Positions 1-31,957 of a stretch of DNA of 31,957 nt are shown here, in pieces. Within the stretch, counting starts at the first letter, position 1, and each line of letters begins with the position of its first letter. The position numbers and the translations under genes are program-made. This DNA comes from a virus. Where the stretch lies: positions 1-31,957 of the IMG/VR virus record IMGVR_UViG_3300047510_001116. The stretch is one strand, 5' to 3'. A model generated the notes under the pieces. The model was not told the DNA's origin, did not search any database, and saw only the letters and a program-made list of their open reading frames with translations.

Positions 1-110
1 TTGAAATACTCATTAGCAAACCACCCAATCACCAGACCCATCACCAGACTTCCGAGACAGAATAAAAAACTAAAGAACAAAATTGAAACTACTGATGATA
101 ATTCTGTCAT
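1..110 (-). CDS. Small membrane protein, C-terminus cut by window edge
   Basis: The frame opens with ATG at 110-108 behind a good ribosome-binding site (GGAGAA, 7 bases upstream) and stays open for 36 codons to the window edge. The residues after MTELSSVVS form one hydrophobic helix ending in GLVIGWFANEYF, so this is probably a single-span membrane protein. Short proteins of this shape are common in cyanomyoviruses, but I recognise no family. The start lies 20 bases after the stop of the preceding small gene on the same strand, so it is probably the next cistron of that transcript. The visible part is reliable as coding; no function can be given. Confidence 0.6.
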   Translation of the reverse strand, partial: MTELSSVVSILFFSFLFCLGSLVMGLVIGWFANEYF

Positions 111-129
111 TGGTTTTTCTCCGAGTGTA

Positions 130-303
130 CTAATCTTCCGTTGATACTAATACCTCCACTTTGTATCTTTTTCTAAGGAAAGAAAATACACGAAAAAGGT
201 GGAGGACATATGGTTTTGTTTCCGGCGGAACGCCTACAGAACTTCCTCCACTTATCATTGCTTTTACATTATTATTTAGATACTTAGATGGTATTTGTGT
301 CAT
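130..303 (-). CDS. 57-residue hypothetical protein
   Basis: An open frame of 57 codons starts with an ATG that overlaps the stop of the upstream 235-residue gene as ATGA (303-300), the usual coupling in this genome. The protein begins MTQIPSKYLNNNVKAMISGG, has a Gly/Pro-rich middle and a basic stretch FLRKRYKVEVLV near the end. No family is recognised. The tight coupling and uninterrupted frame through what would otherwise be a 190-base gap are the main reasons to call it. An internal Met16 is a possible alternative start but has no better ribosome-binding site. Confidence 0.6.
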   Translation of the reverse strand: MTQIPSKYLNNNVKAMISGGSSVGVPPETKPYVLHLFRVFSFLRKRYKVEVLVSTED

Positions 304-1007
304 CTAATAACCTTCAACAAAATAAAATTGGTGGAAATAATTTTTGGTGGTGACTTGAGTTTGTTTGGAAGGGATGTGAAAATATTTTCAATGGTAAATT
401 GATTTGAATCAATCAATGAATCTAGAGAGTCAGAAATCTTTTTAAGTTTCTTTGTTCCACTAGAAGAATCATAGTTGATAATCCTAGATCCTTTACAGGA
501 TAGATTCTTACCACTAAAAACTGTTACCTCTTCAGTCTTGACATTGTAGAAAATGATGTGCTTAGATCCTACAATCTCAGTCTTTGAGCAGGGGACGTAT
601 TCTTTCCCGTCTATTGTAACACAGGTATCCAGAAGATTCAAGCCCTTGACAATTTTCTCTGGGGTCTGTGGGCGTGGTTTCCTGGCAACCTTCTTAGATT
701 CCTTGTACTTGGATGCATCCTGAATGATATCCGTCAACATCTGTTTGAATTCTCTAAGTTCTGGTTTTCTAAAACTAGAATAAGCTTCTTTTAGAATTAG
801 GTCTTCACCACTCAAAGCACCATCAATCTCAACAATCTGATTCTCAATGTTTTCAATTCCGACTGTTAGGAATTCATTGATAGTTTTCCTATCAACATTC
901 TCAGATTGAAGATATTTGAAAAAACTTGCTTTAGGTTTTCTCTTACTAAGTGCATATTCATCAACGAGAGTTTCTACAAAGTAGCAAATCTCATTTACTT
1001 TTTTCAT
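300..1007 (-). CDS. Conserved-type phage hypothetical protein, 235 residues
   Basis: Starts MKKVNEICYFVETLV with an ATG overlapping the glutaredoxin stop (ATGA at 1007-1004), and ends in an ATGA overlap with the next gene, so it is the middle cistron of a run speD, glutaredoxin, this gene, small proteins. The N-terminal 110 residues are helical and charged. Residues about 115-185 (LNLLDTCVTIDGKEYVPC and the following GSKHIIFYNVKTEEVTVF) look like a small beta-rich domain. No signal peptide, membrane span or catalytic motif is visible. Function unknown; coding status is secure from length and coupling. Confidence 0.8.
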   Translation of the reverse strand: MKKVNEICYFVETLVDEYALSKRKPKASFFKYLQSENVDRKTINEFLTVGIENIENQIVEIDGALSGEDLILKEAYSSFRKPELREFKQMLTDIIQDASKYKESKKVARKPRPQTPEKIVKGLNLLDTCVTIDGKEYVPCSKTEIVGSKHIIFYNVKTEEVTVFSGKNLSCKGSRIINYDSSSGTKKLKKISDSLDSLIDSNQFTIENIFTSLPNKLKSPPKIISTNFILLKVIR

Positions 1008-1240
1008 ACTAGGTTGTTCTCCTTCAAGTATTTAATAGTATCTGTACAACCTCCAATGTGTTCATCATTAACTATTACTTGAGGGAACGTGGATCCCCTA
1101 CCAAACTCAGAATAAAATTCTTCTTTAGTGAAATGATCATCTAAATCATACACAACATAATCAGCTTCTATAAGTTCAAGAACTTGTTTTACTTTACTGC
1201 AATATGGGCAATTGTTTTTAGAATAAACTGTAAATTTCAT
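1004..1240 (-). CDS. grx: Glutaredoxin
   Basis: A 78-residue glutaredoxin. After a short beta strand (MKFTVYSKNN) comes the redox motif CPYC, followed by the helix SKVKQVLEL. The conserved TFPQVIVNDEHIGGCTD supplies the cis-proline and the GG turn that bind glutathione. Glutaredoxins of this type are the usual electron donors for class I ribonucleotide reductase (T4 NrdC is the phage counterpart), and nrdA/nrdB lie in the same window. I use the ATG at 1240 rather than the in-frame TTG four codons upstream. It overlaps the end of speD by 23 bases and has a GAG-type ribosome-binding sequence. The stop overlaps the next gene as ATGA. Confidence 0.93.
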   Translation of the reverse strand: MKFTVYSKNNCPYCSKVKQVLELIEADYVVYDLDDHFTKEEFYSEFGRGSTFPQVIVNDEHIGGCTDTIKYLKENNLV

Positions 1241-1577
1241 CTCTAATCTCAAACGATCGGTCTATACTTTGTGCTGTAAAATCTTGTGCATGTAATTTTC
1301 TACCAAGATAGATTGCTCCTTTTCTTGGATTTGGTTTACCACAGGTAAAGATATCACACACTGCGGTTCCTTTTTCAGGCCAAGTGTGAATTGAAATATG
1401 AGATTCTGCAAGTAGTGTTACTGCAGTGACTCCCTGTGGATCAAATTTATGAGTAGTCGTTTTTAAAAACGTGGCCCCCATATGGTGTGTCGCTTCCCAA
1501 AGTATCTTACGAATATAATCTTCGTCATCTAGTAGGGAAGCCTGACAACCATATAGAGTAAACACAATATGTTTCAT
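1218..1577 (-). CDS. speD: S-adenosylmethionine decarboxylase proenzyme
   Basis: A 119-residue prokaryotic AdoMet decarboxylase of the short (SpeH/SpeD class 1B) type. The motif LLAESHISIHTWPE contains the Glu-Ser bond at which these proenzymes self-cleave to create the pyruvoyl cofactor. The downstream CDIFTCG carries the conserved catalytic cysteine region. Decarboxylated AdoMet supplies aminopropyl groups for spermidine. speD is a recurrent auxiliary gene in T4-like cyanophages, where polyamines may aid DNA condensation or photosystem stability; that role is inferred. Length is complete for the family. A possible late promoter (AATAAATA, 1609-1602 minus) lies just upstream. It overlaps the glutaredoxin gene, suggesting co-expression. 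Confidence 0.95.
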   Translation of the reverse strand: MKHIVFTLYGCQASLLDDEDYIRKILWEATHHMGATFLKTTTHKFDPQGVTAVTLLAESHISIHTWPEKGTAVCDIFTCGKPNPRKGAIYLGRKLHAQDFTAQSIDRSFEIRDEIYSLF

Positions 1578-1600
1578 CTAGTCAAGAGTAAAATTGTATA

Positions 1601-1846
1601 TTATTTATTGGGATCCATTTTGCGAATTTGGAATAGGTTACTCTTATAGTATTTACGTTTTTGTTTGATTAATTTTTTAATTGCTTCAAATCTTTCCTGT
1701 TCTAGTTCTCTTTCTTCTCTAGTCTTTACTGGTTGAGATTCGGAAACAGTCACGGGAAGATCTACTTTTCTAACTTCCTCTTCAACAGTCTCTGATTGCA
1801 CATCAATTACTTGTTCTTCCATCGGTTTGTTCATGCGAGTGGTCAT
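1601..1846 (-). CDS. 81-residue charged hypothetical protein
   Basis: The frame encodes a highly charged protein: an acidic Glu/Val-rich N-terminal part (VIDVQSETVEEEVRKVDLP) and a basic helical tail with several Lys/Arg, ending RKMDPNK. The first ATG (1846) lies inside the upstream 47-residue gene and lacks a good ribosome-binding site; Met5 (1834) or Met9 could be the true start. No domain recognised. It lies immediately upstream of speD. The composition, the helical tail and the steady chain of minus-strand genes support coding; function unknown. Confidence 0.6.
   Translation of the reverse strand: MTTRMNKPMEEQVIDVQSETVEEEVRKVDLPVTVSESQPVKTREERELEQERFEAIKKLIKQKRKYYKSNLFQIRKMDPNK
1602..1609 (-). 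promoter_or_regulatory. Possible T4-type late promoter for speD
   Basis: AATAAATA on the minus strand, one mismatch to the T4 late element TATAAATA. It is 25 bases before the speD start, at the end of the previous gene. The same variant recurs before other late-looking genes in this window. Confidence 0.35.
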
Positions 1847-1946
1847 CTATTATACCAGGAGTCTTTGGTTTTTGCAAGGTGAATAGTTGAGGCCAAGTAT
1901 CCCTGATAATTTCAACAAGTTTGTATGGGGTATCGTCGTTGATCAT
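1803..1946 (-). CDS. 47-residue hypothetical protein
   Basis: An open frame begins MINDDTPYKLVEIIRDTWPQ and ends TDGRTSN. The first 35 residues look like a genuine folded peptide (amphipathic helix around KLVEIIRDTWPQLF). It is the first minus-strand gene after the divergent late promoters at 1966-1983, with a start 20 bases from the AATAAATA element. Its last 44 bases overlap the annotated start of the next gene in another frame. No family is recognised. Confidence 0.6.
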   Translation of the reverse strand: MINDDTPYKLVEIIRDTWPQLFTLQKPKTPGIIDDHSHEQTDGRTSN

Positions 1947-1965
1947 AATGTTTTAAATTTAACAG

Positions 1966-1973
1966 TATTTATT
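1966..1973 (-). promoter_or_regulatory. Possible T4-type late promoter (minus, variant)
   Basis: AATAAATA read on the minus strand, one base from TATAAATA. It would drive the 47-residue gene starting at 1946 and the genes behind it. It is back-to-back with a perfect late promoter on the plus strand. Confidence 0.45.
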
Positions 1974-1975
1974 TT

Positions 1976-1983
1976 TATAAATA
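1976..1983 (+). promoter_or_regulatory. T4-type late promoter (plus)
   Basis: Exact TATAAATA on the plus strand. It is the only perfect late element before the plus-strand structural operon (2221-4789) and would give that operon a leader of roughly 230 bases. The leader contains competing hairpins at 2107-2149. Confidence 0.75.
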
Positions 1984-2106
1984 AACGTGGAGGAGAAATC
2001 CTTCAGTTAGAGATCAAGATGTATTACTAAAAGATTCCAGTAATGGCTCTTTCATTAATGCTTCAACTCTAATTGAATTACGATTCAATTTGAAATAGTA
2101 ATAATC

Positions 2107-2149
2107 CCAGACGATTCACTCGTGTCGTCTGTGGCACCGATTCGTCTGG
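2107..2149 (+). repeat. Competing inverted repeats in the late-operon leader
   Basis: CCAGACGA (2107-2114) can pair with TCGTCTGG (2142-2149, 8 bp) or, in part, with TCGTCT (2125-2130, 6 bp). The two pairings exclude each other. There is no T-tract after either, so this is not a simple terminator. It lies about 60 bases before the ribosome-binding site of the first structural gene. Confidence 0.4.
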
Positions 2150-2220
2150 CATTATGTCAGGGACGGATTGGATCGTTTTCTCCTCTCCAAACAACATTCT
2201 TTTCCTTAAGGAGAAAACAA

Positions 2221-3015
2221 ATGGCAGATCAAGTTTATGTTCCAGATCCATGGTCAATGCTCGCAGGACAGCATTCAGACATTCGTAGAGAAGGTTCTGT
2301 AGAGCGTGGCGAGATTCGTTACGACGTTGCTACTCGTGCCGCTGACAACCGTTATGCTAACGCTGTTGGTCAAGGCGAAATCAAGTATGCTATCGCTGAA
2401 CATTCCGAATCAACCAACCGTGACATTCTAACCACTGGTTTTAATACTTCAGTCAAGGTAGATGAAGCTGCTGATAAGATTCAGCAAAGAGCTGCTGACT
2501 TCTATATTGCTTCTCAAGCAAGAGATTTTGATAACTCTCGTGACCTTGCTGCTCTCAGAGCATCTCAAGACCTTGCAGCTCAGAAACTCAGCACAGAGAT
2601 TCTTCTTGCTACCGAGAAGACTGCTACTGCTCAGGCTCTTGAGTCAGCAAGACTTGGTGCTGCTGTAGCACTCGGACAATCACAGATCAGCAAGGAAATT
2701 GCTGAGAGCAAGTATGACCTCAGCAAGCAGGTTGCTTATGAGAATGAGAAGACTCGTGATCTCATCAATTCACTCAAGAATGATGAACTCAATAGACTTC
2801 TCATTGAGCGCAACACTGATATCAATAGCCTCCGTGGAGATTATTGGGGTGTTAGAGATGGTCTGTTCAACAGCCAATTCGCTGCACTATCTTCACAAGT
2901 TAACTCTCAGTTAAACTCACTTAACAGTCAGATTGCTGAGACCCGTCAGGGCATGGTTAACTTCGGAACCATGGCTGGTGTAGGTCAGTCTTCAACCAGC
3001 AACGCTGTACGCTGA
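2221..3015 (+). CDS. Coiled-coil virion structural protein (putative)
   Basis: A 264-residue protein beginning MADQVYVPDPWSMLAGQ. I chose this start because AAGGAG (2208-2213) lies 7 bases upstream; a longer in-frame extension to 2122 lacks a ribosome-binding site and overlaps leader hairpins. After about 25 residues the sequence is almost wholly helical, rich in Ala, Gln, Ser and Glu with heptad-like spacing (residues 60-240), typical of long trimeric or dimeric coiled coils in phage fibres and whiskers. No cysteines, signal peptide or enzyme motif are seen. It heads the plus-strand operon under a perfect late promoter and precedes the collagen-like gene, so a neck, whisker or fibre component is likely but not proven. 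Confidence 0.75.
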   Translation: MADQVYVPDPWSMLAGQHSDIRREGSVERGEIRYDVATRAADNRYANAVGQGEIKYAIAEHSESTNRDILTTGFNTSVKVDEAADKIQQRAADFYIASQARDFDNSRDLAALRASQDLAAQKLSTEILLATEKTATAQALESARLGAAVALGQSQISKEIAESKYDLSKQVAYENEKTRDLINSLKNDELNRLLIERNTDINSLRGDYWGVRDGLFNSQFAALSSQVNSQLNSLNSQIAETRQGMVNFGTMAGVGQSSTSNAVR

Positions 3016-3071
3016 TTTAGTTCAGTAGTTATTAAGGGGGAGATGACTCCCCCTTTTAGAGGAGAATAACT

Positions 3072-3644
3072 ATGGACTCAGCAGAAAGAAGACTCATTGA
3101 TTTATATAATCTTCTCGCACAGTATCAGAGAAGTAATGACCCGAATCTAATGGAAAACATTCAGTCTGTTCGTGCCGAAATTACACAGATGCTGAATGCC
3201 CGTGCTGGTGGAAACGATAACATCAACATCGTCATAGACGGTGGCGAGTGCCCAGATGAGTGTCCCCCAGGACCGCCTGGACCTCCAGGAGAACAAGGGC
3301 CACCAGGGCCGCAGGGCCCACCAGGAGAACCAGGAGAATGCACCTGCAGGTGCAAAAGCATCCTGGTTTCTGAAGATTATACTGCTACTTGCGATGATTA
3401 CTACATCGGTGTCAATAGTGACGGACCTGTTACTATTACATTACCTGAAGACTGCACCGACTGTTGTGAGATTATCGTGAAAGCAGAAATGGGTCCACCA
3501 TTGGGCAACAGAAAAATTACAGTCACTACATCAAACGCTGCTTTGATTGATGGTGAAGGTGATTACATTATCACCACACCATATGGAGCAGTCAACTTGA
3601 TTTGTCGTGGACTTGATTGGTATATTATCTCAACAAAACTATGA
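3072..3644 (+). CDS. Collagen-like structural protein with cysteine-flanked triple-helix segment
   Basis: A 190-residue protein with a good ribosome-binding site (AGAGGAGAA before ATG). Residues 1-45 form a helical, probably trimerising head. Residues 67-90 carry eight uninterrupted Gly-X-Y triplets (GPPGPPGEQGPP and so on), the signature of a collagen triple helix. The collagen segment is bracketed by cysteines: ECPDEC before it and CTCRC after it, an arrangement resembling the disulfide knots that register collagen chains. The C-terminal 95 residues look beta-rich (VTITLPEDCTDCCEIIVKAE) with further cysteines, as in tail-fibre tip domains. Collagen-like repeats are known in phage fibres. 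It overlaps the papain-like peptidase gene by four bases (ATGA), so the two are probably translated together. Confidence 0.85.
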   Translation: MDSAERRLIDLYNLLAQYQRSNDPNLMENIQSVRAEITQMLNARAGGNDNINIVIDGGECPDECPPGPPGPPGEQGPPGPQGPPGEPGECTCRCKSILVSEDYTATCDDYYIGVNSDGPVTITLPEDCTDCCEIIVKAEMGPPLGNRKITVTTSNAALIDGEGDYIITTPYGAVNLICRGLDWYIISTKL

Positions 3645-4423
3645 ACTTTAATATTAAACCATCTCTACCTGACATAAGAGATCACATTTATAGAAGTGAC
3701 AGCACAGAAGTTCTCAGGGAATCTGTAGATCTTCGTGAGTGGGATACAATAGTTGAATCACAATATGATCTGGGCAGTTGTGCTGCAAATGCGCTCACAA
3801 ATGCATACGAACTGTGCGTGAAACGCAACTACCCAGAACATTTTACTCATCTCAGTAGACTGTTTATCTATTATAACACCCGGCTTGAACATGGTGATAT
3901 TGAAAAAGATACTGGAATGTTTTTAAGAGATGGTCTTAAATCATTATCAAAGTATGGAGTGTGTTCTGAATTATTATGGCCATATGATCAAGAAAAATTT
4001 AATGATACACCATCTGATGAATGCTATGAGGATGCTAAGAAAAGAAAAATCATTAAGTATGAAAAATTAATTAGCACTTATTATATCACTCAAGTTTTGA
4101 ATAACAACAAACCAGTTGTATTTGGTATGGAAATTTACGAAAGTTTTATGGAACTAAATGATCGTATTTCTACTGTAAGTTTCCCTTCCAGAAAAGAGAA
4201 AAGTCTTGGAGGACATGGGATGTGTATGGTCGGATATAATTTAAAGGAAAGACTGTTTTTAGCAAAGAATAGTTTTGGTCCTACTTGGGGAAACAACGGT
4301 TACTGTTGGATTCCTTTTGATTACATTAATCAGGAAGGATACGACATTTGGACTTTTGATATACCCAACCAATTAGGAGAATCAAATGTATTATACGAGG
4401 CACTACTACCCATATTATCATAG
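3641..4423 (+). CDS. Papain-like (C1A) cysteine peptidase
   Basis: A 260-residue protein; the ATG overlaps the collagen-gene stop. The catalytic elements of the papain family are in order: oxyanion Gln41 and nucleophile Cys47 in SQYDLGSCAANALTNAYE, His192 in LGGHGMCMVGYN, and Asn210 in AKNSFGPTWGNNGYCWIP, which also shows the family GxxWGxxGY motif. There is no signal peptide and only a short segment before the catalytic domain, so no classical inhibitory propeptide. The substrate is unknown. Its late promoter and position between a collagen-like protein and Tyr-rich proteins suggest that it processes virion proteins or travels with the particle. The family assignment is firm; the role is inferred. 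Confidence 0.9.
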   Translation: MNFNIKPSLPDIRDHIYRSDSTEVLRESVDLREWDTIVESQYDLGSCAANALTNAYELCVKRNYPEHFTHLSRLFIYYNTRLEHGDIEKDTGMFLRDGLKSLSKYGVCSELLWPYDQEKFNDTPSDECYEDAKKRKIIKYEKLISTYYITQVLNNNKPVVFGMEIYESFMELNDRISTVSFPSRKEKSLGGHGMCMVGYNLKERLFLAKNSFGPTWGNNGYCWIPFDYINQEGYDIWTFDIPNQLGESNVLYEALLPILS

Positions 4424-4523
4424 GAGATATTATGACTACTATGACTATTACCGCTATGGGTGTCATCCTTATTATGATAGATATTGCCCTTATTACTCAT
4501 ATTATCCTTTCTATCCTTACTAA
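4386..4523 (+). CDS. Tyrosine-rich small protein (22 Tyr of 45 residues)
   Basis: Starts inside the end of the peptidase gene in another frame, with AGGAGA (4375-4380) six bases before ATG. The frame encodes 45 residues, almost half tyrosine, mostly as YY pairs separated by Arg, His, Pro, Asp or Gly (for example YYHRRYYDYYDYYRYG), with two cysteines. The next gene begins in the same way (MYYRYQPYPYYRRYY) behind a similar ribosome-binding sequence, which argues strongly that this frame is translated rather than the hydrophobic 31-codon frame starting at 4432. No known phage family comes to mind. Such proteins could self-associate through stacking or dityrosine links; that is inference. Confidence 0.7.
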   Translation: MYYTRHYYPYYHRRYYDYYDYYRYGCHPYYDRYCPYYSYYPFYPY

Positions 4524-4537
4524 GTAGGAGATTCAAA

Positions 4538-4789
4538 ATGTATTACCGTTATCAGCCATATCCATACTACAGGAGATACTACAGTTTAGATCCTTATTAT
4601 TATAGAAGGTACTACAACCCATACTACAATTATCAACAGAATATAGTTGATAGTCAAGTATCAGACATAGACCAAAGTATTAATAACTTTGGGGATATGA
4701 CTGATGTGATTCAAGATGCTGATGTTTTTCAAGTAATGTCACCAGAACCAGAAGAACCTCAAGAACAATCTCGCCTGATTCTACCATAA
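4538..4789 (+). CDS. Protein with tyrosine-rich N-terminus (16 Tyr in the first 32 residues)
   Basis: An 83-residue protein whose start follows TAGGAGA by a standard distance. Residues 1-32 are half tyrosine, in YY/YYY clusters interspersed with Arg, Pro and Asn. Residues 33-83 are quite different: acidic and soluble (SQVSDIDQSINNFGDMTDV, then a Pro/Glu-rich tail ending SRLILP). The N-terminal part is related in pattern to the 45-residue protein encoded just upstream, suggesting duplication of a Tyr-rich module. It is the last gene of the plus-strand late operon and is followed directly by a bidirectional terminator. Function unknown; probably virion-associated by context. Confidence 0.75.
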   Translation: MYYRYQPYPYYRRYYSLDPYYYRRYYNPYYNYQQNIVDSQVSDIDQSINNFGDMTDVIQDADVFQVMSPEPEEPQEQSRLILP

Positions 4790-4790
4790 T

Positions 4791-4818
4791 AAAAAAGAGT
4801 GGCACTAGACCACTCTTT
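4791..4818. terminator. Bidirectional intrinsic terminator
   Basis: A 9-bp perfect stem AAAGAGTGG (4794-4802) / CCACTCTTT (4810-4818) with a 7-base loop, A-rich on the left and T-rich on the right. It separates the plus-strand late operon (ending 4789) from the minus-strand gene ending at 4827 and can stop transcription from both sides. Confidence 0.85.
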
Positions 4819-4826
4819 CTTTTTAT

Positions 4827-5108
4827 TCAGTTTTCTTCTAGTTCTTCTACACAGTCTTGGAAATAAGTTTTCTCAAGTTCTTTTGATTGTTTTGTATCAA
4901 CAAGAACCCATTCTTTTTTAATATCAAGATAGGATTCCCAAATAGGAACTCCTTCCGATTCCATTCTTCTATAGAGAATACCTTTATACGGTGTAAAGTA
5001 TTGTCCAGAGAAGTTACGAGCAACTTGCAGTTTAGGATTTTTTAGTTGCTCTAAAGTTTGTTGAAGATTTGCAATTTGTTCTTCAATTTGTTCAATAGTT
5101 AATGACAT
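4827..5108 (-). CDS. 93-residue hypothetical protein with N-terminal coiled coil
   Basis: Begins MSLTIEQIEEQIANLQQTLEQ, a clear coiled-coil heptad segment covering residues 3-25. It continues with a small globular part (NFSGQYFTPYKGILYRRM, then VPIWESYLDIKKEWVLVDT) and an acidic tail. No enzyme motif, signal peptide or membrane span. It is the last gene of a minus-strand run (5720 down to 4827) and ends at the bidirectional terminator. Function unknown. Confidence 0.75.
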   Translation of the reverse strand: MSLTIEQIEEQIANLQQTLEQLKNPKLQVARNFSGQYFTPYKGILYRRMESEGVPIWESYLDIKKEWVLVDTKQSKELEKTYFQDCVEELEEN

Positions 5109-5113
5109 AATTT

Positions 5114-5296
5114 TTAAAAATTAATAGATGTACATGGAAATTTTTGTTTGATCATCATCTCATTGTGATGTTTCATTTCTGTTTGAAGTCTTGCGATGTT
5201 TACTACATTTACAGAAACAAAAGAAGTAATTGTTCCAAACCATATCCACAATAATATTTGAAGTGTTCTGTGGATTTCTTTTTGTTTTTTGTCCAT
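5114..5296 (-). CDS. 60-residue single-span membrane protein
   Basis: Begins MDKKQKEIHRTLQ, then a hydrophobic helix (residues about 14-33, ILLWIWFGTITSFVSVNVV), then a polar tail. The charged N-terminus and single span suggest a small inner-membrane protein. It lies one base after the 140-residue gene and five bases before the coiled-coil gene, so the three are probably one operon. No family recognised. Confidence 0.65.
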   Translation of the reverse strand: MDKKQKEIHRTLQILLWIWFGTITSFVSVNVVNIARLQTEMKHHNEMMIKQKFPCTSINF

Positions 5297-5297
5297 A

Positions 5298-5720
5298 TCA
5301 ATTTACCATGGCATCAAAAAGATTCGGGGAGTCATTAGTTTCTTCATCTATAAAAAGTTCTACCAAATCAAGGAAATAATACTCCACTTCTTGCAGTCCA
5401 CCAGAACATCCCATATCCCATGCTTTATTAAAAATTTTATCTGCTTTTGGATGTCCTGTTATTTTATACTTGTCAATGAGATCTCTACGAAATTCATCTT
5501 GAAGTCTTTTGTTTTCTTCATGATAATGTTTTAAATGAGCATTATAGGAAACTTCATCTAAAACATATTCCTCTACACAGTTTTCAGGTGCTTGGAATTC
5601 ATCATCAAATTGTCGTTTCATCCCTACCATTACTCCCTTTCGGTAATAGTAGATTGTCATGTAATCGTCTTTCTTTGGAATTGAAACAGAAGTCTTTTGA
5701 TAATATGAAAGTGGTTTCAT
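5298..5720 (-). CDS. 140-residue conserved-type cyanophage hypothetical protein
   Basis: Begins MKPLSYYQKTSVSIPKKDDY. The N-terminal third is beta-like and rich in aromatics. The middle (EEYVLDEVSYNAHLKHYHEE) and the C-terminal half (GHPKADKIFNKAWDMGCSGG, then EVEYYFLDLVELF) are helical. I recall similar proteins of unknown function in cyanomyoviruses, but this rests on memory of the pattern only. It is the first gene after the sigma70-like promoter at 5787-5815, with a leader of about 60 bases. No catalytic motif can be named. Confidence 0.75.
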   Translation of the reverse strand: MKPLSYYQKTSVSIPKKDDYMTIYYYRKGVMVGMKRQFDDEFQAPENCVEEYVLDEVSYNAHLKHYHEENKRLQDEFRRDLIDKYKITGHPKADKIFNKAWDMGCSGGLQEVEYYFLDLVELFIDEETNDSPNLFDAMVN

Positions 5721-5786
5721 ATTTTTTTAATGTAAAGGGACACTAAGACTGAAGGGAATAATCACCACCCCCCTGTCTCGCGGCAG

Positions 5787-5815
5787 AGTATACCACTATA
5801 TTTGCTATATCACAA
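5787..5815 (-). promoter_or_regulatory. Sigma70-type promoter with extended -10
   Basis: Minus strand: -35 TTGTGA (5815-5810), a 17-base spacer, -10 TATACT (5792-5787), preceded by TGG (extended -10). Predicted start near 5780, upstream of the gene starting at 5720. Confidence 0.6.
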
Positions 5816-5839
5816 GTACCCGATACTGGGTATATTCAT

Positions 5840-5894
5840 AGTGATGTATATCAGATGCAGAGTGATGTATATCAGATGCAGAATGATGCATATA
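5840..5894. repeat. Tandem 21-bp direct repeats
   Basis: Two exact copies of a 21-base unit (5840-5860 and 5861-5881; unit begins AGTGATGTATATCAG) and a third, partial and degenerate copy (5882-5894). They occupy the non-coding gap between the psbD terminator and the promoter at 5787-5815. No supported gene crosses them. Confidence 0.85.
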
Positions 5895-5934
5895 ACCACA
5901 TATAGATCTTGATTCCCTAACAGTTCATAGACAC

Positions 5935-5959
5935 AAAAAAAGAGTCCCGAAGGACTCTT
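5935..5959 (-). terminator. Intrinsic terminator of psbD
   Basis: Minus strand: stem AAGAGTCC / GGACTCTT (5959-5952 with 5947-5940), TTCG tetraloop, followed by a run of seven T. It lies eight bases after the psbD stop codon. Confidence 0.92.
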
Positions 5960-5966
5960 GAATGAT

Positions 5967-7028
5967 TTATAGAGCATTACCTCTCGGTAAGACCTCTTCT
6001 GGAAACACAAAGTTCTCATGAGGTTGATCTACTGGTGCCATCCAGGCACGCAGACCTTCATTAAGGAGGATATTCTTCGTATAGAAAGTTTCAAATTCAG
6101 GATCCTCCGCAGCACGAATCTCCTGAGAAACAAAGTCATAAGCACGAAGGTTAAGGGCAAGACCAATAATACCGATACTGGAGGTCCAGAGACCCATAAC
6201 AGGCACAAACAACATAAAGAAATGAAGCCAACGCTTGTTACTAAAAGCAATACCAAAAATCTGAGACCAATATCTATTAGCAGTGACCATAGAATACGTC
6301 TCTTCTTCTTGTGTTGGTTCAAAGGCTTTGAAAGTGTTTGCTTTTTCACCATCTTCGTAAAGAGTATTTTCAACTGTAGCGCCATGAATGGCACAGAGTA
6401 GTGCTCCTCCTAGAATACCAGCAACTCCCATCATATGAAAAGGATTAAGAGTCCAGTTGTGGAAACCCTGAAGGAACAGAAGGAACCTGAAGATTGCTGC
6501 GACTCCAAAGGATGGTGCAAAGAACCAACTGGATTGACCCAGAGGGTACATCAGGAACACGCTGACGAATACAGCGATAGGACCAGAGAATGCGATTGCG
6601 TTATAAGGACGGATACCCACCAGGCGAGCAATCTCAAACTGACGCAACATGAAACCTATAAGAGCGAAGGCTCCATGGAGCGCCACAAAAGGCCAGAGTC
6701 CCCCAAGTTGGAACCACCTGACGATATCTCCCTGAGCCTCAGGGCCCCAGAGAAGAAGAAGAGAATGACCCATAGAATCTGCTGGAGTACTAACTGCCGC
6801 AGTAAGAAAGTTTGCACCCTCAAGATAGCTGGATGCAAGGCCATGAGTGTACCAACTCGTAACGAAAGTTGTCCCAGTAAGCCAACCACCAAGAGCAAGA
6901 TAAGCTGTGGGAAAAAGAAGAAGTCCAGACCAGCCAACAAAAACGAAACGGTCTCTCTTAAGCCAGTCATCCAGTACATCAAACCATCCTCTCTGTGTAA
7001 TTGGTTGTGAAAGTGTAGATGAAACCAT
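5967..7028 (-). CDS. psbD: Photosystem II reaction-centre protein D2
   Basis: A full-length 353-residue D2 protein. The sequence begins [20 protein letters not shown] and contains five membrane helices of the L/M/D1/D2 fold. [19 protein letters not shown] and [20 protein letters not shown] are typical D2 segments. The His in [18 protein letters not shown] is the reaction-centre chlorophyll ligand region, and the iron/quinone-binding [12 protein letters not shown] follows. It would replace host D2 in the thylakoid during infection. A strong ribosome-binding site, CGGAGG, precedes ATG. It lies 60 bases after psbA in the same direction, separated by a terminator hairpin, so it may depend on read-through from psbA. 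No truncation, frameshift or intron is seen. Confidence 0.98.
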
Positions 7029-7040
7029 ATATAACCTCCG

Positions 7041-7068
7041 AAAAAGAAGGGGGATCCGAAGATCCCCC
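7041..7068 (-). terminator. Intrinsic terminator between psbA and psbD
   Basis: Minus strand: an 8-bp stem GGGGGATC / GATCCCCC (7068-7061 with 7056-7049), TTCG loop, then TTCTTTTT. It ends just before the psbD ribosome-binding site, so it can partly end psbA transcripts and set the psbA:psbD ratio. The T-tract is interrupted by a C, so read-through is plausible. Confidence 0.85.
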
Positions 7069-7088
7069 TGTAGTTTATTTTATCAAAC

Positions 7089-8168
7089 TCAACCGATTGC
7101 AGGTGCGGTGAGAGCAACAGGAGTGTTCTCTGCAGCAGCAAGGTCAAGAGGGAAGTTGTGAGCATTACGCTCGTGCATGACTTCCATACCAAGACCAGCA
7201 CGGTTCAGAACATCAGCCCAAGTGTTGAGTACACGACCTTGTGAGTCAATGATGGACTGGTTGAAGTTGAAACCGTTGAGGTTGAAGGCCATCGTGGAAA
7301 CACCAAGAGCAGTGAACCAGATACCAACTACAGGCCATGCAGCAAGGAAGAAGTGCAGTGAACGAGAGTTGTTGAATGATGCATACTGGAAGATGAGACG
7401 ACCGAAGTATCCATGAGCAGCAACGATGTTGTAGGTCTCTTCTTCTTGACCGAACTTGTAACCATAGTTCTGGGACTCATTCTCGGTGGTCTCCCTTACG
7501 AGCGAAGACGTGACCAGACTTCCGTGCATAGCACTAAAGAGACTGCCACCAAATACCCCAGCCACGCCAAGCATATGGAACGGATGCATAAGGATATTGT
7601 GTTCTGCTTGGAAGACGAGCATGTAGTTAAACGTTCCCGAGATTCCAAGAGGCATTCCATCGGAGAAGGAACCTTGACCGAAGGGATAAACAAGGAACAC
7701 AGCAGTCGCAGCAGCCACGGGAGCAGAATAAGCAACGCAAATCCAAGGACGCATACCAAGACGGTATGAAAGTTCCCATTCGCGCCCCATGTAGCAGAAG
7801 ACACCAATGAGGAAGTGGAAAACCACGAGTTGGTAAGGTCCGCCATTGTAGAGCCATTCATCAAGTGAAGAAGCTTCCCAGATGGGATAGAAGTGAAGTC
7901 CAATAGCATTGGACGAAGGAACAACAGCACCAGAGATGATGTTGTTTCCATACATTAGAGAACCAGCAACAGGTTCACGAATCCCGTCAATGTCAACGGG
8001 TGGTGCAGCGACAAAGGCAACAATGAAACAAATAGCAGCTGCGAGTAGAGTTGGAATCATTAGAGTTCCGAACCAACCAACATAAAGACGATTGTTGGTT
8101 GAAGTGATCCACTCACAGAATTGTTCCCAAGTGTTGCCACTTCGCTGTTGAGCGAGAGTTGCAGTCAT
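7089..8168 (-). CDS. psbA: Photosystem II reaction-centre protein D1
   Basis: A full-length 359-residue D1 protein. It starts [20 protein letters not shown] and includes the five transmembrane helices. Key segments: [20 protein letters not shown] near the primary donor and TyrZ, the chlorophyll-ligand His in [17 protein letters not shown], and the QB/iron site [20 protein letters not shown]. The C-terminal [19 protein letters not shown] is the normal processed tail, with cleavage expected after Ala in the LDLAA region. It replaces light-damaged host D1. GGAG lies 9 bases before ATG. The gene is driven by an overlapping early/late promoter (8233-8266), and its mRNA probably starts with a hairpin. 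No intron or homing-endonuclease insertion is present. Confidence 0.98.
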
Positions 8169-8203
8169 AGTTAATACTCCGAGTAATTGGGGAAGTAAGT
8201 ATT

Positions 8204-8229
8204 GTTAAGGAATGTTTTGATTCCTTAAC
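8204..8229 (-). promoter_or_regulatory. Hairpin at the predicted 5' end of psbA mRNA
   Basis: A perfect 10-bp inverted repeat GTTAAGGAAT / ATTCCTTAAC with a 6-base loop. The predicted start from the promoter at 8238-8266 is near 8231, so the RNA would begin almost exactly with this stem. 5'-terminal stems are known to slow RNase E decay. PhotoRC-type RNA motifs have been described in psbA leaders of cyanobacteria and cyanophages, and this may be a member. Confidence 0.65.
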
Positions 8230-8232
8230 ATT

Positions 8233-8266
8233 TATTTATAATACCACACCCTTGATCTGGTGTCAA
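8233..8266 (-). promoter_or_regulatory. psbA promoter: sigma70 early and T4 late elements overlapping
   Basis: Minus strand: -35 TTGACA (8266-8261), exactly 17 bases, then TGG plus -10 TATTAT (8243-8238). A perfect late element TATAAATA (8240-8233) overlaps the -10 by three bases. The dyad CCCTTGA / TCAAGGG covers the -35. Two polymerase forms could therefore start at nearly the same base at different times. Confidence 0.85.
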
Positions 8267-8277
8267 GGGGCCGGGAC

Positions 8278-8302
8278 AAAAAAACCTCCCCGAAGGGAGG
8301 TT
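8278..8302 (-). terminator. Intrinsic terminator after the peroxiredoxin gene
   Basis: Minus strand: stem AACCTCCC / GGGAGGTT (8302-8295 with 8290-8283), TTCG loop, followed by a T run. It separates the peroxiredoxin/hli operon from the psbA promoter 12 bases further on. Confidence 0.9.
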
Positions 8303-8307
8303 GGTTA

Positions 8308-8829
8308 TCAGACGGTGGCGACTTCTCGCACAGTGGATTTAACATATTCCAGAACTTTCTCTGGGGTGGTTTCACCATAAGGATCATCAGTTGCATCATC
8401 ACGTTTGCCTGGTTCTTCAACCATCCATTCAATCTCTCCGTTATCTACTACAGCAGCATAACGCCAAGAACGAGAACCAAAACCAAGATTCAGTTTAGTC
8501 ACTTCCATACCCATCAGACGAGTGAAAGAACCATTACCATCTGGAATCAGTTGAACATTCTTAATACCTTGATCTTGTGCCCATGCATTCATTACAAATG
8601 CATCGTTCACAGAGATGCAGTAAATGGCATCAATACCCAGTGAATCAAACTGTTCATACATTTCTTCAAAACCAGGAAGTTGGTATGCAGAACATGTAGG
8701 AGTAAATGCACCAGGGAGGGAGAAGATAACCACACGCTTACCTTCAAACAGTTCGGTAGTATCGCGGGTTACAAACTCACCGTTTTCACGAAAAATAAAT
8801 GAGACATTAGGAATTGTTTGTCGGGTCAT
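8308..8829 (-). CDS. Peroxiredoxin (Prx5/AhpE-like thiol peroxidase)
   Basis: A 173-residue thioredoxin-fold peroxidase. The peroxidatic cysteine lies in PGAFTPTCSAYQLPGF, the hallmark PxxxTxxC motif of the Prx5 group. Further conserved parts are the helix region CISVNDAFVMNAWAQDQG, LIPDGNGSFTRLMGM and the Arg-containing GSRSWRYAAVVDNGEIEWM. It reduces hydrogen and organic peroxides with a thiol donor, possibly the phage glutaredoxin or host thioredoxin. It sits between psbA and the hli genes, so protection of the photosynthetic apparatus from peroxides during infection is the natural reading; that is inference. The start overlaps the previous gene by 23 bases; no strong ribosome-binding site is seen. 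Confidence 0.93.
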   Translation of the reverse strand: MTRQTIPNVSFIFRENGEFVTRDTTELFEGKRVVIFSLPGAFTPTCSAYQLPGFEEMYEQFDSLGIDAIYCISVNDAFVMNAWAQDQGIKNVQLIPDGNGSFTRLMGMEVTKLNLGFGSRSWRYAAVVDNGEIEWMVEEPGKRDDATDDPYGETTPEKVLEYVKSTVREVATV

Positions 8830-9085
8830 GTTTTTGTTTCAAATCAGGGTTAGGTTGTGAAGGAACTACAGGGTTCCTTGATTTATTTTTAATTACAATA
8901 AACGCATCAGATTGATACGTAACTGTTCCGAATGGTTTTGCCCATTTGGGATTTGCATCTGGGTGAGTGGCGGTTCCTGTTACAGCAACACCACCAATCT
9001 CAACAGATAATTCATCATTAGGATCCCAGTTTAATTCTTGTAGGGCAAGAGCAAATTGCCCCAGCATACCACCAGTGCTCACCAT
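8807..9085 (-). CDS. 92-residue hypothetical protein
   Basis: Begins MVSTGGMLGQFALALQELN, overlapping the end of the hli gene by seven bases in another frame, and overlaps the peroxiredoxin start at its other end. The middle looks like a small beta domain (DELSVEIGGVAVTGTATHP, then FGTVTYQSDAFIVIKNKSR) with a polar, Pro/Asn-rich tail. No membrane span or catalytic motif is visible. It is embedded in the operon hli, 28-residue peptide, hli, this gene, peroxiredoxin, so it should be co-expressed with photosystem-protection genes. Function unknown. An internal Met7 is a possible alternative start. Confidence 0.7.
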   Translation of the reverse strand: MVSTGGMLGQFALALQELNWDPNDELSVEIGGVAVTGTATHPDANPKWAKPFGTVTYQSDAFIVIKNKSRNPVVPSQPNPDLKQKHDPTNNS

Positions 9086-9198
9086 ACACCAGGAATGACT
9101 TGACCAGTGGCGAGATAAGCACCAACAGCGGCAACAAAACCAAGCATGGCGAGACGACCATTCAGACGCTCAGCTTTTTCAGTAAAAATCTTGTCCAT
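9079..9198 (-). CDS. hli: High-light-inducible protein
   Basis: A 39-residue single-helix Hli protein. The diagnostic chlorophyll-binding helix motif AERLNGRLAMLGFVAAVGAY matches the family pattern ExxNGRxAMxGF, and the tail ATGQVIPGVW is typical of short cyanophage versions. Hli proteins sit in the thylakoid membrane, bind chlorophyll and carotenoid and dissipate excess excitation near photosystem II. The gene has a strong ribosome-binding site (GAGGAGAA, 6 bases before ATG). It is second of two hli genes in this operon. Confidence 0.96.
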   Translation of the reverse strand: MDKIFTEKAERLNGRLAMLGFVAAVGAYLATGQVIPGVW

Positions 9199-9209
9199 AG
9201 TTTTTCTCC

Positions 9210-9296
9210 TCAGTAAGTTTCAGAAAGTTGATTTACAGAATGTGCAAGAAGCACAAAGAAAGTTACACTAGTAAGTGTAAAAATTACTTCAGTCAT
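9210..9296 (-). CDS. 28-residue membrane peptide between the hli genes
   Basis: ATG at 9296-9294 shares a base with the stop of the upstream hli gene (TGATG). The peptide, beginning MTEVIFTLTSVTFFVLLAHS, is one hydrophobic helix followed by a short polar tail (VNQLSETY). Size and topology resemble the small photosystem subunits and other tiny cyanophage peptides, but I cannot match it to a named subunit. Position between two Hli proteins suggests a thylakoid role. The start/stop coupling supports translation. Confidence 0.6.
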   Translation of the reverse strand: MTEVIFTLTSVTFFVLLAHSVNQLSETY

Positions 9297-9490
9297 CAGA
9301 AGACACCGAAGAAGAGCTTGCCAGTGATAGCATAAGAAATGAACCCAGCAATAATACCGACCATAGCCCAACGTCCATTATAGGTCTCCTTGATTTCGTT
9401 TGGGGAATACATCCCATAGTTTTCATAATACATTGTAGGTTCTTTGGCCCACATATTTTGTTGACCGCGATCATTAGTTGTTACCGTCAT
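9296..9490 (-). CDS. hli: High-light-inducible protein with extended N-terminus
   Basis: A 64-residue Hli protein. Residues 1-33 form a polar extension (MTVTTNDRGQQNMWAKEPTM) with several Tyr. The C-terminal half, IKETYNGRWAMVGIIAGFIS, is the Hli transmembrane chlorophyll-binding helix (NGRWAM core). It is the first gene after the strong promoter at 9516-9544. The ribosome-binding site is weak. The longer N-terminus distinguishes it from the 39-residue paralogue downstream; both should insert into the thylakoid and quench excess light energy. Confidence 0.92.
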   Translation of the reverse strand: MTVTTNDRGQQNMWAKEPTMYYENYGMYSPNEIKETYNGRWAMVGIIAGFISYAITGKLFFGVF

Positions 9491-9515
9491 TTCGTCTATT
9501 ACGAATTGTTACAAT

Positions 9516-9544
9516 AGTATATATGAAAAAAGAGGGACTGTCAA
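9516..9544 (-). promoter_or_regulatory. Sigma70-type promoter of the hli operon
   Basis: Minus strand: TTGACA (9544-9539), 17 bases, TATACT (9521-9516). The predicted start is near 9509, 20 bases before the hli ATG. The -35 lies in the loop of the terminator hairpin ending the upstream porin gene. Confidence 0.85.
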
Positions 9545-9553
9545 GCCCCTCTT
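9525..9553 (-). terminator. Intrinsic terminator of the porin-like gene
   Basis: Minus strand: stem AAGAGGG / CCCTCTT (9553-9547 with 9536-9530), 10-base loop, followed by a T run. It overlaps the hli promoter, so termination and initiation share the same 30 bases. Confidence 0.8.
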
Positions 9554-9575
9554 GTAAGGAAGTTCTGACAGATTA

Positions 9576-10457
9576 TCAGAACTTGAAACCAAGACCAGTG
9601 GTGAACACAGGCGAATAGGTTCCGTTAGAAGCACCATAGCTGTTAGCAGCATTGGTGGTAGGGAACTTCAGATCAGCGAAACCAACGAGAGAGTTGGTGA
9701 TGCGACCTTCCACACCAAGAGCAAGAACAACTTGACCACGATTTCCTACAGCAGACTGGTAGTTTGCTTGAGTATCATTGGTGAAAGGAACTTGATAACC
9801 AACACCAGTATAGATGTTAGCACGACTTACACCAGAAGCAGCACGGGAGATACTCCAATCATAAGAAACAAGAGCACCACCAGCAGTACCGATATTGCTG
9901 TTAGGACCAGCAACTGCATTCAGGTAAGGACGGAGAGAAACAGCATTCTGATTGCTGAAGTTCTTTACAGCATAACGTGCTTGAAGAGTAGCACCAGAGA
10001 TGGTGCGGTCAGAGGTATAACCACCACCATTAACACCTTGCTTGTTTAGAAGAACACCAAGACCGAGATAGTTACCAACGCCTTGTGCTTTCTGAGCGGC
10101 AGCAACTTCAAGAGCAGTTACACGGGTGTTTGTAGCAGAAAGTTCCTTAGCAAATTCTGCACGAAGAGCAGCAGCGAGTTGTGCATCTGCAGCAGTTTGG
10201 AACTCAGCAATACGATCAAGACAAGCGTTAGTCAGAGCAGCCAGTTCGGCACGAGTGGCAGGTTGACCAGGCTGGAAAGTACCGTTTGGATAACCAGCAA
10301 CACAACCATAACGAGAAATTAGGTTGGAGATTGCCTGATAGGACCACTCAGTAGGTTGAACATCACGCAGTTGCGAAACACTGGTGACTTGTGCCATAGC
10401 GGGGGCAGCAATAGAAGCTGCAGCAACACCAGCGGCAATAAACGAACGAATCATCAT
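9576..10457 (-). CDS. Secreted SLH-domain porin-like outer-membrane protein
   Basis: A 293-residue protein with a signal peptide (MMIRSFIAAGVAAASIAAPA, cleavage after AMA). An S-layer-homology domain follows at about residues 27-85 (VSQLRDVQPTEWSYQAISNL, then YPNGTFQPGQPATRAELAAL), then a short coiled coil (residues 88-120). Alternating beta strands run to a C-terminal Phe (TTGLGFKF), the outer-membrane barrel signature. This is the architecture of cyanobacterial SomA/OprB-type porins, in which SLH binds peptidoglycan. Host porins are usually near 500 residues, so this is a shortened form. A perfect late promoter lies 27 bases upstream. It could change host envelope permeability, mask a receptor, or serve in the virion; none is proven. 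Confidence 0.88.
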   Translation of the reverse strand: MMIRSFIAAGVAAASIAAPAMAQVTSVSQLRDVQPTEWSYQAISNLISRYGCVAGYPNGTFQPGQPATRAELAALTNACLDRIAEFQTAADAQLAAALRAEFAKELSATNTRVTALEVAAAQKAQGVGNYLGLGVLLNKQGVNGGGYTSDRTISGATLQARYAVKNFSNQNAVSLRPYLNAVAGPNSNIGTAGGALVSYDWSISRAASGVSRANIYTGVGYQVPFTNDTQANYQSAVGNRGQVVLALGVEGRITNSLVGFADLKFPTTNAANSYGASNGTYSPVFTTGLGFKF

Positions 10458-10483
10458 AGTAATGTATAGTAAATTACAGATTT

Positions 10484-10491
10484 TATTTATA
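10484..10491 (-). promoter_or_regulatory. T4-type late promoter of the porin-like gene
   Basis: Exact TATAAATA on the minus strand, 27 bases before the start codon. It implies late expression, when virion and lysis proteins are made. Confidence 0.75.
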
Positions 10492-10516
10492 TTTGTTCGG
10501 GTGTTCGGATACCCGA

Positions 10517-10599
10517 TGTCGGTAAGAGGACTTGAACCTCCACGTCATAAAGACACTGGAACCTAAACCCAGCGCGTCTACCAATTCCGCCATACCGAC
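10517..10599 (-). tRNA. tRNA-Leu (UAG)
   Basis: Acceptor stem GTCGGTA / TACCGAC is perfect, discriminator A. The anticodon stem CTGGG / TCCAG holds loop TTTAGGT, anticodon UAG (reads CUA). The D-arm and T-arm (GGTTCAAGTCC) are canonical and a long class II variable arm is present, as required for Leu. No encoded CCA. Last tRNA of the cluster in the direction of transcription. Confidence 0.95.
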
Positions 10600-10603
10600 G
10601 AGT

Positions 10604-10620
10604 GGGGGTTGTCAACCCCC
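10604..10620. repeat. Perfect palindromic hairpin beside tRNA-Leu
   Basis: A 7-bp stem GGGGGTT / AACCCCC with a 3-base loop, five bases before the tRNA-Leu 5' end. Its centre contains TTGACA on the minus strand, but no -10 follows at the right distance. It may be a processing signal or a relic promoter/terminator. Confidence 0.5.
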
Positions 10621-10636
10621 TGTGCTAGGCTCGCCA

Positions 10637-10673
10637 CCTATTTTGTATTCAGTTGGAAAAATAGGAAACCAAC
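10637..10673 (-). ncRNA. Candidate H-type RNA pseudoknot in the Thr-Leu gap
   Basis: Minus-strand RNA order: GTTGG (10673-10669), 3-base loop, CCTATTTT (10665-10658), 1 base, CCAAC (10656-10652), 7-base loop, AAAATAGG (10644-10637). The two stems (5 and 8 bp, all Watson-Crick) interleave with loop lengths that fit an H-type pseudoknot. The whole gap 10600-10883 has no supported gene. It also holds a hairpin TGAAGG / CCTTCA and the CGGTAC hairpin after tRNA-Thr. Whether this is a separate RNA or a spacer of the tRNA precursor is unknown. Confidence 0.4.
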
Positions 10674-10865
10674 CACACGGAAGGGGTTTTGTGGTTATCC
10701 ACCACCAAGTTTTTAACTAGAACCTGGAAACTAGGCGGGAGTTATCCCATCCGCACCAGGGTAAGATTTAAGTCATTCCAAGACTCGGGATTGAAGGGGA
10801 ACCTTCACCGACCAGGGTTTTTTACGTGTCTCCATCACGGGCATTAAGGGGATTGACTCCACCAT

Positions 10866-10882
10866 CGGTACATAAAGTACCG
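10866..10882. repeat. Hairpin just 3' of tRNA-Thr
   Basis: Perfect 6-bp stem CGGTAC / GTACCG with a 5-base loop, beginning two bases after the tRNA-Thr 3' end in the transcript direction. No T-tract, so more likely a processing or stability element than a terminator. Confidence 0.5.
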
Positions 10883-10883
10883 A

Positions 10884-10955
10884 AGCCCTTGACTGGATTT
10901 GAACCAGCGACCAACGGTTTACAAAACCGTTGCTCTACCACTGAGCTACAAGGGC
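10884..10955 (-). tRNA. tRNA-Thr (UGU)
   Basis: Acceptor GCCCTTG / CAAGGGC perfect. The D-arm (GTAGCTCAGTGGTAGAGC), T-arm (GGTTCAAATCC) and anticodon stem ACGGT / ACCGT with loop TTTGTAA give UGU (reads ACA). Discriminator U, as in many Thr tRNAs. CCA not encoded. Confidence 0.95.
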
Positions 10956-10986
10956 GAAAGACCTGCATATTATACAGGATTTTGGA

Positions 10987-11667
10987 TCAGATGACAAGGG
11001 TTTTTTCATGACCGACCCTACAGGTGGGATCTAGCCAGATATCAAACCCAACATCTTTTGCATCATGACAGAATGCAACATCTTCAGAACAAACATCTTG
11101 AATGTCTTCTCCAATATTTAGTAACTTTGGAGCAAACCAAGGATACTGCATTTTTTCAAAAACACCTTGTTTAATTAGTACCCAACCAAAACCAATGTAG
11201 TCAACTTTGATTGGTTCTTTCTTAGTGGACATATCTTCTGTTGTCAGAAATTGATATGAACCATGTTGTTTGAAAAACTCATCATCCATTGTTTCTACTA
11301 CTGGAGTATAGAAACCACCAGAAGCAGCACCTCCAGGTTGTGAATACCAACCAGAAGCAATATCTGTATCCATATCAACTAGTTTCTGAAACATTTCATT
11401 ATTAAATGCAATGTCAGAATCAATCCACATCATATAATCATACTTTAGTCCATTGAAGGGAGTTTGATTCTTACCTCTGGATACATCAGCACCTGCACAT
11501 TTACAACGTGCATAGTTTACCATACTTGAATACTGTTGAGATACTTTGAATCTACCACCTTTAGATGAAACGTATGATAGTAGTTCAAGAAAACTAACTA
11601 GAAAATCCCCAGAGTAATATCTTCCAGGTAAACAAAAAACAATATCTTTATCTTGAAGTGAAGTCAT
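10987..11667 (-). CDS. Glycosyltransferase-like protein (GT-A fold)
   Basis: A 226-residue protein. After a Rossmann-like start (KDIVFCLPGRYYSGDFLVSF) it contains LKYDYMMWIDSDIAFNNEMF. The WIDSD element is the DxD-type motif that binds the metal and nucleotide sugar in GT-A glycosyltransferases. The C-terminal part (SEDVAFCHDAKDVGFDIWLD, then VGHEKTLVI) matches the closing acidic/His motifs of the same fold. Proteins of this kind are frequent in cyanomyoviruses. Possible substrates are phage DNA or proteins, or host surface sugars; the sequence does not decide. No signal peptide. It sits between tRNA-Met and tRNA-Thr. Confidence 0.82.
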   Translation of the reverse strand: MTSLQDKDIVFCLPGRYYSGDFLVSFLELLSYVSSKGGRFKVSQQYSSMVNYARCKCAGADVSRGKNQTPFNGLKYDYMMWIDSDIAFNNEMFQKLVDMDTDIASGWYSQPGGAASGGFYTPVVETMDDEFFKQHGSYQFLTTEDMSTKKEPIKVDYIGFGWVLIKQGVFEKMQYPWFAPKLLNIGEDIQDVCSEDVAFCHDAKDVGFDIWLDPTCRVGHEKTLVI

Positions 11668-11684
11668 AAAAAATAATTATAGTA

Positions 11685-11757
11685 TGCTGGTTGAGGGGAT
11701 TGAACCCACCTTAGCCGAATTATGAGTTCGGTGCATTCACCAGATTGCTAAACCAGC
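11685..11757 (-). tRNA. tRNA-Met, elongator type (CAU)
   Basis: Acceptor GCTGGTT / AACCAGC perfect, discriminator A. The anticodon stem CCGAA / TTCGG holds loop CTCATAA, anticodon CAU. The normal G-C first pair excludes an initiator tRNA. A CAU anticodon could also be the lysidine-modified Ile tRNA, but a separate tRNA-Ile(UAU) lies next in the cluster, which favours Met. Confidence 0.88.
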
Positions 11758-11768
11758 AACAAACAAAA

Positions 11769-12146
11769 CTATTTTATATTAAGAGCTCTGTATGTTGAAG
11801 TTAAAGAATGACAATTTGGACATAATACTCTAAGATTTTCCCTCTTTGAATTTGTTCGGTCTCCATCTATGTGATCTATTTCTAGAGGAACATTTCCTGT
11901 ATGTGGATTAATTTTAGACCACCCACATTGACTGCACTTATAGTTTGATTCATTTAATAAGTATCGTCTAATATATCCAGAAACATAATTTCCTCTAATT
12001 CTTCCTTCAATATTTCCATTAAGCCATTCATTAATGTAAACTCGTTGATCTTCATTTCTTTGACATTTGGTGGAACAATATTTTCCAGATTTTTGAGACG
12101 GTGAATATTTAAATTGGTTTGAACAAAAAATACAAGTACCAATCAT
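11769..12146 (-). CDS. HNH endonuclease, free-standing
   Basis: A 125-residue nuclease. The N-terminus carries a zinc finger (CIFCSNQFKYSP, then YCSTKCQR). The C-terminal half is a typical HNH domain: YKCSQCGWSK, then PLEIDHIDGDRTNSKRENLR (the catalytic His-Asp-His core), then VLCPNCHSLTSTY with the second zinc-binding pair. Such genes are usually mobile homing endonucleases that cut related phage genomes at a site near their insertion point. Here it lies between tRNA-Ile and tRNA-Met, a common refuge for homing genes in T4-like phages. It has its own late-promoter sequence 22 bases upstream. No intron is associated with it. Confidence 0.93.
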   Translation of the reverse strand: MIGTCIFCSNQFKYSPSQKSGKYCSTKCQRNEDQRVYINEWLNGNIEGRIRGNYVSGYIRRYLLNESNYKCSQCGWSKINPHTGNVPLEIDHIDGDRTNSKRENLRVLCPNCHSLTSTYRALNIK

Positions 12147-12167
12147 AATAGTAGTTAGTTCTATGGT

Positions 12168-12175
12168 TATTTATA
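12168..12175 (-). promoter_or_regulatory. T4-type late promoter of the HNH gene
   Basis: Exact TATAAATA on the minus strand between tRNA-Ile and the HNH gene, the usual distance from the start at 12146. Confidence 0.65.
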
Positions 12176-12191
12176 CATGTGAACTAACCAA

Positions 12192-12263
12192 TGGGGATAC
12201 TGGGGATTGAACCCAGACTAAGCCCTTATAAGGAGCCCGCTCTAACCATTAAGCTATACCCCC
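12192..12263 (-). tRNA. tRNA-Ile (UAU)
   Basis: Acceptor GGGGGTA / TATCCCC, discriminator A, D-stem GCTT / GAGC, T-arm CTGGG / CCCAG with TTCAATC. The anticodon stem GGCTC / GGGCT (with G-U pairs) holds loop CTTATAA, so positions 34-36 are UAU, which reads AUA. Most bacteria read AUA with a lysidine-modified CAU tRNA, so a UAU Ile tRNA is unusual. Confidence 0.85.
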
Positions 12264-12269
12264 AAGAAA

Positions 12270-12449
12270 TCAAGGAGCGTCATTATTGAGTTCGGTATGT
12301 ATTCGTATGAGATCCTTAACTTCTTCTGTATATGGAACAATCACTGCATCTCCATATTCACTGGTGATAGTAAACGATTCACCATTCTCTACTCTTTCCA
12401 TGAGATTATCAAAATCAGATTGAAATTCTTCTACAGTAAATTTTTCCAT
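12270..12449 (-). CDS. Phd/YefM antitoxin-like protein
   Basis: A 59-residue protein lying six bases before tRNA-Ile. MEKFTVEEFQSDFDNLMERV followed by ENGESFTITSEYGDAVIVPY resembles the N-terminal DNA-binding fold of Phd/YefM antitoxins (a helix ending in a Leu-rich face, then GESFxIT..GxAVIVP). The acidic helical tail EEVKDLIRIHTELNNDAP is short compared with true antitoxins (75-90 residues). No toxin gene (RelE, Doc or YoeB type) is adjacent: neighbours are tRNA-Pro and tRNA-Ile. It may be an orphan antitoxin that neutralises a host toxin, or a small autoregulator. The family link comes from motif memory and needs a profile search. Confidence 0.65.
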   Translation of the reverse strand: MEKFTVEEFQSDFDNLMERVENGESFTITSEYGDAVIVPYTEEVKDLIRIHTELNNDAP

Positions 12450-12467
12450 GATTGCAATGTTTATAAG

Positions 12468-12541
12468 TCGGAACGATAGGACTTGAACCTACGACTTCCA
12501 GCTCCCAAAGCAGGCGCTCTACCAAACTGAGCTACGTTCCG
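12468..12541 (-). tRNA. tRNA-Pro (UGG)
   Basis: Acceptor CGGAACG / CGTTCCG perfect, discriminator A. Anticodon loop TTTGGGA gives UGG (reads CCA). T-arm GTAGG / CCTAT with TTCAAGT. The anticodon stem CCTGC / GCTGG has one U-U mismatch. The mature 5' end lies 11 bases after the promoter -10 box. Confidence 0.92.
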
Positions 12542-12552
12542 TTAACTTGTAT

Positions 12553-12581
12553 AGTATATATGAGGGGTCTGGGTTTGTCAA
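12553..12581 (-). promoter_or_regulatory. Sigma70-type promoter for tRNA-Pro and following genes
   Basis: Minus strand: TTGACA (12581-12576), 17 bases, TATACT (12558-12553). The last ten bases (CATATATACT) are identical to those of the hli promoter. The -35 again lies in a hairpin loop. Confidence 0.85.
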
Positions 12582-12589
12582 CCCCTCAT
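12560..12589 (-). terminator. Hairpin overlapping a stop codon and the tRNA-Pro promoter
   Basis: Perfect 8-bp stem ATGAGGGG / CCCCTCAT (12589-12582 with 12567-12560), 14-base loop, no strong T-tract. It covers the stop codon of the zinc-ribbon gene and the promoter -35. Weak terminator or attenuator. Confidence 0.5.
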
Positions 12590-12837
12590 CTGATCTCAAA
12601 ATCCAGTCTCTTAACTTTACGCTGCTTGCGTTGTTCCTGAAACTGAAGATCCTGTTTCGTCAGAACTTGATCCCGACGCTGTGACCGTGCCCCACTGATA
12701 ATTTCTACTAGGGATAGATCCAGTCCGCTGATATTCCCACCACGGATGGACGTAAGGTTGCTGCACTGGCAACACCTGAGTTGGGATGGGTGCTCCTCTA
12801 ATTGCTTCCCGCAATTCCTGCATCTGATAACTAACAT
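12586..12837 (-). CDS. Com-like zinc-ribbon protein
   Basis: An 83-residue protein with two cysteine pairs: MLVIRCRNCGKQLEEHPSQ, then RCCQCSN, a zinc-ribbon resembling Mu Com-type translational regulators. It continues SGLDLSLVEII and ends in a basic helix KQDLQFQEQRKQRKVKRLDF. I recall small cyanophage and cyanobacterial proteins with the same order of motifs (zinc ribbon, DLS, RRLDFE tail). AAGGA lies upstream of the ATG. Most of it overlaps a 106-codon frame on the same strand, and its codons show unusually many G or C third bases, as expected if two proteins constrain the DNA. Likely a nucleic-acid-binding regulator. Confidence 0.75.
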   Translation of the reverse strand: MLVIRCRNCGKQLEEHPSQLRCCQCSNLTSIRGGNISGLDLSLVEIISGARSQRRDQVLTKQDLQFQEQRKQRKVKRLDFEIR

Positions 12838-12937
12838 CTCTAATCATTCCTTTTAATTCTTCAAGTTCTTCGTGAATATCTTGATGATGAAACCGCAGAG
12901 GTTTCTGAATCAGTTCATTGAATTTTTTCTTTTTCAT
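12617..12937 (-). CDS. Coiled-coil protein overlapping the zinc-ribbon gene in another frame
   Basis: A 106-residue frame starting MKKKKFNELIQKPLRFHHQD. Residues 20-48 (IHEELEELKGMIRDVSYQMQ) form a convincing coiled coil. From about residue 50 it becomes Pro- and Ser/Gly-rich low complexity. The first 33 codons lie upstream of the zinc-ribbon gene and have no other use. The rest shares 221 bases with it, shifted by one base. The N-terminal half looks real; the tail could be a by-product of the overlap. A long coding overlap of this size is unusual in phages of this type. Confidence 0.6.
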   Translation of the reverse strand: MKKKKFNELIQKPLRFHHQDIHEELEELKGMIRDVSYQMQELREAIRGAPIPTQVLPVQQPYVHPWWEYQRTGSIPSRNYQWGTVTASGSSSDETGSSVSGTTQAA

Positions 12938-12954
12938 AAAATAAAGAGACTGAA

Positions 12955-13026
12955 TGGGCGATACTGGATTTGAACCAGTGACTTACCACTTGTAAGGAGG
13001 CCACTCTACCACTGAGTTAATCGCCC
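12955..13026 (-). tRNA. tRNA-Val (UAC)
   Basis: Acceptor GGGCGAT / ATCGCCC perfect, discriminator A. Anticodon loop CTTACAA gives UAC (reads GUA). D-stem ACTC / GAGT and T-arm CTGGTTCAAATCCAG are canonical; the anticodon stem has one U-U mismatch. Confidence 0.93.
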
Positions 13027-13145
13027 TGGCGGCCCTTTTGTTTGGAGGAGGTTGAGCCGAACCCCACTATAAGAATAAAGTTTGGACCTTTATCCTATTT
13101 GTATGGAAGGAGAGCTCTTGGGCGAACCCGCAGGATCACTTCCAA
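13027..13145 (-). other. Gene-free gap with nested RNA structure
   Basis: No open frame. On the minus strand TGGAAG pairs with CTTCCA, ATCCT with AGGAT (interleaved), and a GGG-TTCG-CCC hairpin lies in the connecting segment. ATAAAG / CTTTAT follows. The stems are short, so this is weaker than the other two candidate pseudoknots. Confidence 0.25.
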
Positions 13146-13217
13146 CTCCAGAGGCAGGATTTGAACCTGCGACCAAGGAGTTAACAGCTCCCCGCTCTGC
13201 CACTGAGCTACTCTGGA
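13146..13217 (-). tRNA. tRNA-Asn (GUU)
   Basis: Acceptor TCCAGAG / CTCTGGA perfect, discriminator G. Anticodon stem GGGAG / CTCCT with loop CTGTTAA gives GUU (reads AAC and AAU). D-arm GTAGCTCAGTGGCAGAGC and T-arm GCAGGTTCAAATCCTGC are canonical. The 133 bases upstream to tRNA-Gly (13218-13350) hold no gene, only weak hairpins. Confidence 0.95.
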
Positions 13218-13350
13218 TTAATGGTAGGAGGGGAGAGCATCACCTTAAGCCTCCCTCTTTACTTCACTTGGACACAGAATACTAAGACCAAGGAGAGGTT
13301 TTGGTTCCTACATTTGGCGTCTACTTAGTTAATCGCTAAGGACTACCAAG

Positions 13351-13422
13351 AGCGGCTGACCCGATTTGAACGGGCGACATCCAACTTGGAAGGATGGCGT
13401 TCTACCACTGAACTACAACCGC
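13351..13422 (-). tRNA. tRNA-Gly (UCC)
   Basis: Acceptor GCGGTTG / CAGCCGC (one G-U), discriminator U. Anticodon loop CTTCCAA gives UCC (reads GGA). D-stem GTTC / GAAC, T-arm CCCGTTCAAATCGGG. It is preceded by a structured leader of about 150 bases from its own promoter. Confidence 0.95.
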
Positions 13423-13426
13423 AATT

Positions 13427-13572
13427 GAGAGAGATCCATACAATGAAACAGAGTCGCAATACAAGTCATAGGTCTGTTTCTCACCGACTTGCAGCTGGGG
13501 TTTTTCACTCTCTCTTTTTCAAGTAGGTTTACTGTTGTTTATCCTATAAAACCCACTACAAAATGGATAAAC
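13427..13572 (-). ncRNA. Structured leader RNA upstream of tRNA-Gly, with candidate pseudoknot
   Basis: The promoter at 13581-13609 predicts a start near 13574. The RNA would begin with stem GTTTATCC / GGATAAAC (13572-13565 with 13544-13537). Then an outer stem GAGAGAG / CTCTCTC (13514-13508 with 13433-13427) encloses two interleaved stems: CAAGTC / GACTTG (13491-13486 with 13467-13462) and GAAACAGA / TCTGTTTC (13480-13473 with 13452-13445). The loops (5, 5 and 9 bases) suit an H-type pseudoknot. No coding frame is present. T4 also encodes small stable RNAs of unknown role in its tRNA cluster. Confidence 0.5.
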
Positions 13573-13580
13573 AGAAGACA

Positions 13581-13609
13581 ATTATAAAGTAAAAACTTTA
13601 AATTGTCAA
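13581..13609 (-). promoter_or_regulatory. Consensus sigma70 promoter for the tRNA-Gly leader
   Basis: Minus strand: TTGACA (13609-13604), 17 bases, TATAAT (13586-13581): a perfect consensus. It begins two bases after the tRNA-Arg 3' end. Confidence 0.92.
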
Positions 13610-13610
13610 G

Positions 13611-13684
13611 CGTTTCAGGAGGGACTTGAACCCCCGACCAACTGCTTAGAAGGCAGATGCTCTATCCAACTGAGCTACTGAAAC
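13611..13684 (-). tRNA. tRNA-Arg (UCU)
   Basis: Acceptor GTTTCAG / CTGAAAC perfect, discriminator G. Anticodon loop CTTCTAA gives UCU (reads AGA). D-arm GTAGCTCAGTTGGATAGAGC and T-arm GGGGGTTCAAGTCCCTC are canonical. The mature 5' base lies eight bases after the promoter -10, so the leader is at most one to three bases. Confidence 0.95.
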
Positions 13685-13692
13685 ATGAAACA

Positions 13693-13721
13693 ATCATACC
13701 AGTCAAGGATCTGATTGTCAA
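13693..13721 (-). promoter_or_regulatory. Sigma70 promoter for tRNA-Arg, extended -10
   Basis: Minus strand: TTGACA (13721-13716), 17 bases, TGG plus TATGAT (13698-13693). It starts two bases beyond the 3' end of tRNA-Tyr. Confidence 0.88.
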
Positions 13722-13722
13722 G

Positions 13723-13804
13723 TGGGCAGGACTGGATTTGAACCAGTGAAGGCAGAGCCGTCTGATTTACAGTCAGATTCCTTTAACCACTCGGAAACCT
13801 ACCC
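13723..13804 (-). tRNA. tRNA-Tyr (GUA)
   Basis: Acceptor GGGTAGG / CCTGCCC, discriminator A. Anticodon stem TCTGA / TCAGA with loop CTGTAAA gives GUA (reads UAC and UAU). Class II variable arm and T-arm CTGGTTCAAATCCAG present. The promoter -10 ends four bases before the mature 5' end. Confidence 0.95.
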
Positions 13805-13806
13805 AT

Positions 13807-14253
13807 TCATTTTACCACATCCCCTGGCGGGCAGTCAAGGGCCCAAGGGGAACAAATTCTCATCTCTCCACCGAGAGACCTGCACTCATCAGTATAACAC
13901 ACATTAGTGTCAACTGGTTTTTCTGAGTACCTTGGAGGAGGAAGTCTAACAGTTCCGTCGTCTCCTGTCAAGCGTTGATATTCTCTGATTGCTCTATCAA
14001 CTTCTAATTCAATCCTTGACTCAATTTCCTTTTCTACATCTTTGGGTATTGGTATTTCCTGCGTTAACCCAAAATGTTGTATAATAGCATTATATAGTTT
14101 CCAAAGTTGTTTCTGATCTATTTGTAACCATCCAGATAATCCAGACACCAATAGTAAAACAATTGAGGAAATAATAAATCCTTTTACATACTTTGGATTT
14201 AACGTTGGTAATACTTTGAACTTACCTTCTTTAACTTCAAATAATTTAAACAT
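13807..14253 (-). CDS. 148-residue single-span membrane protein
   Basis: Begins MFKLFEVKEGKFKVLPTLNP. One hydrophobic helix follows at about residues 24-44 (VKGFIISSIVLLLVSGLSGW), then an acidic helix (IPIPKDVEKEIESRIELEVD), a Pro/Arg-rich stretch and a C-terminal part with four cysteines (VCYTDECRSLGGEMRICSPW, then DCPPGDVVK). The four Cys after a membrane helix suggest a disulfide-bonded domain outside the membrane. It overlaps the upstream 98-residue gene by eight bases. The tRNA-Tyr promoter lies inside its last codons. No family recognised; a lysis accessory (holin or spanin-like) is possible but unsupported. Confidence 0.7.
   Translation of the reverse strand: MFKLFEVKEGKFKVLPTLNPKYVKGFIISSIVLLLVSGLSGWLQIDQKQLWKLYNAIIQHFGLTQEIPIPKDVEKEIESRIELEVDRAIREYQRLTGDDGTVRLPPPRYSEKPVDTNVCYTDECRSLGGEMRICSPWALDCPPGDVVK
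13809..13838 (-). promoter_or_regulatory. Sigma70-like promoter for tRNA-Tyr, extended -10
   Basis: Minus strand: TTGACT (13838-13833), 18 bases, TGG plus TAAAAT (13814-13809). It lies in the 3' end of the preceding gene. Predicted initiation is at or within a few bases of the mature tRNA-Tyr 5' end. Confidence 0.65.
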
Positions 14254-14542
14254 CAGTCTGATCCCAAAATTGATCTAGAGCATTGTCTATAGCATCTTTA
14301 GGACTAGTCTTGTCTGAAGAATCTCTAAGTTTTTTTGTATCAAAGGTTAAAGTTGGAGTAATAGATCCGTTATCTTCAACTTTAATTTTTGCACCAAAAA
14401 TAGTTTTCTTTGGTTGAATGTTTAAAGTATTGTAAGATTCTAAAGATACTTCTAATTTGTCATTAGATGCTTTAAGATATCCTGCTTTTGCAATGACATC
14501 AACTATGTCTTTTTCATCATCAGGTAAATTATCTATTGACAT
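14246..14542 (-). CDS. 98-residue hypothetical protein
   Basis: Begins MSIDNLPDDEKDIVDVIAKA. An N-terminal helix is followed by a beta-like middle (KLEVSLESYNTLNIQPKKTI, then KIKVEDNGSITPTLTF) and a short C-terminal helix (SPKDAIDNALDQFWDQTDV). No motif, signal peptide or membrane span. A perfect late promoter lies 26 bases upstream, and a 7-bp hairpin fills almost the whole leader. It overlaps the next gene by eight bases, so both are probably late. Function unknown. Confidence 0.7.
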   Translation of the reverse strand: MSIDNLPDDEKDIVDVIAKAGYLKASNDKLEVSLESYNTLNIQPKKTIFGAKIKVEDNGSITPTLTFDTKKLRDSSDKTSPKDAIDNALDQFWDQTDV

Positions 14543-14543
14543 A

Positions 14544-14575
14544 GGGGAGATCTGCAGCTCTCCCCATTATTTATA
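14544..14575 (-). promoter_or_regulatory. Late promoter with hairpin leader
   Basis: Exact TATAAATA (14575-14568, minus). Two bases later begins GGGGAGA, which pairs with TCTCCCC (14565-14559 with 14550-14544), ending one base before the ATG at 14542. The predicted mRNA would start on the stem, and there is no free Shine-Dalgarno sequence outside it. Confidence 0.7.
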
Positions 14576-14581
14576 GTGTAA

Positions 14582-14944
14582 TTATACCCTTGAATAACAG
14601 ACGTTGGCGACGCCTTGACCTGGGTGTGCAATAGTGGAGAACGCACCATAAGACAGATCAAGATCTCGGCCACCAACATAAGGGCCCCGATCATTCACAC
14701 GCACAACTACAGACTTGCCATTTCGTTGATTAGTCACTCTAAGTCTTGTACCGAATGGCAGCCATTTATGTGCTACCGATTTACCATATGCGTTATACCG
14801 TTCACCATTGGCGGTGGTTTGTCCATGATAACCATCACCAACTCCATAATGTGAAGCGAGGGTACAACCACTCGCTGCCTTTGCTTGGAGGGGTGCCAGT
14901 CCTACAGTTGCAACGGCGAGAATTGAAAGTGTTTTAAGTAGCAT
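14582..14944 (-). CDS. RlpA-like secreted double-psi beta-barrel protein
   Basis: A 120-residue protein with a signal peptide (MLLKTLSILAVATVGLAPLQ, cleavage near AKA-A). The mature part is an RlpA-type double-psi beta barrel: ASHYGVGDGYHGQTTANGER, AHKWLPFGTRLRVTNQRNGK and VVVRVNDRGPYVGGRDLDLS, covering the family motifs TANGE, AAHxxLPxGT and NDRGP..GRxLDLS. Some RlpA proteins are lytic transglycosylases that cut peptidoglycan lacking stem peptides; others have lost activity. Here it would act in the host periplasm, probably aiding lysis alongside the GH24 lysozyme. The SPOR domain of bacterial RlpA is absent. No obvious promoter is seen directly upstream (14945-15043 holds only weak hairpins). 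Confidence 0.9.
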   Translation of the reverse strand: MLLKTLSILAVATVGLAPLQAKAASGCTLASHYGVGDGYHGQTTANGERYNAYGKSVAHKWLPFGTRLRVTNQRNGKSVVVRVNDRGPYVGGRDLDLSYGAFSTIAHPGQGVANVCYSRV

Positions 14945-15043
14945 TAATTTTAATAGAACTCTACATCCTAATAGAGAAACCGCACTTCCCTCCTCTCAGA
15001 GGGGAATCTCCTAGGCTCTAAATTTGGTCTCAAACTCTAATTA

Positions 15044-15068
15044 CAAAAATCCCCCCATTTCTGGAGGG
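15044..15068 (-). terminator. Intrinsic terminator after tRNA-Ala
   Basis: Minus strand: stem CCCTCC / GGGGGG (15068-15063 with 15056-15051, one U-G pair), 6-base loop, then ATTTTTG. It begins three bases after the tRNA-Ala 3' end and closes the Ser-Ala transcript. Confidence 0.7.
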
Positions 15069-15070
15069 AA

Positions 15071-15143
15071 TGGAGAATAGCGGACTTGAACCGCTGACAT
15101 CCTGCTTGCAAAGCAGGCGCTCTACCAACTGAGCTAATTCCCC
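15071..15143 (-). tRNA. tRNA-Ala (UGC)
   Basis: Acceptor GGGGAAT / ATTCTCC (one G-U), discriminator A. Anticodon stem CCTGC / GCAGG with loop TTTGCAA gives UGC (reads GCA). D-arm TAGCTCAGTTGGTAGAGC and T-arm AGCGGTTCAAGTCCGCT are canonical. Its first ten bases also encode the end of the preceding protein. Confidence 0.96.
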
Positions 15144-15295
15144 AAGAGGTATTCTACTGTGGTTGCAACATCATTCATTGCATCACGAAGATCTGGGCGT
15201 TGTCCAGATTCCTGTCTTACAACAGGCCGATGATCATCGGTGAGAGTCCATCTCCATTGTTTCATGTCTTCACAATACCAGAGATTGATTTTCAT
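15134..15295 (-). CDS. 53-residue hypothetical protein ending inside tRNA-Ala
   Basis: The frame begins MKINLWYCEDMKQWRWTLTD and continues with RQESGQRPDLRDAMNDVATT, ending EYLLGN. The stop codon TAG is the TAG at positions 8-10 of tRNA-Ala, so ten bases are shared. The Trp-rich N-terminus and polar helix look like a folded small protein. I recall similar short cyanophage proteins, from memory only. It is placed between tRNA-Ser and tRNA-Ala and so must be on the same precursor; RNase P cutting at the tRNA 5' end would remove its stop codon from the message. Confidence 0.7.
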   Translation of the reverse strand: MKINLWYCEDMKQWRWTLTDDHRPVVRQESGQRPDLRDAMNDVATTVEYLLGN

Positions 15296-15319
15296 AAAAG
15301 AATAGAAATGAACTCTAAA

Positions 15320-15405
15320 CGGAAGCGGTAGGATTTGAACCCACGAACGCTATTAACGTTGGTTGTTTTCAAGACAACTGCCTTAAACCACTCGGCCACG
15401 CTTCC
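15320..15405 (-). tRNA. tRNA-Ser (UGA)
   Basis: Acceptor GGAAGCG / CGCTTCC perfect, discriminator G. Anticodon stem GTTGT / ACAAC with loop CTTGAAA gives UGA (reads UCA). A long class II variable arm (AACGTTAATAGCGTT) is present, as required for Ser. First tRNA of the cluster, about 12 bases from its predicted start. Confidence 0.95.
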
Positions 15406-15423
15406 AATTTGATTTATTTAGTA

Positions 15424-15452
15424 ACTTTACTACACGCCTCAAAATTTGTCAA
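15424..15452 (-). promoter_or_regulatory. Sigma70-type promoter for tRNA-Ser
   Basis: Minus strand: TTGACA (15452-15447), 17 bases, TAAAGT (15429-15424). It is preceded by GAGGGG, as at the hli and tRNA-Pro promoters. Confidence 0.82.
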
Positions 15453-15458
15453 CCCCTC

Positions 15459-15466
15459 CATAAATA
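15459..15466 (+). promoter_or_regulatory. Possible late promoter for the plus-strand pair
   Basis: CATAAATA on the plus strand, one mismatch from TATAAATA, 26 bases before the start at 15492. It is the only candidate found for this two-gene operon. Confidence 0.35.
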
Positions 15467-15491
15467 TTGATGGTGGCGGGGCGCAAAATGT

Positions 15492-15683
15492 ATGCCTAGA
15501 GAGTGGAACACTCCAGTTAGAGAGCCGTGGAATGCTCCTATTCACAACACATTAAAGGCAATAGACAATCACACTCATGAGTATTTCAAGAGTGGCGATA
15601 AGTGGCACCTAGAAAAGGCTGACCAACTCAGGAGATATTTAGACGAACTGAAAACTTGGATTCATAGACAAGAAGGAAGATGA
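15492..15683 (+). CDS. 63-residue hypothetical protein
   Basis: Begins MPREWNTPVREPWNAPIHNT, then a helical part NHTHEYFKSGDKWHLEKADQ and LRRYLDELKTWIHRQEGR. Rich in Trp, His and charged residues, soluble, without membrane span. It ends in an ATGA overlap with the following membrane protein. These two are an isolated plus-strand pair between the tRNA cluster and the lysozyme. No family can be named. Confidence 0.75.
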   Translation: MPREWNTPVREPWNAPIHNTLKAIDNHTHEYFKSGDKWHLEKADQLRRYLDELKTWIHRQEGR

Positions 15684-15979
15684 AATTAAAATACCCAACA
15701 CTTGATAATATCGTACCTGCATTAGTTGCATTTGTAGCAGCATCTATCGTTGGTATGACATTTACAAACTATGTGATATGCAACTTTAAAGTAATGACTA
15801 GTTTGCATTACTTATATCTTGTAAAAGCTTTTAATCAAAGTGGTGCAAAACCACCCAGTAAGTGCGATGATAATACTTCAGAGTCAATTCAAACTTTGAT
15901 GTCTCTTCTTGCAACCATCATCGCACTCAAAGCAGATCTTAGAAAGAAACCAGAAGATAAAGATTCAACTGATCCATAG
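15680..15979 (+). CDS. 99-residue membrane protein
   Basis: Start coupled to the previous gene by ATGA. Residues 10-32 form a membrane helix (IVPALVAFVAASIVGMTFTN). A second weakly hydrophobic helix lies at 65-82 (IQTLMSLLATIIALKADL), followed by a charged tail KKPEDKDSTDP. Two possible spans with a polar loop and a basic/acidic tail would fit a holin, and the gene faces the lysozyme with a 15-base convergent overlap. That role is a guess from topology and neighbourhood, not from homology. Confidence 0.7.
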   Translation: MKLKYPTLDNIVPALVAFVAASIVGMTFTNYVICNFKVMTSLHYLYLVKAFNQSGAKPPSKCDDNTSESIQTLMSLLATIIALKADLRKKPEDKDSTDP

Positions 15980-16447
15980 TTTACCTTCTGCTTTACGTCT
16001 TCTCAACAATCCGGCTTCAACTTTAGTACCAGGATTACGATACATCTCTAGAGTGATAGGAATTAATCCCCAGTTTTTGTCTCTAAGATGGCGCGTAATA
16101 GTATTGAAGTTATTACTACCGTAGAAGCCAGCACCGAGATTATAAGCAAAAGAGATAAGAGATCCACGTTGATTGTCATTCATCTCACTCCAATAAGGAA
16201 TCTTTTGTAGGGATGGAAGAAATCTTTGTTCAAGATCAAACAGAAGTAACTTATCAGCATACTCTTGTGTAATAGTTCTTCCCATCTTAAATAGTTGACC
16301 ATTAAAGTCTTTAGTAGATCCCCAACCAATAGTGATTGGCAGTCTACCAGTTAATGGATCGGGATAAGCATGTAAATGACATCCCTCAAATTCTTTAATT
16401 AAATCAACACCGCAGTGAGGGATTTTTGATTGTGATGTTGATTCTAC
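15965..16447 (-). CDS. GH24 (T4-type) lysozyme domain, no start codon; proposed -1 frameshift product
   Basis: The frame encodes about 160 residues of a complete T4-type lysozyme. The catalytic Glu is in LIKEFEGCHLHAYPDPLTGR, with Asp nine residues later (YPDP) and Thr in ITIGWGST, spaced like Glu11/Asp20/Thr26 of T4 lysozyme. QRGSLISFAYNLGAGF and EAGLLRRRKAEGKLW close the domain. No ATG, GTG or TTG occurs before MGRTITQ at 16285, and starting there would delete all three catalytic residues. The frame is in -1 register with the upstream C39-like gene and joins it exactly at A_AAA_AAG (16453-16447). I recall cyanophage endolysins in which these two domains form one chain. Alternatives: a lost A in the homopolymer (mutation or sequencing error), or initiation at AUC/AUU. 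Confidence 0.85.
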   Translation of the reverse strand, partial: VESTSQSKIPHCGVDLIKEFEGCHLHAYPDPLTGRLPITIGWGSTKDFNGQLFKMGRTITQEYADKLLLFDLEQRFLPSLQKIPYWSEMNDNQRGSLISFAYNLGAGFYGSNNFNTITRHLRDKNWGLIPITLEMYRNPGTKVEAGLLRRRKAEGKLWIS

Positions 16448-16453
16448 TTTTTT
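16381..16453 (-). promoter_or_regulatory. Candidate -1 ribosomal frameshift signal
   Basis: Minus strand: slippery heptamer A_AAA_AAG (16453-16447) in the zero frame, directly followed by TAG. After it come interleaved stems AATCAACA / TGTTGATT (16443-16436 with 16409-16402, 8 bp) and ATCCCTC / GAGGGAT (16423-16417 with 16387-16381, 7 bp), a possible stimulatory pseudoknot. The spacer is only three bases if the first stem forms fully. Confidence 0.6.
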
Positions 16454-17142
16454 ACGTCAAAGATTCTTCCCCAGCCATCTTTACCACCAGGAACCCATCT
16501 ACGTGAGAGTTCAGATCTCTTGTAGACGGCACCTTTACCGTTGGATACTGCACCAGTATAACCATCGTTGAGTGAACCATAGGGATCATTCACAACATAA
16601 TCACCAGCTGGTGTTTTACCAATCACAACTACCATGTGTCCGCCGGTTGGATTAGATAAAGGGCCGCGATGAAGAATGCCAATAACAACAGGTCTACCAG
16701 CGGCAAGCTCTCTATCAAGATCAGCAAAAGAAAGAGTATAGGAAAAACTGGATTTAATGCCATACGATGCTAAGACTTTGGTTTGTACTAGATGATCTGT
16801 GGTGTCACCAATTGCAAAGACTTTCTGCACATATGCATCATCACCTTTAGAGCCTTTGAGTGTTCCAGGTTTAAAATACTCAAGGCACATTGCACAAGCT
16901 GATGAATTACAAGTTCTATTTGCATCCCTGTAGTTATCAGTCTGTGGGAAGAAAGGAACTTGAAGAATATTTGACTTTGGTTGTTCTAGTCTTGTTCTAA
17001 AAATTCTTACCCAGTTAGCATCATCTTGCATGAGACTACTAACTGAGTTGAGAAGATCCTTTTCTAGCTGATCAACTGCAGCAACGTGCTTTGGATTCTT
17101 CTCGTCGTAGTATTTAAAAAAGTTGTGTAGATCAATTTGCAT
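16444..17142 (-). CDS. C39-like cysteine peptidase domain protein
   Basis: A 232-residue protein. Residues 1-60 are a helical N-terminal part. The peptidase domain follows: NILQVPFFPQTDNYRDANRT with the nucleophile Cys78 in RTCNSSACAMCLEYF, His169 in NPTGGHMVVVIGKTPAGDYV and Asp186 in VVNDPYGSLND. This is the Cys-His-Asp order of C39-like peptidases, a group that includes peptidoglycan- or peptide-cleaving enzymes. It ends GWGRIFDVKK-stop at the slippery A6 run where a -1 shift enters the GH24 lysozyme frame. It may be made both alone and as a two-enzyme endolysin. It overlaps the upstream nuclease-like gene by 11 bases. The substrate is not evident. Confidence 0.88.
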   Translation of the reverse strand: MQIDLHNFFKYYDEKNPKHVAAVDQLEKDLLNSVSSLMQDDANWVRIFRTRLEQPKSNILQVPFFPQTDNYRDANRTCNSSACAMCLEYFKPGTLKGSKGDDAYVQKVFAIGDTTDHLVQTKVLASYGIKSSFSYTLSFADLDRELAAGRPVVIGILHRGPLSNPTGGHMVVVIGKTPAGDYVVNDPYGSLNDGYTGAVSNGKGAVYKRSELSRRWVPGGKDGWGRIFDVKK

Positions 17143-17476
17143 GATTCTCTCCGAATAGTTTAATAAAGTACTCTGCGTCTATTACTACTAGTGGTTTTTT
17201 AAAATTTTTTTTCATAACAACAATAGGTTCATACTCACCGCAATTAGCCTTTGCTTGTTCATATGCTTCCCAAACATTCAACTTCTCTACATTCTTACAC
17301 TCTACCGAAAAAGGAAACTTACTTCTTGCAGCTCTGGCCATAATTAAATCTTCACCTCCAGCACCCATAGATCTAGATTCAATATCTTCAGGATGTATCT
17401 CTAGTTGTTCTATGAGTTGATCTCTAACCCATTTCTGTAGGTTCCTACCTTTCGCCTTTGCACTCTGAGTTTTCAT
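17132..17476 (-). CDS. Nuclease-like protein (PD-(D/E)XK fold suspected)
   Basis: A 114-residue basic protein: MKTQSAKAKGRNLQKWVRDQ, then SRSMGAGGEDLIMARAARSK and FPFSVECKNVEKLNVWEAYE. The order helix, G-G-E-D-L, then a strand ending E-C-K fits the D...ExK active site of the PD-(D/E)XK superfamily, close to Holliday-junction-resolvase-like phage proteins. The C-terminus (EPIVVMKKNFKKPLVVIDAE) completes a beta-alpha-beta core. Likely roles are DNA repair, branch resolution or host DNA breakdown. It is first in a minus-strand operon with the C39/lysozyme genes, driven by the sigma70-type promoter at 17548-17576. Confidence 0.7.
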   Translation of the reverse strand: MKTQSAKAKGRNLQKWVRDQLIEQLEIHPEDIESRSMGAGGEDLIMARAARSKFPFSVECKNVEKLNVWEAYEQAKANCGEYEPIVVMKKNFKKPLVVIDAEYFIKLFGENHAN

Positions 17477-17547
17477 TATATAAAGACTTTAATAATACTC
17501 AAAGTTATTTAGATAGCTCTATATTTCCTCTGAACCCTGGCAGAGTT

Positions 17548-17576
17548 ATTATACAGAGATTTAGAGCCCAAGTCAA
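17548..17576 (-). promoter_or_regulatory. Sigma70-type promoter
   Basis: Minus strand: TTGACT (17576-17571), 17 bases, TATAAT (17553-17548). Predicted start near 17541, about 65 bases before the nuclease-like gene. The rest of the gap 17577-17682 holds no gene. Confidence 0.82.
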
Positions 17577-17682
17577 GCCACCCACCAGAAACCAGGGATG
17601 GAAACCAGATTCAGGGACGCTCTCAGCCCCCTCTAGGATCGTCCAGAAGCAGGGGAAGGACCATCCCGCACCACATACCCAT

Positions 17683-17705
17683 AAAAAAAGAGGGCCTTAG
17701 CCCTC
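17683..17705 (-). terminator. Terminator of the primase-nrdA-nrdB operon
   Basis: Minus strand: stem GAGGGC / GCCCTC (17705-17700 with 17695-17690), 4-base loop, then seven T. The stop codon of the 47-residue gene lies in the loop. Confidence 0.9.
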
Positions 17706-17840
17706 AGAGTCAGGAGAACCAGGGGTCTGGAATCTCCGTTTTAGTGCCTGTAGAACCCAGGCTTGGGAGAGACTGGTTGGCCCTTCCTTCATTATTTGTT
17801 CTTGAAGTTTTGTGAGTTTTACCAGTTCTCTCTTCCTCAT
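17697..17840 (-). CDS. 47-residue basic protein after nrdB
   Basis: ATG overlaps the nrdB stop (ATGA, 17840-17837). The frame begins MRKRELVKLTKLQEQIMKEG and continues TSLSQAWVLQALKRRFQTPG, a short helical, basic protein; its TAA lies in the operon terminator loop. Start coupling to nrdB and a terminator fitted exactly to its end make it a convincing small gene. The longer frame in another register (starting 17907 inside nrdB) looks like low-complexity shadow. Function unknown; a small nucleic-acid-binding protein is conceivable. Confidence 0.7.
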   Translation of the reverse strand: MRKRELVKLTKLQEQIMKEGPTSLSQAWVLQALKRRFQTPGSPDSEG

Positions 17841-19000
17841 AGTTGGAATCCTGCGAATGAATCTTTTTTAAGATCCTGTTTAATACCACCGATAACATAA
17901 CTCTCAATCTCCGTTTCTTGTGGGGCGTTCTGCATCATCTTGGAGTTGAGCCAATGTTCAGTCCAAGGGAGAGGATTATTAGACATAGGTGTATCAAAGA
18001 TTGGTTTGAGACCAATTGCCTTCATCCTACGATTAGCAATATATTCAACATAGTTACTTAGGAGTTTTGCATTCAGTCCGATCATAGAACCATCTTTGAA
18101 CAGATACTCTGCCCATGCTTTCTCTTCCTCTACTGCAATACGATACATTGCATATACATTCTCTTCTTCTTCCTTCATGATCTCAAGGATGGTTGGGTCA
18201 TCACCATTTGCCCAGTTCTTCAGAATATTCTGAGTGAGAACTAAGTGTTGAGATTCATCGCGAGCAATCAAGGAAATGATCTTTGAAGATCCTTCCATGA
18301 GTTTCAGTTCACCAAATGCGAATGTGCAAGCGAAAGAAACATAGAAACGAATACCTTCAAGGATATTCACGTTTACAATTGCACGGTAGAGTTTACGCTT
18401 AAGTTCTTTAAGTTCTACATTTGCAGTATTGTGATCACCAAGTTCCCATAAATTTCCACCAGCCCACTGTTGGGCTGATTCAATTAGTTCATCATATGCA
18501 GCAGTAACTGTAGTTGCACGTTGGAGAATGTTGTGATCATCTAGAATCGTATCAAATACTTCAGTAGGATCTGCATACACATTCTTGATGATGTATGTGT
18601 AGGAACGTGAGTGAATCATCTCCATCGTTTCCCAGATAGTCATAGCACCCTCTAGTTCTGGTAGAGAACAGTATGGGAGGAATGCCATACCAGGACCACG
18701 ACCCTGAACAGAATCAAGCATGATCTGATACTTCAAGTTAGAAGTAAAGATATGCTTTTGTTCTGGACGAAGTTGTTGATAGTCTGCACGATCTTTTTGG
18801 AGAGAGACCTCCTCGGGTCTCCAGAAGTATCCGAGTTGTTGTTGAGTTAGTTTCTCAAAGATAGGATACTTATAGGAATCATATCTCTGGACGCCCAGCG
18901 GGGCGCCAAAGAACATTGGTTGTTTCTTCAACTCTGTTTTGTTTGAATTGAAAACTGTCATTCCTTTAATGGGGGTTTTTGTAGACTGAACGAACTCCAT
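17837..19000 (-). CDS. nrdB: Ribonucleotide reductase class I, beta subunit
   Basis: A 387-residue R2 protein. MEFVQSTKTPIKGMTVFN is the chosen start because AAGGAG lies just upstream; the in-frame MMIVK start 13 codons earlier lies inside nrdA. The di-iron site is visible: RPEQKHIFTSNLKYQ and ELEGAMTIWETMEMIHSRSY supply carboxylate and His ligands, and the Tyr in IHSRSYTYII corresponds to the radical tyrosine (E. coli Tyr122). ARDESQHLVLTQNIL supplies the second Glu and His ligands. It generates the radical used by NrdA to make deoxynucleotides for phage replication. The C-terminal tail needed to bind NrdA is present. Confidence 0.96.
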   Translation of the reverse strand: MEFVQSTKTPIKGMTVFNSNKTELKKQPMFFGAPLGVQRYDSYKYPIFEKLTQQQLGYFWRPEEVSLQKDRADYQQLRPEQKHIFTSNLKYQIMLDSVQGRGPGMAFLPYCSLPELEGAMTIWETMEMIHSRSYTYIIKNVYADPTEVFDTILDDHNILQRATTVTAAYDELIESAQQWAGGNLWELGDHNTANVELKELKRKLYRAIVNVNILEGIRFYVSFACTFAFGELKLMEGSSKIISLIARDESQHLVLTQNILKNWANGDDPTILEIMKEEEENVYAMYRIAVEEEKAWAEYLFKDGSMIGLNAKLLSNYVEYIANRRMKAIGLKPIFDTPMSNNPLPWTEHWLNSKMMQNAPQETEIESYVIGGIKQDLKKDSFAGFQL

Positions 19001-19010
19001 TTGTTTCTCC

Positions 19011-21314
19011 TTAGATTTTGCAACTTTCACAATCATCATCTGCTGTCTCTAGATCAGCAATCAAACTTTCTAGTTTTGATTTTTGTTCTTCTAGATCATC
19101 TCCATCCTTCTTAGCATCATAGGTGTTCTGATAATACGATGTCTTCCATCCATACTTATACGTTGTAAGGAAGTCATTTGCCATCACGCTAACAGGAACT
19201 TCATTATCGGGATAATTTTCTGGATTATACGACCAGTTACCCGAGATTGCCTGATCAAAGAACTTTTGCATAACAGCAACAATGTTGATATAACCAGTAT
19301 TCCCAGACATATCCCAAAGAAGCGTATAGTTATTCTTAAGAGTTTGATACTGGGGGACAATCTGTTTAAGAGGCCCTTTCTTTGATTTCTTAACGGACAA
19401 GTAATCTCTAGGTGGTTCAATTCCGTTTGTTTCATTTGACACAACGGAACTGCTTTCCGATGGCATCTGTGCGGACAGTGTTGAGTGCCTGAGACCGTGA
19501 GTAAGGATGGATGTTCTAAGAGTTTCCCAATCATAGTTGAGGTTATTAGGTACGATTTCGTCTACATCTTTCTTATAGGTATCAATTGGAAGAATACCCT
19601 GCGAATACTTAGTGCGATTAAAATAATCACATGCACCTTTCTCTTTAGCAATATTGTTTGATGCTTTCAGTAGATAATACTGGAATGCTTCAGTTAGATC
19701 ATGAACCAGTTTCCATGATGCAGAATCTTCATACTTGACTCCATTACGAGCAAGATAATGTGCAAGACCAATGTAACCAACACCGAGAGATCTACGTGCC
19801 TTTGTGGAGCGTTCTGCAGCAACTACAGGATAACCTTGATAGTCAATCAGTTCTTCAAGTCCACGAACAGATAGATCACAGAGTTCTTCTAGATCATCAA
19901 GTTCTTTTAGTTTTCCAACGTTGATTGCAGAAAGAATACAAAGTGCAATCTCACCATCACCATCAATATGTTCTAGTGGATCTGTAGGAAGTGTGATCTC
20001 CTGACAGAGATTACTCATGTTCACTTTATCAAGGAAGGAACTATGTGAATTACAGTGGTCAATATTCATGATGTAAATACGACCAGTTTCTGCACGTTCC
20101 TTTAGAAGATCCAGAATGAGTTCTTGAGCTCCGACAGTCTTTCTTGGAAGAGATTGATCTCGTTCATAAGACTCATATAGACTGTCAAATCTATCAGTGC
20201 CAAAAGCATCATACAGACCAGGAACGTCATGTGGAGAGAAGAGTGAGATCTCTGCGTTGCGGATGAATCGTTCATAGAACAGTTTTGAGATTTGGATACT
20301 GTAGTCTAACTTACGAACTCGGTTATCTTCGGTTCCTTTGTTATTTTTTAATACTAGAATATCTTCTATTTCTTGGTGCCAGATTGGAAAGTGGACAGTA
20401 GCACTTCCACCGCGAATCCCGTTTTGTGTACAGCATCTGACAGTTGACTCAAACTTTTTGAGGAATGGGATAACACCCGTATGAGCAACTTCTCCGCCTC
20501 GGATCTTACTATTGATACCCCTGATTCTGCCTGCGTTGATACCAATTCCTGCTCTTTGAGCAACATACCGACCAATTGCCATGTCAGAAGTGAAGATACT
20601 GTCAAGGGTGTCATCAACATCAACAAGAACACAACTTGCAAATTGGCGAAGTGGGGTTCTAACACCAGCCATGATTGGTGTAGGAATGTTGATTTTGTGT
20701 TTTGAGATCGCATCGTAGTATCTCCTTACATAAGAGAGTCTTGTTTCTTTTGGATAATTTTGAAACAGAGTTGCAGCAATCAGAATGTACATGAACTGTG
20801 GAGTCTCGTACTTTTTATTACTACTACGATCCTGCACAAGATACTTGTCCACAACTTGACGAAGACCTGCATAGGTAAACAGATAATCACGATGATGATC
20901 TACATAAGAATTAATCTTTTCCCATTCATCATCAGTGTACTTACTGTATAGATGTTGATCATAGATCCCACTACATGCACCATGAACAAGGTGATCTTTT
21001 ACTGCAGGAAATTCTACTTTCCATTCAGGCCCAAAGACATGTTTATATAGACCGAAAAGAAGCAGACGAGCAGCAACAAACTGATAGTTTGGGTTATCAA
21101 GAGAAATGAGATCACTAGCTGATCGTACCAAGATTTCTTGAATTTCATCTGTTGTAATACCGTCATAGAATTGTAGACCCGATTGAATTTCTACTTGGGA
21201 TGGTGAGACTCCACTTAGACCACCACATGCACATTCTACCATTGAATGAATCTTATCAAGATTCAGGGGTTCAAAAGATCCATTGCGCTTTCTAACTTTT
21301 GTTCCGTTGCTCAT
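19011..21314 (-). CDS. nrdA: Ribonucleotide reductase class I, alpha subunit
   Basis: A 767-residue R1 protein beginning MSNGTKVRKRNGSFEPLNLD. The first 90 residues are an ATP-cone (allosteric activity site). The active-site cysteines are seen in FASCVLVDVDD, in MSNLCQEITLPTDP (radical Cys) and in IALCILSAINVGK. The C-terminal shuttle pair is DDDCESCKI, re-reduced by glutaredoxin, which this phage also encodes. It reduces ribonucleoside diphosphates to deoxy forms. The ATG overlaps the primase stop as ATGA. The longer track start (MEKGM) lies inside primase and is rejected. No intein or intron interrupts it. Confidence 0.97.
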   Translation of the reverse strand: MSNGTKVRKRNGSFEPLNLDKIHSMVECACGGLSGVSPSQVEIQSGLQFYDGITTDEIQEILVRSASDLISLDNPNYQFVAARLLLFGLYKHVFGPEWKVEFPAVKDHLVHGACSGIYDQHLYSKYTDDEWEKINSYVDHHRDYLFTYAGLRQVVDKYLVQDRSSNKKYETPQFMYILIAATLFQNYPKETRLSYVRRYYDAISKHKINIPTPIMAGVRTPLRQFASCVLVDVDDTLDSIFTSDMAIGRYVAQRAGIGINAGRIRGINSKIRGGEVAHTGVIPFLKKFESTVRCCTQNGIRGGSATVHFPIWHQEIEDILVLKNNKGTEDNRVRKLDYSIQISKLFYERFIRNAEISLFSPHDVPGLYDAFGTDRFDSLYESYERDQSLPRKTVGAQELILDLLKERAETGRIYIMNIDHCNSHSSFLDKVNMSNLCQEITLPTDPLEHIDGDGEIALCILSAINVGKLKELDDLEELCDLSVRGLEELIDYQGYPVVAAERSTKARRSLGVGYIGLAHYLARNGVKYEDSASWKLVHDLTEAFQYYLLKASNNIAKEKGACDYFNRTKYSQGILPIDTYKKDVDEIVPNNLNYDWETLRTSILTHGLRHSTLSAQMPSESSSVVSNETNGIEPPRDYLSVKKSKKGPLKQIVPQYQTLKNNYTLLWDMSGNTGYINIVAVMQKFFDQAISGNWSYNPENYPDNEVPVSVMANDFLTTYKYGWKTSYYQNTYDAKKDGDDLEEQKSKLESLIADLETADDDCESCKI

Positions 21315-22288
21315 ACCTTTTTCCAATCAATTAATTTAACTTTTGCTTCTAAACCAGAATAGACATTGGATTGTACCACATTCTGAACATTCAGTCCAGC
21401 AAGTACCATATCATTTATATCTTTTTCTTTCACCTCCTTTGGCCAGATAACAACCTTTTCTCCAGATGAAATAACTTTCTCATATCTACTTACAATTTGT
21501 TTGTTCCTAGGTTCGTTATCAAAAACAAATACTCGGTCTGGATAAACTTCTGTATCAAGAGTTACATCCGCACCACACATCGCCATACTATTAGACAGAA
21601 AAAGAGAGTCAAATGGACCCTCTGTAACGTAAATAGTATCTTTTGTGTTTATACGATCAAGTCCAAATAATTTAGGATGGTCATCATCCAGGAGTACTGT
21701 GATATACCTAAGCTTTGTATTTTTGTCAAGAGACCTACCTTGATATCCGAAAAGTTTTCCATCTAATGTTTTGAGTGGTAATACAATTCTAGGTTCCTTG
21801 ACTTTAGATTCTACTTTGGCCCAGGATGCAAAATCTTCAGCGTAGTATATTTGTGAGAAATATTTCTCTGGAATTTGCCGTGATTGAAGATAAGTCCTGG
21901 CCGGGTGTGTAATATTTAGGTCAGCGATACTTTCTAGATCTACATCACTTTTCTGAAATACTGGTTTCTCAAAATTGAATTCTGGTTCTTTAACATTAGA
22001 ACCTTTACCAGTTGTTCCACTCTTGAATCTCTCCATGACATACTGATCATGGACGTTCACATCAATATCTTTCAGGAAGTTTGCGAGACTCCTACCAACT
22101 CCACAGTTATGGCATTTGTATACCATATTGGATTTCTTCAGAAAGAAAAACCCTCTTGCGCGATTCTTGTTCTTTACAGAATCGCCACAATAGGGACAAC
22201 GGAAGTTATAGAGGTAGTCTTTCTTCTTTGAAAATTTTTGAAGTCTTGGTGAAATAATATTGATGTACTTCAGATCAACGTAAGACAT
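21311..22288 (-). CDS. 61: DNA primase (T4 gp61-like)
   Basis: A 325-residue primase. Zinc-binding domain at the N-terminus: LYNFRCPYCGDSVKNKNRAR and VYKCHNCGVG (two Cys pairs). The TOPRIM catalytic domain is in the second half: DTIYVTEGPFDSLFLSNSMA (conserved Glu) and DRVFVFDNEPRNKQIVSRYE (the DxD-type metal site). It makes RNA primers for lagging-strand synthesis with the gp41 helicase, whose gene lies at the right end of this window. It is directly coupled to nrdA, linking replication and precursor supply. Length and domain order match T4 gp61; high confidence. Confidence 0.93.
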   Translation of the reverse strand: MSYVDLKYINIISPRLQKFSKKKDYLYNFRCPYCGDSVKNKNRARGFFFLKKSNMVYKCHNCGVGRSLANFLKDIDVNVHDQYVMERFKSGTTGKGSNVKEPEFNFEKPVFQKSDVDLESIADLNITHPARTYLQSRQIPEKYFSQIYYAEDFASWAKVESKVKEPRIVLPLKTLDGKLFGYQGRSLDKNTKLRYITVLLDDDHPKLFGLDRINTKDTIYVTEGPFDSLFLSNSMAMCGADVTLDTEVYPDRVFVFDNEPRNKQIVSRYEKVISSGEKVVIWPKEVKEKDINDMVLAGLNVQNVVQSNVYSGLEAKVKLIDWKKV

Positions 22289-22298
22289 TACAAAGAGA

Positions 22299-22709
22299 TC
22301 ACTGGGATCTCTCCAGTCTACCAGAGGACTGGTCTGGTGTCAAGATGTCCACGACCACTGGCGCTTGAGAGAAAATGAATGTAATAAGTATGGCTCCTCC
22401 TACGAGCAACCATCTGAATCTTACAACTTCTTCTACTTTAGTTTCTAAAATTCTTATCTTTTCTAGTACAGATTTATGATCTGATTTATTTTCTGTCTTT
22501 ACTTCCTCAATCATCTTGAGGATTAAATCGTCTGTCTTGATTGCTTGTTCAATACGTTCATCGTGTTTAGTGAGTATTGTTGCAATTCTACTATTGCCTT
22601 CTGAAATTTTATCAACAGCATTTTCTAACTTTGATAACATCTCCTTAGAGAGTTCTTCATACATGCTAAGTTTAGATTCAAGAACAGCTAACTTAGATTC
22701 TTGGAACAT
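22299..22709 (-). CDS. 136-residue coiled-coil protein with C-terminal membrane helix
   Basis: Residues 1-92 form a long coiled coil (MFQESKLAVLESKLSMYEEL onwards). FRWLLVGGAILITFIFSQAP then forms a transmembrane helix at about 98-117, with a short polar tail. The layout resembles XhlA-type haemolysin/holin-associated phage proteins, but that is topology, not homology. It sits between primase and other conserved phage genes of unknown role. No other motifs. Confidence 0.75.
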   Translation of the reverse strand: MFQESKLAVLESKLSMYEELSKEMLSKLENAVDKISEGNSRIATILTKHDERIEQAIKTDDLILKMIEEVKTENKSDHKSVLEKIRILETKVEEVVRFRWLLVGGAILITFIFSQAPVVVDILTPDQSSGRLERSQ

Positions 22710-22710
22710 T

Positions 22711-23193
22711 TTACTGGGCCCTTGATTGTGCGAATGCTTTTATTTTTTCATAGTTTGATGAAGAGTCATTGATATTACGAATCATCTTAACTCTATTACT
22801 TGCATTCAGTTCTCTGTACAGAGAAACAATCTTTGCGGCCTCCTGTGGACTAACCTGGGTCTTTCCACCATTATCAAAAACTACGTTGGAAGTGGCACCA
22901 GAGTTAGCAATTTTTTTCAATTGATCAATTACTTTGCCACCGCTCTCCTGGAGATCTTGTTCCTGGATTGCAGTTTTTCTAAGTCTTCTTTCTTCTCTTT
23001 TTTCTCTGTTTGTAAGTAGTTTTTTCACGAAAGATCTAACATCTTTCTTCCTACCGTCAAGTTTTTTCCTGACGATTGGTTGATCTGGGGGTAGTCCAGC
23101 AATTACATTGCCTGCAACACTATTCGTCGGAGAGACTCCACCAACTCCCCCGACTGACATTTCCCACATTGCGTATAGTTCTTTCTTATCCAT
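22711..23193 (-). CDS. 160-residue conserved-type phage protein
   Basis: Begins MDKKELYAMWEMSVGGVGGV. A Gly/Pro-rich linker (SPTNSVAGNVIAGLPPDQPI) leads to a strongly basic helix (KKLLTNREKREERRLRKTAI). A soluble C-terminal domain follows (VIDQLKKIANSGATSNVVFD, then VSPQEAAKIVSLYRELNASN). The start overlaps the upstream stop (TAATG). The basic middle suggests nucleic-acid contact. I have no family name for it; position downstream of structural-looking genes is shared with many cyanomyoviruses. Confidence 0.75.
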   Translation of the reverse strand: MDKKELYAMWEMSVGGVGGVSPTNSVAGNVIAGLPPDQPIVRKKLDGRKKDVRSFVKKLLTNREKREERRLRKTAIQEQDLQESGGKVIDQLKKIANSGATSNVVFDNGGKTQVSPQEAAKIVSLYRELNASNRVKMIRNINDSSSNYEKIKAFAQSRAQ

Positions 23194-23558
23194 TAGATTT
23201 TGTTTAATTCTTCCAAACAGTATTCGTCTATTTCTATTTGAGGTAAAAATATTTCTGGATCAATCCTGTTCAAATAGATTAGAAATGATTTAAGTGCTGA
23301 CCAGAACTCTGGTTCCAATTTATAAAACAGGAGAGGAGTTCCAGCATCATCAAACAAGTTGAATATGATAATGATGTGGTTCAATAAAAGATGTGTTTTG
23401 AGAACCCCTGTTGTACAATACTTTTTGAAAAGTCTTTTAATATATTTGAATCTCTTCAAATCTTCAAAGAACTCATCCTTAGTAGAACAGTGGGGGTTCT
23501 CATAATTTTTTATAGCAAATAATAAAAAATTATCTTCATTCAACTCATTAAATTTCAT
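23193..23558 (-). CDS. 121-residue conserved-type phage protein
   Basis: Begins MKFNELNEDNFLLFAIKNYE, then DEFFEDLKRFKYIKRLFKKY, LLLNHIIIIFNLFDDAGTPL and LKSFLIYLNRIDPEIFLPQI. Predominantly helical, rich in Phe, Leu and Asp/Glu, without a signal peptide. The hydrophobic stretches are amphipathic rather than membrane-spanning. It resembles small phage proteins of unknown function that I have seen in T4-like cyanophages. Stop and next start overlap. Confidence 0.75.
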   Translation of the reverse strand: MKFNELNEDNFLLFAIKNYENPHCSTKDEFFEDLKRFKYIKRLFKKYCTTGVLKTHLLLNHIIIIFNLFDDAGTPLLFYKLEPEFWSALKSFLIYLNRIDPEIFLPQIEIDEYCLEELNKI

Positions 23559-23566
23559 GTATCAAA

Positions 23567-24406
23567 TCATGCAGCAGTTACGGTTAGTGTTGCAGTGTTA
23601 GAGGTAACTTCTGCTGCACCGGCACTAGAAGTAACCTTAACACGATACTTCTTGCCAGTGTCTGCAGTAGTAAGTCCAGTGAGTGCGAGTGAAGCACTGG
23701 TTGCACCAGTTACGTTTGTCCATCTGGTTGCAGTTGCACCCTGTACTTGCCACTGATATACAAGAGATCCTGCAGAAGCAGAAGCGGTGACCGAGAAGGT
23801 TGCAGCAGCAGTTGCAACGGTTGCAACATCAAAGGTAAGATCTGCAGCACCACCGCCACCTAGATCAGCATCATCAATAGTGATTGTTTCGTCAACAACG
23901 AAACCAGAACCAGCACCAGTTACCGTTACGGTAGCAGCACCAGAACCATTAACAACTACACTGAATGTAGCACCAGTTCCAGCAGCGTCTGTGATGTAAT
24001 CAGAAGCAGTGATTGTATATGTACCAGCAGTTCTTAATGCATCAGCAGCACCAATGGTGTCAACAGTTAGAATTCCACCAGCAGGAGTGAACGTTGACTG
24101 ATTAGAAGGTTGTGAAGAGATAGTGATTGTTGATGCTGCATCAGCTGCAATTGCATCATCAGTCTGAGTCTCGGTTGTAGTTGTATCAACTAGAGCAATT
24201 AGATGAATTGCTTTATGTCTGGTTTTACCAGAGGTATCTGTATATGACTTATATTCCCACCAACCAGGAGCGTTAAGACCACGCTCTTTGTTTACTTCCA
24301 AAGATGCTTCAGTTTCATCAACATAGATGAGTTGTCCGCCGGTCATGGACGCAACCCAGTTTAATGGTTTGTCCGCATTAGCGTCAGTTTTTCCCCAAAG
24401 AGGCAT
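23567..24406 (-). CDS. Virion protein with Ig-like domain
   Basis: A 279-residue protein beginning MPLWGKTDANADKPLNWVAS, a start seen in cyanophage structural proteins. Residues 1-75 form an N-terminal virion-binding-like part. Then low-complexity, Ala/Thr/Gly-rich beta repeats follow (TITISSQPSNQSTFTPAGG, GSGAATVTVTGAGSGFVVDE). The last 80 residues are an Ig-like fold, with WQVQGATATRWTNVTGATS and the tell-tale LTGLTTADTGKKYRVKVTSS (the D-x-G-x-Y tyrosine corner). Ig-like domains on phage particles often bind surface carbohydrates. A perfect late promoter lies 37 bases upstream. Exact location in the virion is unknown. Confidence 0.85.
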   Translation of the reverse strand: MPLWGKTDANADKPLNWVASMTGGQLIYVDETEASLEVNKERGLNAPGWWEYKSYTDTSGKTRHKAIHLIALVDTTTTETQTDDAIAADAASTITISSQPSNQSTFTPAGGILTVDTIGAADALRTAGTYTITASDYITDAAGTGATFSVVVNGSGAATVTVTGAGSGFVVDETITIDDADLGGGGAADLTFDVATVATAAATFSVTASASAGSLVYQWQVQGATATRWTNVTGATSASLALTGLTTADTGKKYRVKVTSSAGAAEVTSNTATLTVTAA

Positions 24407-24442
24407 GTGTTTTCTCCCTATAAAAGAATTATATTCTAGTAA

Positions 24443-24450
24443 TATTTATA
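24443..24450 (-). promoter_or_regulatory. T4-type late promoter of the Ig-like gene
   Basis: Exact TATAAATA (minus), directly after the T-tract of the preceding terminator. Leader of about 30 bases containing GGGAGAA before the ATG. Confidence 0.78.
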
Positions 24451-24473
24451 AAAAATGGGGAGTCACCTCCCCA
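24451..24473 (-). terminator. Intrinsic terminator
   Basis: Minus strand: stem TGGGGAG / CTCCCCA (24473-24467 with 24462-24456), GTGA loop, then ATTTTTTAT. The stop codon of the 50-residue gene lies in the loop. Confidence 0.85.
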
Positions 24474-24615
24474 AAATTTTCTTAAGTGTATCTATAGTAA
24501 AATCTATAACTGAATTCTCTTTGAACCGTTTAGTCTTACCTAAGTATTCAGAAAAACTGAGGAGAACTGCCAATACGACAGTAGCTCCCCAGTTAACTAA
24601 CAAGCACTCAATCAC
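24463..24615 (-). CDS. 50-residue membrane protein, GTG start
   Basis: Starts with GTG overlapping the previous stop (GTGA, 24615-24612). It begins VIECLLVNWGATVVLAVLLS, a membrane helix, and continues SEYLGKTKRFKENSVIDFTI and LKKILGR. The frame stays open from a TAG just upstream, so GTG is the best start. The pattern (one span, then a basic helix) is shared by small cyanophage membrane proteins. Its stop is in the terminator loop. Co-expressed with the 57-residue gene upstream, probably late. Function unknown. Confidence 0.65.
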   Translation of the reverse strand: MIECLLVNWGATVVLAVLLSFSEYLGKTKRFKENSVIDFTIDTLKKILGR

Positions 24616-24785
24616 TTGCAGTTCTTCATCAATGCAGTTCTAACTGTTGTTGCAATTAGATTGTCAACATCATTATCAGTAGTTTCTACATACTTGTCAA
24701 GTAGATCACATACTAGTTTCTTAGTATGGCAGCTGTTGAGAGCTGCCATAATTACTGGTCTTACGAGTTCTACGATTGCGCCCAT
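24612..24785 (-). CDS. 57-residue hypothetical protein
   Basis: The ribosome-binding site GGAGG lies 6 bases before ATG. The protein begins MGAIVELVRPVIMAALNSCH and continues TKKLVCDLLDKYVETTDNDV, ending TALMKNCK. It is wholly helical with an amphipathic hydrophobic face. It is coupled to the 50-residue membrane protein by GTGA, so the two probably act together; a small lysis or virion-assembly pair is conceivable but not shown. A variant late promoter (AATAAATA, 24833-24826) precedes it. Confidence 0.72.
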   Translation of the reverse strand: MGAIVELVRPVIMAALNSCHTKKLVCDLLDKYVETTDNDVDNLIATTVRTALMKNCK

Positions 24786-24824
24786 GATAATCCTCCGTTT
24801 TTAGATTTTGGGAGAGTCCCTCAT

Positions 24825-27008
24825 CTATTTATTTTTATAGGCTTTCCACGCGGTTGCGTATGCAATTCCCTTTTCATTCTTAGTCAAACCATCTTTGGAA
24901 TAACCCTTCTTGATGTGCTTGACCATTCTCTCATACTTATCACCAGGAGGTGACTTCTCTTCAATGTTCTCAACTTCTTCATTTGCTTTCTTCATCTTAG
25001 GAGCACTTGCTGGGTGGGTGTCCTTATAGAAAGTTGGTGAACGTCTTGCCTTATCAGCATTCTGCTTCTCTCTCTTTGCCTTTTCAGATGCATGGAACAT
25101 CTTACTATAGCGAGAAGTTTCTTTCTTCTCGGAGTCACTTACATTTGGAACAGCATCTTTGCTTGGGGGTCTACCATAGACAGAACCCTTTCTTGCCTTT
25201 TCCATTTGCTTTTTAACTCTGTCCATGGGGAAAGATTGTTTTGCCTCATCTAGTTCAACTTCTTCCTTGTATCCCTTTGCTTTAGGAACTCCCTTTGAAG
25301 GAACACAGTTAGGAACTTCACGACCACCTTTCTTCTTCATACCAACTTGAGTATAACCCTTCCAGCATGGATCATCCTTCTCTTCAACATACTCAACCTC
25401 TTCTGCTTGCTTTTTGTTTTTTGCAATCATCTTGAAGTCGGAAAGACTCTTTCCTTTCTTCGTTGGTTTTGGTTGAGCGTTTACAATCTGATTGCTGAAG
25501 TCTGGACCTTGAGTTGAAAGATCAACTTCATGAAGGTTCTCTTCAACATGCATATCAGCAGGTTTCTTCTGAGTGGTTGCCTTCTGTTGAAGTGCAACCT
25601 TCTGTTTGTTCAGAGCAAGTTGTCTTCTCTGAATCTGTTGACCCTGTTGAGATTGTTGTGCAGTTTGAGCGGATTGTGGTTGTGCAGTTTGGGTGGTTGG
25701 TTGTTGTGGCATTGGCTTCTTCTTAGCAACCATTTGTGGTTGCATTGGAGCCTGTTCATTCATACTACCAACACCCTTGACCTTTGGGTTGATTACAACA
25801 CCATCCTTCTTTTTCCCAACGAGTTTAATTTGATTTTCTGCCTCGTTCATGAAATAATCAAAATCCTCATCCGAGATATTCTCAAAGATCTCTAGAACTT
25901 CATCCTCATTAAATGCAATTTCATTCTCAATGAAATAGTCCTTGAGAATATGGAACTGTTCTAGCATCTCCATATCAATCTCAAACTCTTCCCTGTTGTA
26001 CTGTTTCTTCTCAGCAGGAGTTAGAGCAGCTCTTTGAGCACCTCTTGCAGCCTGTTTTGCTTTTACTGCAGGATCATTAGACTTGTGTGCATAACCATGT
26101 AGTCCTGGTGAAGAAGAAGCAGTCTTACGGAAGTCTCCTCTTTGCTTTCTAGCGTAGTTAGATCTTTGCGCTTCTTTGTTCTTATCACCATATGTTGATT
26201 TCTTTTCAAGTGCAGATGCTCTATCTGCTGCTTCACCACCACCAGCAGGCTTACGTAGTTTGGTTTCATCATAACCACGTTTTGCCATTGCAGTTGCTTC
26301 GTCTAGTTCAACTTCTTCCTTGCGGGTTGACATTGCCTTAGCAATTGCAGCACGACGATTCTTGATGTACTTATCGTTCTTGTCGTTCTTCTTACCGTCG
26401 TTATCTACGTCTGCATCTTCCTTACCAACTGGATCAAGTGCTTCATTCTTTGACTTCATCAAAGCACCTTTACCATACTGCTTCTCAATAGATGCTCTAA
26501 CCATATCTAGAGCTTTCTGTCTAGTCTCAGCAGCTTTTTTAGGATCATGTGGTTTTGTAGAACCAGATGATTTTGAAGGATATCTATTGTTACCATCTAC
26601 GCCGCCTCTTTCCATGCGACGATCCTTCATTCTATCATAATCCTCTTCTGGAAGAAGTTCAACTTCTTCTTTTCTCATTTCTTTTTCTTGTTCGTTTCTC
26701 TTAGAAACTTTCTCTTTGATCTTTGCCTTGAGTTCTGGTTTTGAAGCAACGTTATAGATTGCAAGTGTTGGAGCACTGTAGGTCTTTCCGTTGAACTCTA
26801 CTTTAGTGCCCATGTAGGACATTGCAGCTTCACTGATAAGATCCATTGCATATGCAAGTGAATCACCAGCAAGATGTTCTTTAAGATGAGCTTCTACTAG
26901 TTCCTCATCGTTGTCAAACATCACAAGTGCCTTTTCTACAAGACCTTGTGCCTTCATCAATTTAGATGGATCAACGTGAAGATATGCTGCGAGTTTAGAT
27001 AGTTCCAT
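24825..27008 (-). CDS. Large disordered, motif-repeat protein, probably head-associated
   Basis: A 727-residue protein. Residues 1-110 are a folded helical domain (MELSKLAAYLHVDPSKLMKA; ISEAAMSYMGTKVEFNGKTY). The rest is mostly disordered: Lys/Glu/Asp-rich, with a Gln/Thr/Pro tract (residues about 410-460). A short acidic motif recurs (KEEVELLPEE, KEEVELDEATAM, KEEVELDEAKQS, AEEVEYVEEK, NEEVENIEEK). Two sites read L-D-E-A, matching the T4 prohead protease gp21 rule (I/L-x-E, cut after Glu). The C-terminal modules DPCWKGYTQVGMKKKG and GDKYERMVKHIKKGYSKDGL recur in cyanophage structural proteins, from memory. I infer a head protein processed during maturation. The start lies 14 bases inside the end of the upstream gene. 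Confidence 0.75.
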   Translation of the reverse strand: MELSKLAAYLHVDPSKLMKAQGLVEKALVMFDNDEELVEAHLKEHLAGDSLAYAMDLISEAAMSYMGTKVEFNGKTYSAPTLAIYNVASKPELKAKIKEKVSKRNEQEKEMRKEEVELLPEEDYDRMKDRRMERGGVDGNNRYPSKSSGSTKPHDPKKAAETRQKALDMVRASIEKQYGKGALMKSKNEALDPVGKEDADVDNDGKKNDKNDKYIKNRRAAIAKAMSTRKEEVELDEATAMAKRGYDETKLRKPAGGGEAADRASALEKKSTYGDKNKEAQRSNYARKQRGDFRKTASSSPGLHGYAHKSNDPAVKAKQAARGAQRAALTPAEKKQYNREEFEIDMEMLEQFHILKDYFIENEIAFNEDEVLEIFENISDEDFDYFMNEAENQIKLVGKKKDGVVINPKVKGVGSMNEQAPMQPQMVAKKKPMPQQPTTQTAQPQSAQTAQQSQQGQQIQRRQLALNKQKVALQQKATTQKKPADMHVEENLHEVDLSTQGPDFSNQIVNAQPKPTKKGKSLSDFKMIAKNKKQAEEVEYVEEKDDPCWKGYTQVGMKKKGGREVPNCVPSKGVPKAKGYKEEVELDEAKQSFPMDRVKKQMEKARKGSVYGRPPSKDAVPNVSDSEKKETSRYSKMFHASEKAKREKQNADKARRSPTFYKDTHPASAPKMKKANEEVENIEEKSPPGDKYERMVKHIKKGYSKDGLTKNEKGIAYATAWKAYKNK
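24826..24833 (-). promoter_or_regulatory. Possible late promoter (variant)
   Basis: AATAAATA on the minus strand, one mismatch to TATAAATA, 41 bases before the 57-residue gene. It overlaps the stop region of the 727-residue gene. Confidence 0.45.
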
Positions 27009-28257
27009 TCTTAGATTTCTTTTTACTACTATTTAGTGTTGAGGGAGTTTTGTGTGCATAAGAAACTACTGGTTGACCAGGAGTTAATTTTTGGACTGCT
27101 GCACGATAAACATCAGTTCCAATTTCCCAGATAACTTTCTCGGTTATGTTATCTAACCATGTTCTAAATGTTCTTCCCTCTTCATCCACAAGAATTACAT
27201 AATTTGATCCACGGAAAATAATTTTTCCAACCACACCAGTGCTCAAACTCTCAACAATATCTCCAAGATTAAAAATGTTTTCTTGGAAATACTCTTCCCT
27301 CAAAGATTGTTGATCTAGTTTTGGAGCAATCTGATAAAGATCTTCCTCAAGGTTCATAGAACGACGAACCTGCATGTAGATGGATTTAGCATCTGCAGAT
27401 TTAACATCCTTGGGGAGTCCCTTCTTAAACGAATCATAATCATTATCTTGAGCTGCCTTTCTCATCTTAGATGCAGACATACCTTCTACATCTTCCGAGT
27501 CAGGATCTCTTTCACCTGCACTTACTACATCTAGTTTACCAAAGTTATATGTCTTGCCATTATATTTACCAGTGATATTGGTAAACTCTTTGACACGATC
27601 ATCACCAACTACAATCTTAACATTATCATAACCTTGTGCATGAAGTCCTTTCAGAACATCAAAGATGTTTCTACCACCAGAGGGATCACTAACGATATTT
27701 CCAGCATGGTGCGGGAACATCGTTTGCATAACATTAGTCTTTGTTTGGAAGTCCAAAGGATTTTTCTTTGGATCTTGAGACTGACTTGGATAGATCATGT
27801 AATCAGATCCATCCTTATATGCCTCATCCGCAACTCTATCAATCAGTTTTAAGTGACCGATATGTGGTGGATTGAATCTGCCGAAAGTAATTACTACAGA
27901 TCCACCTCCCTCATTGCGAGGAACCATTGGTTCTTCTTCACCATCTTTCTTTTGATCTTTTGGTTTTTCTTCCTTAGGTGGCTCTTGTTGTACCTGTTGC
28001 TGTTGACCAGGAGTTTGACCACCTGCTGGCATCTGTCCCTGAGGCATTGGAGGGGTAGTTAAGGGTGATCCAGATTGTAACTTTTGTTTTTCCTCTGGAG
28101 TCAAAGGAACTAGACGGGCACCACCCTCTGCTTTGGCAACAATGTTACCTTTAGCATCTGCGTAGTATCCTTTTCCCGTATGAATTAAACCTTTCTTTTC
28201 CGCTTCCAATCCTGCCTTAGTTCTAGCTTCACACAAAAAGTCGTTAAAAGATTTCAT
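26995..28257 (-). CDS. HxGH nucleotidyltransferase-like protein with capsid-targeting-like N-terminus
   Basis: A 420-residue protein. Residues 1-10, MKSFNDFLCE followed by ARTKAGLEAE, closely resemble the T4 internal-protein capsid-targeting peptide (IPIII: MKTYQEFIAE, cut by gp21 after Glu10), and L-C-E fits the gp21 rule. Residues 25-55 are a small beta module (GYYADAKGNIVAKAEGGARL), then a Pro/Gln-rich linker (60-115). The catalytic domain follows: VVITFGRFNPPHIGHLKLID (HIGH motif, His132/His135) with EGMSASKMRKAA as the matching C-terminal signature of cytidylyltransferase/NMN-adenylyltransferase enzymes. Residues 300-420 form a beta-rich tail. Likely reaction: nucleotidyl transfer, perhaps NAD synthesis. 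Packaging in the head is inference. Confidence 0.85.
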   Translation of the reverse strand: MKSFNDFLCEARTKAGLEAEKKGLIHTGKGYYADAKGNIVAKAEGGARLVPLTPEEKQKLQSGSPLTTPPMPQGQMPAGGQTPGQQQQVQQEPPKEEKPKDQKKDGEEEPMVPRNEGGGSVVITFGRFNPPHIGHLKLIDRVADEAYKDGSDYMIYPSQSQDPKKNPLDFQTKTNVMQTMFPHHAGNIVSDPSGGRNIFDVLKGLHAQGYDNVKIVVGDDRVKEFTNITGKYNGKTYNFGKLDVVSAGERDPDSEDVEGMSASKMRKAAQDNDYDSFKKGLPKDVKSADAKSIYMQVRRSMNLEEDLYQIAPKLDQQSLREEYFQENIFNLGDIVESLSTGVVGKIIFRGSNYVILVDEEGRTFRTWLDNITEKVIWEIGTDVYRAAVQKLTPGQPVVSYAHKTPSTLNSSKKKSKNGTI

Positions 28258-28281
28258 TAAAATAAGGTAAGGACTATATTC

Positions 28282-28289
28282 TATTTATT
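28282..28289 (-). promoter_or_regulatory. Possible late promoter (variant)
   Basis: AATAAATA on the minus strand, 24 bases before the start of the HxGH protein, overlapping the stop codon of the KxDG protein. Confidence 0.45.
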
Positions 28290-29481
28290 TGTCCCACTCT
28301 TTATCTACGGTAAAATTCGCAACAGAAAACTCAAGTCTGTCAACAAGTTTCATTGCACGACCAGATTTAATTGCAACGAATCCTTCTGGTGCGGTAACAC
28401 GATATCCATTTCCGTCTTTGAGGAAAGTACCGATGTCCTTAACCTTTTCTAGTTGACGAATCACCATCAGTTTTGCTTCTGTGAGATTCTTGTATGCAGC
28501 GACAGTCATGTAGATAGAACGTTCATTGGTAGAGATAAACTTCATACCATCCTGTTTTACTTTCTCCCACTTGGATTTTGCAGCAGGAGTCTTCTTAGTA
28601 TTGATCTCTTTGTCAATCAATGCAGAGTAATACTTTGCAAAGTCAGTGACAACTTTCTTCACAGGAGGAATTGCAGACCCACCACGAATGTATGTATTGA
28701 AGAACTGTTTGAAGATTGCATTGAATGCATAACGATCAGATCCTTTCATCACATCAAGGAACTTAGATGCTTGTCTGAGAGAACCATCTGCACGATTCAC
28801 TGCTGCATTGAACTTTACTAGTTCTTGAGGAGTAAAGTTTGCAACACCACTTGCGTCACTGAAGTCGGAAGAGAAAACAGCAATATCTTTATTTCCTTGG
28901 TATGGAGATACATCCACACCAAACCCAGCAGACATTTCCGCCAAGGATGCACCAGAATAAGAAGTATGGAAAACAATGCCAATCTTAGCACTGTTGACAC
29001 GTTGACCCAAATCCGTATCAAGAGGGATAGCATAGGTAATAGTGTTTGGTGTAAAAGTTACGCAACGTTTGCCTCCAATAGTAGTTACCTTCTTTGTATC
29101 TTTCGTGAAGAGAAGATCTCCTTGGATAACTCCTTTGATGTTAAGTTGCGAAAGATATTTAAGACACTCTTTCAGAATATGATTAAGTCCACTGGTTGGA
29201 TACATTTGATCAATACCATATTCACTGACACAAACTTTAGGTTGTGTTTTAGCAAACACAGATTTGTTTCCAACAAAAAATACTTGGGTAATTGGATCAA
29301 TGCCACAAATGATAGCAGGCGCACCGTCCCACTTAGTTGTGACTTTAACAGATTTGTTCTTGTCTCCCTGAGAGAGCATTCCTCCCAGTGACTTTAAGAA
29401 AGCAATAGCAGATCTCCCCCCCTCGCTTCCGAGATTGAGGATATCGTCTTCAAGGTGCTCTAGGTGTGTGTTCTTTGCCAT
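28285..29481 (-). CDS. KxDG nucleotidyltransferase/ligase-like protein
   Basis: A 398-residue protein beginning MAKNTHLEHLEDDILNLGSE. VKVTTKWDGAPAIICGIDP contains K50-W-D-G, which looks like motif I (KxDG, covalent adenylation lysine) of DNA/RNA ligases and capping enzymes. VFFVGNKSVFAKT and GVIQGDLLFTKDT could be motifs III/IIIa. Near the end FVAIKSGRAMKLVDRLEFS could supply motif V. Large soluble helical segments lie between. I recall this family in cyanophages as an uncharacterised DUF. Whether it ligates RNA or DNA, or is a degenerate relative in the virion, cannot be told. It lies directly upstream of the HxGH nucleotidyltransferase. Confidence 0.7.
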   Translation of the reverse strand: MAKNTHLEHLEDDILNLGSEGGRSAIAFLKSLGGMLSQGDKNKSVKVTTKWDGAPAIICGIDPITQVFFVGNKSVFAKTQPKVCVSEYGIDQMYPTSGLNHILKECLKYLSQLNIKGVIQGDLLFTKDTKKVTTIGGKRCVTFTPNTITYAIPLDTDLGQRVNSAKIGIVFHTSYSGASLAEMSAGFGVDVSPYQGNKDIAVFSSDFSDASGVANFTPQELVKFNAAVNRADGSLRQASKFLDVMKGSDRYAFNAIFKQFFNTYIRGGSAIPPVKKVVTDFAKYYSALIDKEINTKKTPAAKSKWEKVKQDGMKFISTNERSIYMTVAAYKNLTEAKLMVIRQLEKVKDIGTFLKDGNGYRVTAPEGFVAIKSGRAMKLVDRLEFSVANFTVDKEWDK

Positions 29482-29495
29482 GACTGTATTCTACC

Positions 29496-31019
29496 TCATT
29501 CTACCTTGGCATAGACGGCTGATAGGTCACTTTGCGAAGCGGCATAGTAGTACCAAGAGCGCACCAGCTGATCTCTCTGAGCTGGAGTTAATCCGTCTAT
29601 AATTTTGGCAAGTTTCATGTTTATATATTTTGAATATCTCCATGAATGTCCTTTCTCAGATTTGGTATCATTTGGATCTGGAACACCTCTTGATATATTA
29701 ACTTTAGTTTGAGGATCATCAACAAAGTCATTCAAAAAATTTGGATGCTTAGGTTTTAACTCTTTACAGATGTTGAATATATCATCAGTAACCTCTGTAC
29801 GATTAGAAGCTGATGCTCTAGTAGGATGCGTCTTAGTTTTAATTGATGCGTTTCCACTTTTTACACCAAGACTTTTTCCTGGAAAAAGTTTTTCAATATA
29901 CCCATCCACAATACCACCACCAATTTTTCCCTGAGCAGCAGACAATCCTTTAATTTCTCCCTGCCACGAAAGATCGGATCCAGTATTTCTAAATTGAATT
30001 CTATCTTCTTTAGCTGTACCCCACTTAACATATACGTCAATTGATTTGAATGTTCCCTCAAGTCCTCTAAAACTTACCTGACTAACATCCTTGGGAATAT
30101 TTTTGTGATTCTTAACAGACCAACGACCATCTCCACTTTCAATCTTTTTCAAAGAAATTCCAATTAAATCTCCAGAATCAAAATATTCTTGCATCTTTTG
30201 ATTTAGAACTTCCAGAGAAGGAGATGCTGTTAGTTGAGAAAGACCTGAAGTTATAAACTCATTACTAATAATGTAAATATCTGCTGGACTCCACTTATTA
30301 AGATCTGAGAAATTTTTACCACCTGGATATATCTTATCACACCTCTTAAAGGTATTTTCAATTTGTTTTACTACATTACTTCCTCTATGGAAAGTATATG
30401 TTTTAGAAGAACTAATCTCTCTAATTTTTTTATAAATTAAATTTGCACCTTTTATATGAGATTCAATCCACTTTGGATTTACAGTCAACAAAACTTCAAT
30501 ATCATTTGACCACAATGAAGTTGGATTTAAATCGCAGTTTGCAGAATATACTGTTTGCAAATCATCAAAACTCCAGTTATTTGCGGTAAGATCTTGAGTT
30601 CTACTCCACCTCAAAGCACAGAATAAAGCTTGTGCAGATTCATTCTTTGCAGTTTCAATTGCACCAGCACCAGATCCACCAGCTGTTGGTTTAATTTCCA
30701 ATCGTATCTTATCGCCAGCAGCTGCATCAGATGGATTTAGTGGGACATCTATTACATAATCATCTCGTATGAAAGGTATATTGTTTTTTTCTAATTCGGC
30801 AGCAACTTGATTAGTTGCCAAATCACGATTGGATTTTTTAACCAATACCTTCATGTAAAATTTTATCTTTGCCCTATCTGTGCCAACATTCACCTTATCA
30901 ATATTGTAACAGGCAAAGTTATCTCCACCCAAAGAATTCATTACTGCTAGAACTTTTGTTTTTAAAACTCCAGACAGCATTGGTGCAGAAGTTGACTTCT
31001 TCGTTCCGCGTTTAGCCAT
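29496..31019 (-). CDS. 507-residue phage protein, function unknown
   Basis: Start chosen at MAKRGTKKSTSAPMLSGVLK (31019); the longer frame uses a TTG and crosses a terminator hairpin. Residues 20-130 include DRAKIKFYMKVLVKKSNRDL and DKIRLEIKPTAGGSGAGAIE, where I-R-L-E-I-K-P followed by a Gly-rich loop looks like a nuclease-type ExK strand. Then NESAQALFCALRWSR. A later segment (SPADIYIISNEFITSGLSQL; IGISLKKIESGDGRWSVKN) is reminiscent of PD-(D/E)XK or restriction-endonuclease-like proteins that recognise D-I-Y and S-L-K. The C-terminal 150 residues are helical. Similar large proteins accompany the KxDG gene in other phages, as far as I recall. The nuclease idea is tentative. Confidence 0.7.
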   Translation of the reverse strand: MAKRGTKKSTSAPMLSGVLKTKVLAVMNSLGGDNFACYNIDKVNVGTDRAKIKFYMKVLVKKSNRDLATNQVAAELEKNNIPFIRDDYVIDVPLNPSDAAAGDKIRLEIKPTAGGSGAGAIETAKNESAQALFCALRWSRTQDLTANNWSFDDLQTVYSANCDLNPTSLWSNDIEVLLTVNPKWIESHIKGANLIYKKIREISSSKTYTFHRGSNVVKQIENTFKRCDKIYPGGKNFSDLNKWSPADIYIISNEFITSGLSQLTASPSLEVLNQKMQEYFDSGDLIGISLKKIESGDGRWSVKNHKNIPKDVSQVSFRGLEGTFKSIDVYVKWGTAKEDRIQFRNTGSDLSWQGEIKGLSAAQGKIGGGIVDGYIEKLFPGKSLGVKSGNASIKTKTHPTRASASNRTEVTDDIFNICKELKPKHPNFLNDFVDDPQTKVNISRGVPDPNDTKSEKGHSWRYSKYINMKLAKIIDGLTPAQRDQLVRSWYYYAASQSDLSAVYAKVE

Positions 31020-31020
31020 T

Positions 31021-31053
31021 AAAAAAGAGGGGGTTAATTCCCCTCTATTTATT
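31021..31053 (-). terminator. Terminator overlapped by a variant late promoter
   Basis: Minus strand: stem AGAGGGG / CCCCTCT (31046-31040 with 31032-31026), then six T, ending right before ATG at 31019. AATAAATA (31053-31046) abuts the stem, so a late transcript would begin with the hairpin, as at 14544-14575. No free Shine-Dalgarno sequence lies between hairpin and ATG. Confidence 0.65.
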
Positions 31054-31164
31054 TCTCTTAAAGACTTTTGGGTGGAGAGAGAATCCAATTAGAGTCTCTC
31101 TCATTGCTTCTCGGATACCTTTATCAGATATCTCCTTCTTTTCTATTCTCTGAGTAGTATACAT
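31045..31164 (-). CDS. Possible 39-residue protein
   Basis: A frame starting inside the 3' end of mazG: MYTTQRIEKKEISDKGIREA, then MRETLIGFSLHPKVFKRNK. The second half lies outside mazG and reads like a helical, basic small protein. Its stop falls in the late-promoter element. GAAGGAGATAT in mazG could serve a shorter product starting at the inner Met (31104). Evidence is limited to composition and position. Confidence 0.35.
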   Translation of the reverse strand: MYTTQRIEKKEISDKGIREAMRETLIGFSLHPKVFKRNK

Positions 31165-31561
31165 CAAATGTACCTTCTGGATACCTTGATGTAAGTTTTT
31201 GAACGTTTCTTTCAAGAATCTCATTGAAGTCAACTCCAAGTGCAATACAACCTTGTGCGATATACCACATCACATCTCCAAGTTCAACAATCATGTGTTC
31301 ACGATTTGCTTCATTGTAAGGTTTACCTTGGAAAGAAATCTTCTTGACGATCTCAGCAAACTCACCACCTTCAGCACAAATACCAATTGCAGCAGTCAGA
31401 AGTCGGTTTAAATCAACACCAACCCCGTTGATGTTGTCTTCAGGCAACTTACGTTCAAGTTCATTTACCCGATCAATGAATGCTTCGGGATTACTAGAAG
31501 AAATACTAGTAACGTTATTTACAAAGTCAATGTATTTATGTTGATCAATTTGTTGCGTCAT
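31124..31561 (-). CDS. mazG: MazG-type nucleoside triphosphate pyrophosphohydrolase
   Basis: A 145-residue all-helical MazG protein. The metal-binding signature is present: GICAEGGEFAEIVKKISFQG (ExxE pair) and HMIVELGDVMWYIAQGCIAL (ExxD pair), with NVQKLTSRYPEGTFD following, as in MazG/dUTPase-like enzymes. These cleave (d)NTPs to monophosphate and pyrophosphate. Cyanophage MazG has been discussed as acting on alarmones such as ppGpp, or on dGTP/dCTP during host genome recycling; the sequence does not decide. Start overlaps the gp41 stop (ATGA), so it belongs to the replication operon. Confidence 0.95.
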   Translation of the reverse strand: MTQQIDQHKYIDFVNNVTSISSSNPEAFIDRVNELERKLPEDNINGVGVDLNRLLTAAIGICAEGGEFAEIVKKISFQGKPYNEANREHMIVELGDVMWYIAQGCIALGVDFNEILERNVQKLTSRYPEGTFDVYYSENRKEGDI

Positions 31562-31957
31562 ACTTTGAAACCATCAAAATTTCGGAATTTTTTATCAAGG
31601 ACAGAAGCGTAATCTTCTTCCTCTTCTCGTCCAGAGTCAACAATGTTCGTCTGAGCACTGTCCTCTAGATTATACAACTTCATCTTAGCTCTGTCAATAC
31701 CGATCACAAAACGTTTGTTCATGGTCGGATCGTTGTATCGGTTCTTGAGTTGTTTAACCATGATTTGGTTAAGTTCTTCAAGTTCCTCAGTGGAGATGAG
31801 AGCAAACATGAAGTCAGCAGTAGCAGGAAGACCAAAGGACTCACTGGTATCAGTGAGATCAACATCAGAAGAACTATAACCTGTGCGAGTAGTTTGTGTA
31901 GCAGATACGATGGGGACATTATGTTCTACAGCAAGTCCCCTAAGTTCTTCTGCAATG
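31558..31957 (-). CDS. 41: Replicative DNA helicase (T4 gp41-like), C-terminal part
   Basis: The frame runs in from the right window edge with 132 codons visible. IAEELRGLAVEHNVPIVSAT and QTTRTGYSSSDVDLTDTSES are the RecA-core strand and the sensor/loop region of DnaB-family helicases (the Q in SATQ is conserved). FGLPATADFMFALISTEELE and MVKQLKNRYNDPTMNKRFVI with GIDRAKMKLY form the C-terminal core. It unwinds the fork and works with the gp61 primase encoded at 21311-22288. The N-terminal two thirds lie outside the window. Confidence 0.92.
   Translation of the reverse strand, partial: IAEELRGLAVEHNVPIVSATQTTRTGYSSSDVDLTDTSESFGLPATADFMFALISTEELEELNQIMVKQLKNRYNDPTMNKRFVIGIDRAKMKLYNLEDSAQTNIVDSGREEEEDYASVLDKKFRNFDGFKV

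Follow-up and report, generated by a model that had tools for sequence, protein, structure and literature searches.

The window, that is, the whole stretch of DNA analysed here, is a 31,957-base IMG/VR virus record of a cyanomyovirus. Its gene content (psbA, psbD, nrdAB-type genes and twelve tRNAs) is that of such phages, and its closest DNA matches were S-CREM1, S-CAM3 and S-PM2. Set among window genes that lie mostly on the minus strand, an operon of five genes on the plus strand encodes a repeat or stalk protein (called here the coil protein), a collagen-like protein, a papain-type peptidase and two Tyr-rich proteins, TyrA and TyrB (Table 1). No known tail or head gene adjoins this module within the window. 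A preliminary description had reported four overlapping or abutting genes at positions 3072-4789, read from a late promoter, and all the features that it gave for these genes were present. The late promoter box was also found; however, the range reported leaves out the beginning of the operon, which lies further 5′ and comprises this promoter, a conserved leader RNA and the fifth gene, coding for the coil protein.

Table 1. Features of the operon and its leader (positions in the window)
Feature	Position	Strand	Evidence or remark
T4-type late promoter box TATAAATA, operon start	1976..1983	+	6 boxes in the window against 1.4 expected (shuffles)
5′ part of the leader RNA: a hairpin whose loop is GNRA-like, followed by almost invariant GATGTATTACTAAAAGATTCC..CTTTCATTAATGCTTCA, closed by TTAGAG/CTCTAA	1986..2076	+	
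3′ domain of the leader RNA: long stem-loop that includes two internal helices (three stacked helices)	2067..2183	+	Covariation
Coil gene, 264-aa repeat/stalk protein with C-terminal motif SQIAETRQGMVNFGTMAGVGQSSTSNAVR	2221..3015	+	Kept in 51 IMG/VR loci; dN/dS 0.13
Terminator-like hairpin GGGGGAG-ATGA-CTCCCCC followed by TTTT, between coil and collagen-like genes	3036..3057	+	Hairpin at the same place in every aligned relative
Collagen-like gene, 190 aa: helix-like N-terminal part, 8 Gly-X-Y, Cys-rich XD-like beta domain (predicted)	3072..3644	+	C-domain model; Foldseek/VIA
Peptidase gene, xylellain-type C1A, 260 aa	3641..4423	+	PF00112; 3ois; 4-nt overlap with collagen-like gene
TyrA gene, 45 aa, 49% Tyr	4386..4523	+	38 nt shared with the peptidase gene (3′ end), in a different frame
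TyrB gene, 83 aa, 19% Tyr, C-terminal motif in common with coil	4538..4789	+	hhalign, motif HMM
Intrinsic terminator ending the operon	4794..4824	+	Stem of 9 pairs and T-rich tail

Co-transcription of the genes from a single late promoter had been proposed as well. The promoter required for this exists, but the coil gene is parted from the collagen-like gene by a terminator-like hairpin, which was not picked up by a generic terminator scan because such a scan demands five T residues. The stem sequence of this hairpin varies between relatives, while the hairpin itself is retained in all those that were aligned. Since no late promoter box occurs between the hairpin and the collagen-like gene, the genes located 3′ of the coil gene are probably expressed by read-through, and the coil protein would thus be the most abundant product of the operon.

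The leader extends over approximately 235 nucleotides between the promoter box and the coil gene. In the 16 related leaders, without exception, a box xATAAATA or CTAAATA was located 41-47 nucleotides upstream of the conserved, almost invariant GTATTACT. The 5′ part of the leader has a mean column identity of 84% (10 leaders); covariation within it was restricted to the 5′ hairpin, the central stretch GATGTATTACTAAAAGATTCC being too conserved for testing. The structure of the 3′ domain is well supported by comparison: its 34 pairs were formed in 95.8% of the cells, compared with 34-47% for slid versions, and both-sided changes occurred at 13 pairs against 5.4 in shuffles. A covariance model of the leader gave matches exclusively 5′ of the coil gene in records related to the window, and none in the distant phages carrying the module; reverse-strand matches involved the same stems as the forward ones and were taken as a palindromic shadow. 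No Rfam family matched the leader at its gathering score; the candidate freshwater-2 reached 24.6 of the 49.9 bits needed, far below the cut-off and with the window alone, and was discarded. A reading frame across the leader (VLLKDSSNGSFINAS...) was also rejected, as stops or frameshifts break it in relatives (for example L046 and L028). Candidate roles for this RNA are autoregulation by a product of the operon, mRNA stability and ligand sensing.

The distant phages devoid of the leader (L071, L072, L074-L078, L080, L084 and L085) carry, just 5′ of the module, a gene whose C-terminus resembles by eye a LuxR-type helix-turn-helix (LTPRQRQI...SNKVIAKxLNISESTVKLH...RNRTQLAVF), possibly an alternative regulator. 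PhotoRC and wcaG RNAs are already known from cyanophages, and a structured element placed upstream of a phage operon of structural type would be of comparable interest. A wcaG RNA (RF01761, 67.5 bits) was itself detected amid the tRNA genes of the window (10691-10788, minus strand), and a glutamine riboswitch and a PhotoRC-II RNA were found in related phages at L029:261-312 (minus strand) and L020:10320-10414 (minus strand).

The conservation of the module was then evaluated from IMG/VR scans performed with the peptidase, collagen-like and coil proteins, which yielded the loci L001-L114 and revealed the module in dozens of uncultured phages. Gene sets were counted at the 33 distinct coil loci followed by more than 3 kb of downstream sequence. 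A collagen-like ORF followed the coil gene at every one of them (33/33), and a small aromatic-rich ORF, by a lax criterion, at 29/33; a TyrB-type ORF bearing the C-terminal motif was present at 23 loci, an extra beta-domain protein at 24 and the peptidase at 22. The order was coil, collagen, (beta), peptidase, TyrA, TyrB in near relatives, and coil, collagen, Tyr-rich, beta, peptidase in distant ones, while the contigs L054 and L056 retained the coil and collagen-like genes alone. Median pairwise dN/dS values were 0.13 for coil, collagen-like and TyrB, 0.155 for the peptidase and 0.05 for TyrA; the latter value, obtained across 8 phages, is less clean because TyrA and the peptidase gene share some sequence, read in different frames. 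The low dN/dS values, together with a gene order recurring in dozens of contigs, indicate that the gene set is beyond chance, and the conserved synteny that had been suggested as a check was thereby found. We also looked for the peptidase or the Tyr-rich genes apart from the collagen-like gene, an arrangement that would contradict their linkage, and found none in the module peptidase clade: all 17 members occur together with a collagen-like gene except L012/L107, where the contig is cut off.

The gp23 major capsid gene was identified (E 1.8e-81 or better) in 5 of the 7 module records longer than 120 kb, the window itself being a 32-kb fragment, and psbA/psbD-type genes in 7 of 32 records. These data indicate that the module belongs to T4-like phages and is not restricted to phages bearing photosynthesis genes. 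A ferritin/Dps-like gene (PF00210, E 5e-22) was observed on the same strand 3′ of the module at L037:4542-4976 and L038:7591-8025. In a collection of isolated phages, megablast with the operon and tblastn with the coil and collagen-like proteins gave no match, near records being possibly omitted from what was covered; tblastn of the extra beta protein returned a single weak match.

The strongest evidence that the coil and Tyr-rich proteins act in one structure comes from a common C-terminal motif of around 30 residues. The C-terminus of the coil protein, NSQxxETRQGMVNFGTMAGVGQSSTSNxVR, is retained where the remainder of the protein is 31-45% identical, and its counterpart in TyrB-type proteins, at the corresponding position, reads SQxxxxxQxxxNFGxMxxVxQ. 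A regular expression for the motif retrieved coil and TyrB-type ORFs only, over all loci, and had no hit in 18,759 shuffled frames. Alignment of the coil and TyrB motif profiles by hhalign gave a probability of 97.3% and a score of 46.5, whereas 100 column shuffles scored no higher than 13.7; since the rows were chosen with the same regular expression, the values err somewhat on the optimistic side. Furthermore, when 20 whole records, the largest of 400 kb, were scanned with a motif HMM, each gave one or two hits, and the hits that could be assigned corresponded to coil and TyrB-type genes. The simplest meaning of such a tag would be a docking or processing signal, which provides a concrete hypothesis that can be tested. 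In near relatives, the coil protein measures 264, 275 or 286 residues, i.e. it varies by steps of 11. We do not claim a coiled coil, as its hydrophobic periodicity was not above that of shuffles.

The collagen-like protein contains eight Gly-X-Y triplets at residues 66-89, bracketed, as had been described, by cysteine clusters (C60/C64 before and C90/C92/C94 after). The uninterrupted run comprises 6 to 24 triplets in relatives and the flanking cysteines are conserved. The Pfam Collagen model scored 21.5 bits on this protein, under its cut-off of 27.2, and the PHROG matches were tail proteins. The C-terminal domain was modeled by AlphaFold2 with a pLDDT of 89.7. Comparison of this model gave VIA Z values of 12.3 for CBA120 TSP4, 12.3 for an Acinetobacter tailspike, 11.8 for KP1 gp10, 10.4 for the Pa223 capsid spike, 10.3 for T4 gp9 and 9.4 for T4 gp10, and approximately 100 of its 104 residues could be aligned to gp9, gp10 and TSP4 (Foldseek/VIA-align), so that an XD-like fold is predicted. 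In tail proteins, XD domains serve for trimer assembly or as spacers (PMC8825819). A related domain is also present in the extra beta proteins of relatives, with 33-40% identity to the C-domain encoded in the window. The predicted tail-type fold favors a virion appendage, but does not fix its place on the virion because the fold is common to baseplate, tailspike and capsid-spike proteins.

Taken together, these observations lead us to propose, with a probability of roughly 60%, that the operon makes a late, trimeric accessory fiber of a T4-like virion, the peptidase being optional. This reading is favored by the 33/33 linkage of coil and collagen-like genes, the private motif, the XD-like fold predicted for the C-domain and the PHROG tail matches, as well as by the T4-type late promoter, the gp23 gene in 5/7 records and the lack of any export signal, searched for as a hydrophobic N-terminal stretch, in the five operon proteins. 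We infer the trimerization, the virion location, the adhesion and the proteolysis from these features, and the parts could be assigned as follows. The coil protein would be the stalk, its length being set by the 11-residue repeats. The collagen-like protein would form a short triple-helical rod, whose terminal gp9/gp10-type (XD) domain would dock on other trimers, and the extra beta-domain protein of most relatives may be a further adaptor or tip. The C-terminal motif common to TyrB and the coil protein would bring both to one docking site, and the aromatic-rich segments would offer a sticky surface to which cells, sugars or particles bind. As an optional partner, the peptidase may trim proteins of the operon or host surface proteins. 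The variable number of Gly-X-Y triplets and the variable length of the coil protein fit an adjustable fiber. If the product is indeed a virion appendage, it would represent a conserved device for host contact or particle contact in T4-like aquatic phages.

The place of the peptidase can be viewed in several ways. The protein matches PF00112 (E 1.7e-13) and Xylella fastidiosa xylellain (3ois; sequence E 1.8e-37, model TM 0.86), and Q41, C47, H192 and N210 are invariant in 17 phage sequences. From its sequence and its predicted papain fold it is a xylellain-type C1A enzyme, and the complete catalytic set Cys47, His192 and Asn210 was found where it had been placed. The module peptidases form a phage-only clade (support 99/93), separate from enzymes of many bacterial phyla that are 38-43% identical. 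We hold it possible, at well under even odds, that the enzyme is an auxiliary one which degrades host surface proteins, phycobilisomes or defense proteins and merely lies on the same late transcript. The independent uptake of xylellain-type enzymes by several phage groups (myo- and siphoviruses) and giant-virus groups (PMC10380794) and the location of distant phage relatives near lysis-type genes (L111, L112) are in line with this proposal. However, the close clade was seen inside the module only, and PADLOC returned no defense-system match, so that a defense function was rejected.

Cleavage of the coil protein and/or TyrB near the common motif by a fiber maturation enzyme, which would release or lock the assembly, appears unlikely. 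Such a role would account for the motif in two operon proteins and its strong conservation in coil proteins that are otherwise only 31-45% identical, for the 4-nt gene overlap, and for the strict linkage of the peptidase clade to the module. Yet several module phages without peptidase keep the coil motif (L054, L056, L066, L070, L073, L077-079, L081, L083, L084), and no peptidase was found anywhere in G019, a 400-kb record that contains the other module genes. Moreover, in IMGVR_UViG_3300042514_000757 (L011/L021/L052/L106), the peptidase gene at L021:6257-6847 bears two in-frame deletions that removed the region of the catalytic Cys while His and Asn were retained. The remainder of this Cys-less version has stayed under constraint, though a slightly weaker one (dN/dS 0.20 vs 0.14), and the protein is a possible pseudoenzyme. 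The absences and the Cys-less version together show that the peptidase is not present in every copy of the module and is not catalytic in every case, at variance with the initial view of a processing enzyme if this is taken as universally required. Both the auxiliary and the maturation roles are compatible with the accessory fiber. In contrast, the extracellular matrix or adhesive kit first imagined, in which released collagen-like fibers and cross-linked Tyr-rich proteins would be processed by the peptidase, is improbable: the Tyr content of TyrA and TyrB (49% and 19%) and the presence of collagen repeats and a peptidase predicted to be active in one operon speak for it, but the lack of export signals, the tail-assembly-type fold predicted for the collagen-like C-domain and the dispensable, once Cys-less, peptidase do not bear it out.

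Collagen-like phage fibers, XD domains and phage peptidases of the xylellain type are already known separately. A module combining them with a private C-terminal tag and a leader RNA was absent from the literature and phage isolates searched, with incomplete coverage, and no relevant paper turned up in a literature search for phage collagen together with virion proteins that are papain-like or Tyr-rich. The curli-like operon of pelagimyophages (PMC7029224), for which no papain or peptidase genes are mentioned, is a different kit. Only tentatively, at well under even odds, do we suggest a new accessory fiber system for T4-like phages of aquatic habitats. In it, a repeat stalk and a Tyr-rich adhesive protein, otherwise unrelated, would dock at a single site through a common tag, an optional papain-type peptidase would act at the tag, and a new leader RNA behind the late promoter would control synthesis.

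Several known systems share parts of this arrangement. In S-CREM1 (Kyanoviridae), a 1112-aa collagen-like protein, SCREM1_22 (L115:8584-11922), is encoded in the psbA neighborhood, near where the window phage has the module, but its annotated neighbors include no coil, Tyr-rich or peptidase gene. Xylellain has the same catalytic residues as the phage peptidase, whose match begins at xylellain residue 35, so that the N-terminal stretch of xylellain is missing. The XD domains of T4 gp9/gp10 and CBA120 TSP4 have the same fold as that predicted for the collagen-like C-domain; however, the identity is only 15-18%, and here the domain is Cys-rich and caps a collagen rod. SPP1 gp12, the collagen-like trimeric capsid spike or head fiber, is likewise small, late and accessory, with a short collagen-like segment; it is a predicted trimer with a proposed function in cell-surface recognition (PMC7602432). 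The likeness to SPP1 gp12 is one of description, and the protein analyzed here differs from it by its predicted XD-like C-domain and by its place in a five-gene T4-like module.

Follow-up and report, generated by a model that had tools for sequence, protein, structure and literature searches.

A putative programmed -1 frameshift linking a C39-like peptidase and a GH24 lysozyme in T4-like cyanophages

The stretch of DNA considered here (the window) is a fragment of a T4-like cyanophage, 31,957 bases long, in which genes for a peptidase and a lysozyme lie as a pair on the minus strand. On this strand, the pair is preceded by nrdA (21326-19011), nrdB (19039-17837) and a small PDDEXK-like ORF (17476-17132), in an order shared with Synechococcus phage S-PM2. 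On the plus strand, a 99-residue ORF with a hydrophobic N-terminal stretch (15680-15979) converges on and overlaps the end of the lysozyme frame. Diverged relatives of this ORF were found at many loci (94 matched), either facing the end of the lysozyme or lying a few hundred bases past it. The ORF is a holin candidate, a function that is only inferred. Twelve tRNA genes, none for lysine, occupy positions 10517-15406 of the minus strand.

The peptidase ORF (16444-17142, minus strand) encodes 232 residues, beginning with a helical domain (HNFFK...; 16993-17139) detected in a domain search with an E value of 6.9e-14 and also present in the lysozymes of cyanophages in which the two genes are separate. 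This is followed by a Peptidase_C39_2 domain (PF13529; 16579-16965; 51.4 bits against a cut-off of 24, E 2.2e-13), in which C78, H169 and D186 are invariant in the five sequences compared. The second frame contains a Phage_lysozyme domain (PF00959; 15986-16396; 76.1 bits against a cut-off of 22.3, E 4e-21), with relatives in the PDB. In T4 lysozyme, the catalytic residues are E11, D20 and T26. The corresponding Glu/Asp/Thr set of GH24 enzymes, as read from the sequence, is E24, D33 and T42 of the lysozyme ORF (P0002). As such, the statement of the earlier note that a catalytic set in T4 spacing is present was borne out for the set itself and for the exact Glu-Asp distance of nine residues but not for the Asp-Thr distance, which is nine residues rather than the six of T4. 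A structure model of the whole fusion was of only moderate quality (mean pLDDT 69, pTM 0.42). When this model was used in a Foldseek search, the match to GH24 lysozymes was clear (best E 5.8e-8) and that to a C39-like peptidase weak (3erv, E 4e-3); no sequence match to the peptidase was found in the PDB. That the pair constitutes an endolysin is inferred from the domains and the phage context, as are peptidoglycan hydrolysis and the activity of either enzyme.

The peptidase ORF ends with GTA AAA AAG TAG, such that the slippery heptamer A_AAA_AAG (16447-16453) is read in the zero frame and is directly followed by the stop codon (16444-16446). The lysozyme frame, whose open stretch runs from 16456 to 15965, is in -1 register relative to the peptidase frame; following a -1 shift, it would be read from GTA (16447-16445) to its stop (15965-16447 overall). 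No ATG, GTG or TTG precedes the catalytic core in this frame, the first ATG (16285) lying only after the catalytic region. The coordinates, heptamer frame, -1 register and lack of a start codon described in the earlier note were thus all reproduced on the sequence.

Relatives were collected in five IMG/VR scans and from a phage collection, yielding several hundred loci, from which those distinct junctions with a -1-frame lysozyme core no more than 130 bases after the peptidase were retained (n=79). A slippery heptamer in the correct zero frame was present in 77 of these, being A_AAA_AAG in 73 and A_AAA_AAA, T_TTT_TTT or C_CCA_AAG in the other four, while both junctions lacking a heptamer offer an overlapping ATG or GTG start. 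The 77 were divided into a frameshift class without an overlapping ATGA or GTGA start (n=66; 63 A_AAA_AAG, two T_TTT_TTT and one C_CCA_AAG) and a start-codon class with such a start (n=11; ten A_AAA_AAG and one A_AAA_AAA). In the frameshift class, a stop codon immediately follows the heptamer in 59 of 66 junctions. The S-PM2 junction, on which two genome records agree, reads GCA AAA AAG TAA, and that of S-CAM7 reads GTT TTT TTT CCA CAG TAG; in both phages, the annotation places the start of the lysin internally, truncating it. T_TTT_TTT together with a hairpin in the -1 arrangement was seen in S-CAM7 and one IMG/VR relative. A third type of slippery heptamer, C_CCA_AAG, occurs in a distant relative (L243) that also presents a hairpin rich in GC and a long linker rich in Ala and Pro.

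Conservation of the heptamer was considered on a FastTree phylogeny of peptidase plus lysozyme, with changes counted by parsimony over 73 sequences. The synonymous third positions of the heptamer underwent 0, 0 and 1 changes, as compared to a median of 15 changes at 153 other codons for conserved residues, only one of which showed one change or fewer. Across ORFs of the window and of positions 1-100000 of S-PM2, A_AAA_AAG in the slippery frame was only weakly and not significantly avoided (7 seen, 10.8 expected), such that the heptamer alone is not special. In the coding ORFs, heptamers consisting of A alone or T alone were strongly depleted in the slippery frame (A_AAA_AAA: 4 versus 18 expected; T_TTT_TTT: 0 versus 5.4 expected), rendering the T_TTT_TTT of S-CAM7 more striking. 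When a conserved Shine-Dalgarno stimulator was sought upstream of the heptamer, codon tables revealed nothing beyond what is dictated by the protein sequence DGWGRIF.

The 75 bases following the heptamer were next compared with synonymous-codon shuffles, scoring uninterrupted stems starting within 12 bases. Such a stem was significant (p<0.05) in 55 of the 66 frameshift-class junctions (median p 0.012), as opposed to one of the 11 junctions of the start-codon class. In the window, the 5' arm of stem 1 (16443-16434) is complementary to a 3' arm (16411-16402) that doubles as the GVDL codons of the lysozyme. Because one A/C mismatch breaks this stem, it alone exceeds the shuffles only modestly (p 0.04; p 0.34 for total folding energy); the significance of the hairpin hence derives from the relatives and not from the window alone. 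Relative to the protein, the stems fall mainly into three registers, namely the CAACAYCAC/GTGGTGTTG, GCCAACTAA/TTAGTTGGC and CTCTACTCC/GGAGTAGAG types. In-register pairing amounted to 94.6, 90.4 and 93.1% for the three types, respectively, compared with 10-51% when the arms were slid by 1-3 bases; 6, 4 and 6 pairs, respectively, had changed on both sides, and among 1000 permutations of whole arms between sequences, 0, 26 and 0, respectively, reached as high a level of pairing. The covariation counts do not represent independent events, given that the sequences are related, and the registers were picked by best fit. Still, the existence of three different registers at one place, together with the S-CAM7 pair, argues, at the level of sequence comparison, for selection acting on the structure. 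No match to a known RNA family was found in Rfam. The element that is shared is a plain hairpin, with its stimulatory effect being inferred.

Examination of relatives with other gene arrangements revealed in-frame peptidase-lysozyme fusions with identical domain order in ACG-2014f and several IMG/VR contigs, and PHROG 3617 spans both halves as a single family. These proteins are orthologous to those considered here and of the same order, yet are encoded in one reading frame, with no frameshift being needed. In one relative (L155/L159), seven A residues are accompanied by such an in-frame fusion. In phages resembling DSL-LC02, the two genes are separate and the lysozyme, found behind an SD-like GGAG, begins with its own copy of the N-terminal domain of the peptidase (MARIDLHNFFKFYDEKNPNHVKAVQWLE...). 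A search for this domain accordingly returned two clear copies in DSL-LC02 and one each in the window, S-PM2, S-CAM7, S-SRM01 and ACG-2014f. In another group of relatives, the lysozyme has an ATGA start and carries a different N-terminal stretch of some 45 residues. Most simply, it can be inferred that the N-terminal domain of the peptidase is required by the lysozyme, which obtains it via fusion or a shift.

Several further arrangements were observed. Two in-frame fusions (L201 and L202, positions 1766-2971 in each) retain A_AAA_AAG and the hairpin, with the -1 frame meeting an immediate TGA; this could be a dnaX-like reversal, in which a shift restores the short form. The heptamer and -1 TGA of ACG-2014f, found without a comparable stem, may be due to chance. 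In eight relatives, including S-SRM01, the heptamer is kept together with an overlapping ATG start but no significant hairpin, and phages of this heptamer-plus-ATGA class may use both routes or may be leaving frameshifting. In S-CREM1 and one other locus (L046), the lysozyme precedes the peptidase, with a single ORF being annotated in S-CREM1. When the expression classes were placed on the tree, at least approximately ten changes were needed; since only a midpoint root was available, no ancestral state is claimed.

Taken together, the locus presents a zero-frame X_XXY_YYZ heptamer, an overlapping -1 ORF lacking a start and a covarying structure downstream, and so shows the sequence hallmarks of a -1 frameshifting site. 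The frame relations, conservation of the heptamer, covariation of the hairpin, absence of start codons and existence of both fused and separate orthologues were directly observed, and lend strong support to the main reading of the earlier note. It is, therefore, very probable that programmed -1 ribosomal frameshifting yields a short peptidase and a long peptidase-lysozyme from one expression unit, although shifting itself and its efficiency are inferred from sequence. According to this proposal, most ribosomes would halt at TAG, releasing the 232-residue protein comprising the N-terminal helical domain and the C39-like peptidase. At A_AAA_AAG, with the hairpin lying a few bases further on, some of the ribosomes would have both lysine tRNAs re-pair one base back (AAA AAA). 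The shifted ribosomes would then continue through GTA GAA TCA to generate a 392-residue protein in which the GH24 lysozyme is joined to the N-terminal domain and peptidase. With two products arising from one message in this manner, the shift would set the ratio of peptidase to two-enzyme endolysin. It would also be the route by which the lysozyme acquires the N-terminal domain, the role of which is likewise inferred.

It could be argued that the arrangement reflects the loss of one A, by mutation or by sequencing or assembly error, from an originally fused gene, as the seven A residues of the L155/L159 fusion might suggest. Yet, exactly A_AAA_AAG is found in the same frame in 63 distinct frameshift-class junctions from many contigs, the two S-PM2 records agree, and the identity of the heptamer, the adjacent stop and the covarying hairpin would not persist after an error. 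The earlier note had cautioned that error must be excluded and had proposed a comparison with relatives; these were found to keep the six A residues, the stop and the stem, with those lacking the heptamer having their own start codon. The dozens of independent contigs and the S-PM2 records rule out error or a lost A as a general explanation, and as an account of the junction it is scarcely credible, although a local error in this one phage remains possible. Alternatively, RNA polymerase could slip on the run of A residues, putting the fusion in frame in the share of mRNAs that gain one A (or lose two). The run is indeed homopolymeric, and the eight T residues of S-CAM7 come nearer the known range for slippage. 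However, transcriptional slippage in bacteria has been described at stretches of roughly nine A or T residues (PMC5009743), as opposed to the six A residues found here, the C_CCA_AAG of L243 includes no long run, and both the kept hairpin and the final G of A_AAA_AAG fit ribosomal slippage; transcriptional slippage is thus very unlikely indeed.

Another possibility is that a separate lysozyme is made by re-initiation, or from a non-standard start, after the peptidase stop, i.e., through termination coupling. An overlapping ATG or GTG does exist in 11 heptamer-bearing relatives, such as S-SRM01, and some candidate start is available in the lysozyme frame of 21 of the 66 frameshift-class junctions (GTG or TTG in 19, ATG in two). 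Nonetheless, the remaining 45, including the window, offer no ATG, GTG or TTG after the heptamer, and an SD-like match accompanies only one of the GTG/TTG candidates in the stretch tested. Re-initiation would, moreover, leave the conservation of the heptamer and hairpin unexplained and would produce a free lysozyme without the N-terminal domain that separate lysozymes possess, and so is considered very unlikely. A variant of the frameshifting explanation, rather than an exclusive alternative to it, holds that the shift is stimulated by a pseudoknot and not by a plain hairpin. The two interleaved stems reported in the earlier note are both present in the window as complementary stretches, with stem 2 pairing 16423-16416 with 16388-16381, and a stem 2 of 8-9 bases appears in most of the 24 junctions sharing the hairpin register of the window. 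However, p was only about 0.12 for each versus synonymous shuffles, stem 2 lies on conserved residues (IP...FEG), and neither of the remaining hairpin types has it (median p 0.49 and 0.76). A pseudoknot is accordingly not supported, either as a general feature across relatives or as the shared stimulator, outside the hairpin type of the window. In the window and its near relatives, a pseudoknot is possible but unproven, and its being the stimulator is rather unlikely.

Programmed -1 frameshifting, if confirmed, would link recoding to lysis, offering a conserved case of a two-enzyme endolysin in killers of globally important cyanobacteria, and would explain why the annotated lysins of S-PM2 and S-CAM7 miss the beginning of the catalytic domain. 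S-PM2 in Synechococcus WH7803 represents a ready test system. The arrangement further suggests that both wall enzymes depend on the N-terminal domain they share. A broader reading, put forward only tentatively and with less than even confidence, is that a constant proportion of peptidase to two-enzyme endolysin, with the N-terminal domain in common, is maintained in cyanomyoviruses and has been arrived at repeatedly by different decoding routes. These would be a -1 shift to the long form, with heptamers that differ and hairpins rebuilt independently; a dnaX-like reversal (L201 and L202); a shift plus an overlapping start; and a second copy of the N-terminal domain placed by duplication on a separate lysozyme. 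Were this so, frameshifting would serve to control the timing of lysis or the ratio of the products.

Among phages, tail chaperones provide the best-known examples of programmed frameshifting. No description of frameshifting in this endolysin or in cyanophage lysis genes was found in the literature searched, which was mostly open-access. The PRFect paper cites a 1994 study in the context of lysins that are listed as having a known frameshift (PMC10885494). In lambda G/GT-type tail chaperones, a conserved -1 shift close to where the upstream gene ends similarly gives rise to a short and an extended protein (PMC10885494; PMC3711429), but the cyanophage gene is related to lysis rather than tail morphogenesis and its extension is a complete second enzyme. 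Like the cyanophage locus, CTP1L, LysIME-EF1 and mycobacteriophage Ms6 LysA/Lys384 obtain a long and a short protein from one lysis gene (PMC4777826; PMC7098653; PMC3111421). Those systems, however, rely on an internal start and the products share a C-terminus, whereas the cyanophage products would share an N-terminus as a result of frameshifting. A close mechanistic parallel is Escherichia coli dnaX, where -1 frameshifting at A_AAA_AAG plus a hairpin is a known mechanism (PMC5009743). As in dnaX (PMC5009743), the cyanophage locus has this heptamer, a hairpin a few bases downstream and a nearby stop, and it would yield two products with a common N-terminus. The two differ in that in the cyanophage, the long form requires the shift and the zero frame encodes the short form, and in that no conserved upstream Shine-Dalgarno stimulator was identified; in L201 and L202, by contrast, the polarity is that of dnaX, with the zero frame encoding the long form and the -1 frame leading straight into TGA.

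Follow-up and report, generated by a model that had tools for sequence, protein, structure and literature searches.

The 420-aa nucleotidyltransferase described here carries at its N-terminus a capsid-targeting peptide of the type known from the internal proteins (IPs) of phage T4. This tagged enzyme is an enzyme-carrying variant of the T4 internal-protein packaging, and it belongs to a wider set of tagged cargo. In our reading, it is quite probably an NMNAT-like adenylyltransferase that is made late, carried in the head by means of its tag, cut after Glu10 and ejected, with the supply of NAD, or of a dinucleotide related to it, at time zero as its likeliest role. The head targeting of the enzyme by the tag is well supported, while its role in NAD or nucleotide metabolism is only suggested.

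The window, i.e. the whole stretch of DNA that was analysed, is a fragment of a virus record with a length of 31,957 bases. It contains 12 tRNA genes, and the majority of its genes find their matches in families of T4-like cyanophages, among them DNA primase, NrdA, NrdB, MazG and a head protein (Pfam/PHROG). The enzyme gene sits between a gene for a DUF6267 protein and a long low-complexity gene (Table 1). The initial annotation of the gene, with its coordinates, the N-terminus MKSFNDFLCE-A and a HIGH-type core, is correct. The enzyme protein begins with MKSFNDFLCEARTKAG, in which the tag MKSFNDFLCE is followed by alanine.

Table 1. Features of the tagged enzyme gene and its neighbours in the window
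Feature	Position	Strand	Evidence
Downstream low-complexity protein with repeated EEVELDEA	24825..27008	-	sequence
Tagged HIGH-family nucleotidyltransferase, 420 aa, ATG start	26995..28257	-	ORF, Pfam/PHROG, AF2 model, PDB fold matches
C-terminal beta domain, about residues 313-373	27139..27321	-	model strands 334-373; PHROG 4808/22379 matches
Catalytic core, residues 119-304, NMNAT/PPAT fold	27346..27903	-	Foldseek, VIA
Second motif MSASKMR, residues 260-266, ISxTxxR-type site	27460..27480	-	sequence; S263 and R266 invariant
HIGH motif GRFNPPHIGH, residues 126-135	27853..27882	-	sequence; G126, R127, G134, H135 invariant
Linker, residues 61-118, mostly low confidence	27904..28077	-	pLDDT <50 at residues 68-108; alignment length varies
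Small beta domain, residues 12-60	28078..28224	-	model pLDDT mostly 81-90; BLASTP; motif scan
Capsid-targeting peptide MKSFNDFLCE, predicted cut after Glu10	28228..28257	-	family conservation, T4 controls, T4 mutational data (PMC9026906)
ATAAATA late-promoter-like motif just before the enzyme gene	28282..28288	-	motif match
DUF6267 partner gene, probable RNA-ligase-type	28285..29481	-	Pfam E 7.8e-129; motifs; fold matches
PHROG 1462 gene, enzyme's cassette	29496..31088	-	PHROG match

The N-terminal likeness to the T4 targeting peptide, proposed in the initial annotation, is borne out by the T4 record NC_000866, where ipII and ipIII start with MKTYQEFIAEA and share the pattern of the window peptide. 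In the same record ipI has MKTFKEF at its start and TITE-A further on, and gp23 contains the site GSFLTE|A. Mutational data on T4 IPIII assign targeting to residues 4 and 7 and processing to residues 8 and 10 (PMC9026906). The window peptide possesses aromatic residues at both targeting positions (F4 and F7), and L8, E10 and A11 agree with the processing residues, which are Leu or Ile at position 8, Glu at position 10 and a small residue at position 11. The rule I/L-x-E for cleavage by gp21, which the N-terminus had been said to obey, therefore holds for the window protein, but not for every member of the family. Position 8 is F or V in some relatives, and the occurrence of F-x-E in some close relatives means either that the protease is less strict here or that such copies are poorly cut. 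Sites of the gp21 type (SFLAE|A and ILTE|A) are also present in the relatives' own capsid proteins.

Homologs of the enzyme were found in 531 phage records, 221 of which align over at least 80% of the query, and 28 of 33 non-redundant relatives (from 99 loci) possess the tag. In a set of 43 distinct peptides, the conserved positions are 2, 4, 7, 8, 10 and 11 (F, Y or L at position 4 and F at position 7) and the variable ones 3, 5, 6 and 9, a pattern that is partly circular, since these peptides were selected by a motif. In an alignment of 30 relatives that was built without the motif, E10 is at least 90% conserved.

The occurrence of the tag is more than chance. In the loci, the motif follows 88 of 1910 gene starts versus 9 of 8856 internal methionines. 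The loci of the enzyme were collected by means of similarity and are therefore not independent. Of the 88 motif-bearing starts, 22 belong to genes other than the enzyme; two of these are T4 controls and one is a clear false positive. When the motif was written as a 30-base DNA pattern, it matched 18 times in 15 whole phage genomes (2.9 Mb), and the reversed pattern gave no match. Most of the 18 sites lie in the enzyme gene, in genes for T4 internal proteins or in other candidates for cargo. All counts refer to a stricter motif, since a loose one resulted in false matches (2OG oxygenases, UvsX) in whole genomes.

Relatives of the enzyme have been reported in the virion proteomes of S-SM1 (PMC3037559), S-SCSM1 (PMC9602691), S-SZBM1 (two peptides; PMC9146016) and S-CREM2 (three peptides; PMC10665884), which are based on CsCl preparations. 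These NMNAT-like (cytidylyltransferase) virion proteins are homologous to the window protein and all of their N-termini are tagged: MKKFSAFLNEA in S-SM1, MKSFLQFLKEA in S-SCSM1, MRFRQFIIEA in S-SZBM1 and MKNFSSFLTEA in S-CREM2. The S-PM2 version, which is fused to the C-terminal half of DUF6267, is without the tag and, according to PMC3037559, was not among the proteins detected in the S-PM2 virion. The reports on the four phages differ from the present analysis in that they describe no targeting peptide and leave the choice between packaging and contamination open; the mature N-terminus of the enzyme is not reported in these virion sets. Since the enzyme bears the tag and tagged relatives were found in purified particles, the virus, which infects marine cyanobacteria, probably delivers the enzyme together with its DNA.

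According to the authors of PMC9602691 and PMC10665884, contamination by a highly expressed protein is not excludable, and the few peptides from S-SZBM1 and S-CREM2 would agree with an abundant late protein adhering to the particles, with the N-terminal peptide serving another use. We consider this very improbable, as it is opposed by the agreement of four independent proteomes and by the match to a peptide that was proven in T4 to direct packaging (PMC9026906). The composition of the S-CREM2 particle argues in the same direction. Its non-structural virion proteins comprise a SAM hydrolase, a kinase, a Cas9-like nuclease, the tagged enzyme and two endolysins, and all of these enzymes besides the endolysins are tagged. 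The SAM hydrolase starts with MKDFDSFLEE, the kinase with M(V)KRFDAFLTE and a small virion protein with MKDLHSFLTE, and the Cas9-like protein has LRFASFMAEA behind a 16-residue extension. When applied to all called S-CREM2 ORFs, the strict motif selects four genes, those for the SAM hydrolase, the kinase, the small protein and the NMNAT-like enzyme, and all four encode virion proteins (Fisher p 0.001). The kinase of S-CRM01, which is cited as a virion protein (PMC10665884), begins with MISFDQFLSEK. Three tagged small genes (S-SZBM1_191, S-SZBM1_192 and S-SCSM1_30) were not detected in virions.

The peptide is thus common to otherwise unrelated proteins of such phages (SAM hydrolase, kinase, small protein, Cas9-like protein, DUF6267, PHROG 1742 and others). 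The idea that the tag is a mere helix shared by homology was rejected, since unrelated proteins and the T4 IPs have it as well. Taken together with the conserved T4 determinants, the tagged relatives in virion proteomes, the late promoter motif and the gp21-type capsid sites, these unrelated tagged virion enzymes give good support to a head-targeting role, which had originally been put forward as an inference.

Some of these proteins share more than the tag. The domain at residues 12-60 of the enzyme recurs in the S-CREM2 kinase, which has two copies, and in the Cas9-like virion protein (BLASTP E 9e-9 to 6e-5), and it is also present in S-CRM01 g128; a motif scan gave the pattern GL-SDGHG-Y-D...VART-GEL. 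This domain could belong to the loading code, or it could be a module that binds DNA or the capsid. We regard it as reasonably likely that marine T4-like phages load their heads by means of a general code, in which the tag, often followed by the small GHG-Y-D domain, packs interchangeable enzymes (NMNAT-like, RNA ligase, SAM hydrolase, kinase, Cas9-like nuclease, acetyltransferase) as a first-strike kit acting on cyanobacterial and other marine hosts, and in which the tag can switch partner within an enzyme pair.

Small domains at both ends of the enzyme, which could bind capsid or DNA, would also suit a structural or assembly protein that is kept in the particle and never injected, and virion presence is all that is shown for the relatives. 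The C-terminal beta domain looks KOW-like on inspection. However, T4 proteins with such a tag are ejected, and the invariant catalytic motifs argue for an enzymatic use. A purely structural role therefore appears distinctly improbable.

The assignment of the protein behind the tag to the HIGH-motif nucleotidyltransferases can be confirmed. Its core matches Pfam CTP_transf_like (E 3.9e-7) and PHROG 395 'cytidyltransferase' (E 2.6e-97), and the NMNAT motifs GRFxPxHxGH and ISxTxxR-type are present as GRFNPPHIGH and MSASKMR, the first histidine of the former being replaced by threonine in many relatives in the alignment. The best Foldseek match of the core is NadD (E 8.2e-7). Structural re-alignment with VIA gave Z-scores of 12 to 13.6 for PPAT, NadM and archaeal NMNAT (PPAT 13.6, NadM 12.8). 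Since PPAT structures score as high as NMNAT, the adenylyltransferase fold is present but not specific for NMNAT. Among 30 family members, NMNAT profiles match 24, 19 and 17 and PPAT 4. The curated NCBIfam equivalog cut-offs were not reached (TIGR00482: 22.4 bits versus 112.45; nadR: 13.6 versus 341). Of the earlier description as NMNAT/cytidylyltransferase-like, the NMNAT/PPAT-like fold and the lead of the NMNAT profiles stand, but every curated cut-off was missed. Altogether, the profiles and the modelled fold, at scores far below the curated cut-offs, tip the balance somewhat towards NMNAT-type chemistry. The annotation as glycerol-3-phosphate cytidylyltransferase, given in PMC9146016, was dismissed, as no such profile matched any of the 30 members.

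Judging from its motifs and its model (pLDDT 85), the protein encoded next to the enzyme, DUF6267, is probably of the RNA ligase type. The residues K50, D52 and G53 of motif I (KxDG) and E366, G367 and V369 of motif IV (EGxV) are invariant in 29 members. In the VIA re-alignment, ligases are listed with RNA ligases first (Naegleria RNA ligase with Z 9.0 over 180 residues), whereas the Foldseek E-values are not significant. T4 Rnl1 and Rnl2 are among the ligases listed, and DUF6267 resembles T4 RNA ligases 1 and 2 and NgrRnl in KxDG and EGxV and, as far as the VIA scores indicate, in fold (Z 7.2 to 9.0). It differs from them by a helical C-terminal part and by being tagged in some phages, and its sequence shows no detectable similarity to PDB ligases. 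Searches by sequence at the usual thresholds revealed no PDB relatives of either the enzyme or DUF6267.

The tag occurs on DUF6267 in several metagenomic phages and in a Methylophilales phage (e.g. MKSFNDFLTE-E, locus L013). Among 73 distinct enzyme/DUF6267 pairs, which represent few independent lineages, the motif identifies a tag on the enzyme only in 65, on DUF6267 only in 5, on both in 1 and on neither in 2. The resulting figure of exactly one tagged partner in 70 of 73 pairs is approximate, since in two of the five pairs with a tag on DUF6267 only, the motif misses a slightly altered enzyme tag (MKKFSEIIEA in L115 and MKSFSEFKES in L145).

This partnership raises the question whether the packaged enzyme works jointly with DUF6267 on RNA ends or on some other nucleotide instead of NAD. 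Besides the ligase motifs and the probable ligase fold of the adjoining protein and the distribution of the tag between the partners, the fusion in S-PM2 and the union of both domains in PHROG 455 would be consistent with this, as would the weak best PDB sequence match of the enzyme, UPF0348. On the other hand, the leading matches of the family are NMNAT profiles, no DUF6267 adjoins the enzyme in S-SCSM1 and S-CREM1, and the S-SZBM1 virion contained the enzyme but not DUF6267 (PMC9146016). Because of the latter result and the few lineages behind the 73 pairs, one tag per pair was not accepted as proof of a packaged complex. All in all, we consider a function on RNA ends rather unlikely, and NAD supply remains our preferred reading.

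The probable time of synthesis fits the proposed packaging. The core of the cyanophage late promoter consensus NATAAATA is ATAAATA (PMC2984593), and this motif is found within 80 bases upstream of 30 of 62 tagged relatives versus 92 of 737 other genes, which fits a synthesis alongside the head proteins. According to the mechanism that we propose, the enzyme would be synthesised late, and its residues 1-10 would bind the prohead core with Phe4 and Phe7 as the targeting residues. The prohead protease would then cut after Glu10, and the mature enzyme starting from Ala11 would stay with the DNA and be ejected into the cell. There its likeliest task would be to supply or replenish NAD, or a dinucleotide related to it, at the very start of infection and thereby to oppose host defences that deplete NAD or damage RNA. 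Phages are known to restore NAD as a counter-defence, and the T4 IPs inhibit restriction enzymes (PMC12373910). The other cargo, i.e. the SAM hydrolase, the RNA-ligase-like protein and the kinase, suggests counter-defence or an immediate control of the host.

The tagged enzyme resembles T4 IPI, IPII and IPIII in its ten-residue N-terminal targeting peptide with matching spacing and key residues and in the predicted gp21-type cut before alanine, and in both cases unrelated mature parts have the tag alone in common. However, the T4 IPs are small inhibitors of GmrSD-type restriction enzymes, whereas the window encodes a large enzyme with added domains that belongs to cyanobacterial phages. The NAD-restoring enzymes of phages (NadV/NadM/NadR and Adps/Namat of NARP1) possibly have the same aim, and a HIGH-type domain is present in NadM and NadR. 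In contrast to these, the window protein is without NadV, Nudix or kinase domain and is a candidate for virion delivery.

Virion NMNAT-like proteins and the T4 tag were already known. What appears to be new is that the tag is linked to the NMNAT-like enzyme, that it extends to other virion enzymes and that the RNA-ligase-like partner can bear it too; a search of the open literature on cyanophages and capsid targeting yielded nothing but a review on T4, in which cyanophages are mentioned a single time. In principle, the tag is the missing explanation for the presence of NMNAT-like and other enzymes in cyanophage particles, where cargo and contamination had to be told apart. Since it predicts cargo and is readable in any genome sequence, it provides a testable list of injected enzymes for some of the ocean's most abundant viruses. 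A code for packaging that was known from coliphages would thereby extend to enzymes with NAD, RNA, SAM and proteins as their possible targets within the first seconds of infection.

The surroundings of the enzyme gene include further candidates. The block around it also contains a PHROG 1462 gene, for which an ATG start near 31019 is more likely, and MazG. The equivalent block in S-SZBM1, S-SM1, Syn9 and S-SCSM1 lies between the gp41/MazG region and gp61-nrdA-nrdB. The low-complexity protein encoded downstream of the enzyme is a possible cargo polyprotein, and gene 139 at the equivalent place in S-SZBM1 encodes a virion protein. In S-SCSM1, all five products of the cassette genes 89-93 bear the annotation of virion protein, including S-SCSM1_90, which belongs to PHROG 1462.

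T4 gp61.1 carries a capsid-targeting-like N-terminus, MKTFKEFIKED, and is possibly an overlooked internal protein of T4; gp61 adjoins it, as gp61 also adjoins the enzyme cassette of the cyanophages. Two small tagged families, PHROG 1742 (MKSFKSFLSES...) and the DUF6321-type (MKTFKQYITEA...), are likely cyanophage internal proteins, and terminase genes lie near them. A further candidate for a tagged enzyme is S-CRM01 g185. The Cas9-like nuclease gp12 of S-CREM2, to which S-CRM01 g128 is similar, has been reported in the virion, and a 16-residue extension (SRWSNWSTGS...) precedes its tag.

The low-complexity protein encoded beside the nucleotidyltransferase is perhaps cleaved by the prohead protease into fragments; in L036 and L037 it is fused with the enzyme into one protein of 937 aa. 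In L009-L012, the enzyme lacks the tag, and a tag-like stretch, VKTLKEYIEES, is found C-terminal of the catalytic core.

The DUF6267 protein of the window belongs to a family to which no function has been assigned; its motifs and apparent fold resemble those of RNA ligases. In S-PM2, DUF6267 is in two parts, and its C-terminal half is joined to an untagged nucleotidyltransferase.

Coordinates of the features in the window and in comparison loci (L)
Feature	Location	Strand	Remarks
T4 gp61.1	L134:1167-1331 (T4 NC_000866 18966-19130)		hypothetical, 54 aa
PHROG 1742 and DUF6321-type families	L019:27312-28126; L079:8883-9200; L133:9283-11162		small, tagged
S-CRM01 g185	L135:2546-2941		acetyltransferase-like; N-terminus MKTFDEFLTEG
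S-CREM2 gp12	L123:7704-10313		Cas9-like nuclease
Low-complexity protein	window 24825-27008		EEVELDEA repeats, further L/I/V-x-E sites
DUF6267 gene	window 28285-29481		KxDG and EGxV motifs, ligase-like fold
S-PM2 split DUF6267/nucleotidyltransferase region	L112:2791-4570		
12 tRNA genes	window 10517-15406	minus
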